Positions 1-64,000 of a DNA stretch of 64,000 nucleotides are shown piece by piece; position 1 is the first letter of the stretch, and every line of letters begins with the position of its first letter. The stretch comes from Chloroflexus aggregans DSM 9485. Lineage in GTDB: Bacteria > Chloroflexota > Chloroflexia > Chloroflexales > Chloroflexaceae. The notes under the pieces are model-generated. The model did not search any database. It saw only the letters and a program-made list of their open reading frames with translations, and was not told where the DNA came from. Location of the stretch: positions 1,687,353 through 1,751,352 of the forward strand of contig NC_011831.1 in the NCBI RefSeq assembly GCF_000021945.1. The letters run 5' to 3'. Position numbers and translations under genes: made by a program.

Positions 1-148
1 CGAAGCGCTGCAAGTCGAACTAGCAGCCCTTGACGAGGAAATGAAGAGCGAGACGGCTATCGCGACTGCTCGCATGCAAGCCCAAGCACAGAGCCAATTA
101 GCGACTACTCGATACCGCAACGCGCGCAACGAGAGCAGCAATGAATGA
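1..148 (+). CDS. C-terminal end of probable KaiC-family ATPase (5' end outside window)
   Basis: Open frame entering from the left edge (codons begin at base 2) and ending in TGA at 146-148. The 48 visible residues are charged and alanine/glutamine-rich, typical of a coiled-coil tail (for example [14 protein letters not shown]), and show no catalytic motif. The identification as KaiC rests on context: the stop overlaps the start of a kaiB gene (ATG at 141), and KaiB genes normally follow kaiC. KaiC-like proteins outside cyanobacteria often end in a coiled coil. It could equally be another coiled-coil signalling protein; the upstream sequence would decide. Confidence 0.45.
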
Positions 149-443
149 GGAATTACCGGAGTACGATCTCTGGCTATATATTGCCGGACAAACGCCAAAA
201 AGTTTGCTTGCCATCGCCAATTTACGGCGCATCTGCGATCAGTATCTGGCGGGTCGCTATCGTATGCACATCATCGATCTCCATCACGAACCGGAACGGG
301 CGATCGGTGATAATATTCTCGCAATCCCTACGTTAGTCCGCAAATTGCCGCCGCCGATGCGCAAAATTATCGGCGATCTATCGAACACTGAACGGGTGCT
401 GGTTGGTCTCGATCTGACGCCCCGGCAACATATAGGGAGTTGA
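141..443 (+). CDS. kaiB: KaiB circadian-clock-type protein (first of two)
   Basis: 100 residues, the normal KaiB length. The family's thioredoxin-like pattern is complete: an N-terminal strand [17 protein letters not shown]-type helix, [12 protein letters not shown], then [17 protein letters not shown] and a final [17 protein letters not shown], close to cyanobacterial KaiB. In the clock KaiB binds phosphorylated KaiC and drives its dephosphorylation phase; outside cyanobacteria KaiB proteins are also tied to stress responses. The start overlaps the end of the upstream probable kaiC, so translation is likely coupled. A second, more divergent kaiB follows after 4 nt, then a histidine kinase. 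No kaiA is visible. Confidence 0.9.
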
Positions 444-447
444 GCCG

Positions 448-753
448 ATGGACATCACCAATCAGCCGGTTGTGCCACTCTTACGTCTGTACGTTGCGGG
501 TGCGACGAGCCGTTCCACGCGCGCAATCGCGACCGTGCGGCGGTTGTGCGAACGATACTTGCCCGGTCGTTATCGGCTGGAAGTGATCGATGTCTATCAA
601 CAGCCAGATCGGGCACGCGACGATCATATCATCGCGACGCCGACGCTCCTGATTGTTGAACCCGGCCCACCAACTGCGTTTATCGGTGAATTACGTTCGT
701 CAGATTGGCCACGGGTGGCGGCGGCACTGAATATTCTGACCGATGATGATTAA
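448..753 (+). CDS. Second, divergent KaiB-like protein
   Basis: 101 residues, preceded by AGGGAG and only 4 nt after the first kaiB. It keeps the KaiB fold pattern (LRLYVAGATSRSTRAIA, LEVIDVYQQPDRA, IIATPTLLIVEPGPP, FIGELRS) but the KLPPP segment and the conserved C-terminal VLVGLDL of canonical KaiB are altered. The arrangement suggests duplication followed by divergence: the first copy probably keeps the KaiC-binding role while this one may bind a different partner, perhaps the neighbouring kinase. This division of labour is inference; membership in the KaiB family is well supported. Confidence 0.85.
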   Translation: MDITNQPVVPLLRLYVAGATSRSTRAIATVRRLCERYLPGRYRLEVIDVYQQPDRARDDHIIATPTLLIVEPGPPTAFIGELRSSDWPRVAAALNILTDDD

Positions 754-822
754 TGACGTGCCGGCTCGCACCGAGACCGCGATGGTTTACCGCTTGTTCA
801 CAGCGCAGATAGGGAATGCAGT

Positions 823-1971
823 ATGGGAAATGAGGCAACGTTAAGCCCAGCCGAAACAGCGCGCATACAGGCCCGTTTGGCCGAGCTTGAAGAATTGGTA
901 CGCGCCTTGCAGACGGGAGCAGCCGACGCAATTGTCATCGATGGGCCGCGCGGCCCTCTCATCTACACCCTCCGCGGGGCTGAACATCCCTACCGAGTCT
1001 TGGTCGAAACGATGAACGAAGGCGCATTGACATTGCTCGCCGACGGCGCCATTCTCTACTGTAACAGTAAATTTGCCGAGATGGTCGGTCTGCCCCAAGA
1101 TCAACTGACCGGCCGCTCACTGCTCGACCTTGTCGCCCCGGCCGACCGATTGCTCTGCGCCGAGTTGTTGTCGGCGGGGGCTGCCGGTTCGAGTAAAGGG
1201 CCGATTACCCTCCAAGCGGCTGACGGTTCACAACGACCGGCCCAGATTTCGTTGCGTGCCCTCAAAGATGAGACGGAAGCGCATATGTGCGCCGTAGTAA
1301 CCGATCTCTCCGGCCCGCAAGCAGTCGCAGCCCAACTCCGCGCTGCGCTGGCCGAAAAAGAACTGCTGCTGCGCGAAGTCCATCATCGGGTCAAAAACAA
1401 TTTACAGATCGTTTCTAGTCTCTTGCGTCTGCAAGCCGAACATATTAGTGATGAACGGGTAAGCGCTGCAGTTCACGATAGTCAAAATCGTATCCGCGCA
1501 CTTGCGCTCGTCCACGAACAGTTGTATCGCTCCGAAAGCCTGGCGCACATCGATATCGGCGAATACTTGCAAAACATTGCCACCAGTGTTTGGCGCTCGC
1601 TGAGTATACGCGGTAGCCCGATCCGGTTAGTCAGCGAGGTGATCAACGGGATCAGTATCAATATCGATCAGGCAATCGCGCTTGGGTTGATCGTGACTGA
1701 ACTAGTCTCGAATAGTGTCAAACACGCCTTCCCAACCGGCACCGCTCAAGGGACGATCAGCCTCCGTGTGCGCCAAGACAATACCGTCTTACATGTGGAA
1801 GTCGCCGATAACGGCATTGGGATGCCGCCACAGATCAATGCCGGTGGTGGGAGCCTCGGTATGCAGTTGGTTCATGGACTCTGCCGCCAAATTGGAGCAA
1901 CGCTGAGTTTTGGCGAAGGACCGGGGACAACCGTTATAATCAGGGTACCGACGAGCAAACTAGAAGCGTAG
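823..1971 (+). CDS. PAS-domain sensor histidine kinase (HisKA_2 type)
   Basis: 382 residues, no membrane segment, so cytoplasmic. A short N-terminal coiled coil (about 7-30) is followed by a PAS domain (about 58-170) and then a HisKA_2 dimerisation domain whose phospho-acceptor histidine lies in EVHHRVKNNLQ near residue 187. The C-terminal HATPase domain has the N box (ELVSNSVKHAF, about 293) and G1 box (DNGIGMP, about 328). Such kinases pass phosphate to separate response regulators; none is encoded nearby. Its place 69 nt behind the two kaiB genes suggests it reads out or feeds the Kai module, as SasA does in cyanobacteria, although SasA carries a KaiB-like domain and this protein carries PAS. 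Confidence 0.88.
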   Translation: MGNEATLSPAETARIQARLAELEELVRALQTGAADAIVIDGPRGPLIYTLRGAEHPYRVLVETMNEGALTLLADGAILYCNSKFAEMVGLPQDQLTGRSLLDLVAPADRLLCAELLSAGAAGSSKGPITLQAADGSQRPAQISLRALKDETEAHMCAVVTDLSGPQAVAAQLRAALAEKELLLREVHHRVKNNLQIVSSLLRLQAEHISDERVSAAVHDSQNRIRALALVHEQLYRSESLAHIDIGEYLQNIATSVWRSLSIRGSPIRLVSEVINGISINIDQAIALGLIVTELVSNSVKHAFPTGTAQGTISLRVRQDNTVLHVEVADNGIGMPPQINAGGGSLGMQLVHGLCRQIGATLSFGEGPGTTVIIRVPTSKLEA

Positions 1972-2012
1972 GGGAGAAGGCAACGCGCCGACCCTACGCT
2001 GTACGAAGCTTA

Positions 2013-2639
2013 TCATTCCAATCGCGCTTCCAATGCCTTCATAGCAGCAATTAACTGTTCTTGCCGGATCGCTGCCGTAACATCACCGCGCGTTCGTTCG
2101 AGCACAGTCCGTAGTGCATCGGTTGAACGACGGAGACCACCGGTAATCGCTTCGGGGTAATCCACCGTCAGGAGCGAACTATACACATCGTCCATAATGG
2201 TGAGCAAACGTTCACTGCGCTCGATCTCACCACGACGCAGCCCATCGAGAATCGCCCGGCGCAGCTCACTTGCTGCTTCAGCCAAACCGTTGAGATAGGC
2301 CGCCGGTTCTACACCGATCATCTCACCGGTTGGTGGCTCTTCGCCGGCCAAGAAGGCAAACACCAAATGCGCTTCGGCATACTCCTTCAGCGCATCTTGC
2401 GTATAACCGGCGTAGCGTACCTCGGGAGCACCGGCGGTGGCGTCGTTGATTTCCGCTACTACTTCGGCCGCCAATGCCAATAGATGACGCGCCGTCACAA
2501 AATCTCCTCGGTGGGCCGCACGAATACTATTGGCACTCTGCCGAACTAAGACGCGCGTAGCGGCAATTGTGCGTTCGCGTGCCGTGTGGATACTCTCGAT
2601 TTGTACGACGCAGCCGGCAACAATCTGCTCAATACTCAT
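2013..2639 (-). CDS. Bacterial translin-family protein
   Basis: 208 residues from an ATG preceded by CGAGG. The all-helical translin pattern is clear along the whole length: ARERTIAATRVLVRQSANSI, IRAAHRGDF, a conserved EYAEAHLVFAFL, YLNGLAEAASELRR, LRRGEIERSERLLTIMDDVY and the C-terminal GGLRRSTDALRTVLERTRGD. Translins form octameric rings that bind single-stranded RNA or DNA; together with TRAX they make the RNase C3PO in eukaryotes and archaea. Translin-like proteins are scarce in bacteria. Residues for nuclease activity cannot be judged by eye, so a nucleic-acid-binding role is the safest reading. An in-frame TTG two codons upstream is a less likely start. Confidence 0.82.
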   Translation of the reverse strand: MSIEQIVAGCVVQIESIHTARERTIAATRVLVRQSANSIRAAHRGDFVTARHLLALAAEVVAEINDATAGAPEVRYAGYTQDALKEYAEAHLVFAFLAGEEPPTGEMIGVEPAAYLNGLAEAASELRRAILDGLRRGEIERSERLLTIMDDVYSSLLTVDYPEAITGGLRRSTDALRTVLERTRGDVTAAIRQEQLIAAMKALEARLE

Positions 2640-2671
2640 ACACAACCTCGTGCGTATTTTGGATAGTGCGT

Positions 2672-2702
2672 ATTATAATGGTTTTTTTCTCCATTTATCC
2701 AA
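2672..2702 (-). promoter_or_regulatory. Possible sigma70-type promoter for the translin gene
   Basis: On the minus strand TTGGAT (2697-2702) and a perfect TATAAT (2672-2677) are separated by 19 nt, about 33 bases upstream of the translin start at 2639. The -10 is excellent but the spacing is longer than the usual 17, so this is a moderate call. Confidence 0.4.
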
Positions 2703-2725
2703 CACACGTAGCGTAACTTCGCATC

Positions 2726-3835
2726 CTACGCCATCACAACCACCCGATTCCGCCCGGCTGCTTTAGCCGCATACAACGCTTCATCAGCCCGTCTGATCAA
2801 GCTAGCGAGATTATCGGTTGTATCGTATTCGACGAGACCAAAACTAGCCGTTACCGGTTGCTGCCCAACGCGCACCTGCGTCTTAATCAGATGACGCAAG
2901 CGATCAACCAGTTCTTCGGCTTCAGATAGACATGTATGCGGCAAGATTAAACAAAACTCTTCGCCACCCCAACGCCCGACCAGATCGGTCGAGCGAGTCG
3001 ACGATTGAGCAAGACGGGCAATTTGGCGCAAAACTTGATCACCTACCTCATGACCGTATGTATCGTTGACCTGTTTGAAGTGGTCAATATCCCACAGACA
3101 GATCGTCAAAGGTTGGTGATAACGCCGGCTATACTCAATGTTGGTCTGTAACAGTTGTTCACAGCGACGGCGATTAAACAGCCCCGTGAGCATATCGATG
3201 AAGGCCCATTCCTGCATCAGTTGATACTCGATCTGTAGACGCTGCGAGATTGACCGGTAGCGACTGATAATGTAAATGAAACACAAGAAGATGCCACCCA
3301 TTCCGTACACTTGTAGTGCGCGTAACCCCATCGTCACGTCGTTCCCTTGCAAGCCGGCAACGAGTACTTGCCCGCCAACGATGGCAAGTGCCAGCCCATA
3401 CAAACTACTGACCAAAATGACACTGATGCGATGTCGGAAGAGATGAAAAGCGAGTGTGCAGATCATTAAGAGAAACCAAATATCGTCATTCACCGTCTGC
3501 TCCCAAAGCTGTGGCAATGTTTGACCGAGGAGCGGCGGGACAATTCCGTTAAAGAGCAGCGCTTCGGCGGCGAAAACGATAAACATGAAACGCTCGATGG
3601 TCACCAGCGACTCGCGTCGCGTGATCATCATCCAACACACACTCAGCGAAATAATAATCAGTAAAACATCATTGGTCACATAGATGATAGTTTCTGCCAA
3701 CGGGAGGACGGGATTGTTGATCAGCTTGACAATATCGATTGTAACCATCAAACTACCGAGCAGCCCGGCAATCAGATAGGTGCGACGACGTTGGCGGTCA
3801 AAACGTTGGCGTTCTTCTTCAATCACGGTTTGCAT
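2726..3835 (-). CDS. Membrane-bound GGDEF diguanylate cyclase
   Basis: 369 residues. The first half holds about six hydrophobic segments (for example YLIAGLLGSLMVTIDIVKLI, IIISLSVCWMMI, ISVILVSSLYGLALAIVGG), forming an integral membrane sensor. The second half is a GGDEF domain with WDIDHFKQVND, an intact active-site GGEEF near residue 290 and a product-inhibition I-site RSTD exactly five residues before it. It should make c-di-GMP from two GTP and be feedback-inhibited. No EAL domain is fused. In gliding filamentous phototrophs c-di-GMP could control motility or mat formation; this is inference. Transcribed leftward; the translin gene lies 86 nt downstream in the same orientation. Confidence 0.9.
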   Translation of the reverse strand: MQTVIEEERQRFDRQRRRTYLIAGLLGSLMVTIDIVKLINNPVLPLAETIIYVTNDVLLIIISLSVCWMMITRRESLVTIERFMFIVFAAEALLFNGIVPPLLGQTLPQLWEQTVNDDIWFLLMICTLAFHLFRHRISVILVSSLYGLALAIVGGQVLVAGLQGNDVTMGLRALQVYGMGGIFLCFIYIISRYRSISQRLQIEYQLMQEWAFIDMLTGLFNRRRCEQLLQTNIEYSRRYHQPLTICLWDIDHFKQVNDTYGHEVGDQVLRQIARLAQSSTRSTDLVGRWGGEEFCLILPHTCLSEAEELVDRLRHLIKTQVRVGQQPVTASFGLVEYDTTDNLASLIRRADEALYAAKAAGRNRVVVMA

Positions 3836-4098
3836 ACACTACGTAAAGAATGTGTTGATCGCCGCAAAATACTAGTGCTAGACCAATTCCATGGTCATCA
3901 TAGCATAGTGAATAGTCGATCGGCAGGTGGATTGTGGTTGGAAAACTCGTTTGGAGGATAAACCGAGGCTGGGAAACCTGTTTGAGAGGGTCGGTTGAGA
4001 AGCACGCGCTGTCAACGAGTTGTTAGGCGTTCATAGAAAATAAACCCTGGCTTTCACCCACGCATATACTGGCCATACATACGCATCAAGCGGATTAT

Positions 4099-4740
4099 CT
4101 ACGATGGATCAAAACCGGTAGCGCGCCAGGCCAGCACCCGCGCCGGTGCACCATCACCACCGACGATCAAGAGGGGAAAGCACGCAACCGTATATATAAC
4201 TCCGAGTTCCAGGTTGGCGAGATGACAAAGATTTTCAACGATCAGAATATTGTTACGCAGCAACAGCGTATGGGCCGCGTCACCGCCGGCAACCGTTGAA
4301 TCGACGCTGAACGCATCAATCCCGACAAGCCGTACCTCTCGTTGTACCAACGCTTCGGCAAGTGCAGCACCAATATAGGGGTGACGGGCATACTCGTCAC
4401 GCTCCCAATACACTTCCCAGCCGGTACGAAAGAGAACGGCCATGCCAGGTCGTAACTTATACCCCGCAAGCACTGATGGCCCTAGCTCAGCATTGGCCGG
4501 ATACCCACCGACATCGATCACAATCCCCGGGCCGATCAATCGATCCGGTGTGATGTCATCGATCCCCACACCGGTGGCAAACCGATGACGAGGCGCATCA
4601 AGATGGGTTCCACTATGGCTTCCCATGTGCAACTCACTGATCTGCCATGGTGGAAATGACAGAGGCTTTACCTGCACCGGCGGATCACCCGGATAAACCG
4701 GCATACCGGAGAGAATTGGACGACTCAAATCGTACATCAT
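4099..4740 (-). CDS. Cyclase/kynurenine formamidase-like metal-dependent hydrolase
   Basis: 213 residues. The family signature HxGTHxDxPxH is present as HSGTHLDAPRH (about residues 43-52), and DAFSVD follows later; these histidines and aspartates bind divalent metal. Family members include kynurenine formamidase KynB, isatin hydrolase and polyketide cyclases, so the exact substrate is open. The ATG overlaps the stop of modC by 4 nt (ATGA type), placing it last in the padR-modABC operon. No tryptophan-degradation gene is nearby, so a KynB role is not supported. Its link to molybdate uptake is unexplained; an amide or lactone substrate tied to a molybdoenzyme pathway is possible. Confidence 0.82.
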   Translation of the reverse strand: MMYDLSRPILSGMPVYPGDPPVQVKPLSFPPWQISELHMGSHSGTHLDAPRHRFATGVGIDDITPDRLIGPGIVIDVGGYPANAELGPSVLAGYKLRPGMAVLFRTGWEVYWERDEYARHPYIGAALAEALVQREVRLVGIDAFSVDSTVAGGDAAHTLLLRNNILIVENLCHLANLELGVIYTVACFPLLIVGGDGAPARVLAWRATGFDPS

Positions 4741-5894
4741 AACCGGTGAGCAACCGTCGCTAATCCGACCGTCTCAGACGAAGCTATCTGAGTCGTACTA
4801 CGTTCTGGAATGATGACAACACTTTCGGGACGAAAACTAATCTGTACTTCACTCCCGACATTCGTATCAAGACCGGCATATGCCGTGTATGGATAAGCTA
4901 CCTCAAGCGTAGATGACCCGACCGCAATGATCAGTTGATGCAAATATCGATCGGCATGCCGGCCGACAATTCTCGCCGGCAACAGATTGCAACCGGTAAA
5001 GCGATGGGATGGTCGATCAGGATAGACCAACCGTATCTCGACCGGATTAATAAAGGCATGCACCATCTGACCGACTGCAACCGATTGCGCCAGACTACTC
5101 GCTTCGATGCGCCATCCCTGCCAATCAAGCCAAACCCGATCGGTCTCTTGCCCTATCACCTGTACCTGCATCAGGTTCCTGATACCTAGAATCCGGGCCA
5201 CCTGTACACTTACCGGATAGCGATACACCTCCGTCAATGGTCCCACCTGCTCGACATGCCCCTCGGTGACAATCGCCACACGATGACCGACAGCAAAGGC
5301 ATCGTTGAGATTATGGGTCACGTAGATCACGATCAAACCACGTTCGGCTTGCAAGGCGCGCAAATCGGCGTGTAACCGATCACGCACCGGCTGGTCGAGC
5401 GCCGAAAACGACTCATCGAACAGGATCACCGGTGAGTTGGTCGCCAATGCACGGGCAATTGCCACCCGCTGTTGTTGCCCCCCCGACAATTCGTGCGGCT
5501 TACGATGAGCGACATGTGCCAAATGCATCTTCTCAAGCAGCGCGAGTGCATGCTGACGGGCATCATTGCTTCGACCAAGCGGAAACGCCACATTCTCTAG
5601 GGCCGTCATATGAGGGAAGAGAGCGTACTGTTGAAAGACGTAGCCGATCCGCCGGTGACGCGGTGGCAGATTGATCATCCGCTCACCGGGCCGACGACGA
5701 AACAGGATTGTCTCGTTGAGTTTGATCAACCCTTCATCGGGTGTCATCAGGCCGGCAATCGCCTGGAGTGTCTGCGTCTTACCGGCCCCGGAAGGCCCAA
5801 ACAATACCAAAATCTCAGGCCCAACCTGCAATTGCATGCGCAGTGTTAGATGTCCTAGTTGACGCCGAAAGTCAACGTGCAATTGCGGTTGCAT
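4737..5894 (-). CDS. modC: Molybdate ABC transporter ATP-binding protein ModC
   Basis: 385 residues. ABC ATPase domain with Walker A GPSGAGKTQ, Q-loop VFQQYALFPHM, signature LSGGQQQRVAIARALA, Walker B VILFDESFSALD and the H-loop YVTHNLNDA. After about residue 240 comes an accessory region ending in a TOBE/MOP-like domain (about 300-370, LLPARIVGRHADRYLHQL). This is the usual ModC layout: the dimer hydrolyses ATP on the cytoplasmic face to drive ModB, and the TOBE part may sense molybdate. It overlaps modB by 23 nt and the downstream hydrolase by 4 nt. A tungstate or sulfate ATPase would look similar, but the neighbours favour molybdate. Confidence 0.87.
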   Translation of the reverse strand: MQPQLHVDFRRQLGHLTLRMQLQVGPEILVLFGPSGAGKTQTLQAIAGLMTPDEGLIKLNETILFRRRPGERMINLPPRHRRIGYVFQQYALFPHMTALENVAFPLGRSNDARQHALALLEKMHLAHVAHRKPHELSGGQQQRVAIARALATNSPVILFDESFSALDQPVRDRLHADLRALQAERGLIVIYVTHNLNDAFAVGHRVAIVTEGHVEQVGPLTEVYRYPVSVQVARILGIRNLMQVQVIGQETDRVWLDWQGWRIEASSLAQSVAVGQMVHAFINPVEIRLVYPDRPSHRFTGCNLLPARIVGRHADRYLHQLIIAVGSSTLEVAYPYTAYAGLDTNVGSEVQISFRPESVVIIPERSTTQIASSETVGLATVAHRL

Positions 5895-6576
5895 CCATCT
5901 CCTCCTGCACGGTTGCAGTACCGGTCACAGGTCGTGCCGAGTTGTCTTCCAACAAACGCACCAACCACAAACCGAGATATGCAATGACCGTCATAACCAA
6001 CACCATCAGATTCGCATCTTGATAGCGCTGGGACTGCACGGCATCATAGATCGCCACCGGTAATGTCTGGGTACGCCCGGGAATATTCCCCGTTACCATG
6101 AGGGTTGCCCCAAACTCACCTAAAGCCCGTGCTCCACCCAACACAACACCGGCTATAATCCCGCGCCGGGCCAATGGCAAGGTGATGCGCCACAGAATAC
6201 GCCACTCACTCGCACCCAAGGTGCGTGCCGCTTGTTCGAGGCGTGGATCGACATTTGCCAGCGCCGCTCGACTACTCTGGATCATAAGCGGTAAACCGAC
6301 AACAACCGCCGCAACGACGGCTGCCGGCCATGTGAAAAGAATTCGGATCTGAAACCATTCTGTGATTGGGCTACCCTTTCCCAACACGAGTAACAAATAA
6401 TAGCCAACCACACTCGGCGGTAGAATCAACGGTAGTAACAATAACGTCTCAAAAATCGTTTGCCCTGCAAATTTGGTACGTGCTAAGAGCAGAGCAATCG
6501 GTAAGCCGAGCAACCAGATAAAAAACGTTGCAACTGCCGTGACTTGTAACGACAACCAAAAGGCCGGCCAGTTCAT
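5872..6576 (-). CDS. modB: Molybdate ABC transporter permease ModB
   Basis: 234 residues with five or six membrane spans and the binding-protein-dependent permease signature EAA loop EQAARTLGASEWRILWRITL (about residues 137-156), which docks on ModC. LGEFGATLMVTGNIPGRTQT is characteristic of ModB/CysT-type permeases. The ModB dimer forms the oxyanion channel. Starts 6 nt after modA ends and overlaps modC by 23 nt, so all three are one transcript. Confidence 0.88.
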   Translation of the reverse strand: MNWPAFWLSLQVTAVATFFIWLLGLPIALLLARTKFAGQTIFETLLLLPLILPPSVVGYYLLLVLGKGSPITEWFQIRILFTWPAAVVAAVVVGLPLMIQSSRAALANVDPRLEQAARTLGASEWRILWRITLPLARRGIIAGVVLGGARALGEFGATLMVTGNIPGRTQTLPVAIYDAVQSQRYQDANLMVLVMTVIAYLGLWLVRLLEDNSARPVTGTATVQEEMDATAIAR

Positions 6577-6582
6577 GGTATC

Positions 6583-7371
6583 TCACCTTGTAGGTTCCAC
6601 GATCTCACCAGGTAAAATAAACCCATACTTCTTCATAATCTTGTGCCCGTCTGGGCTATTCACAAACTCCATAAATTGGCGGGCTACATCTGCGTGTTTT
6701 GTGCCTTTTACCACCGCTGCCATCTGGATCAACGGATGATCAGGGTGTAGTTCAGCCGGGATCAGCACCCAACGTCCAGAACTCTGTACACTCAATGACA
6801 GTGCGACAATCGCCACCTCAACGTTACCAGTATCAGCAATTGTCAGGGTCTGCGCAATATTTTCACCGAATACCAGTCGATCCTTCAATTGATCCCATAC
6901 ACCGGCTCGCTCCAACGCCTCACGTGCCGCTTGACCATACGGCGCATGTTCAGGATTGGCAATCGCAATTCGTTTATACGCCGGATCAAGCAAGTCGCTA
7001 AGCTGCTGCGGCCGCAACGGCTGATCGGCGCGCGTCCAAATCGTAATCCGCCCTTGCGCATACACCGTCATTGTGTTAGGGTCGATAACCCCGTTCGTAG
7101 CTAACTCTTCAATAAACGATTTATTCGCTGCATAAAAGATATCAAACGGTGCCCCGCGCTCAATCTGCTGAGCCAACTGTCCGGTCGAGCCAAAGTTAAA
7201 GACAACTTGTATGCCGGTACGCTCGGTAAACAACGAACCGATCTCTTTGAAAGCTGGGGTAAGATCAGAGGCCGCAGCTACCGTTAGCTCTACCGGTTTG
7301 GTAGCAATCGCTTGCGACGTGCTACAGGCCGTCAACGATAATAGCAAGATGAGCAACATTCGACGAATCAT
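6583..7371 (-). CDS. modA: Molybdate-binding lipoprotein ModA
   Basis: 262 residues. The N-terminus is a lipoprotein signal (LLILLLSLTACSTS; lipobox cysteine at about residue 16), so the protein should be anchored outside the membrane. The mature part follows the ModA pattern: LTVAAASDLTPAFKEIGSLF, FNFGSTGQLAQQIERGAPFD, AYAQGRITIW-like TVYAQGRITIW, and a late segment FMEFVNSPDGHKIMKKYGF. It captures molybdate (or tungstate) and hands it to ModB. It begins 3 nt after the padR stop. Confidence 0.9.
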   Translation of the reverse strand: MIRRMLLILLLSLTACSTSQAIATKPVELTVAAASDLTPAFKEIGSLFTERTGIQVVFNFGSTGQLAQQIERGAPFDIFYAANKSFIEELATNGVIDPNTMTVYAQGRITIWTRADQPLRPQQLSDLLDPAYKRIAIANPEHAPYGQAAREALERAGVWDQLKDRLVFGENIAQTLTIADTGNVEVAIVALSLSVQSSGRWVLIPAELHPDHPLIQMAAVVKGTKHADVARQFMEFVNSPDGHKIMKKYGFILPGEIVEPTR

Positions 7372-7374
7372 CGA

Positions 7375-7923
7375 TCATACTCCAAATACGGCAAGAGTTT
7401 CTTGACATTCTTCTAACCATGCCAGCGTCGCCCGGATTTGACCAACCCGATACTGTTGCACCAAGCGCTCAAACGATTGCTCAGGTAGCGCTTCGCCTCG
7501 TTGCGTATGCTTATCAAGCCAACGCTGACAACACCCAATTTGTCGTTCGAGTAATTGAGCAGCTACAACCGGACCCTCACGGCGTGCAAAATAGAGTTTG
7601 GTCAGAAACTCTAGCCGAATATCACGCCCGTGTGACACCGGCGTCACCACCCATTCAGCAAACGCTGCCTCACCGGCAGGGGTCAGCGAGAGGACTTTTC
7701 GTGGCGGACGATGACCTTGAAGCTCGAGACGATGGGTGAGATACCTCCTCGCTTCGAGCCGGTCGAGGAGAGCGTAGAGGTGACTCTGCTTCAGACGCCA
7801 GACACTCCCAAGGCCGTCAGGCTGCTGCAACTGCTGAAAAAGCTCGTAGGGGTGTAGCGGTCCTTGACGAAACAGACCCAAAAGTGCCAAGTCAATGGTA
7901 AACGTTGGTTTTGAAGCAGACAT
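7375..7923 (-). CDS. PadR-family transcriptional regulator
   Basis: 182 residues. The N-terminal winged helix has the PadR hallmarks: LALLGLFRQGPLHPYELFQQL, then VWRLKQSHLYALLDRLEARR and a wing ending PPRKVLSLTPAG. The C-terminal part (about 95-180) is the helical dimerisation region of the Vir/AphA type. As first gene of the molybdate operon it probably represses its own transcript; a 7-bp inverted repeat straddles the start of transcription (see 7982-8011). The usual molybdate regulator ModE is absent here, so PadR may replace it. The ligand is unknown. Confidence 0.87.
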   Translation of the reverse strand: MSASKPTFTIDLALLGLFRQGPLHPYELFQQLQQPDGLGSVWRLKQSHLYALLDRLEARRYLTHRLELQGHRPPRKVLSLTPAGEAAFAEWVVTPVSHGRDIRLEFLTKLYFARREGPVVAAQLLERQIGCCQRWLDKHTQRGEALPEQSFERLVQQYRVGQIRATLAWLEECQETLAVFGV

Positions 7924-7981
7924 AAGGACTTACCGAGACACAAAAGGCTTAGACGCGAATCGTATGACGAACAAATTTTGC

Positions 7982-8011
7982 GTGTATATTCACGATGTGA
8001 GTACTATACAC
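7982..8011 (-). promoter_or_regulatory. Candidate operator of the padR-mod operon
   Basis: Perfect inverted repeat GTGTATA (7982-7988) and TATACAC (8005-8011) with 16 nt between, covering the -10 box and the predicted transcription start. PadR proteins bind spaced dyads of this general kind, so autorepression is a reasonable inference. Confidence 0.5.
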
Positions 8012-8031
8012 AAATAATGATTGGCTGTCAA
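8003..8031 (-). promoter_or_regulatory. Sigma70-type promoter of the padR-modABC operon
   Basis: On the minus strand a perfect -35 TTGACA (8026-8031) and a near-perfect -10 TATAGT (8003-8008) stand exactly 17 nt apart. Transcription should start near 7997, leaving an untranslated leader of roughly 74 nt before padR. The rest of the 296-bp gap up to 8219 shows no gene. Confidence 0.75.
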
Positions 8032-8219
8032 GCAGAGTCCCCCCAAACACCTATCGGGCATCTCAGTTTATGTATTGCGAGCAATCTGTGCAGAAGAATC
8101 TCGCCGTACTCCCTACCGGCACAACGGCAAGGATTGGACGACGGAGGGAGACAGGGGCACCAACACAGCGCGATCCACGTTGCTATCCCCTATACACATC
8201 CTACATCGTTCAGGGTAAC

Positions 8220-10253
8220 CTACACCTGACAATACCGATCAAACCACTCAAGCGTCCGTCGCATATGATCGGCACGGTGACGTGGTTCACCGCTGCGCGT
8301 CAGCTCATGACCTTCGCGCGGATACCGTACCAACTCCACGACCTTCTTTTGACGACGGAGGATGGCAAAGAGCTGCTCCGCTTCACTAATCGGCACTCGG
8401 TAATCAAGCTCGCTATGCAAGAGCAGCAACGGCGTTTTGATCTTGTGTGCGTGCGCTAATGGTGAATGATCCCACAACTCTTCGTACAACTCCCACGGAT
8501 ACCCACCAAACTCGATTTCGATCAACTCGTGAGCGTCACTCGTACCATGTAACGTCAGCAGATTATATACGCCACGAGCAGCAACCGCACAGGCAAACCG
8601 GTCATCGTGCCCGATCAGCCAGGCCGTCATATACCCACCATACGAACCACCGGTCACGGCAATCCGGTTGGGATCGATATACCCACGTGCCACCAGCGCA
8701 TCGATTCCGGCCAGAATATCGGGTGCATCCGCCTCGCCCCAATTACGCCGAATTGCATCGCGCCACAGCTCACCATACCCCTCACTACCCCGCGGATTAC
8801 AGAAGAAGACCACATATCCGCGCGCTGCTGCAACTTGCCATTCATGCCACATCGAGCGAAAACCAGGCCCCCACATCACATGCGGCCCGCCATGGATGTA
8901 CACCGCAAGCGGATAACGCTGCATCGGATTGAAATCCGGTGGATGCAGCGTCCATCCCTGCACCTCACTACCATCAGGGGAAAGATACGTCATCTCTTCC
9001 ATCGGCACAATAATCCGTTGCTGAAGCAACCGATCATTGATCGCTGTCAATCGTCGCTCGTGACCATCAGCGCTACGGAAGAAGAGATCGCACGGATTAT
9101 CAGCACTCCCGGCAATAAAGACGATACTCCCATCACGCCCTACATCAAACTCGCTGACCAACCGCGCCCCACCGACCAACGTCAATCCATTACGATAGGT
9201 CGGTGTGCCTGGAAGACCGATCTGATAGACATGAGCATCGCCGCGCCATCCGGCACTAAACAGTATCCCCTGACCGTCGGGCTGCCAGCGGAATTGTTCA
9301 ACGTTCAGATCGGTATGGGCCGTGAGGTCGTGCGGTTCACCACCTTCCGCCGGAATGATCGCGACTCGCCGACCTTCACCGAGCAATCGCTCTTCATTGA
9401 GGCGTAAGAACGCAATCTGGCTGCCATCAGGCGAAGGCTGCGGATCGAAGTACGAGAAGCCCGGACTCGTCAATGCATGGGGCAATCCATCAAGCGGAAT
9501 ACGCACAACATCGTAATAAGCGAACAGCGAATCGGCTTCCGGATCGCGCGTCGCCGTACTGAGGAGTGCTTCACCGTTCGGCAGCCAAACCGGTGTACTG
9601 TAGTGAATTTCACCCGAAGTAAGCCGGCGAGGTGTGGCGGTGCGATCTTCATCGTCCACCTCTACAACATACACCTGCCGCCACCGATCATCGAAATAGC
9701 TGGTCCCACTCCGATACGGTAGTTTTGTCACCACCCGTGGATCAATCCGAAGCTCCTCATCGTGCTGACGCTGCTCACGAGCACGACGGGCTTCCCACGC
9801 ATCCGCCGGCGGCGACGGCATCTCACCGGCATCCTCACGCGCCTGTTCGTCAACACTCACCGGTGATAAAAACGCGATCCACCGACCATCAGGACTCCAA
9901 GCCGGATCGCTGGCGCCATTGGGCATTGCCGTTAATTGCCGCGCTTCACCACCATCAACCGGGATCAGATAGATTTGGCCGCGTTCATCGTCGCGATGTG
10001 ACACAAACGCCAACCATCTTCCATCTGGGCTCCAGCGCGGCTGACGATCGTGTTTCCCGCGTGTAAAGCGTCGCAGTGAACCGCCATTCGTCGGTACCAA
10101 CACAATCTGCCGCCGATACCCATTGTTGACCCGGTCAACCGTTACCCACACAACCGCTGCAGTCTGTCCATCGGGGCTAAGACGCGGATCTTCCAGCCAG
10201 CCCAGCTCGTAGAGATCATCAATCGTGAAGCGACTAGGGGTTGGATTTGTCAT
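8220..10253 (-). CDS. S9-family prolyl oligopeptidase/acylaminoacyl peptidase
   Basis: 677 residues. The first ~400 residues are a beta-propeller of repeated TolB/WD-like blades (RQPRWSPDGRWLAFVSHRD, DPAWSPDGRWIAFLSP, PQPSPDGSQIAFLR). The C-terminal alpha/beta-hydrolase domain has the nucleophile serine in GGSYGGYMTAW (about 525), the aspartate in LLLHSELDYRVPISEAEQ and the histidine in PREGHELTR, a full triad. It has no signal peptide, so it acts in the cytoplasm, trimming peptides or removing N-acylated residues. It is monocistronic, with a possible promoter at 10295-10323, and forms the left border of the accessory island. Confidence 0.92.
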   Translation of the reverse strand: MTNPTPSRFTIDDLYELGWLEDPRLSPDGQTAAVVWVTVDRVNNGYRRQIVLVPTNGGSLRRFTRGKHDRQPRWSPDGRWLAFVSHRDDERGQIYLIPVDGGEARQLTAMPNGASDPAWSPDGRWIAFLSPVSVDEQAREDAGEMPSPPADAWEARRAREQRQHDEELRIDPRVVTKLPYRSGTSYFDDRWRQVYVVEVDDEDRTATPRRLTSGEIHYSTPVWLPNGEALLSTATRDPEADSLFAYYDVVRIPLDGLPHALTSPGFSYFDPQPSPDGSQIAFLRLNEERLLGEGRRVAIIPAEGGEPHDLTAHTDLNVEQFRWQPDGQGILFSAGWRGDAHVYQIGLPGTPTYRNGLTLVGGARLVSEFDVGRDGSIVFIAGSADNPCDLFFRSADGHERRLTAINDRLLQQRIIVPMEEMTYLSPDGSEVQGWTLHPPDFNPMQRYPLAVYIHGGPHVMWGPGFRSMWHEWQVAAARGYVVFFCNPRGSEGYGELWRDAIRRNWGEADAPDILAGIDALVARGYIDPNRIAVTGGSYGGYMTAWLIGHDDRFACAVAARGVYNLLTLHGTSDAHELIEIEFGGYPWELYEELWDHSPLAHAHKIKTPLLLLHSELDYRVPISEAEQLFAILRRQKKVVELVRYPREGHELTRSGEPRHRADHMRRTLEWFDRYCQV

Positions 10254-10294
10254 GGGTGATCCTGCAATTGTGAAACCTGTGTTAGTGCATTGCT

Positions 10295-10323
10295 ATTGTA
10301 ACACACATCTTGCCATTCGTCAC
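10295..10323 (-). promoter_or_regulatory. Probable promoter of the S9 peptidase gene
   Basis: Minus strand GTGACG (10318-10323), 17 nt, TACAAT (10295-10300), about 42 nt upstream of the start codon. The -35 matches consensus in four of six positions and the -10 in five. Confidence 0.5.
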
Positions 10324-10367
10324 TTGACTTTTTCACTAGAAAGCGTAGCATGATCACATCATAAACC

Positions 10368-10396
10368 TTGACATTATAGCGCTTCACAATTATAAT
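10368..10396 (+). promoter_or_regulatory. Perfect-consensus sigma70 promoter of the HTH gene
   Basis: TTGACA (10368-10373) and TATAAT (10391-10396) separated by exactly 17 nt: every position matches the sigma70 consensus. Transcription should start near 10403 and the GTG start at 10485 follows after a leader of about 80 nt. Such a strong promoter for a regulator usually implies repression control. Confidence 0.8.
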
Positions 10397-10484
10397 TCCA
10401 AAATAGTAAGAGCAATTAAAAGGTTTTTACACTTTATCGTGTTATCATATCGCCTTACTCAATGATACGAAAGGATCGTCTCCA

Positions 10485-11213
10485 GTGAGCACGTCTGATG
10501 AAAAAATGCCGCTCTCGGTGCTCCTCTTCCACTCTGCAATGAAGCAACAGATGTCATTGGCCGACTTTGCGGCAGCCCTCGGCTTGAGCGTAGCGACCCT
10601 GCGTTCGTATCTTTTTGAAGCAGGATCACGTTCGCGAATGCGTAGCAAGACGGTTGAGCAAATGGCTAAAATACTGAATATGCCGGCTAGCGAGGTACGC
10701 GAACGTGCGGAACTCCTCCCTTACGCCGATCAACCGTTTGGTGAGTGGCTGAAAGCACAAATGCAAGGTCGTTTTACCCGCGCCAGCCTGTGTACCGCTA
10801 CCAAAATCAGTGATAGCGCGATGAAAAATTATCTCAGCGGCCAAACAACGCCCGACCCCGATAACGCCATTCGCTTGGCCGAGGTGCTTGGCGCCGACTC
10901 GCTGACGGTTGCCCGCCTGATCGTTGCCTCCGAACTGCGCCGGCGCGGTGTTGAATTGCCGAGTGCGCCACATCGTGAACAGACGGTGCCGGTTGAACCG
11001 ATGCCGGAGCCAAAACCGGAACCTGCTCCTATACCGGCTTCGACCACCGTTGATGGTGCAACACCCACTCCCAAGAGCGATACCGTCATCGACGAGGCCA
11101 TCATCAATGCCTATACTGAACAGCGTCTGCTCAACCTGTGGCGGCGCCTGCACCCCCAAGGTCGGCGCGCAACCCTAACCTACATCGCTTCCCTGCTGGC
11201 CGAAGGGATGTAA
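10485..11213 (+). CDS. XRE-like helix-turn-helix regulator with two HTH units
   Basis: 242 residues from a GTG with AAAGGA upstream. Two XRE/lambda-Cro-like units are visible: MSLADFAAALGLSVATLRSY (about 22-41) and TRASLCTATKISDSAMKNYL (about 98-117, followed by SGQTTPDPDNAIRLAEVLG). A proline-rich linker (about 165-205) leads to a short helical tail, ERRLLNLW-like EQRLLNLWRRLHPQGRRATL. No enzyme domain. It is driven by a perfect consensus promoter and lies just left of the HerA-NurA methylation operon, so it may control that island, as C proteins do in R-M systems; this is inference. The next co-directional gene is 830 bp away. Confidence 0.8.
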   Translation: MSTSDEKMPLSVLLFHSAMKQQMSLADFAAALGLSVATLRSYLFEAGSRSRMRSKTVEQMAKILNMPASEVRERAELLPYADQPFGEWLKAQMQGRFTRASLCTATKISDSAMKNYLSGQTTPDPDNAIRLAEVLGADSLTVARLIVASELRRRGVELPSAPHREQTVPVEPMPEPKPEPAPIPASTTVDGATPTPKSDTVIDEAIINAYTEQRLLNLWRRLHPQGRRATLTYIASLLAEGM

Positions 11214-11257
11214 TGTACTTGAACCCGGATGCTGAACTTCATCATTAGAACGGAGCA

Positions 11258-11548
11258 TTATGTTGTGACCTGCAGAAAACCCTGGTCAGATGGATAACGA
11301 AGCCTAAAAAGGTGATCACCTGCGTCAAGGAACATGCTTGTGCATAGCCCGCGCCGACGCAGCATTTCGGGCAGGCTAAAAAGGTGATCACCTGAGTCCA
11401 GCCATGCATGGTCACATACCAACAGTACTACGGCACCGGCAATATAACATTCACCCTTGTAATCGCATCCACATTCAAATAAGAATATTGTGAAGGTCGT
11501 ACCGACTGTGGCGATGCAGGCGATCAGAGGATCATCGGCAAAACGCAC
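11258..11548 (-). other. Doubtful 96-codon frame over palindromic repeats; possibly part of a decayed gene
   Basis: A GTG-started frame of 96 codons on the minus strand with no recognisable domain. Two direct repeats 72 bp (24 codons) apart make it encode LDSGDHLFSL and LDAGDHLFRL. The frame stays open upstream past the GTG to about 11640, where it meets in another phase a second open frame (11640-11831, ending SSVFDRSLHLCI). One frameshift would join them, so this could be the remnant of a longer leftward gene. No convincing ribosome-binding site. I do not recognise the product, and non-coding repeat DNA is an equal possibility. Confidence 0.2.
11304..11398. repeat. Two direct repeats, each with the palindrome AGGTGATCACCT
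   Basis: CTAAAAAGGTGATCACCTG occurs at 11304-11322 and 11376-11394 (72 bp apart) and the likeness continues for four more bases with one mismatch. Each copy holds a perfect 12-bp palindrome (11310-11321 and 11382-11393) flanked by an A-run. They may be operators for the adjacent HTH regulator, weak terminators (a T-run follows on the minus strand) or two members of a dispersed repeat family. The rest of the 830-bp gap (11214-12044) shows no firm gene or RNA. Confidence 0.6.
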
Positions 11549-12044
11549 ATTCTTCTGGTTCGCCTTACTCTGTTCTCTGGAACTGACAGGCTTCTCTTCG
11601 TTCGCCTGCGGCGCAAGTGTGATTTGTCTCCTTACTTGATCAAATGCACAAATGCAATGACCTGTCGAAGACTGAACTTTCTGGGCAGAACCTTATTGCA
11701 AGGGCGCCAAGGGCAATCGTAAAATCTGAAACAGCAGCGACTGTCATCGGCATAGAAGTGTGCATATCGGTAGCTGGAGATCCGGTATCATGCAGAGAGT
11801 AATGCAATACGGTTTGGCAGATAGTGAACATACTCTCAAAAGTTGATACTACCTAACACAATGGTACCGGTCTGTTAACGAGTAACAAGTCGACATTTTC
11901 ATATCACTTATACTTCATAAAGTCTGGTACTGATTAGTGAGACTAAACCGATAGCGCCTCCACCCGTTCCGGCACTACAGCTCGGCCAAATTTCCGTTAG
12001 CCCACCGATATCCAGGCTCTACAAGCAACGTCGGAGGTAATCAA

Positions 12045-13661
12045 GTGTCTGATAGCACAATACTGGCCCTGACAGACGATGCACTCATCGGAGAAACTTC
12101 TTCATCGGAGTTTTCGTCCGAGGGGGGAACTCCTACTTTTGACCGAATTCCATTTCGCGTCAGAGCAGGAAAATGCCCTAATCTTAATACTTTTGTGATA
12201 GCCCTCCGACAAGGGGATGACAACAGAGCACACTATGGCAGGATTATTGCCGGCAGTGAACTGAACCTGCGGGCCAGCCCTACAGGGATGCAAAAGGATG
12301 ATGCCTATGGTATGCGACGTACCGATATTCGTTCATCAGAGCTGTCACCCGATCTGGTGAGAGTAATGGAGATTGAGCTTCTTGGAGAAATTAGCGTATT
12401 GGGTAACGGCTCTTTGGAAATCACCGAACCGACCCAGCTTCCTCACACCGGGCAACCTGTGTACGAATTGCCCGCTACAATTATCCCGAAACTTCTCAAC
12501 ATTCCCGAAGATGAGAGGGTACAAGATAAAGATAAACCAACCAGTGCTTCAGGCCTTTATCTGGGAAACATCGAATCAGGGGGGCACAGCATACCGTTCT
12601 TTTTACCGAATCGTGCCATTGCCCGTCATATTGCCGTACTAGGGAAAACCGGCGTTGGAAAGAGTTATGCCGTCGGCGTCTTGATGGAGGAACTCTACGC
12701 AAAACGTATCCCGATACTCTCGTTTGATGTCTTGGGAGATACCGAACAAACGGCAAGGGAACTTGAAGGAAAACATATCGTTGCCGGGACCGACGATTTC
12801 AAAATCCCCTACTCTATCATAGGTCTTGAGGAGTTTCTGGCGTTCATTCCGAACCTAACAAGCGATCAGCGAGAATTGATAACATCGGCTTATGGCAATG
12901 TCTTTGATGAGGCGCTCGATAAACTTGAGAAGGGGGAGGAATTAAATATTCCCTTCAGTCGTCTTACATCTCTTGTTGAAGACATCGGCCGATCTATCAA
13001 TTCCAAAGCAACTCCGAATGCAGTCAAGCGGGTCGAAGCAGCCTTCAACCGAAGTTCTCTCCTAACCGACAAACCGGTTACATGGACAAACCTTTTGGAA
13101 ACCTCACCACTTATTAACATCTATGTAGGCCATTTAGGCCAATGGCAACGCAATCTTGTTGTAGGCGCAGTAGCCCGTATTCTCCAGCGATTAAGGCGTC
13201 GCAATCATATACCACCGTTCGTTTTGGTTATTGATGAAGCGCATCTGTTCTTGCCCGGCGGGAGTGACCTCCCACCCTCGACATTGGTTCTTCGAGAGAT
13301 GATCCGCACGGCTCGGCATGACTCGGTGGGGGTGGTATTGTTGAGCCAAAGTCCTTCTTCGATGGATCGCCAGATTCTGCTCACCTGCAATACACGTATG
13401 CTCTTTGCTTTGGATCCTGAAGATTTACGGGTAGTTGCCGGGCAAATCGGCGATCTGCCGGAGGAGACGATAAAGCGTATTCCGAGAATGGCCCGTGGCA
13501 CGGCGGTATTCACATCCGGTATGGACATCATGCGTCATGCGGTCATCGTTAAAATACGCGAAAGAACCTTTACGACCCATGTAGCCGAAACTCCCGATTT
13601 ACGTGAGGCGGTTGAACAATGGCACAGAGAACATCAGAAACAGCAAAACAGCAGCAGATAA
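12045..13661 (+). CDS. HerA-type hexameric DNA-translocating ATPase
   Basis: 538 residues from a GTG with a strong CGGAGGTAATC site. The N-terminal ~150 residues fit a HAS-barrel-like beta domain; the DUF87/HerA ATPase core follows with Walker A GKTGVGKSYAV (about 200) and FDVLGD, an inserted helical region (about 265-350), Walker B VLVIDEAHLFLP (about 394), then IRTARHDSVGVVLLSQSPSS and a C-terminal EETIKRIPRMARGTAVF. HerA rings translocate along double-stranded DNA and power the NurA nuclease; in archaea they work in end resection. Here the gene overlaps a NurA-like gene by 43 nt and heads an operon with a glycosylase and a C5 methyltransferase, pointing to defence or modification-linked work rather than housekeeping. 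GC is visibly lower than in the flanking genes. Confidence 0.88.
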   Translation: MSDSTILALTDDALIGETSSSEFSSEGGTPTFDRIPFRVRAGKCPNLNTFVIALRQGDDNRAHYGRIIAGSELNLRASPTGMQKDDAYGMRRTDIRSSELSPDLVRVMEIELLGEISVLGNGSLEITEPTQLPHTGQPVYELPATIIPKLLNIPEDERVQDKDKPTSASGLYLGNIESGGHSIPFFLPNRAIARHIAVLGKTGVGKSYAVGVLMEELYAKRIPILSFDVLGDTEQTARELEGKHIVAGTDDFKIPYSIIGLEEFLAFIPNLTSDQRELITSAYGNVFDEALDKLEKGEELNIPFSRLTSLVEDIGRSINSKATPNAVKRVEAAFNRSSLLTDKPVTWTNLLETSPLINIYVGHLGQWQRNLVVGAVARILQRLRRRNHIPPFVLVIDEAHLFLPGGSDLPPSTLVLREMIRTARHDSVGVVLLSQSPSSMDRQILLTCNTRMLFALDPEDLRVVAGQIGDLPEETIKRIPRMARGTAVFTSGMDIMRHAVIVKIRERTFTTHVAETPDLREAVEQWHREHQKQQNSSR

Positions 13662-15799
13662 TCGAAGCCGTTCTGGATGTGTTGCAGAAAGTAGCCGGCG
13701 ATGTGGTAGGCCTATCTATCCGTGATTTGCAGCTCCAATTGCGCGCACTGGATCTAATCGTCGCAGATCACTTGTTAAGAAGCGCCTTGAACCAATTGCT
13801 GGACGAAGGCAAGATAGAGAAGCGACCTTGGCCGGAGCACAGAGGAAACTTCTGTTTCAATCTACCCGGCCAGGGTATCTCTCAAATGTCCCTGTTTGAC
13901 CTACAGACCAGTCGTGACGAGATCGAGCGAGAAGAGCGAAACGGCCTAGATCTGTGGCAACGGGATGAGGCCGAGCGTGAACGTGCAACCGCTTCGGTCA
14001 TGGAAGAGATCGCCCGCAGCCACGCCCTTGAGGAAAACTACGCCAAGTTGGTTCATGATATTGCTTCCGTCCTTGCCGATGAGAACCCGGTTGACCTTAT
14101 TCTGGAGATCGCCGATTGGGTGATCAAAGACTTGAACGATTTGGCGGAAAAGATAGGAGCGGCAGGTTCGGGCGCGCAGAGCGAAATTCAGCGGTTAACC
14201 AGAGAACTCGGGTTTCGGCGGTCAAAAGCAGAGAGTTTTTTCCAGAGGCTTTGGAGGCTGGACCGCTCGATAGGAAGTGCAAAAGGAATTCTTGATATTC
14301 CAACCGTGCCACAAATGCTCAGGGGTAGCAAGATAAGATTTGATAAAGAGGCTGCTAAACGCCGTCTCCAAGAGAGAATAGTCGGAAACAAGGTCATAGA
14401 AGTCATAACGGCGCCTGAAAATCCTCACAAAGCAGCAGTCGGGACGGATGCTTCGGTAGGAGATGTGATGATAGAACATGCACGTGGGAGTTTTATCCCG
14501 CCAACCCCGGCCACCCTGTTTGTCTCCGCCGGGGCAATGAGAGTGCTTGATCGGTCGAATGCCCTTAGCTATTGGGACTACGACTTAGATCCGCGCGAAC
14601 TCCGGCGATACAAAGATTTGGATGCAGCCGTAGAGGGACTGTTGATCTCGCCACACTTGCGTCGAGAAGTTATCACGGACTTTCGCCATTTGCGTTCTGC
14701 CGCCATGGAATTGCGTCAATACGCCGAGGAACTACGAATCGTTCTACAACAATCCAAATGGCATCCTATCAGTGGAGTACCCGAAATACAACACCCACCG
14801 ACAGTCACATTACTGATCCGCGATGGCCGCATTTTTCCATTGGTGCATCGTTTGGATGACTATGACGGAGCCAGCGCCCCGGATGACATTTTATACGGCG
14901 AAGTCGTCCGGCGGGAAATCCGGACTTTCCAAAAGGTTTTTCATAACACGGCAGGTAACGGATGCTTGGGTGCAATTTACGGTGGCGCGGTAAAGTCTCC
15001 CGAATATTCTTGGCTGGCAATGATTACTTTCTGGTACTTACATGTCAAGAAAGGCCATCCGGATTTGGTCGATGCTTTCTACCGCCCGCCGTTGAACGAC
15101 CAAGCCGTTACCCATCTTTTGTTCTGGGGACTGGCCGAGTCGAAACCGGATCAGGCTTTTGGCGACCCACGGAACTCGTTCGTAACGTTCCGAGCTCTCA
15201 GACGCTTTTCCGACATAGCTTTCTTCCCTCATCCCAGGCCGCTTACCGATGATTCGGGTAAGGTTGTCCGGACGGTTCAAGAAGACAACATAGACGATTG
15301 GCTTGCTTACATTCAGCAACATATCAACGAGGCGAACCAGAGATATGACCAGCATAAGCGGGGAATTCCGGCGTTGACCACGATTGATGACTATAAGCCT
15401 TTCCTTGACCTCTGCCATCGCGCCGGGGTCGCGATGTTTTATGCCGCTCCTGCCAGAATGTATAGGGCTACGTTGAGCGATCGGGCGCACTTCTTCACAC
15501 CACGCTGGGAAATAGCAGTTGATCTAACAAAGGATATAGGAGAGGAGATCAAACGCCGTCTTGAAGGGCTTATGGCGTGGCTGGTTGAGCAAGACGGACT
15601 GGTAGCCGATGAGTCTCATGCCGTGGGAGGATTTGAAGAAGTGGCCGAAGGCCTTCCGCTTTTTATTCCCAACGTTGTGATGGAAGCCCACCGAGCAGTT
15701 GGATACGGCCGCGAACGACATGCGATGGATGTACAAGACGATCTCCAAAGGCTGGTTACCGATATTCGTGCCGGACGATTGGGTTCTGTAAATCTATGA
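13619..15799 (+). CDS. NurA-like nuclease with N-terminal winged helix and coiled coil
   Basis: 726 residues, about twice the usual NurA. Residues 1-90 resemble a winged helix (VGLSIRDLQLQLRALDLIVA ending in EHRGNFCFNL); about 100-250 is charged and helical, probably coiled coil. From about 265 the NurA pattern appears: AVGTDASVGDVMIEH (Asp near 278), VTLLIRDGRIFPLV (Asp near 399), GGAVKSPEYSWL (Lys near 456) and TPRWEIAVDL (Glu near 629), matching the acidic metal-binding positions of this RNase-H-like 5'-3' nuclease. It overlaps herA by 43 nt and the glycosylase by 4 nt, so the partners are probably made in fixed ratio. The extra N-terminal domains may contact DNA or recognise a target. Remote family assignment by motif only. 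Confidence 0.72.
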   Translation: MAQRTSETAKQQQIIEAVLDVLQKVAGDVVGLSIRDLQLQLRALDLIVADHLLRSALNQLLDEGKIEKRPWPEHRGNFCFNLPGQGISQMSLFDLQTSRDEIEREERNGLDLWQRDEAERERATASVMEEIARSHALEENYAKLVHDIASVLADENPVDLILEIADWVIKDLNDLAEKIGAAGSGAQSEIQRLTRELGFRRSKAESFFQRLWRLDRSIGSAKGILDIPTVPQMLRGSKIRFDKEAAKRRLQERIVGNKVIEVITAPENPHKAAVGTDASVGDVMIEHARGSFIPPTPATLFVSAGAMRVLDRSNALSYWDYDLDPRELRRYKDLDAAVEGLLISPHLRREVITDFRHLRSAAMELRQYAEELRIVLQQSKWHPISGVPEIQHPPTVTLLIRDGRIFPLVHRLDDYDGASAPDDILYGEVVRREIRTFQKVFHNTAGNGCLGAIYGGAVKSPEYSWLAMITFWYLHVKKGHPDLVDAFYRPPLNDQAVTHLLFWGLAESKPDQAFGDPRNSFVTFRALRRFSDIAFFPHPRPLTDDSGKVVRTVQEDNIDDWLAYIQQHINEANQRYDQHKRGIPALTTIDDYKPFLDLCHRAGVAMFYAAPARMYRATLSDRAHFFTPRWEIAVDLTKDIGEEIKRRLEGLMAWLVEQDGLVADESHAVGGFEEVAEGLPLFIPNVVMEAHRAVGYGRERHAMDVQDDLQRLVTDIRAGRLGSVNL

Positions 15800-16467
15800 G
15801 CGCAGAAAAATTCCCTTACCTCTTGAAGGCCGGCGCCGAGTTATCAAAGCATAGAATTGCGGAAACGGAGCTGCCGTGGCGGAAATATCGAACACCCTAC
15901 CGGATATTTCTGGCCGAAATGTTACTCGTCCGTACCCGTACCGATATTGTGGCCAATCACTTTGAAAAGATTGCCTCAAAGTATCCGACAATTGAGGCAC
16001 TCGCTCTCGCAGACGAAAGTGAATTGAGAGAAGTGTTGCGCCCCCTGGGGTTATCCAAGCGGTTTCCTTATCTGATAAAAGCCGCACGTTATATTTGTGA
16101 TAATCACAATGGAGAGATACCGGCCGACTTTGAGAGCTTGCTTAAAGTCCCGGGAATAGGAAAATACACTGCTACTGCCATCCTGATATTTGCTTATGGT
16201 CAGAAATTGGTTCCGGCCGATGTAAACGTTCTACGTTTTGTTTCTCGGTTTACCGGTCTTGAAATGGGACATGTGACCAAAGGTTCTCGAGAACTATGGA
16301 ACCTCTTACCGCTTTTGTCAGAGGCTAACGTCGGCTTGTCCGCCGAAAATCTTTTGGATTTCACAAGGTTGATTTGTAGAGCTCGTAAGCCCAAATGCAA
16401 TGCATGTCCCTTGTCTGCTCACTGCTCGTATTTCAAACATGTGCTTTCGGAGCAAGATGGTCGATGA
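15796..16467 (+). CDS. HhH-GPD mismatch DNA glycosylase of MIG (G:T) type
   Basis: 223 residues of the endonuclease III/MutY superfamily. Present are the helix-hairpin-helix VPGIGKYTATA, the catalytic aspartate D142 in VPADVNVLRF, and a 4Fe-4S motif C194-x6-C201-x2-C204-x5-C210. The residue equal to the lyase lysine of endonuclease III is tyrosine Y124, 18 positions before the aspartate. This Tyr/Asp pair, together with LPWRKYRTPYRIFLAEMLL, is how the archaeal mismatch glycosylase MIG differs from Nth (Lys) and MutY (Ser). MIG removes T or U from G:T and G:U, the result of 5-methylcytosine deamination, and its gene also lies beside a C5 methyltransferase. Start and stop overlap both neighbours by 4 nt. 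MutY-like activity is the alternative. Confidence 0.85.
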   Translation: MSAEKFPYLLKAGAELSKHRIAETELPWRKYRTPYRIFLAEMLLVRTRTDIVANHFEKIASKYPTIEALALADESELREVLRPLGLSKRFPYLIKAARYICDNHNGEIPADFESLLKVPGIGKYTATAILIFAYGQKLVPADVNVLRFVSRFTGLEMGHVTKGSRELWNLLPLLSEANVGLSAENLLDFTRLICRARKPKCNACPLSAHCSYFKHVLSEQDGR

Positions 16468-17552
16468 AGCCGGATGTTACACCGACGATGATAGATTTGT
16501 TTGCCGGTTGTGGAGGGGTGACGACAGGATTTAAAGCCAAAGGGTTTAACGTATTGGCAGCAGTAGAGTTCGATCCTGTGACCGCCCAAACATACCACCT
16601 CAATCACCCGGAAGTTGCCCTGTATGTGCAGGACATCCGAGATATATCACCGAACGAGATGATGGCGAGGTGCAGATTAGAACGTGGTCACCTTACCGTC
16701 CTAAGTGTGTGCGCTCCTTGCCAGCCGTTTAGTAAACAAAACCGTTATCGACATGCGGACGAACGAGCTTCTTTAATCCTCGAGACCGTTCGTTTTGTTG
16801 AAGCATTCCATCCTCTGTTTCTCTTTATAGAGAATGTGCCAGGACTAAGGCAACATTCGGATATTTTAGATACATTAGTCGGCGATTTAGAGAAATTAGG
16901 GTATACCATGTCCGAGCCGGCTATTGTAGATGCGGTGAAGTACGGTGTACCACAATTCCGTAGGCGCTTTATCTTACTTGGTACTTGCCTCGACAGAGCG
17001 TTACGGATACCGGAGGAGACCCATGCTTCACCACACGAGGCAGTTCGGTTGGGGAAACAGGAATGGCTTACGGTAAAAGATGCGTTTGCCGGTCTCCAAA
17101 GCTTGCATGCAGGCGAACAGAGCGCTACCGATCCCTTGCACAAAGCAAGGAAGCACACGCCCTTAAGCTTAGAGCGCTTGAAACATATACCGCATAACGG
17201 TGGGAGCAGAGACAGTCTCCCGATCGAGCTCCAACTATCTTGCCATCGAAACGGCAGACATGGTGGGTATCACGATGTGTACGGCAGACTGGATTTTGAA
17301 CGACCTGCTAATACGTTGACGACCGGCTGTACCAATGTGACCAAAGGAAGATTTGCGCATCCTACATCCGACCGTGCAATAACGCCAAGAGAGGCAGCTC
17401 GGTTACAGACATTTCCAGATACGTATCGGTTCTATGGCAGCTACGAAAAAATCTCTGCTCAGATAGGTAATGCTGTGCCGGTTAAGCTGGCAGAGATATT
17501 TGCGCAGTATTTTCATGAACTTTGGGAGAAGCTGAGCCAGAGAACCGGCTAA
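16464..17552 (+). CDS. DNA (cytosine-5-)-methyltransferase
   Basis: 362 residues from the ATG overlapping the glycosylase stop (ATGA); an in-frame ATG 69 nt upstream lies within the glycosylase and would add a non-conserved tail. All main motifs are seen: I (IDLFAGCGGVTTGF), IV with the catalytic cysteine C86 (SVCAPCQPFSKQ), VI (FIENVPG), VIII (VPQFRRRFILLG), IX (RPANTLTTGCTNVTKGRF) and X (AQIGNAVPVKLAEIF). It transfers methyl from SAM to cytosine C5; the target-recognition region before motif IX (about 200-270) is of unknown specificity. As fourth gene of the overlapping series it should mark self DNA. It may also protect against the restriction enzyme 97 nt downstream, although that enzyme has its own methyltransferase. 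Confidence 0.92.
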   Translation: MKPDVTPTMIDLFAGCGGVTTGFKAKGFNVLAAVEFDPVTAQTYHLNHPEVALYVQDIRDISPNEMMARCRLERGHLTVLSVCAPCQPFSKQNRYRHADERASLILETVRFVEAFHPLFLFIENVPGLRQHSDILDTLVGDLEKLGYTMSEPAIVDAVKYGVPQFRRRFILLGTCLDRALRIPEETHASPHEAVRLGKQEWLTVKDAFAGLQSLHAGEQSATDPLHKARKHTPLSLERLKHIPHNGGSRDSLPIELQLSCHRNGRHGGYHDVYGRLDFERPANTLTTGCTNVTKGRFAHPTSDRAITPREAARLQTFPDTYRFYGSYEKISAQIGNAVPVKLAEIFAQYFHELWEKLSQRTG

Positions 17553-17649
17553 CATCTGCTCTTGCCGATCGTTTCATCGGCTCGCTTTGCTCGCCTTGGT
17601 CACAGCAGCTAGACTCGAGACCGTTTGTCGGTACATCGTAAGGCCAACA

Positions 17650-18303
17650 ATGAAACAAAAGTTGACACTAGAACTGCTGAAGACAGAAGCACACACATTC
17701 GCCGAAATCGAGTCGGGGCATCGAGAGCCGACGTTGTACGGCGTTACTGATGGGAAAGCAGTTGGTACGTACTTCGAGCACAAGTTCAGGTCTTACCTCC
17801 GCGAAAGGTATGATTTTGAGGAGGGCAGCTCTGCGAGTGGAATAGACTCTCCTGAGCTTGCAGTTGACATGAAGGTAACAAGCATAAGGCAACCGCAATC
17901 TTCATGTCCTTTCAAATCTGCTCGACAGAAAATCTATGGTCTGGGCTATTCTCTGCTCGTGTTTGTATACGAGAAGACAGATGACCCACAAACATCTACG
18001 GAGAATTTGAACATTTTGCACACGATTTTTGTCAGTAAAGAGCGGACAGCAGACTTTCAAACGACCGCGGGGCTCCGTCGAATACTTGAAAATGAGGGTA
18101 ACAAGGATGACATTATGGCTTTCATTGAAGAGCGCAGACTTCCAGTCGACGAGATTGAGGCATCAGCGCTAGCCGACGAGATCCTCGCCAATCCCCCTGA
18201 GGTCGGCTATCTTACCATCTCGAATGCCTTACAATGGAGACTTCAATACAGTCGAGTAATTGAGGAGGCTGGTTCGGTTGGAGGACTTGAAAGACTGAGA
18301 TAG
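17650..18303 (+). CDS. Probable type II restriction endonuclease (PD-(D/E)XK)
   Basis: 217 residues from an ATG; a TTG-started extension of 21 residues is less likely. A plausible PD-(D/E)XK centre is E44 (YFEHKFRSYL), D66 in SASGIDSPEL and D73-x-K75 in AVDMKVTS, followed by a conserved-looking SIRQPQSSCPFKSARQKIYG. This block and the tight 2-nt gap to a DNA methyltransferase point to the nuclease of a type II system. The C-terminus (about 150-217) is helical and may hold specificity. It has no start-stop overlap with the upstream methylase, so it probably belongs to a second, adjoining R-M unit. Recognition sequence unknown. Confidence 0.72.
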   Translation: MKQKLTLELLKTEAHTFAEIESGHREPTLYGVTDGKAVGTYFEHKFRSYLRERYDFEEGSSASGIDSPELAVDMKVTSIRQPQSSCPFKSARQKIYGLGYSLLVFVYEKTDDPQTSTENLNILHTIFVSKERTADFQTTAGLRRILENEGNKDDIMAFIEERRLPVDEIEASALADEILANPPEVGYLTISNALQWRLQYSRVIEEAGSVGGLERLR

Positions 18304-18305
18304 CG

Positions 18306-19910
18306 ATGCGCGATCAACAACAACGCAAAGCCGAATTTGGGGATTTTCAAACGCCCCTCAGCTTAGCCAGGGAAGTATGTTCCCTTATCGCTCGGACTGG
18401 TTTTCGTCCCGCTTCGATTCTCGAACCAACATGTGGGACGGGTTCGTTTCTCAAAGCATCTTTAGAAACATTCCCAGACGTATCGCGTGTTCTTGGCTTT
18501 GAGATCAATCCGCAATACGTGTTGCAAGCGCAGTATGCTGTCACACGCGCATTTCCTCATGCGTCCATTGAAGTTCATCAGTCTGATTTCTTTCTCACGA
18601 GTTGGTCTGAGATTGTTAAAGCGTTGCCTGAGCCCATTCTTGTTATAGGCAATCCACCCTGGGTGACGAATGCAGCGTTGAGCACTTGGGGCAGTAGCAA
18701 TGTTCCGATGAAATCAAACCTCGACAATCTCCCTGGTATTGATGCGCTCACCGGTAAGAGTAATTTCGACATTTCGGAATGGATGCTTAGAAAGAACATC
18801 GAATGGCTGAATGGCAAAAACGTCATACTTGCAATGCTTTGTAAAACGACAGTAGCACGTAAAGTTCTCTTGTACGCTTGGCAAAACGGTGTGCGGATCG
18901 AATCGGCATCACTTTATACCATAGACGCACAGGAGTACTTTAGAGCTTCGGTTGACGCTTGCCTTCTGTTCATTCGAAGCAATCCGACCGGCAATAGCAA
19001 AGAATGCCAGGTTTTTCGTTCTCTTCATGCACAACAACCCGATAGCTCGTTCGGTTTGCAGGATGGAATGCTTGTGGCTGATGTCAAATCATACCTGAAA
19101 CGGAAAGACCTCACAGGGACAGGCTTTAGGGGCTGGCGGTCAGGAATAAAGCATGATTGCAGCAAAGTCTTTGAGCTGCGCATTGAACGTGGGAATCTTG
19201 TTAATGGCCTAGGAGAATTCGTTGAGATTGAACCTGAAGTGCTCTTTCCTCTGTTAAAAAGTTCTGATCTCGCAGCGCATAGGAAGCCGCATCGGTGGAT
19301 GCTTGTTCCTCAACGGGCAATGAGTGACGACCCGAGCCGTCTTAGGTTGGACGTTCCCAAGGCCTGGAATTACCTTACTGCCCATGCACATCTTTTGGAC
19401 GAACGAAAGAGTTCAATATACAGGAACCGTCCGCGCTTCTCAGTCTTTGGAGTTGGACCATATTCATTTGCTCCCTGGAAGATTGCTATTTCGGGTTTAT
19501 ACAAGAAACTTGAGTTTGTTCAAGTTCCACCTTTTCTGGGAAGCCCGGTGGTTCTCGACGACACATGTTATTTTTTCCCATGTCAGTCTGAAGAAGAATG
19601 CAATCTATTGTACGAATTGGTTACATCCGAACCTGCCAGAGAGTTCTGGTCTGCATTAATTTTCTGGGATGCAAAGCGGCCAATTACGGCACAACTTCTT
19701 AACTCACTTGATCTGATGGTTCTTGCACGCCTCTTGGGTAAGGAATGTGATATAGCGCGAACTCTTGCGGAACGACAGATTGTAGAATACACGGAAGGGG
19801 CTTTCCAGAGACTCCTTTTCAGAGAAGAAACTGCTGATTATGACGGTGAACCGGTTACAAACGAATTCGATTTGCTAACCAATCAACACATGCATACCGG
19901 GAAACAGTAA
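18306..19910 (+). CDS. Amino-DNA methyltransferase (NPPW type, probably N6-adenine)
   Basis: 534 residues. The N-terminus has FGDFQTPLSLAREV, SAM-binding motif I ILEPTCGTGSFLKA (about residue 40), GFEINPQYV (motif II) and the catalytic motif IV VIGNPPWVTNAALS with N116-P-P-W119. This order and the NPPW/Y tetrad fit N6-adenine (or N4-cytosine) methyltransferases of the Eco57I-like class. The C-terminal half (about 250-500), with no enzyme motif, is likely the target-recognition region. The start lies 2 nt after the endonuclease stop, the classic R-M pairing. The island ends here, with a hairpin 13 nt after the stop. Confidence 0.87.
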   Translation: MRDQQQRKAEFGDFQTPLSLAREVCSLIARTGFRPASILEPTCGTGSFLKASLETFPDVSRVLGFEINPQYVLQAQYAVTRAFPHASIEVHQSDFFLTSWSEIVKALPEPILVIGNPPWVTNAALSTWGSSNVPMKSNLDNLPGIDALTGKSNFDISEWMLRKNIEWLNGKNVILAMLCKTTVARKVLLYAWQNGVRIESASLYTIDAQEYFRASVDACLLFIRSNPTGNSKECQVFRSLHAQQPDSSFGLQDGMLVADVKSYLKRKDLTGTGFRGWRSGIKHDCSKVFELRIERGNLVNGLGEFVEIEPEVLFPLLKSSDLAAHRKPHRWMLVPQRAMSDDPSRLRLDVPKAWNYLTAHAHLLDERKSSIYRNRPRFSVFGVGPYSFAPWKIAISGLYKKLEFVQVPPFLGSPVVLDDTCYFFPCQSEEECNLLYELVTSEPAREFWSALIFWDAKRPITAQLLNSLDLMVLARLLGKECDIARTLAERQIVEYTEGAFQRLLFREETADYDGEPVTNEFDLLTNQHMHTGKQ

Positions 19911-19922
19911 ACGCTGCGGTAA

Positions 19923-19943
19923 GGGACGTGAAGGGTACGTCCC
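19923..19943 (+). terminator. Hairpin after the methyltransferase gene
   Basis: GGGACGT (19923-19929) and ACGTCCC (19937-19943) form a perfect 7-bp stem with a 7-nt loop, 13 nt after the stop codon. There is no T-run, so it may end transcription weakly or protect the 3' end. Confidence 0.4.
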
Positions 19944-20033
19944 AATGGGCACGTCGCTCGCTTCTGATAAGCGTGTCACAAGGAAGGCTTCGCGATCCTC
20001 GACCTGCTTGACAAACACACCACCAGAGTTCAC

Positions 20034-21161
20034 ATGCTACCGCTTCGCATTGGCTTCGATGCCCGCTACGCTCGCGACCATTTTCCCGGCATTGGTCGCT
20101 ACATTACCGCTCTCTTACCGGCACTCAGCCGGCATTGTCGCTCCCATCACCTGTTCGTCTTCACTAATGCCGACCAATCGCTGCCTTCGCTTCCCGCCGA
20201 TGTGGTCGAGTTGGTCCCGGTACGGAGTGGCCCTTTTGCACTCAGCCAACAAATTGAGCTACCCCTTATTGCCCGGCGGTTGCGTCTCGATGTGTTCCAT
20301 TCGCCGTATCTCGTTAAGCCGTATCTGCTCCCCTGCCCATCGGTTGTCACGATCTACGACGTTGTGCCATTGCGTTACCCACAAACGCTCAGCCCACGCG
20401 GACGACGTTTTTATCGCGTAAGCTTACGTCTCGCCGCACAAAGCGCTCGTAAACTGATTACGATCTCGTCCGTCTCGCGCGATGATCTTGCGTTCCACCT
20501 GCGCATCCCACGCCAACAGATCGCCGTAACGCCGCTGGCCGCTGCACCATTGTTTGTCCCACAACCGGTTGATGAGATTACTGAAGTGCGCTTACGCTAC
20601 GGTTTACCACGACATTACGTGTTGTATGTTGGCTCGAATAAACCACACAAAAACATCGACCGCCTCCTGCGCTCATGGCAGCGCGTGCTCCCGGCCTTAC
20701 CAGAACAGTATGCCAACACCATACTGGTCATAGCCGGGAAGTTTGACCCCCGCTATCCGTTGCCGACTGCGCTTGCCGCCGAACACGGCGTGGCCGACCA
20801 GGTGAAGGTCTTGCCGAATGTCGCCGACACCGATCTACCTGCACTCTACAGCGGTGCCTTACTTTTCGTCTTTCCTTCGTCGTATGAGGGATTTGGTCTT
20901 CCACCACTCGAAGCGATGTCCTGCGGCACACCGGTGGTTTGTGCCTACGCCGGCAGTTTACCCGAAGTGGTTGATGACGCCGCATTGACGGTTGACCCAC
21001 ACAACATGCACGACATCGCCGAGGGCATCTTGCGCGTCCTCCGTTCGCCCGCACTCCGTGACGTGCTCCGGAGTCGAGGATTACGGCAAGCAGCACGTTT
21101 TTCGTGGCAAGCAACTGCTCAAGCTACCCTTGCCGTTTACGAGGAGGCGGTGCAGCGCTGA
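20034..21161 (+). CDS. GT4-family glycosyltransferase
   Basis: 375 residues with the two-domain GT-B layout. N-terminal RIGFDARYARDHFPGIGRYI is the typical glycine-rich acceptor-side start; the C-terminal domain has YVLYVGSNKPHKNIDRLLRS and the EX7E donor-binding motif in FPSSYEGFGLPPLEAMSCGT (about 281-300) followed by PVVCAYAGSLPEVV. It transfers a sugar from a nucleotide donor to a cell-surface glycan or lipid; substrate unknown. It stands alone at the right edge of the accessory island, with GC back at the host level. Confidence 0.9.
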   Translation: MLPLRIGFDARYARDHFPGIGRYITALLPALSRHCRSHHLFVFTNADQSLPSLPADVVELVPVRSGPFALSQQIELPLIARRLRLDVFHSPYLVKPYLLPCPSVVTIYDVVPLRYPQTLSPRGRRFYRVSLRLAAQSARKLITISSVSRDDLAFHLRIPRQQIAVTPLAAAPLFVPQPVDEITEVRLRYGLPRHYVLYVGSNKPHKNIDRLLRSWQRVLPALPEQYANTILVIAGKFDPRYPLPTALAAEHGVADQVKVLPNVADTDLPALYSGALLFVFPSSYEGFGLPPLEAMSCGTPVVCAYAGSLPEVVDDAALTVDPHNMHDIAEGILRVLRSPALRDVLRSRGLRQAARFSWQATAQATLAVYEEAVQR

Positions 21162-21179
21162 ACACGTGACATCCCACCA

Positions 21180-21740
21180 TTATCGCTCGATTGTACCGAG
21201 CAATTGCCCACTTACCCAGCCTTCTGTACCGGCGCTGACCCGTTCGGGAACACAATTACCAACGGTTTCGACGACCCGCAACCGGTACCAGCGGTTATTG
21301 GCATCAACGATCCGCTCTTCAAATAGCTCAACCCGATCACCGACACAAACCTGTCCAATCACGGTTGCCGGTACAACTTGCGGTGCGCTGCGAATATTGC
21401 CGCCCCTGACCACTTGGGCACGACCCAGGATCGGTTCGGGTATAAGCGTCGGCGTTGCGGTGGGGGTGACCGCGATAGTTGGTGTGAACAACGGGATCGC
21501 GCTTTGCGTTGCCGCTTGCTGGATGGTTGCCCGTGCCTCGCGCGTCTGCAACGCAATCTGCGTTTGTGTCGTCGTGACACGAGCCAACTCGATCTGGTTC
21601 ATGATCAACGGTGTTGCTCCGATCAGACCGAGCACGAGCAACCCACCTACAAGAGCACGCAGCACGATACTGAGCGGCCCACGTCGCTGTCGGCGGTTAA
21701 ACAACCGTTCCCAATCACGCGGATCTGTTTTAGCAGGCAC
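21180..21740 (-). CDS. Membrane-anchored SH3-like domain protein
   Basis: 186 residues from a GTG with GAGAGGAAACT upstream. One transmembrane helix (about 25-45, LSIVLRALVGGLLVLGLIGA) is followed by a helical stalk and a Thr/Pro-rich linker (FTPTIAVTPTATPTLIPEP). The C-terminal part (about 105-180) is a bacterial SH3-like domain: GGNIRSAPQVVPATVIGQV, then W-containing NNRWYRLRVV and GWVSGQLL. Such domains bind peptidoglycan or surface ligands, so it should face outward. It converges with the glycosyltransferase, 18 nt between the stops. Confidence 0.8.
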   Translation of the reverse strand: MPAKTDPRDWERLFNRRQRRGPLSIVLRALVGGLLVLGLIGATPLIMNQIELARVTTTQTQIALQTREARATIQQAATQSAIPLFTPTIAVTPTATPTLIPEPILGRAQVVRGGNIRSAPQVVPATVIGQVCVGDRVELFEERIVDANNRWYRLRVVETVGNCVPERVSAGTEGWVSGQLLGTIER

Positions 21741-21752
21741 AGTTTCCTCTCT

Positions 21753-22637
21753 CTACAGCCAGCGACACAACACCGGCTGGCGTTCACCGGTTGGCGTAAA
21801 GCCAAACCAGCGATACAGCCGCTGAGCGTGATAGTTGTACGCTTGTGTGTTGAGAGTGAGCAACCCGGCGCCAATTTCAGCCGCATACGAAACGAATTCC
21901 GCCAATAACCGCACGCCAATCCCTCGCCCACGTTGGGATGGATCGACGGCAATACGTACTAGATGGACTAACCGGCCACCAAAATGACTCGTCGCGTAAC
22001 TATACCCGACGACCTGTCCATCAAGTTCGGCCGTCATGAAGAATGATCCATCGGCGATTGCCGGTGCCAAAATCCCTTCGTCTTTAACCCACTGCGGTTC
22101 AAAACAGCGCATGTCGAGTTGCAACACCTCAGCTAGATCAACGGCATGGGCGGGGCGAACTTGCACATGCGCATTACCATAGTCGGGAATATCCCAACCG
22201 CGTTTCTCATAGACGACGACATCGGTTTGGTGAGCATAGCCGGCATGCTCGAGGAGTGGACGCAACCATTGATCCGACTGCTCATCACCGGCGTAGTATA
22301 GATGTTGGATCGTGTGTCCACGAGCGACATCGTCTAAAGCCGGCAAGAGGCGGGCAAGAGCCGCATTTGGCTGCACTCGTTCACTCAACGCCAATGCCCG
22401 CAACCACGCTACCTGCGTAATCGGACGACTCAGTGCAGCAACCGCTAACATCTCTTGGTCGAATTGGAGTACTGCTGCCCGTCCATGTTCGATGGCAGCG
22501 TACAAATCAGCGCCCCCAACAGCTAAAAACCGGCGGCCAGCAGACCGGAACAGATGGCTCACCGCAGGAACGTCATCGGGCTGGCTAGGTCGGACAACAG
22601 CCGCATTGAGGTTTGGAGGTTTGCGAAACGGCCACAT
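21753..22637 (-). CDS. GNAT-family acetyltransferase, double domain
   Basis: 294 residues starting at an ATG (MWPFRKPPN); an in-frame upstream start would add 39 unconserved residues running through a duplicated 21-bp sequence. The C-terminal GNAT domain (about 145-290) is clear: VQVRPAHAVDLAEVLQLDMR, VVGYSYATSHFG and the acetyl-CoA loop VDPSQRGRGIGVRLLAEFV, ending LTLNTQAYNYHAQRLYRWFG. The N-terminal half (VVRPSQPDDVPAVSHLFRS) resembles a degenerate GNAT fold. It acetylates a small molecule or protein amine; substrate unknown. Ends 12 nt before the SH3 protein, so the two may share a transcript. Confidence 0.82.
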   Translation of the reverse strand: MWPFRKPPNLNAAVVRPSQPDDVPAVSHLFRSAGRRFLAVGGADLYAAIEHGRAAVLQFDQEMLAVAALSRPITQVAWLRALALSERVQPNAALARLLPALDDVARGHTIQHLYYAGDEQSDQWLRPLLEHAGYAHQTDVVVYEKRGWDIPDYGNAHVQVRPAHAVDLAEVLQLDMRCFEPQWVKDEGILAPAIADGSFFMTAELDGQVVGYSYATSHFGGRLVHLVRIAVDPSQRGRGIGVRLLAEFVSYAAEIGAGLLTLNTQAYNYHAQRLYRWFGFTPTGERQPVLCRWL

Positions 22638-22675
22638 ACTTGTGTTACCATAAACGTAGAATCTAGCCTTGTATT

Positions 22676-22717
22676 GTAGCAGAGAAGTGTGATGATGTAG
22701 CAGAGAAGTGTGATGAT
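22676..22717. repeat. Perfect 21-bp tandem duplication spanning a start codon
   Basis: GTAGCAGAGAAGTGTGATGAT is present twice without a mismatch (22676-22696, 22697-22717). The second copy contains the start of the phosphatase gene and the first an identical decoy start region. The unit length is a multiple of three. It lies in the divergent promoter region of the GNAT and phosphatase genes. Confidence 0.9.
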
Positions 22718-23216
22718 CGACTTGGTACATAAATACGTTGCGACCCAATGGCAACGATTTTTCGGTCTAAACATTAGCCAAATCAACACCATGCTGTTCG
22801 TCGGCGGGCAATTTCACCCCGAACAGTGGCCAAACATCTACGCGCTCGGTGTACGTGCCGTCCTATCACTCCAAGCCGAGCGGGCTGACACCTTTTCTGA
22901 GCCGCTGCCTAACCGTAGTCTCCGTCTGTTGGTCCCGGATTTTCACCCCCCAACCATTGAGCAACTCGACGAAGGAGTCCATTTCATTGCCAATGCTATC
23001 GGTGACGGTCTTCCCGTGTTTATCCACTGTCACGCTGGGGTAGGTCGGGCACCATTGATGACGGCAGCGTATCTCATCGCACGTCATGGTGTTAATCATC
23101 GCGCGGCCCTAAAGATGGTGCATGCTGCCCGCCCGATCATCCGGCCCAACCGCCGACAGCTCGTCCGACTACGCGAGTACGAGCAGCTCCTTCACCGGCG
23201 CCGTCAACACCGGTAA
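22713..23216 (+). CDS. Dual-specificity protein phosphatase-like protein
   Basis: 167 residues from the ATG at 22713 (a GTG at 22710 is directly in front). The cysteine-phosphatase P-loop HCxxGxxR is intact in FIHCHAGVGRAPLMTAAYLI (about 108-127), and the general-acid aspartate is likely in LVPDFHPPTIEQL. The start of the fold, INTMLFVGGQF, is that of the DSP/PTP-like group. It should dephosphorylate tyrosine or serine/threonine, or a phosphoinositide-type substrate. The start region is duplicated (22676-22717), which could offer two ribosome entry sites. Confidence 0.87.
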   Translation: MIDLVHKYVATQWQRFFGLNISQINTMLFVGGQFHPEQWPNIYALGVRAVLSLQAERADTFSEPLPNRSLRLLVPDFHPPTIEQLDEGVHFIANAIGDGLPVFIHCHAGVGRAPLMTAAYLIARHGVNHRAALKMVHAARPIIRPNRRQLVRLREYEQLLHRRRQHR

Positions 23217-23217
23217 A

Positions 23218-24132
23218 TTACGCTGCCTGCCGGCGATGAAGCCCACTCGCCGCCAGTTCGAGGCATCCCGATACGGTAAAGAGATCGGCCAAGGCGAGCA
23301 AGGGTAGCCGCGTTTGCACGCAGAGGTAGATCGGTCGCCATACGGGAGCAAATTTGTTCTTGAAACGGTACAAGCCCTCGCTATCGTAGACGGTTGCCAT
23401 CTGGCGCCCGATCAGCGTGATGAGGCGCTCTATTGGCCGTAAATTGTCGTCAAGATGGTGGAACGGCACCTCATTGAGACTTAGGTTACGGCAACCCTCG
23501 GCCAACAAACGGGCACTGACAATACTGAACAGCGCCTCCATCACCCCTGCCGGTGCTTGTGGTCGGCGCAACATCAATTCGGTCACGGCGGTGGTCGGCG
23601 ATGGTTGGGTGAGTAACACTGCACCTTGCCACACACCGGCAGTATCACTAAACACAAAGAGACGTGTTTCCGGATCGAAGGTGGTCCGAAACAGATAACG
23701 AAGCTGCGGTCGTTGCCCATACCGTGACTCGCGCGCCAGCCAACGCAAACGTGCGACCGCCGCCGGACTCCAAGGAATTTCACTCACTTGACCAAAACGA
23801 AGGGCAGCCCGCGCCATTTTGCGCACCGAACGCCGCTGTAAGCCATCACCGGCCAGATCGATCACTCCTTCGATCCCTACCCGGAACGTCTCCCACCCAG
23901 ACGCAGCCAACCGACGCGCCACCTGTTCCGGGCAACCTCGCACCAACCAACGCTGCCCCGCTCGATGATCGTGAAGCCAAGCGGAGCGACTGCTATCCGG
24001 TAATGTCGCATACGCCAACCACGTTAACCGCGACAGGGGCAGGCGCACATACTGCAAACGCGGTACAGCAAAACTGCCCCGCGTCCAACTGAGGGGCAGT
24101 TCATCGCTATCAATGAGCACAGACAAGGGCAT
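23218..24132 (-). CDS. DUF2156/MprF C-terminal-like aminoacyl-phospholipid synthase domain
   Basis: 304 residues, soluble. The pattern matches the catalytic C-terminal domain of phosphatidylglycerol lysyltransferase MprF: SVRKMARAALRFGQVSE, a GNAT-like core, then LNEVPFHHLDD and the ending YDSEGLYRFKNKFAPVWRPI, a hallmark of the family. Full MprF has a large membrane flippase domain, absent here. Stand-alone domains may aminoacylate lipids or other substrates using aminoacyl-tRNA. Stop converges with the phosphatase gene (1 nt apart). Confidence 0.65.
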   Translation of the reverse strand: MPLSVLIDSDELPLSWTRGSFAVPRLQYVRLPLSRLTWLAYATLPDSSRSAWLHDHRAGQRWLVRGCPEQVARRLAASGWETFRVGIEGVIDLAGDGLQRRSVRKMARAALRFGQVSEIPWSPAAVARLRWLARESRYGQRPQLRYLFRTTFDPETRLFVFSDTAGVWQGAVLLTQPSPTTAVTELMLRRPQAPAGVMEALFSIVSARLLAEGCRNLSLNEVPFHHLDDNLRPIERLITLIGRQMATVYDSEGLYRFKNKFAPVWRPIYLCVQTRLPLLALADLFTVSGCLELAASGLHRRQAA

Positions 24133-24230
24133 ACCAGTACCTAAGAGTTAGGGAATTACTACATCGCAACTGTATAGCGCAGACAGGTGAGTGCTCTACG
24201 TATGTAGTTTGCGCCCGATTACCCATCTCG

Positions 24231-24860
24231 TCAAGCCATCGATTGCAAAGCCGCCTCAATCCGTGCCACCACCATATCAATAGCAATCGGATTACGCCCC
24301 CCACCGGGAAAGATGACATCGGCATAACGTTTGGTCGGCTCAACAAACTCAAGATGCATCGGACGCACCGTTGCCAAATATTGCTCGATCACCGACTCGA
24401 CCGACCGCCCACGTTCAGCAATATCACGACGCAGACGGCGAATAAAGCGCAGGTCAGCATCGGTATCGACAAACAGCTTAATATGCATACGACGACGCAA
24501 TACCGGCTCATAGAAGATTAAAATTCCCTCCACCAAAATCACCGGGCGCGGCTCGATCCGTTCGGTATACGGCAAACGCACATACGTTGCGTAGTCGTAG
24601 GTCGGTAGATCAACTGCCTGGCCGGCACACAGCGCATCGAGATGCGCTACCAGCAGATCGTTATCAAGCGCATCAGGGTGATCAAAATTGAATCGAGCCC
24701 GCTCTTCCAGCGGTAGATGACTGAGGTCTTTGTAGTAGCGGTCGTGATCAATATGAGCAATCCGATCAGCACCAACCCGCTGCAAAATCGCCTGTGCCAC
24801 ACTCGTCTTGCCACTCGCACTGCCACCGGCAACACCGATGATAATAGGGTTGAACTGCAT
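24231..24860 (-). CDS. udk: Uridine kinase
   Basis: 209 residues from an ATG with GAGAGATACC upstream. P-loop GVAGGSASGKTSVAQ near the N-terminus, IDHDRYYKDLSHL, NFDHPDALD (a strong uridine-kinase motif), PTYDYATYVRLPYTERI and VILVEGILIFYEPVLR identify it. It phosphorylates uridine and cytidine to UMP and CMP in the cytoplasm for pyrimidine salvage. Monocistronic; an upstream hairpin (24921-24960) separates it from the metalloprotease operon. Confidence 0.95.
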   Translation of the reverse strand: MQFNPIIIGVAGGSASGKTSVAQAILQRVGADRIAHIDHDRYYKDLSHLPLEERARFNFDHPDALDNDLLVAHLDALCAGQAVDLPTYDYATYVRLPYTERIEPRPVILVEGILIFYEPVLRRRMHIKLFVDTDADLRFIRRLRRDIAERGRSVESVIEQYLATVRPMHLEFVEPTKRYADVIFPGGGRNPIAIDMVVARIEAALQSMA

Positions 24861-24920
24861 ATGGGTATCTCTCAATCAAACACCATCTTGGGTAACGGAT
24901 CATTGTCAAGACAGGAATAA

Positions 24921-24960
24921 GGGGTAGGGAGACAGCAATACGCTACTGCTTCCCTACCCC
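24921..24960 (-). terminator. Terminator-like hairpin behind the yugP-like operon
   Basis: GGGGTAGGGA (24921-24930) pairs perfectly with TCCCTACCCC (24951-24960), and the stem can extend inward with mismatches. On the minus strand it is followed by the T-rich TTATTCC, so it probably ends the transcript of the metalloprotease and small membrane protein. Confidence 0.6.
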
Positions 24961-25118
24961 ATCACGAACTAGCGCGAGCTACGATTGCAGCGCACCGTTC
25001 CACCCTTTCCCCAGTTTTATCCCGTTATAGGTCAATCGTACCTGACCGATACATACACCTGTGCAACAACACAAAGGCGTGAAGGGCGCCAAGCAGATCA
25101 TCGCCGCGCAAACGTTGC

Positions 25119-25256
25119 CTACATCACTTGCGTTTCCGGCTTCGACGGTTCACCGAGAATCTTATTGGTCAGATAGGTTGCCAGCCATGCCGCAGCCAGA
25201 CTCAACACGAGACTGATCAGACCATGCACGAGTTTCCGGCGCAAGTCTTCTTCCAT
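25119..25256 (-). CDS. Small 45-residue single-pass membrane protein
   Basis: A short frame of 45 codons: charged start MEEDLRRKLVHG, one hydrophobic helix (about 13-29, LISLVLSLAAAWLATYL), then a polar tail TNKILGEPSKPETQVM. The ATG lies 4 nt after the stop of the metallopeptidase gene, and GGAGGG is positioned at the end of that gene at normal spacing, so it is very likely translated from the same message. Function unknown; it may be a partner or regulator of the membrane metalloprotease. Conservation in related genomes would confirm it. Confidence 0.7.
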   Translation of the reverse strand: MEEDLRRKLVHGLISLVLSLAAAWLATYLTNKILGEPSKPETQVM

Positions 25257-25260
25257 CGCT

Positions 25261-25968
25261 TTAGTCCCTCCGTCGCATTAAAATCGTGACAAAGTAGAGC
25301 AACTGGGCAATGGCTTGGGCCGCAGCAGCCACATACGTCAACGCGGCGGCATTCAGGACTGCGTTCACGCCCTCGGCCTCTTGTACCGTGACCAGACCGT
25401 TACGTTGCAGCATTTCACGGGCGCGCGCACTGGCATTAAACTCCACCGGTAACGTCACCAGGGTAAATGCTACCGCAGCGCTGAACAAGACCACACCCAA
25501 AACTGCCAATTGAAAACCGAAGCGGCTCCCACCACCGGCACCGAGCAGCATACCGATAAAGAATAGCCACGTCCCCAGTTGCGAGCCGATGTTCGCAAAG
25601 CCAACAATCCCTGACCGGACCCGTAACCATACGTATCCCGCCTTATCTTGAGCGGCATGGCCCAACTCGTGGGCAACAATTGCCATCGCCGCTACCGATG
25701 GTTGCACCGATCCTTCCGAAAGACGGATCACTTTGCTCGATGGATCGTAGTGATCGGTAAGCATTCCGGGAATGGTCTCAACCCCGACATGCTCTAAGCC
25801 CTCATTCCGAATCAAGATGCGGGCGACATCAAAACCGTTCAGACGCCGCATATTCGGAACACGGGACCATTTATGAAACGCTGACTGGACCTGAAACTGG
25901 GCCCACAGCGCGAAAAGCATCGCCGGTACCGCAAAGACGAGATACAGTGGATCGAAGAAGAATGGCAT
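25261..25968 (-). CDS. YugP-type neutral zinc metallopeptidase (membrane)
   Basis: 235 residues from an ATG behind a strong AGGAGGGAGG site; a 30-residue upstream extension is rejected. Zinc motif HExxH as MAIVAHELGHAAQDK (about residue 100), with membrane segments at the N-terminus (PLYLVFAVPAMLFALWAQF) and around IGSQLGTWLFFIGMLLG, FQLAVLGVVLFSAAVAF. This matches the YugP/PF04298 family of integral membrane metalloproteases of unknown substrate. The C-terminal LNAAALTYVAAAAQAIAQLL is typical. Followed 4 nt later by a 45-residue membrane protein. Confidence 0.9.
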   Translation of the reverse strand: MPFFFDPLYLVFAVPAMLFALWAQFQVQSAFHKWSRVPNMRRLNGFDVARILIRNEGLEHVGVETIPGMLTDHYDPSSKVIRLSEGSVQPSVAAMAIVAHELGHAAQDKAGYVWLRVRSGIVGFANIGSQLGTWLFFIGMLLGAGGGSRFGFQLAVLGVVLFSAAVAFTLVTLPVEFNASARAREMLQRNGLVTVQEAEGVNAVLNAAALTYVAAAAQAIAQLLYFVTILMRRRD

Positions 25969-26273
25969 AGTCGCCTCCCTCCTGTACTTAAACGCAATAT
26001 TTGTTGCTAAGCTCAGTATACCACTACCACGTATTTGGTGAGTACGGGCACGACACACGGTACCTCACAGAATACCATCTCCGTGCTACGAACCATGATA
26101 CTGAACCATTGTGTAGAAAATGTTGAAAAAGTATATGATCTTCGCAAATATCATGCACCGCAGCCCATAATCAAACACCAAAAGCAGAACTATGCCTTAG
26201 CGCATAGCTCTGCCTTCGATGCGCATAGCGATATTGTATCGGTGGTGAATACAGGCTTGTCAACGCCCGTTAT

Positions 26274-26303
26274 GTTCTCGGTGGTGAACGTACCACCGAG
26301 AAC
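26274..26303 (-). terminator. Perfect 12-bp hairpin behind the gdh transcript
   Basis: GTTCTCGGTGGT (26274-26285) and ACCACCGAGAAC (26292-26303) are perfectly complementary around a 6-nt loop, 25 nt after the stop of the small membrane protein. No T-run follows, so it may act as a processing or stability element or a rho-assisted terminator. The remaining gap 25969-26273 has no other visible feature apart from a partial copy of TCGGTGGTGAA at 26239-26249. Confidence 0.5.
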
Positions 26304-26327
26304 TCAGTATCTGGGCAACCATCCCAC

Positions 26328-26546
26328 TTACAGAGATTGCCGACCACTCAAAGTATGGCGTAGCTGCCCCAACCCTGCCTGCATTCGCTCGGCCACCAAC
26401 GCCCGGAGCACCGGCCCACTGCGCGGGCTAAACAGTGCTGCGATCCCACTGCCGATGAGCAACCCGATCAGCAGACCTTGCCAAAAACGTCTTCCGCTGG
26501 TCCGACGTGGGATTAAGCTATCGATCATCGCATCAAGATCATCCAT
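26328..26546 (-). CDS. Small YtxH-like membrane protein
   Basis: 72 residues. A charged N-terminus (MDDLDAMIDSLIPRRTSG), one hydrophobic helix FWQGLLIGLLIGSGIAALFS (about 21-40), then an amphipathic basic tail. The GLLIGSGIAALFSPRSG segment resembles YtxH-type small membrane proteins linked to stress responses. It begins 22 nt after the dehydrogenase stop and is probably co-transcribed with it. Specific function unknown. Confidence 0.65.
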   Translation of the reverse strand: MDDLDAMIDSLIPRRTSGRRFWQGLLIGLLIGSGIAALFSPRSGPVLRALVAERMQAGLGQLRHTLSGRQSL

Positions 26547-26568
26547 AGCGATATACTCTCTATCTTCG

Positions 26569-27855
26569 TTATGGATAGATACCGCGTGTTGTCACTGCAT
26601 CGGCCACCCGTTGTACCGCCAACATATAAGCGGCGGTGCGGAGGTCAACCCGCTGCTCGGCAGCCACCCGCAACACCTGCTGGAGTGCATTAATCATTAC
26701 CCGTCGCAGTTGTGCATTGACTTCACGCTCACTCCAGAAAAACTCTTGCAACCCCTGCACCCACTCAAAATAACTCACCGTCACGCCACCGGCATTGGCG
26801 AGAATATCGGGGATAACTACACAACCTCGTTCGTACAAAATCGCATCGGCAGCTTTTGTCGTCGGACCATTAGCCGCTTCGGCAATAATCTGTGCTTTGA
26901 TCCGGTCGGCATTGTGGGCCGTTATCACTCCACTCAACGCTGCCGGAACCAACACCTCGCACTCAACCTCGAGCAACTCTTCATTGGTCAGCGTATCGGC
27001 ATTCACAGCACCGACCACACTACCGGTGGCAGCTTTGTGGGTTAATACCGCTTCCACATTAAGGCCATAGGGATTATACACCCCACCGCGGCTATCACTG
27101 AGTGCGACGACCTTCATCCCCAGCGCAACCGCCTCCCGCGCTACCGTCGAACCAACATTACCACAGCCCTGGATTGCCAGACGGATATCAGGTACGTTTA
27201 GCCCAAGATGCTGCGAAGCCGACATCAATACGTAGGTCAATCCACGTCCGGTCGCTTCCAACCGCCCTTCCGAGCCACCAACATTAATCGGCTTACCGGT
27301 CACCACTGCCGGAACGGTATGACCCTGATGCATCGAGATCGTATCCATAATCCACGCCATCACCTGTGGCGTAGTACCAATATCAGGAGCCGGAATATCA
27401 CGTTCAGGGCCGATAACAACGCTAATCTCGGTAGCAAAACGGCGAGTGAGCCGCTCGATTTCACCGGCAGAGAGCTGTTTCGGATCGACAATGACGGCAC
27501 CTTTGGCCCCACCATACGGCAAACCGGCCAACGCACATTTCCACGTCATCAACATCGCCAACGCCCGTGTTTCGTTGATCGTCACCGCCGGATGATAGCG
27601 AATCCCACCTTTCGTCGGGCCACGGGCCAGATTGTGCTGCACCCGAAAACCTTGAAAGACCTCGATCCGACCATTGTCACGCTTGACCGGGAAGTTAACG
27701 GTTAGTTCGCGCTGTGGCACGCGCAAAATGCCGCGCAGACGATCCGGTAGATCGAGACGGTCAGCCGCTTCATCAAACTGCTGCAAAACCGTCTGCAACA
27801 GGTCTAGCCGCTCTGAAGGTGCAGCGGCAGATCGTTCAACATCAGCCATCACCAT
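26569..27855 (-). CDS. Glu/Leu/Phe/Val dehydrogenase, probably glutamate dehydrogenase
   Basis: 428 residues, usual for hexameric GDH. The N-terminal domain has the family signature QHNLARGPTKGGIRYHP, the substrate-binding MTWKCALAGLPYGGAKG and catalytic region VIGPERDIPAPDIGT; the dinucleotide fold has IQGCGNVGSTVA. The enzyme interconverts glutamate with 2-oxoglutarate and ammonia using NAD(P)H. The family overlaps with leucine and phenylalanine dehydrogenases, but the length and the RDIPAPDIGT segment fit glutamate. A GAGAGG site precedes the ATG. Confidence 0.92.
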   Translation of the reverse strand: MVMADVERSAAAPSERLDLLQTVLQQFDEAADRLDLPDRLRGILRVPQRELTVNFPVKRDNGRIEVFQGFRVQHNLARGPTKGGIRYHPAVTINETRALAMLMTWKCALAGLPYGGAKGAVIVDPKQLSAGEIERLTRRFATEISVVIGPERDIPAPDIGTTPQVMAWIMDTISMHQGHTVPAVVTGKPINVGGSEGRLEATGRGLTYVLMSASQHLGLNVPDIRLAIQGCGNVGSTVAREAVALGMKVVALSDSRGGVYNPYGLNVEAVLTHKAATGSVVGAVNADTLTNEELLEVECEVLVPAALSGVITAHNADRIKAQIIAEAANGPTTKAADAILYERGCVVIPDILANAGGVTVSYFEWVQGLQEFFWSEREVNAQLRRVMINALQQVLRVAAEQRVDLRTAAYMLAVQRVADAVTTRGIYP

Positions 27856-27962
27856 AATGCTGTACCTCTCAACAATGAGCTAAACGGCCAACATCGGCCG
27901 GTCGCGACCCCGATGTCGCAGTAGGTGATATTGTAGCATGCAATGATTGCGTTGGAATGAGA

Positions 27963-29027
27963 TCATTCATCAACTGGAATGAATTCATTGACACTATTCA
28001 CAGAATGAACGAATGCGGCGATCAATTGCACCGCGTATTCAACATCACTCAATGCGATCATCTCGTTCGGCGAATGCATATAGCGATTGGGAATGGAGAT
28101 GACCGCACTGGCAATCCCACCACGCACGTGATGGATCGCATCCGCATCGGTACCGGTATAGCGCGGCGAGATTTGCACACTATACGGAATCCCTTCGCGT
28201 TCGGCCAGTTCAACTAAGCGGCGAAACACCCGCCCACTGTTGGCTGAGCCGCGTGACAACACCGGACCACCACCAAGCTTCACCACGTTCCATTGCCGTT
28301 GGTCGGCGTCGGGATGATCGGTGGCAAAAGTAACATCGACCACAATCGCCACCTGTGGATCAAAACTAAACGCCGCCGTTGTTGCACCACCGAAGGTAAT
28401 CTCTTCTTGGGTCGTCGCAACCGCTGCGACACGAGCGGCCGGGCGATTCTGGCTCAACAAACGTAACGCCTCCAATACGGTAAACGCCCCGATCCGATTG
28501 TCAATCGAGCGACTAACGATACGACCACCGCGTAATTCGTAGACAGGTGCGTCGATCACACCTACATCACCGACATTCACCAGCTCACTTGCTTCGGCAC
28601 GATTCGTGACGCCAATGTCGATCCACATCTGTTCGATCTTGGTCGCCCGATCGCGATCATCGGATTTCAGCAGGTGAATCGGTTTCTTCCCGATCACTCC
28701 AATAATTTCACCATGCCGACCCAGCAAACGTACTCGCTGCCCAATTAAGACCTGCGGATCCCAACCACCGATTGGACTGAAAAAGAGAAAGCCGTTATCA
28801 TCAATATGGCTAATCATCAACCCAATCTCGTCGATATGGCCGGCCAGTAGAATCCGGGGACCACTTCCTTCCAATACCGCAAAACTATTCCCAAGCACAT
28901 CACTGTACACCGTATCGGCGAAAGTCCGGGCCTCGGTACGCCAAACCCGTGCGGCACGATCTTCATCTCCTGAAGGCCCCGGTGCGGCAAGAAGGCGCTT
29001 GAGGAATGAGATTTGATGTTCTTGCAT
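27963..29027 (-). CDS. M42-family aminopeptidase
   Basis: 354 residues from MQEHQISFL; a 37-residue upstream extension lacks conservation. Two-metal M42 features: ILLAGHIDEIGLMIS (first histidine and aspartate), RSIDNRIGAFTVLEAL, VATTQEEITFGGATT (catalytic glutamate pair), IVVDVTFATDHPD and a C-terminal AVISIPNRYMHSPNEMI (last histidine). These enzymes form tetrahedral dodecamers that clip N-terminal residues from peptides in the cytoplasm. Glutamyl or leucyl preference cannot be assigned. Confidence 0.93.
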   Translation of the reverse strand: MQEHQISFLKRLLAAPGPSGDEDRAARVWRTEARTFADTVYSDVLGNSFAVLEGSGPRILLAGHIDEIGLMISHIDDNGFLFFSPIGGWDPQVLIGQRVRLLGRHGEIIGVIGKKPIHLLKSDDRDRATKIEQMWIDIGVTNRAEASELVNVGDVGVIDAPVYELRGGRIVSRSIDNRIGAFTVLEALRLLSQNRPAARVAAVATTQEEITFGGATTAAFSFDPQVAIVVDVTFATDHPDADQRQWNVVKLGGGPVLSRGSANSGRVFRRLVELAEREGIPYSVQISPRYTGTDADAIHHVRGGIASAVISIPNRYMHSPNEMIALSDVEYAVQLIAAFVHSVNSVNEFIPVDE

Positions 29028-29283
29028 ACTATCCCTCGATTCATTAGGAGAGGTTGAAACTACAAAGCCACAACCCGTTTGTAGCACGTCCGGTTGACGA
29101 GAACCTTGACTGTACCACACATTGTGCGCATCGTGCAAACGACCAAAAGTTACCGCTTGTACCGGTTCTGATCACGTCATCACCGGTCACCTCTCGCATC
29201 AAGACAGCTCACATGCTTGACGCTCATTACTCGCGACAAGTATAATGAGCTATGGTGTTGATTATATCTAATTACACAAAGTA

Positions 29284-29637
29284 ATGGAGAAACCACAATT
29301 CGCCGATCTGGTTGCTGAAGTGCTCGAACAATTACCTCCTACCTTTGCTCGCCATCTCGAAACGGTTGAGATCGTCATTGCACCCCGTCCGAGCCGCGAA
29401 CAACGTCGCGCACTCGGCTTACGACCATGGCAGACAATCTACGGTCTTTACGAGGGGGTCCCGCTCACCGAAGAGTACAACGCACCGGCAACCATCACTA
29501 TTTTTCAAGAACCACTCGAACGCGATTTTCGCACGATAGCGTCACTGCGTGAGCAGATTCGACGCACCATTCTGCATGAAATTGCCCACCATTTCGGGAT
29601 TAGTGATGAACGACTACGCGAACTAGGTGCATACTAG
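29284..29637 (+). CDS. Small metallopeptidase-family protein (zincin-like)
   Basis: 117 residues. The C-terminal zinc motif HExxHxxGxxD is intact in TILHEIAHHFGISDERLREL. The preceding EQRRALGLRPWQTIYGLYEG and PATITIFQEPLER fit the PF06262 possibly-secreted/cytosolic zincin group common in actinobacteria and Chloroflexota. No signal peptide is seen. Protease activity is assumed from the motif and substrates are not known. The next gene lies 24 nt downstream and may be co-transcribed. Confidence 0.87.
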   Translation: MEKPQFADLVAEVLEQLPPTFARHLETVEIVIAPRPSREQRRALGLRPWQTIYGLYEGVPLTEEYNAPATITIFQEPLERDFRTIASLREQIRRTILHEIAHHFGISDERLRELGAY

Positions 29638-29661
29638 AGCTGCCCACTTAGTCGTCGAAAG

Positions 29662-30921
29662 GTGAGAAAACCCGTGCGGATCGGCACGACAATCGCCGGA
29701 GCAATCTACATTGGTGCCTTGGTCGTGGCAGGGCTACTGCTCTGGCAGACGGTAGAAATGTCACGTACCCTCATCGCGCTCTCGGCCAACGCATCAACGC
29801 CAACACCGGTACCAACGCCAATACCGACAGCCGCGCCGTTGTTGGTGTTACCAACCCCTATCCCACCAACACCCTTGCCTACCACCGCACCGCCGCAACC
29901 GGAAACCTTTGGCTATCACCCCAAGAGCGGGCGATACATTGCCGTTTGGCTACCACCGAACTTCACCGGTGATGCCCGTGAGTCGTTTTTCGCCAACGTT
30001 GATATTATCGACGACATCAGTCCATTCTGGTACACAACCGATGCTAGCGGTCGGCTGTACGGGCAGCGCGACGACGATCTGGTGCGCATTGCCCATGAAA
30101 ACAACATACGAATCATTCCCTCGATCCACAATGTCGGCAATCCCGGTGCGGTTGTACCGGTGTTAACCAATCCACAGCTCCGTGCGCGCCATATTCAGAA
30201 TATCGTTGATGAAGTACTGGCTCGCGGCTACGACGGCATCGACATCGACTACGAATCGCTAGATCCCTCGCTGCGCGACGATTTTACCGCGTTTATCATT
30301 GACCTGGCTGCTGCGCTACACGCACACAACAAACTCTTGACCGTCGCCGTTCATGCTAAAGACCGTGATGATGGCGGCTTAGGGGCATTCCAAGACTGGC
30401 GAGCGATCGGACCGCATGTTGATCAATTGCGGATCATGACCTACGATTATCATTGGCGCGGCTCAGGACCAGGACCGGTTGCACCGGCCTACTGGATTGA
30501 AGCGGTAGCCAATTACGCTCGTGAAGTTGTTGATCCGGCCAAAGTGTTGATCGGTGTTCATTTCTATGGCTACGACTGGCCACCCAACGGCAACGCAACG
30601 GCACGTCCATGGCGTGTGATCGAGGAGATTATCAACGAGTATCAACCGACGGTAAGCTTCATTGAACGGAATGCACGTGGTCGGGTCGGTGAGAGCACCT
30701 TTACCTATCGCACGAGCGCCGGTACGCGCACCGTCTGGTTTATGACCGATACCGGTCTCGCCGACAAAATTACCACCGTGCAGAAGCTTGATCTGGCCGG
30801 CATTGCCATTTGGCAATTGGGGTACGAACGTCCTGAATATTGGCAAACAGTACGAACCAATCTCGTGCAGGATTCAACGTTGATACAACGCGCATTAAAC
30901 ACCTTGTTACCAGACCCCTAG
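29662..30921 (+). CDS. GH18-family glycoside hydrolase, membrane anchored
   Basis: 419 residues from a GTG with AAAGGTGAG context. An uncleaved signal-anchor helix (about 8-28) and a Thr/Pro-rich stalk (TPTPVPTPIPTAAPLLVLPT) lead to a TIM-barrel domain. The GH18 catalytic motif DxxDxDxE is intact in GYDGIDIDYESLDP (about 190-203), and YDYHWRGSGPG plus the end IWQLGYERPEYW follow the YaaH/spore-germination-type branch. It likely cleaves peptidoglycan or chitin-like polymers outside the cell. Followed by a strong hairpin. Confidence 0.9.
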   Translation: MRKPVRIGTTIAGAIYIGALVVAGLLLWQTVEMSRTLIALSANASTPTPVPTPIPTAAPLLVLPTPIPPTPLPTTAPPQPETFGYHPKSGRYIAVWLPPNFTGDARESFFANVDIIDDISPFWYTTDASGRLYGQRDDDLVRIAHENNIRIIPSIHNVGNPGAVVPVLTNPQLRARHIQNIVDEVLARGYDGIDIDYESLDPSLRDDFTAFIIDLAAALHAHNKLLTVAVHAKDRDDGGLGAFQDWRAIGPHVDQLRIMTYDYHWRGSGPGPVAPAYWIEAVANYAREVVDPAKVLIGVHFYGYDWPPNGNATARPWRVIEEIINEYQPTVSFIERNARGRVGESTFTYRTSAGTRTVWFMTDTGLADKITTVQKLDLAGIAIWQLGYERPEYWQTVRTNLVQDSTLIQRALNTLLPDP

Positions 30922-30949
30922 GTAGCGGCGCCCGCCGTGCGCCGCTACC
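30921..30949 (+). terminator. Strong GC-rich hairpin after the GH18 gene
   Basis: GGTAGCGGCGC (30921-30931) and GCGCCGCTACC (30939-30949) pair perfectly around a 7-nt loop and start at the last base of the stop codon. No T-run follows. The right arm recurs at about 30959-30972. Confidence 0.55.
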
Positions 30950-31015
30950 CTGACCCGGCGTGCGCCGCTACCCCGGCCCGACACCCGCCACTACCGGCCC
31001 GGCACCCGCCGCCCA
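30932..31015. repeat. Degenerate GC-rich tandem repeat
   Basis: About four imperfect copies of a 20-25 bp unit around GTGCGCCGCTACCC / CACCCGCCACTACC / CACCCGCCGCCC fill the spacer between the GH18 and TPR genes. Length and sequence drift suggest slippage. Confidence 0.55.
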
Positions 31016-31078
31016 ATAGCATCGTGTGATAATATCCAGGTATCGACATATACTGTCAACACACACCAAAACCGTTCT

Positions 31079-32134
31079 ATGACAACCACCGCAGGCGAAC
31101 CCGGAGTACGGGCCAATCCAACCGAAGCACGTGAACTTGTTGAGCGCGGCATTGCGGCAGCCCGCGGCGGGCAACGTCGCGTCGCAGCCGGCCTCTTAGC
31201 CCGCGCCCTCAAGCTCGACCCACGCGACGAACGGGCATGGTTGTGGTTGAGCGAAGTTGTTGACGATCCAGAACAACGTGCGTTTTGCTTGCACGCCGTT
31301 TTACGGATCAATCCTCACAATCCGCACGCCCACCGCGGTCTGGCCTACCTTGCCCGCCAAGGGACAACAACTGCGCGTCAGATAGCAGACCTTACCGCTC
31401 CTACAGCCGAATCGACGCCGCTAACAACTCCTACAGAGCAGGCTCCCGCCTCACCGAATCGCGACTGGTGGTTACAATGGCGCTGGCAGCGCTATGAAAC
31501 CTCGCGCGTGCGTGTAGTGCTCTGGCTACTGCCAATCGTCTTGCTGACAGTCGCCCTCTTGCTCCACCAGAGCGTCCGCGCAGCACGCGAGCAAGCTCTC
31601 GCCGCCCTCGCCGCCGAACAGGAGCAAACCTTTGCCATCACAAACGACCCGGTACTGCCACTCGCCACCCCCACGCCTGTCCCTGAACTTGAGGCCGAAC
31701 CACTCGCTGTAGTCGAGAGTCTAACGGTATCGTATCTGACTGCCATCGACACAATTCGCGCCGAACTGCGGAAAGCGACCGACACCTACCGCCAAGAGAC
31801 AGGACAGCCCGGTGGCGCTTCGATCAACCATGTGGCTGCAACACAACGTCTGCGCGCCGCGGTGGCGCAAGCGTTAGCCGATCTCGGTGAACTACGAGTA
31901 CCGGGTGTGCTAACCCCAGCTCACGAAGATTACCGACGTGGTCTCGAACTCGAACTAGCCGGTCTCGACGCTATTCTTGAGTTCTATAGCACGTATGATG
32001 TTGCCAATGCCAATCGGGCTGCGCTTCGTTTACAAGAGGCACGCGCATTTATCGAGCGGGCACAGGCGAGTTTTCAAAACCAAAGCCAAATACTCGGCGA
32101 GAGGAGCATAGTTAGTGCCTACACCATTCGCTAA
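31079..32134 (+). CDS. TPR-containing single-pass membrane protein
   Basis: 351 residues. The N-terminal ~100 residues hold two TPR-like repeats (EARELVERGIAAARGGQRRV, LKLDPRDERAWLWLSEVVDD, RINPHNPHAHRGLAYLARQG). A Thr/Pro-rich linker leads to a transmembrane helix (about 140-157, VVLWLLPIVLLTVALLL). The outer C-terminal part (about 160-350) is helical with no known domain. Probably a scaffold between cytoplasm and surface. The ribosome-binding site is weak. Confidence 0.75.
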   Translation: MTTTAGEPGVRANPTEARELVERGIAAARGGQRRVAAGLLARALKLDPRDERAWLWLSEVVDDPEQRAFCLHAVLRINPHNPHAHRGLAYLARQGTTTARQIADLTAPTAESTPLTTPTEQAPASPNRDWWLQWRWQRYETSRVRVVLWLLPIVLLTVALLLHQSVRAAREQALAALAAEQEQTFAITNDPVLPLATPTPVPELEAEPLAVVESLTVSYLTAIDTIRAELRKATDTYRQETGQPGGASINHVAATQRLRAAVAQALADLGELRVPGVLTPAHEDYRRGLELELAGLDAILEFYSTYDVANANRAALRLQEARAFIERAQASFQNQSQILGERSIVSAYTIR

Positions 32135-32167
32135 ACAGGGGCCTCGCGTAGTGAGTGTAGCCCCTGT
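32135..32167. terminator. Bidirectional hairpin between convergent genes
   Basis: ACAGGGGC (32135-32142) pairs with GCCCCTGT (32160-32167) immediately after the TPR-gene stop and 19 nt before the M32 stop. Placed to end both convergent transcripts. Confidence 0.5.
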
Positions 32168-32185
32168 ATCGCTACTGACCGGCTT

Positions 32186-33697
32186 CTATAACTCGATCCC
32201 GTAAATTGCCGAATACTTCTGCCGTAGGTATTGGAGGTACGGCTCGATCTGCATTGACCGACCGGTTGCCCGCTCGATCAACTCCGCAGGCGTAAAGACA
32301 CTACCGTGACGGTAGATATGCTCCCGCAACCATCCATGCAACGTCGCAAACTCACCCTGTCCGATCTCAGCATCGATTTCGGGGTGAGCAGACCGCGCCG
32401 CGGCCAGAAATTGCGCGCTCAGGATATTACCGATGGTATAGCCCTGAAACGCACCACCGATCAATCCACCAAACCAATGCACATCCTGCAACACGCCATC
32501 ACGGTAATCGGGGACGACAACCCCCAAATCCTCTGCATAGCGAGCATTCCACGCTTCAGGCAGATCGGTGATCTTCAGACTGCCTTCGAGCAACGCTAAC
32601 TCGAGATCAAACCGGATCATCACGTGGAGGTTGTACGTCACCTCATCGGCATCGGTACGGATGAGCGACGGTTGCACACGGTTAATCGCTCGATAGAACT
32701 CGTCGAGCGAAACATTCCCTAACTGCTGCGGGAAGGTCTGTTGTAATTCAGGGTAAAAATGTTCCCAGAATGGCCGAGAACGACCGATCAGATTTTCCCA
32801 CAAACGCGATTGACTCTCGTGAACACCCGCCGAAACACCGTTACAGAGCGGTGTCCCTTCAAACGCCGGGTCGATCCCCTGCTCATACATCGCATGACCC
32901 GACTCGTGCAGAGTGCTAAACAAACCATCTCCGAGATCGTGCTCGTTGATACGGGTGGTAATCCGCACATCGCCAATCGAAAACTTCGTAGCAAACGGAT
33001 GATGGGTTAAATCCTGCCGACCGCGCTCGAAATCGTACCCAAAACGACGAATGATCTGCTCACCAAAAGCCAATTGATCGTTGCGCGGGTAATACTTGCG
33101 CAGACACGAATCGTCAATTGGCGGCTGGGCCACAATCGCGCGAATGATCGGGGTCAGCCCGGCACGCAGTCGGGCAAAGAGATCGCGAATCTCAGATGCC
33201 CGCATCCCGTAGTCGCTAAAGTCGATCAGCGGATCGGCGGGATGATCATAGCCGGGGAAACAATCGGCCACCCGGCGACTCAGCTCAAGCGTTCGCTCGA
33301 GATAGGGCAACATCGTAGCAAAATCATTCGCCGGTCGCGCCTGCGTCCATGCCTGATAGCTCGCAGCAGTATGCGAAGCGATCTCACTTGCCAGCTCCAC
33401 CGGAATTCGGGTCATGCGCTCGTAGTTGCGATGGGCTACCCTAATCAGTGCGGCATCGGGATGGTCGTAGGGCAATTGTTCAGCATACGGCATCAATTCC
33501 GCCAACAGAGCACCCAACGCCGGATCGGTGCTCCGCACATGAGCCAACCGCGAGAGGGTCGCCAGTTGGCGTGCGCGGGCCGCAGCACCACCGGGCGGCA
33601 TATACGTACTCTGATCCCACCCCAACACTGCGGCAGCACTGTTAATATCGTCGATCTCGAGGAGACGGGCACGAAGTTCTTGTAACCTGGACTCCAT
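32186..33697 (-). CDS. M32-family carboxypeptidase (Taq type)
   Basis: 503 residues from MESRLQELR, the usual length; an upstream in-frame start would add 20 residues. The metal motif HExxH is HESGHAMYEQGI (about 258), and the family features ILGWDQSTYMPPGGAAARARQ near the N-terminus (split here as VLGWDQSTYMPP), ITTRINEHDLGDGLFSTLHE, and GVHESQSRLWENLIGRS are all present. It removes C-terminal residues with broad specificity, in the cytoplasm. Monocistronic, convergent with the TPR gene. Confidence 0.94.
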   Translation of the reverse strand: MESRLQELRARLLEIDDINSAAAVLGWDQSTYMPPGGAAARARQLATLSRLAHVRSTDPALGALLAELMPYAEQLPYDHPDAALIRVAHRNYERMTRIPVELASEIASHTAASYQAWTQARPANDFATMLPYLERTLELSRRVADCFPGYDHPADPLIDFSDYGMRASEIRDLFARLRAGLTPIIRAIVAQPPIDDSCLRKYYPRNDQLAFGEQIIRRFGYDFERGRQDLTHHPFATKFSIGDVRITTRINEHDLGDGLFSTLHESGHAMYEQGIDPAFEGTPLCNGVSAGVHESQSRLWENLIGRSRPFWEHFYPELQQTFPQQLGNVSLDEFYRAINRVQPSLIRTDADEVTYNLHVMIRFDLELALLEGSLKITDLPEAWNARYAEDLGVVVPDYRDGVLQDVHWFGGLIGGAFQGYTIGNILSAQFLAAARSAHPEIDAEIGQGEFATLHGWLREHIYRHGSVFTPAELIERATGRSMQIEPYLQYLRQKYSAIYGIEL

Positions 33698-33763
33698 CAA
33701 AGGCTTCTCACTTTCTAGCCTATTGGCGTGTTGCCGTCGAACACGATACCATACCAACCAATC

Positions 33764-34957
33764 TCAACGATTCCGCTGCCGCCACGCCAACAATCGCTGT
33801 TGCGCAGCGCGCAGGGTCTCGTCGCGCTTGGCAAAACAAAACCTCGCCAACAACGGCAAATCGTGCTGGCGAGCATAGAATGCCGATGGTGGGATCGCAG
33901 CCACCCCAACCTCTTGGGTCAAATACCGGCAAAAGGCAACATCGTCGTGAAATCCGGTCGCTGAGATGTCGGCCATCAAGAAATAACTACCTTCGGTTGG
34001 TAAAACCGGTAATCCAACGCTCTCCAAAATCTCGGCAAGCAGATGATAGCGTGCGGTATATTCAGCACGAAATTGATCGTAATACCCGTTGTGCAATGCT
34101 CCTTCGAGCGCGGCAGCAGCAGCATATTGCAATGGCGTTGCAGTAGCAAAAGTAATCCATTGGTGAGCAGCGCGCAGTGCAGTGTTTAGCTCAGCAGGGC
34201 CAACCGCATACCCGATCTTCCAACCGGTAAGACTAAACGTTTTGCCTAGACTATTGATCGTGAGCGTCCGCTCCCACATCCCCGGCAACGTCGCAATTGG
34301 AATGTGCTCGGCTCCGGCAAAAACCAATTGATCGTACACCTCGTCAGACACCACGATCACATCGTACCGTTGGCAGAGTTCGGCAATCTGTTCAAGCTCA
34401 TCGCGCCGAAAAACCTTACCGGTCGGGTTGTGCGGCGTGTTAAGCATCAAGAGACGGGTACGTGGCGAGAGCGCCGCCTGCAATTCTGACAGATCGAACC
34501 ACCAGCCCGACTGGCCGGATGTTGGTGGATGTAACCGCACAAACCGCGGTATCCCACCGGCCATCGTGACATCAGGCAGATACGCATCGTAGAACGGCTC
34601 GAACAGAATGACCTCGTCACCGGGGTTAACCAGCGCCTGCACCGCACCAAAGAGAGCTTCAGTCGCACCGCTCGTGACGGTTACTTCACGTTGAGGATCG
34701 ATGGAGCGCCAGCCGTGCGCTTGCCACGTCGCTGCAATTGCCTCACGCAAGCGGGGGACACCGATATAAGGTGCGTATTGGTTCGCATCGGCGGCGATGG
34801 CTTCGGCGGCAGCTTGCTTCACCCATTCTGGCCCGGCGAAATCAGGAAAGCCTTGACCGAGATTCACGGCACCGCATTGAACGGCAAGAGCACTCATCTC
34901 GGCAAAGATAGTCGTACCAAACTGACGAACGCGCTCGGCGCTGCGTGGTGTAGACAT
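33764..34957 (-). CDS. Class I/II pyridoxal-phosphate aminotransferase
   Basis: 397 residues with GAGAGG before the ATG. The fold-type I pattern is complete: NLGQGFPDFAGPEWVKQAA, VTSGATEALFGAVQALVNPG, NTPHNPTGKVFRRDEL, VVSDEVYDQLVF, and the PLP lysine in INSLGKTFSLTGWKIGYAVG (about 240). It resembles kynurenine-aminotransferase/methionine-aminotransferase (YbdL-like) enzymes, which use keto-acid acceptors. The exact amino donor cannot be fixed. Confidence 0.92.
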   Translation of the reverse strand: MSTPRSAERVRQFGTTIFAEMSALAVQCGAVNLGQGFPDFAGPEWVKQAAAEAIAADANQYAPYIGVPRLREAIAATWQAHGWRSIDPQREVTVTSGATEALFGAVQALVNPGDEVILFEPFYDAYLPDVTMAGGIPRFVRLHPPTSGQSGWWFDLSELQAALSPRTRLLMLNTPHNPTGKVFRRDELEQIAELCQRYDVIVVSDEVYDQLVFAGAEHIPIATLPGMWERTLTINSLGKTFSLTGWKIGYAVGPAELNTALRAAHQWITFATATPLQYAAAAALEGALHNGYYDQFRAEYTARYHLLAEILESVGLPVLPTEGSYFLMADISATGFHDDVAFCRYLTQEVGVAAIPPSAFYARQHDLPLLARFCFAKRDETLRAAQQRLLAWRQRNR

Positions 34958-35117
34958 CGCTGAACCTCTCTGCTACACGCGGTGTTGCGGTGAAAGCGTG
35001 GGGAGAGCAGCAAAGCCGCTCACAAACTGTATGGTACCACAGGCTGCTGCAACTTTTGCACTCCACCTACCGTCTTACTCGCAGAAAACAGTAGCTCGTT
35101 AGCGTAAGGAGTTTGCT

Positions 35118-35513
35118 ATGTCGTTCCAAAACGAACAGACCCGCTGGATCGGCTTGATCCTTATTACGTTAGGGATTGTCACGATCTTCAAATTGTGGTG
35201 GCTCGTACCGGCTGCACTGCTGGCCGGTGGCGGTATCGTCATCTACCGTCGCCAGCGCAGCCTTGGTCGTACCGATGAAGCGTTTCAAGTGCTGTTGTGG
35301 GGCATAGGGCTGGCCCTGCTTTCACTCTTCCATCTGGTTTGGCCGGGTATCCTCATCCTCGGTGGTGCAAGCCTATTGCTACGTGGGCGCGAAGCCCAAG
35401 TTGAACAGCGCATGTGGACGCTGATCGGACAGGTATTGAATTGGAACCGCCGTCCAACACCGCCACCATCTAGTAGTAAAGTGCAGATCGTGGAAAAGCA
35501 AGACGGTGAATAG
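35118..35513 (+). CDS. Small polytopic membrane protein
   Basis: 131 residues behind TAAGGAG. Four hydrophobic segments in two pairs (WIGLILITLGIVTIF, WWLVPAALLAGGGIVIY, VLLWGIGLALLSLFHLVWPG, ILILGGASLLLRG) and a polar C-terminal tail with PTPPPSSSK. The LVWPGILILGGASLLLRG motif resembles the LiaI/LiaF-like DUF5668 group, often near stress-response regulators, but no such regulator is here. Function unassigned. Confidence 0.65.
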   Translation: MSFQNEQTRWIGLILITLGIVTIFKLWWLVPAALLAGGGIVIYRRQRSLGRTDEAFQVLLWGIGLALLSLFHLVWPGILILGGASLLLRGREAQVEQRMWTLIGQVLNWNRRPTPPPSSSKVQIVEKQDGE

Positions 35514-35572
35514 CGTTCGCATCGAACCATTATGGGACACGAATACAACGGATGAAACGCGGATGGTGATAA

Positions 35573-35612
35573 AGCCCGATCCGCGCCCATCCGTCCGATC
35601 CGTCTGATCCGT
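35573..35612. repeat. Dispersed intergenic element, copy 1
   Basis: GATCCGCGCCCATCCGTCCGA and its continuation match, with one mismatch in about 23 bp, the reverse complement of bases near 42366-42390. Short sub-repeats of CCGATCCGT type lie within it. It sits in the gap between two genes and looks like a member of a dispersed family. Confidence 0.6.
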
Positions 35613-35699
35613 GGGCACTGTCTAGAGTGATAGCACACGGACGGGACAGAGAAAACGCATGACGCATTCCATGCTCATCCGTCGTATCCATGTTATCCG

Positions 35700-36509
35700 C
35701 TACGGTGTGATCTGCGCCGTCAACAGCCGCACCAACCACGCCCGTACCGCTGCCCGGGCTGCTTCCGACACCGGTGAGCCATCGGTATAGATTGCACCCG
35801 AACGCACCGCAGCTATCGTCTCGCGAAACTGCTGATATGCCGGCACATCGATAAGACGGTTTGGCCGACCGGGACCGGCTGCCAGATCGAGCAAGGGTTC
35901 CGGTCGGTTGGCGAAGACAATGTAGTGTTCGATCAAGCCGACTGCGCGCAGGGGACTATCGATCTCACCGACGTAGATGATCGTCTCACCAACCCGCTGC
36001 TCGGTAAATGTCTCACCACGCAGACGACGCACTTCCAAATGCTTATCAAGAAACATCCGTGCCTGTGGATCGTTACGCGAGGCTAAAAAGATCATCACCT
36101 CACCGTTCGTGATCAAGTCAGCGGCTACGTCGCGAGTCACCGGCGTAAAATCGCGCACGACAATCGCAATGTCACTCCCAACCCACGTAATCACGTCGCT
36201 ATCAAGCTTCACTCCCAGCAGCGCAGCCACATTCGCCGCAGCATTAGCCGGCATCGACAAGCCAAACACCTCTTTCAACGCCAACTCAATCCGCGGTTGC
36301 TCCGGTACATCACTCAGCGTCGGCGACAGACCGGCATAGAGCTGCACATCTGCCGGTAAGAGTTCTGCCGGTGCCGGCCCTCGCTGGACGGTCGTAAACC
36401 AATAAATGAAGGCAACACCGATCAAGACAGCAATTAGTGTGATGACCAGGCCACCGAGCAAAGCATAACCCAGACCACGCTCGCGGGGCATCGTTGCACT
36501 TTTCAGCAT
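35700..36509 (-). CDS. DUF3352-type membrane-anchored protein
   Basis: 269 residues from MLKSATMPRERG. One transmembrane helix (about 15-40, GYALLGGLVITLIAVLIGVA) anchors an outer domain. The pattern AELLPADVQLYAGLSPTL, then LASRNDPQARMFLDKHLE and AVGLIEHYIVFANRPEPLLD, fits the DUF3352 family of bacterial surface proteins of unknown role. The gene may also start six codons later. It is divergent from the molybdopterin-binding-like gene, 86 bp apart. Confidence 0.68.
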   Translation of the reverse strand: MLKSATMPRERGLGYALLGGLVITLIAVLIGVAFIYWFTTVQRGPAPAELLPADVQLYAGLSPTLSDVPEQPRIELALKEVFGLSMPANAAANVAALLGVKLDSDVITWVGSDIAIVVRDFTPVTRDVAADLITNGEVMIFLASRNDPQARMFLDKHLEVRRLRGETFTEQRVGETIIYVGEIDSPLRAVGLIEHYIVFANRPEPLLDLAAGPGRPNRLIDVPAYQQFRETIAAVRSGAIYTDGSPVSEAARAAVRAWLVRLLTAQITP

Positions 36510-36595
36510 AGTTGTCGCATGCTCCTTACTCAATCTTACCGAGAACATAGTACCATGAGTTAAACAGGCACCATAGGTAACCTATAGGTACAACT

Positions 36596-37594
36596 ATGCG
36601 AATTGAAATCTTGCCACCGGCAGCAGCAGTTGGGCATATTCTCTGCCACAATTTGGCCGATGGGCAAGGGCGTAAGGCGTTTAGAAAGGGGTGGCGGTTA
36701 CGGGCCGAAGATCTGCCACGCCTGGCCGAACTCGGCTATAGTGCGGTACGAGTTGCTATCCTGAACCCCGACGATGTTCACGAAGACGAAGCAGCGCTAC
36801 AATTAGCGAACATAGTAGCCGGGCCTGGCATTATCGTTGATGAGCCACACGCCGGGCGCGTCAATGTACGGGCTGCGATGAACGGCCCGCTGATGATCGA
36901 TGCCGAAGCTCTTTTCGCGATCAATATGATCGACGGGCTGACTGTCGCGACCTTACCCCCCTACACACTCGTGCGTCCCGGCCAGATGTTGGCGACGATC
37001 AAGATTATCCCATTTGCCGTACCATCTGCCGATCTCGCCCAAGCTGCTGCTGCTGTTGGCCCTACCGGTGTCTTGCACGTAGCGACCCTCGTGCGACGGC
37101 GGATCGGAGTTGTGTTGGTGAGTAGTCAGGCTGCGCGGGCCCGGGTAGAACGCGGGATGTTACCGGCAATTACCGGACGGATTGCTGATTTGGGCGCAAC
37201 AATGATCGACTGTTGCCGCACCATCCCTGACGAGTATGCAATCGCCGATAGCCTCGCAGCCCTCCTCACTATCGGTGCCGATCTGATTATCACCGCCGGT
37301 GAAACTTCGGTGGTTGATCGCGATGATGTGATTCCGCGCGCTATACGACGCTTAGGCGGCGAGATCACCCATTACGGCGCACCGGTAGAGCCGGGTAACC
37401 TGCTCTTGCTCGCCTATTTGCCGCACGAACACGATACAATTCCGATCATCGGCGCCCCCGGATGTATACGTTCGCGTGACCAAAACATTGTTGATCTGAT
37501 CTTGCCACGATTGATGGCGAACGAGCGATTAGGACGACGGGAGATTGTGGCCCTCGGTTTAGGTGGTCTACTCGGTCCAACCCGACGCGAGTGA
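36596..37594 (+). CDS. Molybdopterin-binding (MoaB/MogA-like) domain protein
   Basis: 332 residues. The C-terminal half (about 155-310) has the MoCF-biosynthesis fold: IGVVLVSSQA, IADLGATMIDCCRTIPDEY, DLIITAGETSVVDRDDVIPR, and GAPVEPGNLLLLAYL with a final PIIGAPGCIRSRDQ. In MogA/MoeA this fold binds molybdopterin and activates it for metal insertion. The catalytic GGTG of true MogA is replaced by ITAGETS, and the N-terminal half (about 1-150) matches no MoeA domain I recognise, so a relative rather than an orthologue. It fits with the modABC operon as part of molybdenum handling. Confidence 0.72.
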   Translation: MRIEILPPAAAVGHILCHNLADGQGRKAFRKGWRLRAEDLPRLAELGYSAVRVAILNPDDVHEDEAALQLANIVAGPGIIVDEPHAGRVNVRAAMNGPLMIDAEALFAINMIDGLTVATLPPYTLVRPGQMLATIKIIPFAVPSADLAQAAAAVGPTGVLHVATLVRRRIGVVLVSSQAARARVERGMLPAITGRIADLGATMIDCCRTIPDEYAIADSLAALLTIGADLIITAGETSVVDRDDVIPRAIRRLGGEITHYGAPVEPGNLLLLAYLPHEHDTIPIIGAPGCIRSRDQNIVDLILPRLMANERLGRREIVALGLGGLLGPTRRE

Positions 37595-37722
37595 TACCGA
37601 CCCCGACACTCACACCCAAATACGTGCCCATCGAAAACCGTTATTATCGTATCTGTAACCTGAAAACCACATGCTGCGTAACAATTGATAGAATAACCAA
37701 GCGGGTAGCTAAAAGGTGCAGT

Positions 37723-39075
37723 ATGAATCTTGACAGCCTGTATCAAGATCGACGTGAAGCAGCACTGGCCGATTTCAATCGAGCCATCGCCATCGATCCA
37801 GATTATGCATGGGCCTACTTCCAACGCGGACAAGTCTTGCGCGAACTAGGGAGAATGGAGGAATCATTGGCCGATCTTCGTCGAGCGTGTGAGCTAGAAC
37901 CGAACGATGCAGCATACCACGCCGAACGAGGCGAAACGCTGCGCCTAATGCGCCGTTATGAAGAGGCTCTTACCGCCTTCTCACGCGCCATTGAACTACG
38001 ACCTGAATATCCGTGGGCATTAGGAAGCCGCGGACAAGTATGGCGCGCACTGCGCCGTCATCACGAAGCACTTGCCGATTTCGAGGCAGCATTGGCACTG
38101 AACCCAATGCTGGCATGGGTGCATGCCGAACGTGGCGAAACCTTGCGGGCATTACGTCGCCTCCATGAAGCAATTGAAGCCTTCAACCAGGCGTTAAACA
38201 TCGATCCGGACTATGTGTGGGCGTTAGGTCATCGCGGCATTGCCTACCGTGAACTCCGTGACTATCCGGCAGCCATCGCCGATTTCGATGCGGCCATTAC
38301 TTTACAAGATACTATCGCGTGGCTGTACGCCGAGCGCGGTGAAACACGTCGCCTGGCCGATGATTTCGAGGGCGCCTTGTTTGATCTCAACCGGGCAATC
38401 GAACTTGACCCCCAATATGCATGGGCATTAGGGAGTCGCGGTGCCACTTTCCGTGCGCTCGGTGATACCGAAGCGGCATTGGCCGATTTCAATCGTGCGC
38501 TTGAGCTTGATCCAGCTTATGAATGGGTATATATGCAGCGCGGTCTCTTGTACCGCAACCTCGACCGACTCGATGAAGCACTCGCCGACTTTAGCCGTGT
38601 CCTCGCACTCAACCCCAATAACGTCGGTGCGCTCGTCGAACGAGGTGAGTTGCTCCGTCTGCGCCGTCACTACAACGAAGCGCTGACCGATTTCAGTCAT
38701 GCGATTGAGCTTCAACCCGATCATGCATGGGCAATCGGCAGCCGAGGGCAAGTATATCGGGCACTCAATCGTTATCACGAGGCGCTCGCCGATTTCAACA
38801 ATGCACTTGAGCAAAAACCCGACCTGGTATGGATCCTGGCCGAACGGGGTGAAACCTACCGCTTGCTGCACCAGTACAACGAAGCGTTAGAAGATTTCAA
38901 CCGCGCCCTCGAATTGCAACCAAATGATTCGTGGGTACTCAGCCGGCGTGGTGCTACCTATCAGGCACTAAAGATATTTGAAGAGGCTTATATTGATCTG
39001 ACCCGCGCCATTGAAATCGATCCGAATAATGCATGGGCTTTGGCACAACGTGGCTCACTCTTCCGACAGATGTAA
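37723..39075 (+). CDS. TPR protein with 13 consecutive 34-residue repeats
   Basis: 450 residues from an ATG behind AAAAGGTG; an open frame upstream is ignored. From residue ~12 to the end it consists of thirteen TPR units, nearly all exactly 34 residues, for example EAALADFNRAIAIDPDYAWA and EEALTAFSRAIELRPEYPWA. Units ending HAERGETLR alternate with units ending GSRGQVYR, showing growth by duplication of 68-residue pairs. No signal or other domain, so a cytoplasmic superhelical scaffold for protein contacts. Partner unknown. Confidence 0.9.
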   Translation: MNLDSLYQDRREAALADFNRAIAIDPDYAWAYFQRGQVLRELGRMEESLADLRRACELEPNDAAYHAERGETLRLMRRYEEALTAFSRAIELRPEYPWALGSRGQVWRALRRHHEALADFEAALALNPMLAWVHAERGETLRALRRLHEAIEAFNQALNIDPDYVWALGHRGIAYRELRDYPAAIADFDAAITLQDTIAWLYAERGETRRLADDFEGALFDLNRAIELDPQYAWALGSRGATFRALGDTEAALADFNRALELDPAYEWVYMQRGLLYRNLDRLDEALADFSRVLALNPNNVGALVERGELLRLRRHYNEALTDFSHAIELQPDHAWAIGSRGQVYRALNRYHEALADFNNALEQKPDLVWILAERGETYRLLHQYNEALEDFNRALELQPNDSWVLSRRGATYQALKIFEEAYIDLTRAIEIDPNNAWALAQRGSLFRQM

Positions 39076-39090
39076 CCCTATCACTCAAGC

Positions 39091-39307
39091 TATTGAAATA
39101 GCCTTCAGGCTACGCTCGTAATGTAGTATCCGCGTATTGCGGTGAATAGACGGCATCAGCTTGTCTGCCGCCAATATGAAAAATTTCTCATTTTATTGAA
39201 TTATTGAAATAGCCTTCAGGCTAGGCTTGTAATGCAGTATCCGCGCATCGCGCTGAATAGACGGCATCAGCTTGTCCGCCGCCAGTATGAAAAATTTCTC
39301 ATTTTAT
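39091..39307. repeat. 111-bp tandem duplication with internal dyads
   Basis: A unit beginning TATTGAAATAGCCTTCAGGC is present twice in direct order (39091-39201 and 39202-39307) with about ten substitutions. Each unit contains the dyad TAGCCTTCAGGCTA near its start (the second copy reads the same) and a CCGC...GCGG type stem, and ends AAAAATTTCTCATTTTAT. It fills most of the 307-bp gap between the TPR and glycosyltransferase genes. No open frame. Confidence 0.85.
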
Positions 39308-39382
39308 GGTATTATCGCGATGGTTAGCAGCATGCCATACAGCAGGATGAGCCGATAGCCAATACGGGAGGATCGCGCAGCC

Positions 39383-40663
39383 ATGGACGCTACCCATCCA
39401 CAAACAGGTCACCCGATCCGGGTGGCGATGGTGGCTCGCGCAGTTTTTCCCCTTCACGGATATGGCGGCATTGAACGCCACGTGTATCACCTCACCAAAT
39501 ATCTGACCCAGCTCGGAGTTGTCGTCACGCTATACGTCCAATCACTACCCCCTAACGCCACACCGGGTGACCTGCGACCACACGCGATTGAAACGTTACG
39601 CTACGACTATACCTCACCTATCCTCCCACCAAATGGTGTGATCGGTCGACAGATCAACTTTCCGATCTACAGTTGGCGCATTGGCCGACGGGTTGCCCGG
39701 CACGTACTGCATAGTAATTTCGACGTGGTACATACTCAAGGGTTGTGCGCTTTTGGCTACGCCGCCGCCCGCCACCGCGATCCCCGTTTACAGACCACAC
39801 CGTTCGTTGCCAACCCACACGGTATGGAAGAATTCCGTACCTCCGACCGCATCAAATGGCTGGCTTATGCACCGTTTCGCTTCCTTTATGCCTACGGCCA
39901 TCGTCAGGCCGACCGCGCCATCGCAACCGATTCATGCACCAAAGACGATTTGCCGCGCTACCTTGGCGTCGATCCGGCACGAGTTGTGGTCATCCCATCA
40001 GCTATCGACGTTGCCGAATGTTTATCTCAGGTACGCAGCGAACTTCGTACCGCCCTGCGTTTCCGTCTCGGCCTTACCAGCGGTAACCCGATCTTGCTCA
40101 GCGTTGGACGACTCGAACCCAATAAGGGGTTTGATGTGCTTATTGCCGCCCTGGCCCGCTTACGGGACGAATTGCCGCCCAACTGGCGCTGGCTGCTGGT
40201 CGGCAGTGGATCGGCCCGCACCGCGCTCGAACAGCAAATCCGTGAAGCAGGGATCGCCGAACACACCGTACTGGTCGGGCGCCTGAGTGACGAAGAACTG
40301 CATAGTCTGTATGAAGAGATCGACCTCTTCGTTCACCCAACCCGCTATGAAGGCAGTTCGCTGGTGACGCTTGAGGCGATGATCCATCGCCGGCCGGTGG
40401 TCGCCAGCGCCATCGGCGGTATTCCCGATAAGGTCTTTCCGGGACGTAACGGCTTGTTGGTCAAACCGGGTGATGTTGATGATCTCACCGCCCAACTCCG
40501 CGCAGCTTTAGCCGCCCGCGCACAGTGGTCAGAATGGGGGGCAGAGAGTGAGCGCATTGTGCGCTCAACATTCGATTGGCCGGTCGTGGCTCAACAGACG
40601 CTCGCCCTCTATCACGAGTTGCTGGCCGGCAACCATACCTCACACCCCACCCGATCGGGGTGA
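39383..40663 (+). CDS. GT4-family glycosyltransferase
   Basis: 426 residues, GT-B fold, behind GGGAGGATCG. Start VAMVARAVFPLHGYGGIERH is the acceptor-domain glycine loop; NPILLSVGRLEPNKGFDVLI and FVHPTRYEGSSLVTLEAMIH (EX7E donor site, about 330-345) form the donor domain. Likely adds a sugar to a surface polysaccharide or glycolipid. Its 3' end overlaps the convergent DUF3267 gene by 52 nt. Confidence 0.9.
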   Translation: MDATHPQTGHPIRVAMVARAVFPLHGYGGIERHVYHLTKYLTQLGVVVTLYVQSLPPNATPGDLRPHAIETLRYDYTSPILPPNGVIGRQINFPIYSWRIGRRVARHVLHSNFDVVHTQGLCAFGYAAARHRDPRLQTTPFVANPHGMEEFRTSDRIKWLAYAPFRFLYAYGHRQADRAIATDSCTKDDLPRYLGVDPARVVVIPSAIDVAECLSQVRSELRTALRFRLGLTSGNPILLSVGRLEPNKGFDVLIAALARLRDELPPNWRWLLVGSGSARTALEQQIREAGIAEHTVLVGRLSDEELHSLYEEIDLFVHPTRYEGSSLVTLEAMIHRRPVVASAIGGIPDKVFPGRNGLLVKPGDVDDLTAQLRAALAARAQWSEWGAESERIVRSTFDWPVVAQQTLALYHELLAGNHTSHPTRSG

Positions 40664-41163
40664 TCAACCACCAACGCTGTGGCCGGATCGCGCCGTAAGA
40701 GCCAGAGAATCAGCAGATCACCGCCGGCGGCAAGCGTAAACAATGCACCAAAAATAGTTGCCTCCGGCCAGCGAGTCATTATGCCGATGATCGCCGGCAC
40801 AATACCGAGTACAATGCATGGTAAGAGTGTGCCAAAGCGGTAAGCGTTAATCGGCAACGGTTGGGACACATGCGCAAACGGTGTGAACGTTTTGACGTGA
40901 AACCCAATCCGTAAGGCACGCAGCGGTATTCGACCAGCGAGCAACCATCCGATTGTGTGCAACGCTTCGTGAACAACGATCCCGATCACCACGACAAGCA
41001 ACAATTTCCATGTAACGACAATTGTGAGATCGTGATGAATGACAGCGTAACCTATGACGAGCAACAACGCCGGTAACAGACCGAATATCAATCCAGTGAG
41101 ATTCGCTTTGGCAAAAGAGACCGAACGCTCAGATCGTCGGTACGAAGGATTTGAGGAGATCAT
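40612..41163 (-). CDS. DUF3267-type membrane metalloprotease-like protein
   Basis: 183 residues from MISSNPSYR; a TTG four codons upstream is less likely. Four hydrophobic spans surround a HExxH motif, IGIVVHEALHTIGWLLAGR (about 72-90), as in the DUF3267 group, which resembles site-2-type membrane proteases. Whether it cleaves anything is unknown. A promoter is seen at 41218-41247 and the 3' end overlaps the convergent glycosyltransferase by 52 nt. Confidence 0.78.
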   Translation of the reverse strand: MISSNPSYRRSERSVSFAKANLTGLIFGLLPALLLVIGYAVIHHDLTIVVTWKLLLVVVIGIVVHEALHTIGWLLAGRIPLRALRIGFHVKTFTPFAHVSQPLPINAYRFGTLLPCIVLGIVPAIIGIMTRWPEATIFGALFTLAAGGDLLILWLLRRDPATALVVDHPDRVGCEVWLPASNS

Positions 41164-41217
41164 CTTACACCGCAAAGATATTACGTAAACTGTGATTGAG
41201 CTACCCAGCGTGGCTTA

Positions 41218-41247
41218 TCTGTATCGCATTCTAGCTCTGACTGTCAA
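41218..41247 (-). promoter_or_regulatory. Probable promoter of the DUF3267 gene
   Basis: Minus strand TTGACA (41242-41247), 18 nt, TACAGA (41218-41223), about 55 nt before the start codon. Perfect -35, fair -10. Confidence 0.45.
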
Positions 41248-41267
41248 GCCTTCAAAGGACCCATACT

Positions 41268-42284
41268 ATGACAAATCTCCCCTCACTACGACTGGTTGCC
41301 CTCGGTGGCGGTGGCGGTAGTGCCCAGACCCTTCTCGGTGCTCGCCCGTTCTTCGCCGAACGTACTGCGATCATTGCCGTAACCGATTCAGGTCGCAGTA
41401 CGGGTATAGCACGTCAGATCGCCGATATTCCGGCCCCCGGTGATCTGCGCAACGTACTGGCTACATTGGCGGCTGCACCAAACCAAACGCTCGCCCGCTT
41501 AATGCAATACCGACTTAAAAGCCCGTCCTTTCCCTTCCTGGATGGAATGGCAATAGGGAATCTCATGTTGGGCGGACTCGTACAGATGGAAGGAGACATC
41601 GCCGCCGCCGCAGCGACTGCGCGCGAGCTGTTGGGTTGCCCAGAACACATTTTGCCCGTTTCGACGGCCAATACCCGTTTGTGTGCCGAGCTGGCCGACG
41701 GACGCATTGTCGTCGAGGAGGTTGCCGTGCGGACACCTGGCAAGCCACCGATTCGCCGCCTCTTTCTCGACCCACCGGCAGCCGCTTACCCCCCTGCGCT
41801 TACCGCATTGGCAACCGCCGATCTGATCGTGATCGGCCCCGGTAGCTTCTATACATCACTTCTGGCAACACTCTGCTTTGATGGTATCGTCGAAACCCTG
41901 CGCACCACACCGGCAACCATCGTATTTGTTTGCAACACAACAACTCAGCCCGGTCAGACCGATGGTATGACAATAGCCGACCACGTGGCCCGCCTTGTCG
42001 AAGTTCTCGGCCCTGGTGTGCTTGACGTGGCGTTGATTAACGATGCGAACGCTCTCCATCCGGCAATTGTCGCTCGCTATCAAGCTGCGGGCCTGCATCC
42101 ACTCTCGCTGACCGATACCGACCGACAGGCGATTCGTGCCCTCGGCGTCGAGCCGCTCGTGCGCGATTTAGCCGAACCTGATCCCGGCCACCGTGAACTG
42201 TGGCAAAAAGCCGATACCATCCGTCACGATCCACAAACGCTTGGCTTGGCCCTGTGGAAGCTGGCGCTTGATCGGATGCAATAA
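41268..42284 (+). CDS. YvcK/CofD-like gluconeogenesis factor
   Basis: 338 residues. The N-terminal VALGGGGGSAQTLLGARPFF, AVTDSGRSTGIARQI and APGDLRNVLATLA, with FLDGMAIGNLMLGGL and DLIVIGPGSFYTSLLATL later, are the UDP-GlcNAc-binding YvcK signatures. YvcK links cell-wall precursor level to central carbon metabolism and PBP localisation in Gram-positives. The related CofD (2-phospholactate transferase for F420) shares the fold but no F420 gene is near. Cytoplasmic. Confidence 0.85.
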   Translation: MTNLPSLRLVALGGGGGSAQTLLGARPFFAERTAIIAVTDSGRSTGIARQIADIPAPGDLRNVLATLAAAPNQTLARLMQYRLKSPSFPFLDGMAIGNLMLGGLVQMEGDIAAAAATARELLGCPEHILPVSTANTRLCAELADGRIVVEEVAVRTPGKPPIRRLFLDPPAAAYPPALTALATADLIVIGPGSFYTSLLATLCFDGIVETLRTTPATIVFVCNTTTQPGQTDGMTIADHVARLVEVLGPGVLDVALINDANALHPAIVARYQAAGLHPLSLTDTDRQAIRALGVEPLVRDLAEPDPGHRELWQKADTIRHDPQTLGLALWKLALDRMQ

Positions 42285-42365
42285 ACGCACATAAGGATAT
42301 GGAATGGAGGCGCTCCGTTGTCCTATCCGTCTTATCTCCATTCTGCGAAAGCACACGAATGCTAC

Positions 42366-42395
42366 AGATCGGACGGATGGACGCGGATCGCGCCA
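42366..42395. repeat. Dispersed intergenic element, copy 2 (inverse orientation)
   Basis: GATCGGACGGATGGACGCGG continues into GATCGCGCC; its reverse complement matches the element near 35573 with one mismatch over about 23 bp. It lies in the 196-bp gap between yvcK and sbtB. Confidence 0.6.
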
Positions 42396-42480
42396 TTCAG
42401 CCTATTGACATCTAATTCATCTCGTCCGTGTTCCATTCGGAACTCTATACGGGTGCAGTATCATCCATCACGCCGCGCCG

Positions 42481-42795
42481 TTACGTTCGCTCCCCATGAA
42501 ACTTATCACCCCGCACCACTTGCACATCGGTCATGTACGCGATCACGGCAAAGTGGGGAAAGTAGGTGTGAGCCAGATGTTGCAGAATCTGTTCAGCCAC
42601 CTCAGGCTTCACGAGGGTTTCGATCCGCAAACTTTTGCCTTCCCACTCACTAGCGTGAACGCCGCGGGTGCCCTCGCCACGCACTTCACCGACGGTATAG
42701 CCGCGAGCACCGAGTTTGCGCAGGTCGTGCAAGATGCGCTCTTCCAGAATTGCTTCGGAGATGATAGTGACAAGTTTGACGGTAGTTAACTCCAT
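42481..42795 (-). CDS. sbtB: PII-like bicarbonate-transport regulator SbtB
   Basis: 104 residues from MELTTVKLVTI; a 25-residue upstream extension is rejected. The ferredoxin-like PII fold is evident: VTIISEAILEERILHDLRKL, then the T-loop region GYTVGEVRGEGTRGVHASEW and LRIETLVKPEVAEQILQHLA. In cyanobacteria SbtB binds cAMP/AMP/ADP and holds SbtA closed. The C-terminal CGPxGC redox loop of some SbtB proteins is missing here, and the T-loop lacks the GlnB tyrosine context. It starts 16 nt after sbtA, so the pair is one transcript. Confidence 0.85.
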   Translation of the reverse strand: MELTTVKLVTIISEAILEERILHDLRKLGARGYTVGEVRGEGTRGVHASEWEGKSLRIETLVKPEVAEQILQHLAHTYFPHFAVIAYMTDVQVVRGDKFHGERT

Positions 42796-42811
42796 AATTA
42801 ATGATCCTTCC

Positions 42812-43786
42812 TCATGCCCCGCCAGTAATCCATGTCGCCAGTGTGTAATAGAGGGGGAGTCCGATGGCAAGATTAAACGGGAAGGTGATACCGAGCGCCG
42901 CAGTCAGATAGAAGCCGGGGTTGGCTTGCGGCAAAGCGATACGCACCGCTGCCGGCGCCGCAATGTACGACGCACTCGCCGCCAATACGCCGAGAATTGT
43001 ACTACCACCAAGTGACAGCCCGGCCCAATGCCCAAACAAAACCCCGAGCAGGCCGTTGACGATCGGCATGATAATACCAAACCCAAGCAGAAACAGACCG
43101 GCACCTGGCAAATCGCGGAACCGCCGTGCGGCAACCATACCAAGCTCAAGCAGGAAAAAGGTCAAAGCGCCCTTGAAGAGATCGAGGAACAACGGTGCTA
43201 CCTCTTTACCTCCACGTGGGCCGGTTAGCCAACCGATGATCATCCCACCGACCAGCAATAAGATACTTTTACTGGTGATAAGTTCATAAATCGCTTTTTG
43301 CCAATCACCACCCTGCTGACCACCGGCCACCTGCGCAATCAGCAACGCAATCACGATAGCCGGCACCTCGAGAATGGCAACCAAGGCCGGCATAAATCCC
43401 TCATAACGAATGCCAATAGCATCGAGAAACGTCTGCGATGCGGCAAACGTCACTGCCGACACCGAGCCATAATGTGCCGCCAGTGCAGCCGCGTCGGCGA
43501 CACTAAGTTTGCCGATCCGCCGAGCAACAATGTACGCGATAATCGGAATAATGACGCCGAGCAGAAACGTCGCCAAAGCCGGCGCCCAAAAGACAGCGAG
43601 GCTGGTTTCGGCGAGGGCAATACCTCCTTTTAACCCGATTGCCAGTAACAAGTAGATCGAAAGCGTGGTATACAACTCATCAGGAAGTTTCAGGTCACTG
43701 CGTACAAGCGTCGCCACAATGCCTAATGCGAAGGCCAACACCATTGGTGAAAGTAGATTTATGCGCAATAACTCCAGCACTTCCAT
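42812..43786 (-). CDS. sbtA: Sodium-dependent bicarbonate transporter SbtA
   Basis: 324 residues with about ten membrane spans. LLLAIGLKGGIALAE, AAHYGSVSAVTFAASQTFLD, MIIGWLTGPRGGKEVAPLF and AASASYIAAPAAVRIALPQA follow SbtA (PF05982) closely, including the inverted-repeat membrane core. SbtA imports HCO3- with Na+ at high affinity. If the host fixes carbon by the 3-hydroxypropionate bicycle, as Chloroflexus does, its carboxylases use bicarbonate directly, so import would feed autotrophy. Followed by sbtB in the same direction. Confidence 0.9.
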   Translation of the reverse strand: MEVLELLRINLLSPMVLAFALGIVATLVRSDLKLPDELYTTLSIYLLLAIGLKGGIALAETSLAVFWAPALATFLLGVIIPIIAYIVARRIGKLSVADAAALAAHYGSVSAVTFAASQTFLDAIGIRYEGFMPALVAILEVPAIVIALLIAQVAGGQQGGDWQKAIYELITSKSILLLVGGMIIGWLTGPRGGKEVAPLFLDLFKGALTFFLLELGMVAARRFRDLPGAGLFLLGFGIIMPIVNGLLGVLFGHWAGLSLGGSTILGVLAASASYIAAPAAVRIALPQANPGFYLTAALGITFPFNLAIGLPLYYTLATWITGGA

Positions 43787-43917
43787 TTCAAATCCTTAAT
43801 CTACAAAAGAAAAGCTTCACCGCACAACCGTTATCTTACCATTGCACGTAACATAGCTAGCAGTGATACAATAGGACCATCGTTCATTCTACTCATCCAC
43901 CAAAGGAGCTGCATCCT

Positions 43918-45333
43918 ATGGCCGCCACAACGTCGGCAAGTTCTGAGCGCCTGTCACTCGCGACTCGTCTCGCTTTTGGTGCAGGTGATCTCGGACCTGC
44001 GATTGCCACTATTGTGGCCTCGTTCTTCCAACTCTACTTTCTCACGACAATTGCCGGTTTACCACCCGGCCTTGCCGGTACAATCCTCCTGATCGTCAAA
44101 ATCTGGGATGCCGTCAATGATCCTATTATCGGTTGGTTGACCGATAAGACCCAGACACGTTGGGGACGACGCCGACCGTGGTTACTGTTCGGCGCAGCTC
44201 CGTTTGGCCTACTCTTCTTTTTGCAATGGGTAGTACCACCATTTGATGTGACCGGGAAGTTCATCTATTATCTCATCATCGCCCTGCTGTTTGATACCGC
44301 CTTCACGGTGGTGAATGTGCCGTACACTGCGCTCACCCCCGAACTTACCCGCGATTATGACGAACGCACTGCCCTCAATTCATACCGCTTCGCCTTCAGC
44401 ATCGGCGGAAGCCTCCTCGGCGGTATTTTGCACCAGATCATCGTCGGCCAGTTTGCCGATCAGCGAGTCGGTTATCTCGTATCGGGCGCAGTGGTTGGCG
44501 TCTTAATCGCCATCCCGTTTCTCTGGTGCTTTTTCGGAACGCGCGAACGGTACGAACCTGAACCGGGGGCTGCAGAGCTGAGCTTGCTCGATCAGATCCG
44601 CTATGTGTTCAAAAATCGTCCTTTTCTCTTTGTGGTTGGCATCTATATGTTTTCGTGGCTAGCCGTGCAGGTCACGTCGAGCGTACTCACCTTCTTTATC
44701 GTCTTTTGGCTGGGTAGTGTGCCACAATTTCCAACCACAGCCTTTGGCCTCACATTTGGGAGTGCGAGCGACCTCATTCCCATTATGCTCTTTGCCGTAC
44801 AAGGATCGGCACTGGTATTTCTCTTTGTCTGGAGTGCTGTTAGTCGTCGCGTTGGCAAGAAAGCGGTCTACATGATCGGTAGTCTCATCTGGATCGGTGT
44901 CCAAGCGTTTCTCTTTTTTCTCCAACCCGAGCAGATCAGCCTTGCCATTGTCTTAGGAGTGATTGCCGGTGCCGGCGTTGCTACCGCCTATCTCATTCCA
45001 TGGAGCATGATGCCCGACGTCATCGAGCTTGATGAACTTGAGACCGGTCAACGTCGTGAGGGGATGTTTTACGGCTTTATGGTGCTATTACAGAAGATGG
45101 GCCTGGCCATCGGTCTGTTTTTGGTCGGGCAGGCGCTCCAATTTGCCGGCTTTAATGAAACCTTACCGCCCGGTCAACAGCCCGAAAGTGCGCTATTGGC
45201 AATCCGTCTACTGATCGGCCCGATGCCAACCCTCATTCTAATCTGTGGTATGATCCTCACAGCCTTTTACCCGATTACCAAGGCGAGCCATGTCGAGACT
45301 CTAAAGCGGCTAGAGGCGTTACGGCAGCGATAG
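43918..45333 (+). CDS. MFS transporter of the GPH (sugar:cation) family
   Basis: 471 residues with twelve predicted spans behind AAAGGAGC. GPH markers: LAFGAGDLGPAIATIVASFF at the start, KIWDAVNDPIIGWLTDKTQT (the conserved D-x-P cation site), RWGRRRPWLLFGAAPFG and YLIPWSMMPDVIELDELETG in the second half. GPH members symport glycosides, pentosides or hexuronides with H+ or Na+. Substrate unknown; no sugar-catabolic gene adjoins it. Confidence 0.9.
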   Translation: MAATTSASSERLSLATRLAFGAGDLGPAIATIVASFFQLYFLTTIAGLPPGLAGTILLIVKIWDAVNDPIIGWLTDKTQTRWGRRRPWLLFGAAPFGLLFFLQWVVPPFDVTGKFIYYLIIALLFDTAFTVVNVPYTALTPELTRDYDERTALNSYRFAFSIGGSLLGGILHQIIVGQFADQRVGYLVSGAVVGVLIAIPFLWCFFGTRERYEPEPGAAELSLLDQIRYVFKNRPFLFVVGIYMFSWLAVQVTSSVLTFFIVFWLGSVPQFPTTAFGLTFGSASDLIPIMLFAVQGSALVFLFVWSAVSRRVGKKAVYMIGSLIWIGVQAFLFFLQPEQISLAIVLGVIAGAGVATAYLIPWSMMPDVIELDELETGQRREGMFYGFMVLLQKMGLAIGLFLVGQALQFAGFNETLPPGQQPESALLAIRLLIGPMPTLILICGMILTAFYPITKASHVETLKRLEALRQR

Positions 45334-45355
45334 ACTGGATAGCCGGCAAAATAGC

Positions 45356-46018
45356 TTACCGACGACGAGTCACACCGATACGCGGGCAGAGATCACGGAT
45401 CGGACAGATACTACAACGCGGTGACGTTGGATGACAAATATTTTGCCCCAACGTCACCAGTAACCGATTGATCGGGATCCAATAGCGTTGTGGCAGCTTC
45501 GCCCGCAGTGCCATCTCTGTCTCTTCTGGTGTGCGCGTCTGTACGTAGCCCCAACGATTGCAGATCCGATGCACATGCACATCAACACAAATCCCCGGCA
45601 GCCCAAACCCGGCCGTTATCACCAGATTCGCCGTTTTGCGCCCAACACCGGGCAGTTTCAGCAACTCATCGAGGTCTGACGGCACTTCACCGTTGTACTT
45701 TTCAAGGAGGATTTGGCAGATGGCAGCAATTTGCCGGGCTTTGACGCGGTAAAACCCGACCGGGTAGATCAGTTCGGCGATCCGATCAACGCCCAGCGCG
45801 AGCATTGCTGCCGGTGTATCGGCAACTGCGAATAAGCGGGGGGCTACGACTGCGGTAAGCGTATCTTTTGTGCGTAGACTCAGAATAGTCGCGATTAAAA
45901 TCCGGAATGGCGTTTGACTGACCTCACCCATCTGATCGATCAACGGGGGTGTGTATTTGGTCAATTCACGTTCGAGAGTGTCCAATACGTGCTCAATCGG
46001 AAACTGTGTCACTGTCAC
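45356..46018 (-). CDS. nth: Endonuclease III
   Basis: 220 residues. Full bifunctional signature: ATILSLRTKDTLTAVVAPRL, the HhH with the lyase lysine in LPGVGRKTANLVITAGFG, catalytic aspartate in CVDVHVHRICNRWGY and a 4Fe-4S motif C-x6-C-x2-C-x5-C near the end (ICHPTSPRCSICPIRDLC). It excises oxidised pyrimidines and nicks the abasic site. It is the housekeeping relative of the MIG-type glycosylase at 15796, and the Lys/Tyr contrast is visible between them. Confidence 0.95.
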   Translation of the reverse strand: MTVTQFPIEHVLDTLERELTKYTPPLIDQMGEVSQTPFRILIATILSLRTKDTLTAVVAPRLFAVADTPAAMLALGVDRIAELIYPVGFYRVKARQIAAICQILLEKYNGEVPSDLDELLKLPGVGRKTANLVITAGFGLPGICVDVHVHRICNRWGYVQTRTPEETEMALRAKLPQRYWIPINRLLVTLGQNICHPTSPRCSICPIRDLCPRIGVTRRR

Positions 46019-46115
46019 GCTTATATCTCCCTATCTGGCGCCGACGCTCGAGAGTAGTGTACGATATGATGACACTTGAAGTTTACCTTAACCGTTGCCC
46101 AGGAGCGCCTCATCT

Positions 46116-47552
46116 ATGAAACAACGTTGGTTGAGCTGGTGGATAGCCCTCATCCTCCTCGCGTCCTGCACATCGGCTTCACCCACGCCAGTACCGTTGT
46201 CTACGGCTACACCATCGGGAGAGCGGCCAACTCGAACACCTCACCCCCAACCGATCACGCCCACGGCAGCTCAACCAACAGCAACACCGATGACGAATCT
46301 ACCGGCGCCGGTGTATCTGCTTCAGAACGATCAGGTGATGCGGCTCGCTCCCAACGGTCAACAGCTCACCCAGATCACTTACGAACTACAGCCGGTACGC
46401 GAACTGAGCGTTGCGAATAACGGCACCCTCGTCTACGTGACCGAAAACGACTTAATAGCCCTCGACGGTACGGGCCGCCGGGTTGTGATCGATGCACAAA
46501 CCATTAGCCGCCCGCGGATTTCGCCCGACGGCCAGCGTGTTGTCTACCGTCTGGACGATCCGACACCCGATCTGCTCGGTACAGACGCGCCCAGTGGCGT
46601 TTACATCAGCGAGCTACGTGGCGGACAACCACGACTATTACAGGCCGACGATCCCGAACCGGTCACACCGGATTTCTCCAAGCCGGCGTGGCGCTACATA
46701 CCGGTGTCATGGTCTCCCGATGGTCAGCGGTTGCTATTATACGCCGTGATGCAACCGGAAATTGGCATTCCCGGCGGTGAAGTGGTCATTATCGGGCCAG
46801 ACGATCGGGTTGTCCGTGCCTTCAGTTGTTGTGAAGAAGAGATATGGAGTGTTAATGGAGACGAATTGACCGTGGCTGGCGGTGGACCCGATCCTGATCT
46901 ACGTTTCGGTCTGTATCGGATCGATGTCGAGCATGGCACCGAATCGCCGGTAGTAGCAAGGAGTGAGGCGATCATCCCCCTCGTGCGCGCACCACAACGG
47001 ATGGCGGATGGAGACATCTATGCCTTTATCGAGCTGGTGCCAGTACAAGCGTATCAATGGGATTATCCTTTTCGCCCCCAGATGGTACGTGTCGGCAATG
47101 ATGGCATCATAACGCCAATACGGCCTGAACGGCTTGGCGAACCGCTGTTGAACTTGTGGAACCCACAAGCACGCGGTGCTTTGGTTCAATTCGCCGAACA
47201 AGCGAACCTGATCTGGTTACCAACCGATCCCACCCTACCGATTGTCACAACCGTCGCCAACGGTGTTGCCGCTGCGTGGACACCTACAGCCGACTTGAGC
47301 ATCCGCCCTTGTGACGGCTTTGCGACCATTTCACCCCAACCCGCCAACCACCGTCAGTTCGATCCGGCGGTTGCCGATCTCCAAGGACGGCTCGCCACTC
47401 TCGGCTTCGATCCCGGACCCATTGACGGTCTATTCGGCCCGACTACTGCTACCGCCGTGCAGGCTTTTCGCATTGCTACCGGTTTGCCGGCAGGCGACAG
47501 TATTGATTGCGTAGCCTGGCAAAGCCTCTTAACCCGGAGTACTGCTCAATGA
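46116..47552 (+). CDS. Lipoprotein with beta-propeller-like and peptidoglycan-binding domains
   Basis: 478 residues from an ATG behind CAGGAGCG. A lipoprotein signal (WWIALILLASCTSASP; lipobox cysteine near 18) and a Thr/Pro-rich stalk lead to TolB/WD-like repeats (ISPDGQRVVYRLDDP, WSPDGQRLLLYAVMQ). The C-terminal ~60 residues are PG_binding_1: AVADLQGRLATLGFDPGPID, GLFGPTTATAVQAFRIATGL. It should sit on the outer membrane face holding peptidoglycan. Role unknown. The stop overlaps the next start (ATGA). Confidence 0.82.
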   Translation: MKQRWLSWWIALILLASCTSASPTPVPLSTATPSGERPTRTPHPQPITPTAAQPTATPMTNLPAPVYLLQNDQVMRLAPNGQQLTQITYELQPVRELSVANNGTLVYVTENDLIALDGTGRRVVIDAQTISRPRISPDGQRVVYRLDDPTPDLLGTDAPSGVYISELRGGQPRLLQADDPEPVTPDFSKPAWRYIPVSWSPDGQRLLLYAVMQPEIGIPGGEVVIIGPDDRVVRAFSCCEEEIWSVNGDELTVAGGGPDPDLRFGLYRIDVEHGTESPVVARSEAIIPLVRAPQRMADGDIYAFIELVPVQAYQWDYPFRPQMVRVGNDGIITPIRPERLGEPLLNLWNPQARGALVQFAEQANLIWLPTDPTLPIVTTVANGVAAAWTPTADLSIRPCDGFATISPQPANHRQFDPAVADLQGRLATLGFDPGPIDGLFGPTTATAVQAFRIATGLPAGDSIDCVAWQSLLTRSTAQ

Positions 47553-48046
47553 TCGTACCTCCAGACCTCATCGAGCCGATCACCGCTATTCACGCCGCCC
47601 CACACCGGCTTGTCCTTGCCTTTGCCGGCGCCGGCAGCTTAGGGCTTGCCTGGCTACACGCAATTGCCGGATCGTCACGCACCATCCTCGAAGCAATTGA
47701 TGCGTATTCACCACCATCGCTGGCTCAGCTCACCGGTAACCTTGCGGCGCCGGCAGTCAGCGCGTTGACTGCGCAAGCGATGGCTACCTGGGCCTACCAA
47801 CGTGCGCAAGCGCTGAGTAGCGGTGAATGGCCTTTGCTTGGCATTGGGCTAACAGCCGCGATCATCACCGACCGTGCGCGGCGTGGCCCCGACCACGCCT
47901 TCCTCGCCATTCACAGCTCAGATGGCATCTCGACGACCCATCTGACAATGGAGCGTACCGTTCAACAACGGAGCGATCAGGAAATCTACGTTAGCCGCTG
48001 GCTGATCAGCGAAATTGCCCGGGCATGCGGTGTACCGGGCAAGTAG
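47549..48046 (+). CDS. CinA-like (NMN amidohydrolase-related) domain protein
   Basis: 165 residues from the ATG that overlaps the lipoprotein stop. The pattern LVLAFAGAGSLGLAWLHAIA, GSSRTILEAIDAYSPPSLAQ, SALTAQAMATWAYQRAQALS and GIGLTAAIITDRARRGPDHA resembles the C-terminal CinA domain, which deamidates nicotinamide mononucleotide. The N-terminal CinA domain is missing. Some plant and bacterial proteins carry this domain alone. Enzyme activity is not certain because the catalytic Ser/Lys positions cannot be placed confidently. Confidence 0.6.
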   Translation: MIVPPDLIEPITAIHAAPHRLVLAFAGAGSLGLAWLHAIAGSSRTILEAIDAYSPPSLAQLTGNLAAPAVSALTAQAMATWAYQRAQALSSGEWPLLGIGLTAAIITDRARRGPDHAFLAIHSSDGISTTHLTMERTVQQRSDQEIYVSRWLISEIARACGVPGK

Positions 48047-48153
48047 TACGACCGCGAAGGTCGAGATACACGGCGATCACCGTCAAGTAAACCCCTTACC
48101 GTTGTGCCACCTAGTGAATAATTTCGCATTTTCTGGCAACATGACTCAGTTTC

Positions 48154-48182
48154 TTGACAATTTGCTGAGCCTATGGTACTGT
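48154..48182 (+). promoter_or_regulatory. Possible promoter of the oligopeptide transporter
   Basis: TTGACA (48154-48159), 17 nt, TACTGT (48177-48182). Perfect -35, poor -10. It would give a leader of about 440 nt before the binding-protein gene. The 585-bp gap 48047-48631 shows no gene or RNA structure I recognise. Confidence 0.35.
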
Positions 48183-48631
48183 TCAGGCACTCTGCACGTG
48201 TTTCAACGGATATATCAAAGATGATGGTAACGGGCAGTACACAGTAGTGCCGTGTAGCGCAGGGCGGATAGATCGATGGCAGATCGCCGCTTTTTCATCA
48301 TACCCAACATCGGTGAACGTCATCAGGTATGGGTGAAAGGACACAATGTTATGTCCCGTCTGCCCAACCACCCAACCAACGGATGTCGAGTTGGAAGCAG
48401 CGGATACAAGTATCAGATGGTCTACAACGTCGCTAGACGGCATTCAGAGTGAGGATTAAGATACTTTCGCGACATGAGTTGAGTGTGGTCATACCGTACT
48501 TGGCAGGTTGGCATAACGGCAACTACCAACACCGTCTCTATCACGAAGCATCACAATCCTCACCCACAAACAACGCTGCTGCCAACTCTGGTCATCAATT
48601 AGGCCGTCATTTTAGGAATAAGGAGGTTCGT

Positions 48632-50479
48632 GTGTCGCACAAACGTCTTTGGGCATGGATGACCCTCATGGCAGTAGCGGCAATGATCCTGGCAGCCTGC
48701 GGCGCGGGTCAACAGCAGACCCAACCAACTACTGCGCCGGCTGCGCAGGCAACCACTGCCCCGCAGCCAACCGCTGCCCCGCAGCCAACCGCTGCCCCGC
48801 AGCCAACCGCTGCCCCGCAGCCAACCGCTGCCCCGACTGAATCACCGGCACCACAGAAGGGTGGCAAACTGACGATTCTCTACTGGCAAGCAGTAACTAC
48901 CTTGAACCCACACCTTGCCACCGGTACGAAAGACTTCGACGGCGCGACCGTCATCCTTGAGCCGCTTGCCCGCTACAACGAAAAAGACGAGCTGGTACCT
49001 TTCCTCGCCGCCGAAATTCCGACCGTTGAGAATGGCGGTGTTGCAGCCGACGGCACCAGCGTGACCTGGAAGATCAAGCCGGGTCTCAAGTGGTCGGACG
49101 GCACAGACTTCACAGTTGAAGACATTATCTTCACGTGGAAATACTGCGCCGACCCGGCGACGGCCTGCACGACCAAGGCGGCCTTCGATCCGATTGCTAA
49201 CATCGAGAAGATCGATGACCTGACGATCAAGATCACGTGGAAAGAGCCGACCGCCGACCCCTACATCGCTTTTGTCGGTCCGTTTGGAATGATCTTACAG
49301 CAGAAGCAGTTCGGCAACTGCATCGGTGCAGCAGCCAGCACCAGTGCCGAGTGCCAGGCGGCTAACCTTGCCCCTATCGGTACCAATGCGTGGAAGCTGC
49401 GTGAGCTCCGCCCCGGCGATACCGTCATCTACGAGCGCAACCCCTTCTTCCGCGACGCCGATAAGGTCTTCTTCGACGAAGTCGAGATCAAGGGTGGTGG
49501 TGATGCTACCTCGGCGGCACGTGCAGTCTGCGAGACCGGTGAGGTCGACTTTGCCTGGAACTTGCAGATTCCCAAGGCGGTGCTCGAACCGATCTTAGCT
49601 GCCGGGAAGTGCGATGCGATTGCCGGTGGTTCGTTTGGCGTTGAGCGCATTGTAGTCAACTTCGCCAACCCGGACCCCGCCTTGGGAGACAAGCGCAGCG
49701 AGCCTGATCAGCCCCACCCGTTCTTGACCGACCCCGCAGTACGGCGAGCAATCGCGCTGGCAATCGACCGCAAGGCGATCGCCGAGCAGCTCTACGGTCC
49801 GACCGGCGAACCGACGTGTAACATTCTGGTGGTGCTGGCAGCCGTTAACTCGCCCAATACTACTTGCGAGCGCAATGTTGAGGAAGCCAAGCGGCTCCTT
49901 GAGGAAGCCGGTTGGAAGCTCAATGGGTCGGTACGCGAGAAGAATGGCGTGAAGTTGATCGTCAGCTTCCAGACCAGCATCAACACCCTGCGGCAAGGTG
50001 AGCAGGCGATCATCAAGTCGAATCTGGCCGAGATCGGCATCCAGGTCAACGTTAAAGCAATCGATGCTGCCGTCTTCTTTGGTGGTGATGCCGGTAATCC
50101 TGATACGCTGAACAAGTTCTACGCCGACCTGCAAATGTACACCAACGGCCCCAACTCGGCCGACCCACAGCAGTATCTGCAAGGCTGGATTTGTGCCGAG
50201 ATGTCATCGTCGGCCAACCAGTGGAATGGCAGCAATGATGGTCGGTACTGCAACCCTGAATACGACGCGCTCTTTGAGCAGTTGAAGACTGAGCTTGATC
50301 CGACACGCCGCGCACAACTGGCGATCCAGATGAATGATCTGCTGGTAAACGATGTGGCAGTGATCCCGTTGATCAATCGCCGCACACCCAACGCGAAGCT
50401 GAAGAATCTCGAAGGTCCAACCTTCAACACGTTCGACAGCAGCATTTGGAATATTGCAACGTGGCGGCGCGTACCGTAA
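48632..50479 (+). CDS. Oligopeptide/dipeptide ABC transporter binding lipoprotein (SBP family 5)
   Basis: 615 residues from a GTG behind a strong ATAAGGAGG; a long in-frame extension upstream is rejected. Lipoprotein signal LMAVAAMILAACGAG (cysteine near 25), a linker with four perfect hexapeptide repeats of APQPTA type, then the SBP_bac_5 domain: GGKLTILYWQAVTTLNPHLA, LKWSDGTDFTVEDIIFTWKY, RPGDTVIYERNPFFRDADKV, DPAVRRAIALAIDRKAIAEQ and DVAVIPLINRRTPNAKL near the end. It captures peptides or related solutes for the two permeases that follow. Confidence 0.92.
   Translation: MSHKRLWAWMTLMAVAAMILAACGAGQQQTQPTTAPAAQATTAPQPTAAPQPTAAPQPTAAPQPTAAPTESPAPQKGGKLTILYWQAVTTLNPHLATGTKDFDGATVILEPLARYNEKDELVPFLAAEIPTVENGGVAADGTSVTWKIKPGLKWSDGTDFTVEDIIFTWKYCADPATACTTKAAFDPIANIEKIDDLTIKITWKEPTADPYIAFVGPFGMILQQKQFGNCIGAAASTSAECQAANLAPIGTNAWKLRELRPGDTVIYERNPFFRDADKVFFDEVEIKGGGDATSAARAVCETGEVDFAWNLQIPKAVLEPILAAGKCDAIAGGSFGVERIVVNFANPDPALGDKRSEPDQPHPFLTDPAVRRAIALAIDRKAIAEQLYGPTGEPTCNILVVLAAVNSPNTTCERNVEEAKRLLEEAGWKLNGSVREKNGVKLIVSFQTSINTLRQGEQAIIKSNLAEIGIQVNVKAIDAAVFFGGDAGNPDTLNKFYADLQMYTNGPNSADPQQYLQGWICAEMSSSANQWNGSNDGRYCNPEYDALFEQLKTELDPTRRAQLAIQMNDLLVNDVAVIPLINRRTPNAKLKNLEGPTFNTFDSSIWNIATWRRVP
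48758..48829 (+). repeat. Four perfect 18-bp tandem repeats in the lipoprotein linker
   Basis: GCCCCGCAGCCAACCGCT is repeated four times without change (48758-48829), coding the linker hexapeptide APQPTA. Identical repeats suggest recent slippage; the length probably varies among strains without changing frame. Confidence 0.95.
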
Positions 50480-50500
50480 GTAGTGATATTGGCCGGTGAG

Positions 50501-50534
50501 ATGGCAGAGACGCACATCTGTGCGTCTCTGCCAT
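50501..50534 (+). terminator. Perfect 15-bp hairpin between binding protein and permease genes
   Basis: ATGGCAGAGACGCAC (50501-50515) and GTGCGTCTCTGCCAT (50520-50534) form a flawless stem with a 4-nt loop, 21 nt after the binding-protein stop. No T-run. It likely attenuates read-through or protects the upstream message so that binding protein exceeds permease. Confidence 0.75.
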
Positions 50535-50585
50535 GTTCGATATTTGATCAGGTAGGCATTGTGCGCGTTCTGGGGGCGAATTACT

Positions 50586-51545
50586 ATGTTGCAATATATC
50601 ATTCGACGATTGTTAATTGCGATTCCCACCCTCTTAATTATCAGTTTTGTGATCTTTGCTGTCCTTGCACTTGCCCCCGGCGATCCACTAGCCCAATTTG
50701 CCCTTAATCCCGCCATTCCCGAATCGACCCGTGAGTTGATCCGCATCCAGTTTGGCCTTGATCAACCATGGCCGGTACGCTACGTGCGTTGGCTGACCTC
50801 ACTGCTTCGTGGCGATTGGGGGTTCTCGTTTGGGACACGTGGCCCGGTGATTGACCTGATCTGGCAACGTTTACCACAAACCTTAACCGTGGTTGGATCG
50901 GCGTATCTCATTGCCGTAATGTTGGCAATCCCGATTGGTATTATCTCAGCGGTGAAACAATATTCGCTTTTTGATAATATAGCTACATTTTTCGCCTTTA
51001 TTGGGTTTTCAGTACCTTCATTCTTTACCGGTCTAGTATTGATCTTGGTATTTGCGATTAATTTAAAATGGTTTCCTATTGTTTACAATACGACATTACA
51101 AGTTGTTGATTGGGATACCTTCACCCAACAGGTACGACAGATGGTGCTACCGGTGACCGTGTTGGTTGTCCAGCAAACAGCAGCTCTCACCCGTTTTATG
51201 CGCTCGTCGATGCTCGATAATTTGACGCTCGATTATGTGCGCACAGCGCGTGCGAAAGGCCTCAGTGACCGGATGGTAGTACTGCGTCATGTGCTGGTCA
51301 ATAGTCTGATCCCAGTAGTGACGTTGATTGCGCTCGGTATTCCAACAATCTTCGCCGGTGCGATCATTACCGAGAATCTGTTCCGGGTTAACGGTCTTGG
51401 GGCACTACTGATTACATCAATCAACAATTCCGATACACCGGTTGTAATGGCTTTGACTTTTATCTTTGCGATCCTTACCGTTATCTTTAATCTGATCGCC
51501 GATATTCTGTACGGCGTGCTCGATCCGCGTGTCCGCTATTCATAA
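50586..51545 (+). CDS. Peptide ABC transporter permease (DppB type)
   Basis: 319 residues from MLQYIIRRLLIAIP behind GGGGGCGA. Six spans. N-terminal VFAVLALAPGDPLAQF-like segment (FAVLALAPGDPLAQFALNP), the DppB-typical LGLDQPW-like FGLDQPWPVRYVRWL, and the EAA loop YVRTARAKGLSDRMVVLRHV that docks on an ATPase. It forms half of the channel. Confidence 0.93.
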   Translation: MLQYIIRRLLIAIPTLLIISFVIFAVLALAPGDPLAQFALNPAIPESTRELIRIQFGLDQPWPVRYVRWLTSLLRGDWGFSFGTRGPVIDLIWQRLPQTLTVVGSAYLIAVMLAIPIGIISAVKQYSLFDNIATFFAFIGFSVPSFFTGLVLILVFAINLKWFPIVYNTTLQVVDWDTFTQQVRQMVLPVTVLVVQQTAALTRFMRSSMLDNLTLDYVRTARAKGLSDRMVVLRHVLVNSLIPVVTLIALGIPTIFAGAIITENLFRVNGLGALLITSINNSDTPVVMALTFIFAILTVIFNLIADILYGVLDPRVRYS

Positions 51546-51591
51546 TTCATTCCATATTGTCGACAACAAGGTACGGAAAGGGTTATGACCT

Positions 51592-52620
51592 ATGTCTGAA
51601 ATAGAAATGAACAGTGCGGTTGGGCTGACACCAAGCGCTCGCGCACAACAGATGACGAGTCGACTACAGGCTAAGCCGCGCACGCTGCTGAGCGATGCAT
51701 GGCGACGCTTTCGTAAGCACCGATTGGCTATGCTCGGTGTGCTCGTCCTCCTGACGCTCGCTTTGGTATCGTTCATTGGGCCATACATATATGTCCCACG
51801 CTTGGCTGCCCAGCTTGAAGCTATCGGCTCGCCGTTTCTCCAAGATCGGGTTGATTTGCAAACGGCCATCGATCACCTCGACTTTCTCAATATTCTCTCT
51901 GCACCTAGTGCCATTCACCCCTTCGGAACCGATGATCTCGGTCGCGATTTGCTCGTCCGTGCTCTGTACGGGGGCAGAGTGTCGCTGCTGGTTGGTCTAA
52001 CGGCAATGGCAATTGCCATCTCGCTAGGCACGATTATCGGTGCTACGGCGGGGTTCTTTGGCGGGGTTGTCGATCAGATTCTGATGCGAATCACCGATCT
52101 GTTTCTCTCCTTGCCGGTTATTCCGCTCACCTTGCTGGTCGTGTATCTGTTCCGCGACCCGGTGATTCAAGCGATGGGTTCGCCCGAAGCCGGTATCTTC
52201 ACCATCGTAGTAACGGTGATCGGGTGTCTAGCATGGATGAGTACGGCCCGTATCGTGCGCGCTTCGTTCCTCTCACTCAAAGAGAAGGAGTTTGTCGAAG
52301 CGGCAATCGCACTCGGTGTAAGCCGCCCGGCGATTATGTTTCGGCATATCCTGCCCAACGCGATTGGCCCGATTATCGTGGCGGCAACCCTCGAAGTCGG
52401 TAGTGCGATTATTACCGAATCAACCCTCTCGTTTCTTGGCGTTGGCTTTCCACCCGATACACCGACATGGGGCCGGTTGGTGACGGACGGCAGCCAATAT
52501 TTGCAGGCCGCCCCATGGTTGGCACTCTTTCCCGGTGGTTTGATCTTCTTGACCGTGCTGAGTATTAACTTTGTCGGCGATGGCCTGCGTGATGCACTCG
52601 ATCCGCGTTCGCGCCTCTGA
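51592..52620 (+). CDS. Peptide ABC transporter permease (DppC type)
   Basis: 342 residues. N-terminal oligopeptide-permease segment AWRRFRKHRLAMLGVLVLL, then HPFGTDDLGRDLLVRALYGG (DppC hallmark), six spans and the EAA loop FVEAAIALGVSRPAIMFRHI. Pairs with the DppB-type permease 46 nt upstream. No ATPase gene follows in this window, so the energising subunits must be encoded elsewhere. Confidence 0.93.
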   Translation: MSEIEMNSAVGLTPSARAQQMTSRLQAKPRTLLSDAWRRFRKHRLAMLGVLVLLTLALVSFIGPYIYVPRLAAQLEAIGSPFLQDRVDLQTAIDHLDFLNILSAPSAIHPFGTDDLGRDLLVRALYGGRVSLLVGLTAMAIAISLGTIIGATAGFFGGVVDQILMRITDLFLSLPVIPLTLLVVYLFRDPVIQAMGSPEAGIFTIVVTVIGCLAWMSTARIVRASFLSLKEKEFVEAAIALGVSRPAIMFRHILPNAIGPIIVAATLEVGSAIITESTLSFLGVGFPPDTPTWGRLVTDGSQYLQAAPWLALFPGGLIFLTVLSINFVGDGLRDALDPRSRL

Positions 52621-52643
52621 GGTTTGTAGAGGATAGGATCGCA

Positions 52644-53072
52644 ATGACGCACAACCTGACACCACTCCAACGGTTGGCCGTTGAGGCAATCCAAGAGGAT
52701 GAGCGATTAACTGCCGGTCTCGATGATGAACGGGCAGCAGCACTCTTGCGTTGGGCAACGGCGCAAGCCGCTGATTTGACACGCACAGCAGCCGATGAAG
52801 CCGCGGCTGAAGCAGTGGCCCAGGCAGTGCGACAGGCAGTACGTATGGCCGCGCGTGCCGATGGGACAATTGCAACAGCCGAACGGGCATTAGCCGGTTT
52901 GTTACCGACCAACCCATCTCATCGGGCTGCCCCATCATCGTCTCCGCCAACCCTCGGTAGTGGGGGCGACCAACCTACGAGCCTGCCACCAGCACAGCCA
53001 TCAACTCATGCCTATCGGCGCCGTTGGTTAGAAACGTTACCACTCACCCTGCTGTCTCACATCAAACGATAA
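52644..53072 (+). CDS. Hypothetical alanine-rich protein
   Basis: 142 residues behind GAGGATAGG, 23 nt after the permease stop and so perhaps in the same transcript. The first ~90 residues are helical and alanine-rich (AAALLRWATAQAADL, AAAEAVAQAVRQAVRMAARA), compatible with a coiled coil; the rest is Pro/Ser-rich with a basic end. No domain recognised. Despite its place it shows no transporter feature. Confidence 0.65.
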   Translation: MTHNLTPLQRLAVEAIQEDERLTAGLDDERAAALLRWATAQAADLTRTAADEAAAEAVAQAVRQAVRMAARADGTIATAERALAGLLPTNPSHRAAPSSSPPTLGSGGDQPTSLPPAQPSTHAYRRRWLETLPLTLLSHIKR

Positions 53073-53138
53073 TCAGTCAACCAACCGTAGTTACTGTACA
53101 AGGCGTCGGATTCGTTACATTACTTTTCTGAGGATTCC

Positions 53139-54299
53139 ATGGCGCGCAAGCCATCGTCACGTGCTCAACCACGTCTCAACCGCATTCAGATTATCATCTT
53201 GTTTCTCACGCTGCTGATCGGGTTTCTGGTCACTGCCGGCATTATCGACTTACGGCGATTTGGGCTTGACCCAACCACGTTTGGGATTGAGACACCACCT
53301 CAACCTGATAGAAGCGGCGAGATTACCGTGTATTTTACCACCCCATACCTCGTATACCCCGATGTGCCGCGAAACCGTGTCACACCACCATTTTTGCAAG
53401 ATATTTTGCAAGACATAGCGAATGCACGTCAAAGTATCGATCTGGCAACGTTTGAATATACCTTGCCGCCATTGGCCGAAGCCCTCGCGACGGCGCACCG
53501 TCGTGGTGTGAAAGTACGGGCAGCGCTCGATCGTGAGAGCCTTGAAGATCCGGTTGATGCGAAATTCGCCGGTATTCTTGAAGATGCCGGTATTCCCATT
53601 AGCTGGGAAGATACACAAGCGTTTCTCCATAGCAAATTCATTATTATCGATAACCAAATCGTTTGGACCGGCTCATGGAATGCGACTATCAACGATACGT
53701 ATCGCAACAATAATAATCTGTTGCGGATTACAATACCTTCCCTTGTTGAGAATTATCGTGTCGAGTTTGCCGAGATGGCAGCGGGGCGGTTCGGTAATAG
53801 TAAACAGGCAGTTACACCCTTTTCACGTATTACCACACCACAAGCAACCATCGAAAACTATTTTACGCCACGCGAACGACCGGCTTCCCGCATTGTGGAG
53901 CTGATCAACGGCGCTCGCCGGTCGGTGCGTTTTATGGCCTTTGCATTTACCAATGACGAGATTGCCGGTGCGATGATTACCCGCCGGCAGGCAGGGGTCA
54001 CGGTACAGGGCGTGTTTGAACGGCGTAACGCCGGTGGTAGCGGTTCTGAGTTTGCCCTTCTCCGTGACAATGGTGTCGAAGTACTCGAAGACGGAAACTG
54101 TTACACGATGCACCACAAGGTGATCATCATCGATGACCGAATTGTGATCACCGGTTCCTATAACTTCACAGCCCGCGCCGAACGCACGAACGACGAGAAC
54201 TTGCTGATCATCGACGATCCGGTGCTCGCCGCAGCCTACCTGACCGAGTTCGAGCGTGTGTTTACCCAGGCCCAGAACCCGCTGCGCTGCCAATCGTGA
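53139..54299 (+). CDS. Phospholipase D-like protein with two HKD motifs
   Basis: 386 residues. A signal-anchor helix (about 15-35, IILFLTLLIGFLVTAGII) precedes two PLD half-domains. Motif 1: FLHSKFIIIDNQIVWTGSWN (about 167-186); motif 2: YTMHHKVIIIDDRIVITGSY (about 327-346), both with the H-x-K-x4-D core. Members of this group include cardiolipin synthases, nucleases of the Nuc type and ComE-linked proteins; the arrangement and outer location favour lipid or extracellular nuclease activity. Undecided. Confidence 0.87.
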   Translation: MARKPSSRAQPRLNRIQIIILFLTLLIGFLVTAGIIDLRRFGLDPTTFGIETPPQPDRSGEITVYFTTPYLVYPDVPRNRVTPPFLQDILQDIANARQSIDLATFEYTLPPLAEALATAHRRGVKVRAALDRESLEDPVDAKFAGILEDAGIPISWEDTQAFLHSKFIIIDNQIVWTGSWNATINDTYRNNNNLLRITIPSLVENYRVEFAEMAAGRFGNSKQAVTPFSRITTPQATIENYFTPRERPASRIVELINGARRSVRFMAFAFTNDEIAGAMITRRQAGVTVQGVFERRNAGGSGSEFALLRDNGVEVLEDGNCYTMHHKVIIIDDRIVITGSYNFTARAERTNDENLLIIDDPVLAAAYLTEFERVFTQAQNPLRCQS

Positions 54300-54317
54300 G
54301 GCTTTGTTGGCTATCAC

Positions 54318-55604
54318 TTACGGCTGCAACGGGATGATAAAACTGGCCTCGCCAAAGGGCTGATCAAGCACGGTAATCCGCAATAGGCTAGCATTAGCTG
54401 CCAACTGCCGACGCACGACCGCTACACCACGCTGCTGCCCCCCAGGTGGCACAGTTATCGTACTCGGACGCGAATCGTTGTTCGAGAGTGGGTACTCATT
54501 ACCAAGTCCATCACTAATCTTGATATTATCGTTGCGCAACGGCAAATTAATCGGACGGGCAGTATTGTTTTGCACACTCCATGTCATCTCGATCCAATCA
54601 CCACAGGCGTCAACCTGTTCGAGCGCCAAGATAATATCAGGAGACGCGCCGGTTGTTGCCTCAGCCACAGCGACATTCTGCCACGTCTGACTCTTGGCAT
54701 CCCACCGTTTGCCGATTAACTGATACCCATTCCAACGACACACACTCATTGTCGTGTTGAAGCTGAGGATTGACCCCTCGGATGGCGTCCCAACCGACAA
54801 GACCGCCAATGGAGCATCGGCGCGTGGGATAGGCACCGGTGGTCGCAAGAAAAGGAAGAGGAGTAAGACCAACGCAAACCCGGCAAAAGCTACCGACCAA
54901 CGACCTGGCGTCGTCTGCAACGTCCGCCAGAGCTGGGTATGCCACGGTAGTACCACCGGTGTTGGTGATTCGGCCGGTTGCTCTTGTACTACCTCATTCA
55001 GCTCGGTCCATGGCGTGCAGTGGAGCAACTTTGGAATAGCCAACATCTCCTCTTCACTCAACTCAATCTCTGAGGAGCGTTCGGTAATCAGGTACGCCGG
55101 CAACTCATCGAGACCGCGTACTTCCACTTTCCAATCGAGATCGAGTTGCGAACCCTCCTCGATACGGGGTGCAATCACGATGAGCCGCTTGCAGGTACGA
55201 AAGTCGATAGTATTCGCTTTCTGCTCGGAGAGGAACTCACGCCGGTGTTCGTTAAGGAAATTCGTGAGGGCGTGAAAATAGGAAATAACCTGATTGTAGG
55301 GGTTTTTGCGACCGGGGTTGAGACGTTTCTGTTCACCGTTACGACCTTCAACAATCCATGGACCGTTGACGCTCCCGATCACCCGTCCATCGCAATGTTT
55401 CAGCTCGATAATAACGATTGCATCATGCTTAATAATGACCAAATCGATACTGCGACCACCCACACTGAAGTTCGAGAGAATAAGGAACAGACCCTCAAGT
55501 TTTTCGAGGGTTTGGGCCAAGGCAAGGATTGCCCGACGTTCCTGCGGATGTTCCGGCTTTTCGCCGATCCAGACTTGAACGGCCATAGCGTGCTCGCTAC
55601 TCAC
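54318..55604 (-). CDS. NERD-domain protein with membrane segment
   Basis: 428 residues from a GTG (an ATG six codons later is possible). N-terminal NERD domain (about 15-140): [40 protein letters not shown], then [17 protein letters not shown], keeping the D...E-x-K nuclease-like positions. A transmembrane helix lies near 230-250 ([18 protein letters not shown]), and the outer C-terminal part is a beta-rich DUF4352-like domain. Its start overlaps the uvrB stop by 8 nt, so both are co-transcribed. Substrate unknown. Confidence 0.82.
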
Positions 55605-57591
55605 TCAGTGCTAAGGCCTGTCGCAGCTCGACGATCTGATCACGCAACGCCGCTGCTTTCTCAAACGCAAGCGCTTTGGCGGCCTGTTTCATCTGCTTCT
55701 CGAGGTCTTTGATCAGCTTCAACACTTCATCACGTGGCAAATCAACCGGTACGGCGGTCTCTGGAGTGGTCACGTACTCACCGCGCTCTTCAGCCACCTT
55801 GCGAATGCGGTCGGTCAAATCACGTACCCCTTTTGCGATTCCTTGCGGCGTAATGCCGTGCCGCACATTGTGCGCCATCTGAATCTCACGTCGGCGTTGC
55901 GTCTCACGAATGGCGACTTCCATCGAACGGGTGATGGTATCAGCGTACATGATCACTTTACCCTCGATATGACGCGCCGCTCGACCAATGATCTGAATAA
56001 GCGATGTCTCTGAGCGAAGATACCCCTCTTTATCCGCATCGAGGATCGCCACCAAACTCACTTCAGGGAGATCAAGCCCCTCACGCAACAGGTTAATCCC
56101 CACGACTACATCATACACTCCAAGCCGCAGATCACGCAGAATCTCTACCCGCTCGATGGTATCGATATCGGCGTGGAGGTACATCGTGCGTACCCCCATC
56201 TCTTTGAGGTAGTCGGCCAAATCTTCGGCCATGCGTTTGGTGAGAGTCGTTACCAACACGCGCTGTTTACGTTCTACCCGTCGCCGTATCTCGCCGAGCA
56301 GATCATCGATTTGCCCGCGCGTCGGGCGCACCTCGATTTCCGGATCGAGCAGACCGGTCGGACGGATAATCTGCTCAACAATCTGTTCACTCTTTTCTCG
56401 CTCGTAGGGACCGGGGGTTGCCGAGACGTAGATCACCTGATAGACGTGCTGCTCAAACTCTTCAAACTTGAGTGGGCGGTTATCGAGTGCCGACGGTAAG
56501 CGAAAACCGTAATCAACCAATGTCTGTTTACGCTGACGGTCCCCGTTGTACATACCGCGCAACTGGGGAATGGTGATGTGACTTTCGTCAATAAACATCA
56601 AAAAATCATCGGGAAAATAATCGAGCAATGTCCACGGTGTCTGACCGGGTGCGCGTCCGTCGAGATGGCGCGAATAGTTCTCAATCCCGCTACAGTAGCC
56701 CACTTCACTCAGCATTTCGAGGTCGTACAGCGTGCGTTGTTTCAGCCGTTGCGCTTCGAGTAACTTGCCGGCAGCTTCTAATTCTTGTAACCGTTCGTTC
56801 AGCTCGGCTTGGATGCTCACAATCGCCAATTGTAGCTTCTCTTTGGTGGTGACGAAGTGCTTAGCCGGATAAATTTCAACCGCCGTATGCTTCAGCAACA
56901 CCTCTCCGGTAAGCGGGTCAAGTTCGACAATCCGCTCAATCTCATCGCCCCAGAACTCAACCCGGATGGCGGTTTCAGCGTTCGCGGGAATAATATCGAG
57001 GGTATCGCCACGAACGCGGAAGGTACCGCGTTGAAAATCGACATCGTTACGCTCGAATTGTAAATCGATCAGTTGGCGTAACAGTTTATCGCGGTTACGG
57101 ACTTCACCGGTACGGAGGTGAATTTTCTCTTGACCGTAGTCGTGAGGTGAACCGAGACCAAAGATCGCCGAAACCGAAGCGACAATCAGAACATCGCGGC
57201 GGGTCAGCAGTGCTTGGGTCGCCGCGTGACGCAGACGGTCGATTTCTTCATTAATGCTAGCCTCTTTCTCGATGTAGAGGTCTTTTGAGGGCACATAGGC
57301 TTCGGGCGTATATTCATCGTAGTACGAGATAAACATCTCGACTGCGGCATCAGGCAAAAACTCACGGAACTCGGCCCATAGTTGCGAGACCAGCGTCTTG
57401 TTATGGGCAAGCACGAGCGTAGGGCGCTGAATTTGGGCAAAAATATGCGCCATCACAAACGTTTTGCCGGTGCCGGTTGCACCGAGCAGCGTCTGATGAC
57501 GATAGCCGGCCCGCAACCCGGCCACAAGTTTCTCTATCGCTTGTGGCTGATCACCGGTCGGCTGATAGGGCGCTTCAATCCGAAACGGCAT
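55597..57591 (-). CDS. uvrB: Excinuclease ABC subunit B
   Basis: 664 residues from [16 protein letters not shown]; the 52-residue upstream extension is rejected. Walker [18 protein letters not shown], damage-binding beta-hairpin region [20 protein letters not shown], helicase motifs VFIDESH-type [18 protein letters not shown] and [29 protein letters not shown], and the C-terminal UvrC-binding coiled coil ending [17 protein letters not shown]. It verifies damage and recruits UvrC in nucleotide excision repair. Confidence 0.97.
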
Positions 57592-57733
57592 AGCGTTCTC
57601 ATCGAAACTTATTGGAGAGATAGCAGCAGCGCGGGTTGTGCCGGCCACAGCAAGGTGGGTCAGGCAACAACGCCGCGCTGTTTCATGGGCTAGTGGTATT
57701 ATACCAGATAGGGTGCTGACATCCCCCACTTGT

Positions 57734-58474
57734 CTAGCGCAATTCAAACGTTACTTGCACCGAGGCGCTGTAGGCTTGCTGGCCGGGTTGCACCGGTGGC
57801 GCCGAGCGAGCTGCGGGTGCGCTGTAGGTTTCGGCCTTCATCGGCACCGGGATGGGGCTAGCGCCAAAGTTCTCGGTGATGAACAGCACCCGACCCAGCG
57901 ATGCACCACTCGCCCGCGCCATTTGCTCGGCCCTTGCCCGTGCGTTGGCAACTGCCGCCTCGCGCGCCTGCGTCATTATCGCTTCCGGATCACTTAATCC
58001 AAAACTTACCCCATACAACCGATTCGCCCCAACCTCTACCACCTGATCGATCAGGTTGCCGGCCTGCGCCAGATTGCGAATGGTGACCGTGACCATATTA
58101 CTGACCGTGTACGCGATAATGGCTTGACCTTTTTCATCATAAACCGGATAAATGTTGATTCCGGTTGTCTGAATATCTTTGGCGTCGATACCGAGTTGGC
58201 GAATGCGCTCAATGATCGCCTGCGCCTGCGTGCTATTTTGGGAGAGTGCCTCTTGGGTGGTCGGGGCTTTGGTCTCCACACCGATGGTTACCGTCGCGAT
58301 GTCAGGTTCGACCTTTACTTCACCGGTACCGATCACAACAATCTGTGGCATATTACTGACGCCAGGTTGGGCAACAGCAGTTTGAGCGGGGCGGAGCAGG
58401 CCGACCGCAGCCAGTGCCAGTACGGCGATGAGGGCTGTTAAGGCGAGAATGGTTGTGAGAAGACGATTTTCCAT
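57734..58474 (-). CDS. SIMPL (DUF541) domain secreted protein
   Basis: 246 residues behind TAAGGAGATA. A signal peptide ([20 protein letters not shown]) and the SIMPL pattern: [60 protein letters not shown] and [22 protein letters not shown] proteins are oligomeric periplasmic or surface proteins of unclear role (BP26, YggE), often in oxidative stress. It lies between uvrB and the MATE gene, same direction. Confidence 0.9.
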
Positions 58475-58549
58475 AATAGTATCTCCTTAGTTGTAGATTA
58501 CACGTCTCAGAGTAAAGACGCTCATAAGGAGAAACTAGTTCCTCAGCGA

Positions 58550-59938
58550 TTACGCGGACATCGCGGCGTGGAATGTGGTTATTCGTTGGTTCCACTTCCA
58601 CCAAAAGAACGCTGCCTCAAAGGGACCAAGGAGCAAAAAGGCCAGCCAAATGCCCCACAACGCCGGTATCCACCATGTGACAATGAGCAAGGCTAACGCA
58701 ACACAGAGCCAAGTGATCGTACCACTAATGACAAGTGGGGTGAAGGTGTCACCTAATCCACGCAGGGCACCGCCAAGAGCGAAGGTCACCGCCCAAGCCG
58801 GTTGGGTTAAGGCAACTATCCGTACTGCCGCAGCCCCTTCGGCAACGAGCAGCGGATCGCTGTTGAACAGGCGAACCAAGCCTTCGGCAACGAACAGAAA
58901 AAGCATACCTACCCCGCCCATCCAGAGAATCGCCCAACGCAGTGCGATTGTCGCAACGATTCGCGCTTCGGTAGGTCGTTGCGCACCAATGCTCTGCCCA
59001 ACCAAAGCCGTTGCCGCCAAACCAAAACCGATACCGGGTAGGAACGAGAGCGAGAGAACATTAATCGCTACCCGATGCGCTGCCAACGGTACCGTACCTA
59101 GCGTAGCGACGACCGGTGTCAGTGATGCGAATGCACCGATGATTAGGACTTCTTCAATCGCTGCCGGCAGACCGATCCGTAACACCTTTCGTAATACGAC
59201 AAGCCGTGGTCGCCACGAACCACCACCACCGGCTCGCACACCGTTTCGTCCGCGCCACAGCACAGCACCCATGATCGCTGCCCCGATGAGGCGGGCGATG
59301 ACCGAACCCCACGCACTACCAACAGCCCCAAGCGCCGGTAACCCCAGCCAACCGAATATCAGCGCAGCGCTGGCGATGACGTTGATCAGGTTGGCAAACG
59401 CAGTGATCAGCATCGGTGTGCGCGAATCGCCGACCCCGCGCAAGACGCCGCCGATCAGCAACATCATCGTTAAAGTTGTGATCGTACTCATAGTCACGGC
59501 GAGATAGTCAATCCCAACTTGACTAACATCGGGCGCGAGACCGAACAGCCCAATGATGGCGGGGGTTAGCGGTAGCCCAATAGCGGTGATCGGCAATCCG
59601 ATCAGGACACTCCAGATCAACCCCTGCCGGGCCAAACGACCGGCTTCGGTGAGATGACCGGCACCATAGGCTTGGGCGACCAGTACCGCCACTCCTACCG
59701 AAAGCGCACTCAGTGCCGCCGTTGTGACGTAGATCACTTGCAACGCAGCACCAACGCCGGCGAGCGCAACTGCTCCTAATGCTGCGACCAACATCGTATC
59801 GACGACACCGAGCATGGTCTGCAATACATTTTCGCCGATCACCGGCCAAGCGAGCCGCAAAACACGCTTTTCGAGTTGGGTACGTGTCACAACGGTAGTG
59901 ACATTCTCCCCATCCGTAACAAGTGGTTCTGGATGCAT
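58550..59938 (-). CDS. MATE-family efflux transporter
   Basis: 462 residues with twelve spans. N-terminal RVLRLAWPVIGENVLQTMLG and VDTMLVAALGAVALAGVGAA, ALSVGVAVLVAQAYGAGHLT, and in the second half RIGLPAAIEEVLIIGAFASL and LVGQSIGAQRPTEARIVATI are standard MATE motifs. It exports cationic compounds by Na+ or H+ antiport. Substrate unknown. Divergent from the amidohydrolase-CYTH gene. Confidence 0.92.
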   Translation of the reverse strand: MHPEPLVTDGENVTTVVTRTQLEKRVLRLAWPVIGENVLQTMLGVVDTMLVAALGAVALAGVGAALQVIYVTTAALSALSVGVAVLVAQAYGAGHLTEAGRLARQGLIWSVLIGLPITAIGLPLTPAIIGLFGLAPDVSQVGIDYLAVTMSTITTLTMMLLIGGVLRGVGDSRTPMLITAFANLINVIASAALIFGWLGLPALGAVGSAWGSVIARLIGAAIMGAVLWRGRNGVRAGGGGSWRPRLVVLRKVLRIGLPAAIEEVLIIGAFASLTPVVATLGTVPLAAHRVAINVLSLSFLPGIGFGLAATALVGQSIGAQRPTEARIVATIALRWAILWMGGVGMLFLFVAEGLVRLFNSDPLLVAEGAAAVRIVALTQPAWAVTFALGGALRGLGDTFTPLVISGTITWLCVALALLIVTWWIPALWGIWLAFLLLGPFEAAFFWWKWNQRITTFHAAMSA

Positions 59939-60121
59939 GAGCTGCTTTCGTTCGCTGAAAGAGGGTAGTATTTGTGATTATACATGATGATAAAGCGCAT
60001 CCCATCAGGCTTAAGGCGGGTTGATACGACTTTTTAGCTAGATCGGGATTCTGGCGGATCGCACATATCACGCTTTTCCCGTACAATACCAAGAAGACAT
60101 CGGACTTGTTGAGGAGGAAGT

Positions 60122-62092
60122 ATGGAGCGTGTTGATACCCTGCTCATCGGCGGTACCGTCGTCACGATGGATGCAGCATGGCGTATTTTTTCCGACGGTG
60201 CTGTCGCGATCCGTGATGGGATGATCGTTGCCGTCGGACCGAGTGCTGAGATCGCAGCCCATTACACGGCGACCGAGACGATTGATTGTCGTGATTGTGC
60301 GATTATTCCCGGTCTGATCAACGGTCATGCCCATGTGCCGATGAGCCTGTTACGTGGTTTGGTGGCCGACCAGCAACTTGATGTCTGGCTGTTCGGTTAT
60401 ATGTTTCCGGTCGAAAGTCAGTTTGTCGATGCTGAGTTTAGCTACACCGGCACACTGCTCAGTTGTGCCGAGATGATCCGTGGCGGCACAACAACTTTTG
60501 TCGATATGTATTATTTTGAAGAGGAAGTTGCACGCGCAGCCGATGAAGTCGGGATGCGGGCGATTTGTGGTCAGACAGTCATGCGTTTGCCAACACCTGA
60601 CGCCGACTCATTCGATGCCGGGATCGAGCGTGCCCGTCGATTTATGGCCGAGTGGCGTGGTCATCCACGGATTATCGCTACGGTTGCACCACATGCCCCC
60701 TATACCTGCACCGATGAAATCTATCGCCAAGCTGCTGCGCTTTGTGCCGAGTTTGGGGCACCACTGATCACCCACTTGTCGGAGACGGCACGCGAGGTAG
60801 AAGAGAGTATTCGCGACCGTGAAGTGACGCCGATCCGTTATGCTAAACGCGTGGGAGCGTTCGATGTGCCCTGCATCGCTGCGCACTGTGTGCATGCCAC
60901 TGAAGACGATCTGCGGCTCTTGCGCGAAGCTCGCGCCGGTGCTGTACCCTGTCCGACAAGTAATCTTAAGCTCGCCAGTGGTGTCGCGCCTTTTCGCCGT
61001 ATGATCGAGACCGGCGTGCGGGTTGGTCTCGGCACCGACGGGCCGGCCAGCAATGATGACCAGGATATGTTTACGGAAATCCAACTGGCTGCGCTGTTGC
61101 CAAAGGGATTGAGCGGTGACCCGACCGCAGTACCGGCACGAGAGGCATTTGCGCTGGCGACGTGCTGGGGCGCACGCGCAGTCCATCTCGATCACCTGGT
61201 CGGTTCCCTCGAAGTAGGTAAACGGGCCGACATTGCGGTGGTTGAGTTGCGGCGGTTGCACAGTGCTCCTCGCTACACCTACGCTCCTGATGCAATCTAC
61301 TCACATCTCGTCTACAGCAGCCGAGCCGCCGATGTGCGTGATGTGCTTGTTGATGGGAAGTTGTTGCTGCGCAATCGCCATCTCTTGACTATTGATGAAG
61401 ATGCGATCATCGGACGTGCGCAAGCGATTGCTGCACGAATTAACGAGTTTCTCGCTACGCGCGAACGCAACCTGTTGGCGAAGATTTTGGCCCTTGGTGG
61501 TGTGCAGCAAGCCGAAATCTTCGAGATTCAAGTCAAGGCCCGACTACAACCCGCCGATGTCGAGCGCGTGCTGGCGCTGCTCAACCACCCGGCGATTACC
61601 ATTACGAAAACGAGTGAGCGCACCCAATACGACACTTACTTTATTTTCGCCAACGGTGAACGTATCCGCATTCGCGAGGATCACCGGACCGATCCCGGTG
61701 CTCGTCCGCAACCTAAGTACACGATCACTTTGATGGCTGAAGCTCGGCGCTTTGATCAATCGAAGTCGATGATGATCTCGCGCGCACGGTACACCGCTCC
61801 CGCCGATCATACGGTACGTTTCTACCGTGAATATTTTCAACCCGACCGGATTGAAGAGTTAGAGAAGCGACGGCGGCGTTGGCGAATTCTGTACAAAGAC
61901 CACGACTTTGCCATCAACCTCGATACACTGGTCGGGCACTCTGATCCCGGGCCTTTCCTCGAAATCAAGAGTCGCACATGGAGTCGGCGCGATGCCGAAC
62001 GACGCGCCGAGCTGATCGGTGAATTACTCGAACTGGCCGGCATTGCCGATGAGGCGCTTGTGTTGCAGGAATATGTGGAGATGGCGGTATGA
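60122..62092 (+). CDS. Amidohydrolase (SAH/MTA-deaminase-like) fused to a CYTH domain
   Basis: 656 residues behind a strong GAGGAGGAAG. Residues 1-440 are a TIM-barrel amidohydrolase of the TRZ/ATZ-MtaD group: INGHAHVPMSLLRGL (HxH), THLSETAREVEES, CIAAHCVHATEDD, GLGTDGPASNDDQDM (metal aspartate) all present. Residues ~450-655 fit a CYTH/triphosphate-tunnel domain: EIQVKARLQPADV (ExxxK start, E468), TQYDTYFIFANGERIRIRED, KSRTWSRRDAERRAELIGEL and YVEMAV. MtaD-type enzymes deaminate adenosyl compounds; CYTH proteins bind triphosphates (adenylate cyclase, thiamine triphosphatase). I know no standard enzyme with both. It overlaps coaE by 4 nt. Confidence 0.85.
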   Translation: MERVDTLLIGGTVVTMDAAWRIFSDGAVAIRDGMIVAVGPSAEIAAHYTATETIDCRDCAIIPGLINGHAHVPMSLLRGLVADQQLDVWLFGYMFPVESQFVDAEFSYTGTLLSCAEMIRGGTTTFVDMYYFEEEVARAADEVGMRAICGQTVMRLPTPDADSFDAGIERARRFMAEWRGHPRIIATVAPHAPYTCTDEIYRQAAALCAEFGAPLITHLSETAREVEESIRDREVTPIRYAKRVGAFDVPCIAAHCVHATEDDLRLLREARAGAVPCPTSNLKLASGVAPFRRMIETGVRVGLGTDGPASNDDQDMFTEIQLAALLPKGLSGDPTAVPAREAFALATCWGARAVHLDHLVGSLEVGKRADIAVVELRRLHSAPRYTYAPDAIYSHLVYSSRAADVRDVLVDGKLLLRNRHLLTIDEDAIIGRAQAIAARINEFLATRERNLLAKILALGGVQQAEIFEIQVKARLQPADVERVLALLNHPAITITKTSERTQYDTYFIFANGERIRIREDHRTDPGARPQPKYTITLMAEARRFDQSKSMMISRARYTAPADHTVRFYREYFQPDRIEELEKRRRRWRILYKDHDFAINLDTLVGHSDPGPFLEIKSRTWSRRDAERRAELIGELLELAGIADEALVLQEYVEMAV

Positions 62093-62745
62093 AACATCCC
62101 GGCATCTTCCTCATTGGACTGACCGGTGGTATCGCCTGCGGGAAGAGCACTGTTCTGGCGATGCTGGCTGCACTCGGCGCACGTACCATCGATGCCGATC
62201 GCATTACTCATCGTCTGCAACAACCGGGAACCCCGGTTTATGAGGCCATTGTGGCGGCGTTTGGACCGCATATCCTCACCACGCCCGGTGGGGTCATTGA
62301 TCGGCGTAAGTTAGGTAAGATTGTTTTTAACGATCCGCAGGCTCTCAAACGATTAGAAGCGATCGTCCATCCGGCAGTGCGCGCTGAGATCCGACGCTTT
62401 CTTCAGGAAGTTGCCGGTGCCGGAACATACGCCACACGCTTACGTCCGGTCGAACGGCCAATTGTCGTGATCGATGCGATCAAGCTGATCGAGTCGGGTT
62501 GGGCCGATGAATGCGATCAGGTCTGGGTAGTGACGTGCCCGGTCGAACAGCAGATTGAGCGCCTGATGACTACGCGGGGAATGTCGCTGGCAGAAGCACA
62601 AGCGCGGATCGCGGCTCAGCCACCGCAAGAGAGTCGCCTGAGCCGCGCTGATGTCATTATCGATAACAGCGGGACACAAGCACAGACACGCGCACAGGTT
62701 GAGGCGGCATGGCAGCAGGCCTTAATTGCAAGTCAAGGTGCATAA
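62089..62745 (+). CDS. coaE: Dephospho-CoA kinase
   Basis: 218 residues. The ATG overlaps the fusion-gene stop. P-loop IGLTGGIACGKSTVLAMLAA, IDADRITHRLQQPGTPVYEA, GVIDRRKLGKIVFNDPQALK and LEAIVHPAVRAEI are all diagnostic. Phosphorylates the 3' hydroxyl of dephospho-CoA, last step of CoA synthesis. A nearby insertion (VAGAGTYATRLRPVERPIVV) lengthens the usual lid region. Its 3' end overlaps the convergent PBP gene by 13 nt. Confidence 0.94.
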   Translation: MKHPGIFLIGLTGGIACGKSTVLAMLAALGARTIDADRITHRLQQPGTPVYEAIVAAFGPHILTTPGGVIDRRKLGKIVFNDPQALKRLEAIVHPAVRAEIRRFLQEVAGAGTYATRLRPVERPIVVIDAIKLIESGWADECDQVWVVTCPVEQQIERLMTTRGMSLAEAQARIAAQPPQESRLSRADVIIDNSGTQAQTRAQVEAAWQQALIASQGA

Positions 62746-64000
62746 CGAATGCGGCGGCGCTCTTCGATAACACCGCCGTCGGGCATCGTTACGCGCAGAC
62801 GAATGGTGTAATCGCCGGCTCGCCAGCCAACGGCATTCCACATCCCGAGCAAATTATCCTCAACCGGCTGGCTACTTTGGCTGAGTACCTGCCAGTCGGT
62901 TGGGTCTATGCCCTGACCAATGTCAAGGATGAACGGTCCGCGTGCTGTACCCTTGACGAAGAATAGAGTGGTCGTAACAACACTACTCTCATCGAGATCG
63001 AGCAGAGCGATAGCGCGATCTGGATCGTTTGGCTGTGGACAATACCTGGTCGGTGGCGCCAAACCATTCCGCCTGGCCCAATCTTCTACTTCAGGCGGGT
63101 ACGTTAGCACAGCGATCGTGCGGACTTCTTCAGGTGGAGTGTAGGGTGTTGCCAAACACGATCCATCACCACCAACACGGTAAAGCTGATACGTCATTGT
63201 ACTCACCGGCCCATTTTTCTCGAAGAAGCGCTCGGTAATGACGTGTCGGCATTCAGGAAAAGGTGGCCCGCCGGTTTCAGCGCAAACCGGGAGTTCAACA
63301 ATCCCCGGCGGTGGTGCAAAGGGCTTGGCCTGATGACGAGCGTGGTAGCGGAGCATCAATTCACGCCAGATGAGACCGGCTCCATTAGCACCGGCAACTT
63401 CAGCCATAGGTCGACCATCGTTATTACCGACCCAGACACCGATAACAATCTCGGTACTATACCCGACTGCCCATGAATCGCGATAATCGTTGCTGGTACC
63501 GGTCTTGACTGCCGCCGGGATACCGGGCAGCTCCATGACGTTGTTGCGTCCGAAGACCAACCGGCGCGCTGCGTTGTCGCTGAGGATATCGGTAATCAGA
63601 AAGGCGATTTGTTCGTTGTAGGGACCAAGCAGCGGTTTTCCACGAGTCGGTTGCCACGACTCGAGAATCTCGTTACGACTATTCGTGACGCGCAAGATGG
63701 CAACCGGCTGCACAAGCCGGCCACCGGCGCGCAAGCCGGCATAAGCGCCGGTGAGTTCGAGCAGGCGAACCTCGTTACTTCCTAACGCCATCGCCAGGCT
63801 ATAACGACTCGGATCGGTAAACGTCGTAATCCCAAAAGCACTCATGAGATTGACAAAATGCTCAACACCAACATATTCGAGGGCTTTAACTGCCGGAATA
63901 TTGAGCGAATTGGCAAGCGCCGTCCGCACACTCACCGGTCCCCGAAATCGACCATCGTAATTGCGTGGCTCATACACAACCCCATCCTTTTGCCATCGGG
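62733..64000 (-). CDS. Penicillin-binding protein, C-terminal part (5' end outside window)
   Basis: About 420 visible residues on the minus strand, the frame running on past the right edge (RWQKDGVVYEPRNYD precedes the first methionine-type codon, so 63977 is not the start). It begins just before GPVSVRTALANSLNIPAVKA, a transpeptidase-domain motif of class A PBPs; the catalytic KTGTS is VKTGTSNDYRDSWAVGYSTE, followed by VVGVWVGNNDGRPM-type VIGVWVGNNDGRPMAEVAGA. The C-terminal ~150 residues form a tail with possible beta domains. The glycosyltransferase half is presumably upstream in the full gene. It cross-links peptidoglycan. Why the class is A rather than B needs the missing part. Confidence 0.9.
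   Translation of the reverse strand, partial: RWQKDGVVYEPRNYDGRFRGPVSVRTALANSLNIPAVKALEYVGVEHFVNLMSAFGITTFTDPSRYSLAMALGSNEVRLLELTGAYAGLRAGGRLVQPVAILRVTNSRNEILESWQPTRGKPLLGPYNEQIAFLITDILSDNAARRLVFGRNNVMELPGIPAAVKTGTSNDYRDSWAVGYSTEIVIGVWVGNNDGRPMAEVAGANGAGLIWRELMLRYHARHQAKPFAPPPGIVELPVCAETGGPPFPECRHVITERFFEKNGPVSTMTYQLYRVGGDGSCLATPYTPPEEVRTIAVLTYPPEVEDWARRNGLAPPTRYCPQPNDPDRAIALLDLDESSVVTTTLFFVKGTARGPFILDIGQGIDPTDWQVLSQSSQPVEDNLLGMWNAVGWRAGDYTIRLRVTMPDGGVIEERRRIRYAP

Follow-up and report, generated by a model that had tools for sequence, protein, structure and literature searches.

A putative portable type II restriction-modification pair in Chloroflexus aggregans, most likely independent of the HerA/C5 methylase module next to it

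The window analysed in this work, a stretch of 64,000 nucleotides from Chloroflexus aggregans DSM 9485, contains an island in which two DNA methylases of different chemistry (C5 and amino) are encoded in a single run of genes, raising the question of whether they serve one composite restriction-modification (R-M) system or two systems that merely lie side by side. A preliminary description of this DNA had placed a small nuclease and an NPPW methylase 2 nt apart, 97 nt behind the operon of the C5 methylase, had read the two genes as a self-contained R-M pair, and had left both answers standing. The coordinates (Table 1) agree with this layout, the open reading frame list giving both genes of the pair on the same strand. 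The spacer in front of the pair is the sole sizeable gap in the run (the four upstream genes overlap each other), and no sigma-70-type promoter or terminator match is listed within it. The nuclease reading frame, as mechanically called, begins with a TTG at 17587; the ATG start is used here, and 80 genome loci align from residue 1-6 of the ATG-started protein.

Table 1. Features of the island and of its surroundings (positions in the window).
Feature	Position	Strand	Remarks
Helix-turn-helix (HTH) gene	10485-11213		flanking gene
Interval, HTH gene to glycosyltransferase gene	11214-20033		missing in 5/7 congeners
HerA/NurA-like/HhH glycosylase/C5 methylase module	12045-17552	+	apparently separate neighbour
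HerA-type ATPase	12045-13661	+	module gene 1
NurA-like protein	13619-15799	+	named by eye from the sequence and the HerA neighbour
MutY/Mig-type HhH glycosylase	15796-16467	+	best PDB match 1kea
C5 methylase	16395-17552	+	module gene 4
Spacer, C5 methylase ORF to pair	17553-17649		97 nt
Type II restriction endonuclease gene	17650-18303	+	217 aa from ATG; probable PD-(D/E)XK fold
Amino-methyltransferase gene	18306-19910	+	534 aa; predicted N6-adenine
Glycosyltransferase gene	20034-21161		flanking gene

Judged by its profile matches, the nuclease is a member of the NCBIfam family NF052465 (type II restriction endonuclease), which it matches at 6e-106 with 352.3 bits (curated cut-off 290) over model positions 1-208 of 209; the PADLOC model PDLC03454 (REase_II) is matched at 2.8e-106. 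A Pfam search gave no family, and a sequence comparison with PDB chains gave no credible relative. In the alignment of 31 homologues, E43, D66, D73 and K75 are invariant in all, and D66, D73 and K75 supply the conserved D ... (D/E)-x-K of PD-(D/E)XK enzymes, so that, by our own assignment, E43, D66 and D73-x-K75 form a candidate active site. The block SIRQPQSSCPF had been described as family-specific, which is true of its core, QPQSS-P at 81-87 (Q81, P82, Q83, S84, S85 and P87 being invariant in 31/31), but not of S78, R80, C86 and F88, which vary among the same sequences.

The AlphaFold model of the nuclease (built from 26 sequences; pLDDT 88.1, pTM 0.84) places positions 73-75 of the putative site in a predicted strand formed by residues 72-78. 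When the model was compared with the PDB using Foldseek, the best match was SwaI with an E-value of 0.11, and none was found at E <= 0.001. VIA-align, which re-scored Foldseek's own candidates and in which a Z under 8 can reflect a common arrangement, gave NlaIV (Z 8.9, rmsd 3.3, 122 residues) and MvaI (8.2, 4.2, 139), followed by MutH (7.9, 5.3, 150), HincII (7.7, 3.8, 126) and EcoRV (7.5, 4.1, 139), with SwaI at Z 7.1; a Z of 8 was reached by only 2 of 650 chains. Restriction enzymes or MutH make up 49 of the 50 VIA rows listed, which correspond to 11 distinct proteins, with many repeats of EcoRV and HincII. These six enzymes, which we take to be PD-(D/E)XK enzymes, thus have a core similar to that of the nuclease (at VIA Z 7.1-8.9, the Foldseek comparison not being significant), but no sequence relationship to it was detected. 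A PD-(D/E)XK fold is therefore likely from the motif and the VIA list taken jointly, neither fold score proving it alone. The refuting case named in the preliminary description, a predicted structure lacking the PD-(D/E)XK site, did not arise: the candidate site is present in the model, whose nearest solved structures are for the most part restriction enzymes, with modest scores.

The methylase matches the PADLOC model PDLC03310 (MTase_II) at 1.3e-154 over model positions 1-472 of 475. Its NPPW motif lies at residues 116-119, and G115, N116, P118 and W119 are invariant in 23/23 aligned sequences, P117 being nearly so. The motifs follow each other as GDFQTP, EPTCGTGSFL and NPPW (motifs X, I and IV of the gamma type) and then the C-terminal part, an order that fits the BseCI-like type. 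The profile of the methylase family matches M.BseCI at 5.1e-12 in the N-terminal part, and the model of the methylase (pLDDT 82.0, pTM 0.74, with residues 1-12, 122-152 and 494-534 under 50) matches the same enzyme with a Foldseek E-value of 5.6e-19 and a VIA Z of 18.8 (rmsd 5.3). The fold is thus shared with this adenine-specific DNA methylase (PDB 7qw5-7qw8) over 436 residues, although the two proteins are only 17% identical in the aligned part and the target site of M.BseCI cannot be transferred. Since both the profile and the model match M.BseCI, the product is likely to be N6-methyladenine rather than N4-methylcytosine, a prediction that falls short of proof.

How the pair behaves elsewhere was followed in 116 nuclease loci (two copies of the window included; 111 distinct nuclease sequences). 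In 112 of them a match to the methylase lies directly downstream on the same strand, which is the partner arrangement of a Type II R-M system, and the distance between the two genes, measured between aligned stretches, is at most 56 nt in 107 loci and at most 233 nt in all 112. Among the four loci without a methylase, the available sequence stops 139 and 5 nt past the nuclease match in two (L015 and L078), and in a third (L019) the match is a 23-residue fragment. The fourth, L028, is a real exception, being a viral contig with a divergent nuclease (43% identity) and 8 kb of flank on each side, yet no methylase match; in this contig (7932-11930) the lone nuclease relative is followed by frames that resemble, by eye, ThyX and ribonucleotide reductase.

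The genes of the neighbouring module behave differently in the same census. By tblastn at 1e-3, the C5 methylase, the HerA-type ATPase, the NurA-like protein and the glycosylase were found in 0 of the 114 nuclease loci outside the window, in the flanks available (short in L001-L020, and with at least 3 kb upstream in 74 of the 112 methylase-bearing loci), and two-sequence profiles of the C5 methylase and HerA likewise found nothing in these 114 loci. The wider flanks of 12 of the 17 other carriers in the phylum (0/12, some limited by contig ends) do not contain module genes either. The C5 query is able to pick up other C5 enzymes, as it detects a 43% identical relative at 2e-83 in another locus (L138, described below). 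Six of the nine plasmids with a nuclease match were examined, one of them 6.8 kb long; the methylase is present in all six, the C5 module in none. Additionally, a congener (G134) carries the pair (89% and 83% identity) elsewhere in its genome, without the C5 module. The preliminary description had named as refuting a usual pairing of the endonuclease homologues with the C5 methylase alone; in the flanks available, the C5 methylase was seen solely in the two window copies, and the reading as a self-contained pair is borne out by the 112 loci.

The genome collection contains at least 570 relatives of the nuclease; the census used the 80 closest, so that remote members of the family are hardly sampled. 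Matches were additionally found in 10 viral loci (three sharing one nuclease sequence), in 9 of 72,556 plasmid records, in one of 50,697 phage records (itself unannotated) and, some as fragments, in 18 of 400 genomes of the phylum, source genome included; E. coli genomes gave no DNA match to the pair. By record title, the carriers include Planctomycetes, Cyanobacteria, Verrucomicrobia, Nitrospira, proteobacteria and plasmids of Lactobacillales, and one archaeal bin carries a nuclease with a stop inside. The nuclease family is widespread and evidently mobile. No difference was seen between the pair and the systems formed by an NF052465/PDLC03454 nuclease and a PDLC03310 methylase, with which its gene order agrees in the 112 loci above; it is an ordinary, further member of a known, catalogued and common type II family. 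In a literature search, none of the papers listed describes, by its title or abstract opening, either this pair or a HerA/C5 module.

A recognition site was sought through the avoidance of palindromes. Pooling 110 loci of carriers (1.27 Mb) gave CAGCTG, CTCGAG, GTCGAC and TTCGAA as the most depleted 6-base palindromes; the pool omits both window copies (L001, L006), the remaining short loci of the phylum (L002-L012) and two duplicates (L023, L024), and keeps some repeat content through the overlap of L013 and L148. When 8 carrier genomes were compared with non-carriers of the phylum for 78 palindromes, the strongest differences were those of GGCC, CGATCG, GATC, CCGG, AGCT and CAGCTG. Some carriers, however, have GGCC at close to the expected frequency. 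All carriers for which an expectation exists fall short of it for CGATCG and AGCT, but the pooled non-carriers are depleted too (0.60 and 0.75, against 0.34 and 0.62 in carriers), and for CGATCG single non-carriers overlap the carriers. CGATCG is at most a weak lead, and no palindrome is put forward as the site. CAGCTG is equally depleted in congeners that are not carriers (0 occurrences where 19 are expected, 1 where 38 and 2 where 31). Its strong depletion runs through the genus (L150-L189 together with the window) and, because carriers and non-carriers are affected alike, suggests some other, genus-wide pressure.

We hold it to be very probable that the pair constitutes a complete and portable type II R-M system. 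In the mechanism that we propose, the nuclease, probably of the PD-(D/E)XK type, would cut DNA at a short site, and the BseCI-like amino-methylase would methylate that same site, most likely at the adenine N6, thereby protecting the host DNA from the nuclease, with phage as the presumed target. A different possibility is that the pair no longer restricts in the source genome, the methylase being active and the nuclease not. Decay does occur in the family: in the congener G118 the nuclease is reduced to a match of its C-terminal 30 residues next to an open methylase frame (L137, 6395-8037), a decay of the cutting half, and in 5 of the 116 loci a stop interrupts the aligned part of the nuclease. 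In the window, however, both frames are open over the family length and both proteins keep those residues in which all the other aligned homologues agree, and we regard a loss of restriction here as very improbable.

The neighbouring module, which is more unusual than the pair, was found in only one other genome, in a locus (L138, 106-6166) from a genome of another class, where HerA (48% identity), the NurA-like protein (36%), the C5 methylase (43%) and the glycosylase (31%) are all present, in an arrangement other than that of the window; the 29 genomes found for that class do not include the window's. The pair is absent from this stretch, an absence seen on one side, since the contig starts just beyond the NurA-like gene; the phylum search for the nuclease, which apparently covered this genome (G081), does not have it among its 18 matching genomes. 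The best PDB match of the glycosylase, at 6.5e-34, is 1kea, an enzyme possibly acting in G-T mismatch repair, with MutY entries close behind (from 5.8e-33); a G/T glycosylase would suit a C5 methylase, but the protein may also be a MutY. The NurA-like protein gave no family in Pfam, NCBIfam or PADLOC beyond one chance-level Pfam hit, no credible PDB match and no match in plasmids or in viral contigs (the viral search needing exact peptide seeds), and it occurs in 2 of the 400 phylum genomes, source genome included. As a tentative and rather doubtful reading, the four genes may form an undescribed module in which the HerA translocase and the NurA-like protein would cut, the C5 methylase would mark self and a Mig-type G/T glycosylase would repair deaminated 5-methylcytosine. 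Upstream of HerA there are two 29-nt direct repeats (11301-11329 and 11373-11401, 90% alike and 72 nt apart), each containing the palindrome GGTGATCACC, which could be a regulatory site.

It remains to be weighed whether the pair and this module work together, that is, whether the nuclease and both methylases act with HerA and the NurA-like protein in one composite system. Their common strand and the short distance between them are compatible with this, as is their base composition, the genes of the island having 46.8-51.8% G+C and the flanking genes 57.2 and 57.5%. Both also lie within one interval that 5 of 7 congeners do not have: in these, the HTH and glycosyltransferase genes adjoin at 65-100 nt (stop codon included), the distance in the window being 8,820 nt, while in the two others (G118 and G134) the glycosyltransferase gene is present and the HTH gene is not in the stretch examined. 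No repeats of at least 14 nt bounding the island were found. Against a composite system stand the absence of the module genes from the available flanks of all 114 nuclease loci outside the window and the module of L138, which shows no pair in the stretch available. Because of these two observations, the pair and the C5 module are most likely two independent systems stacked by location, and a composite system is highly unlikely. Of the two alternatives left by the preliminary description, it is thus stacking that the census of homologues favours, and the composite that it speaks against; the pair would simply sit behind an unrelated HerA/NurA-like/glycosylase/C5 methylase operon, the two not being parts of one machine.

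The presence of two methylases of different chemistry in the island is, on this most likely reading as two stacked systems, explained by there being two systems, and the four-gene HerA module is thereby isolated for study.
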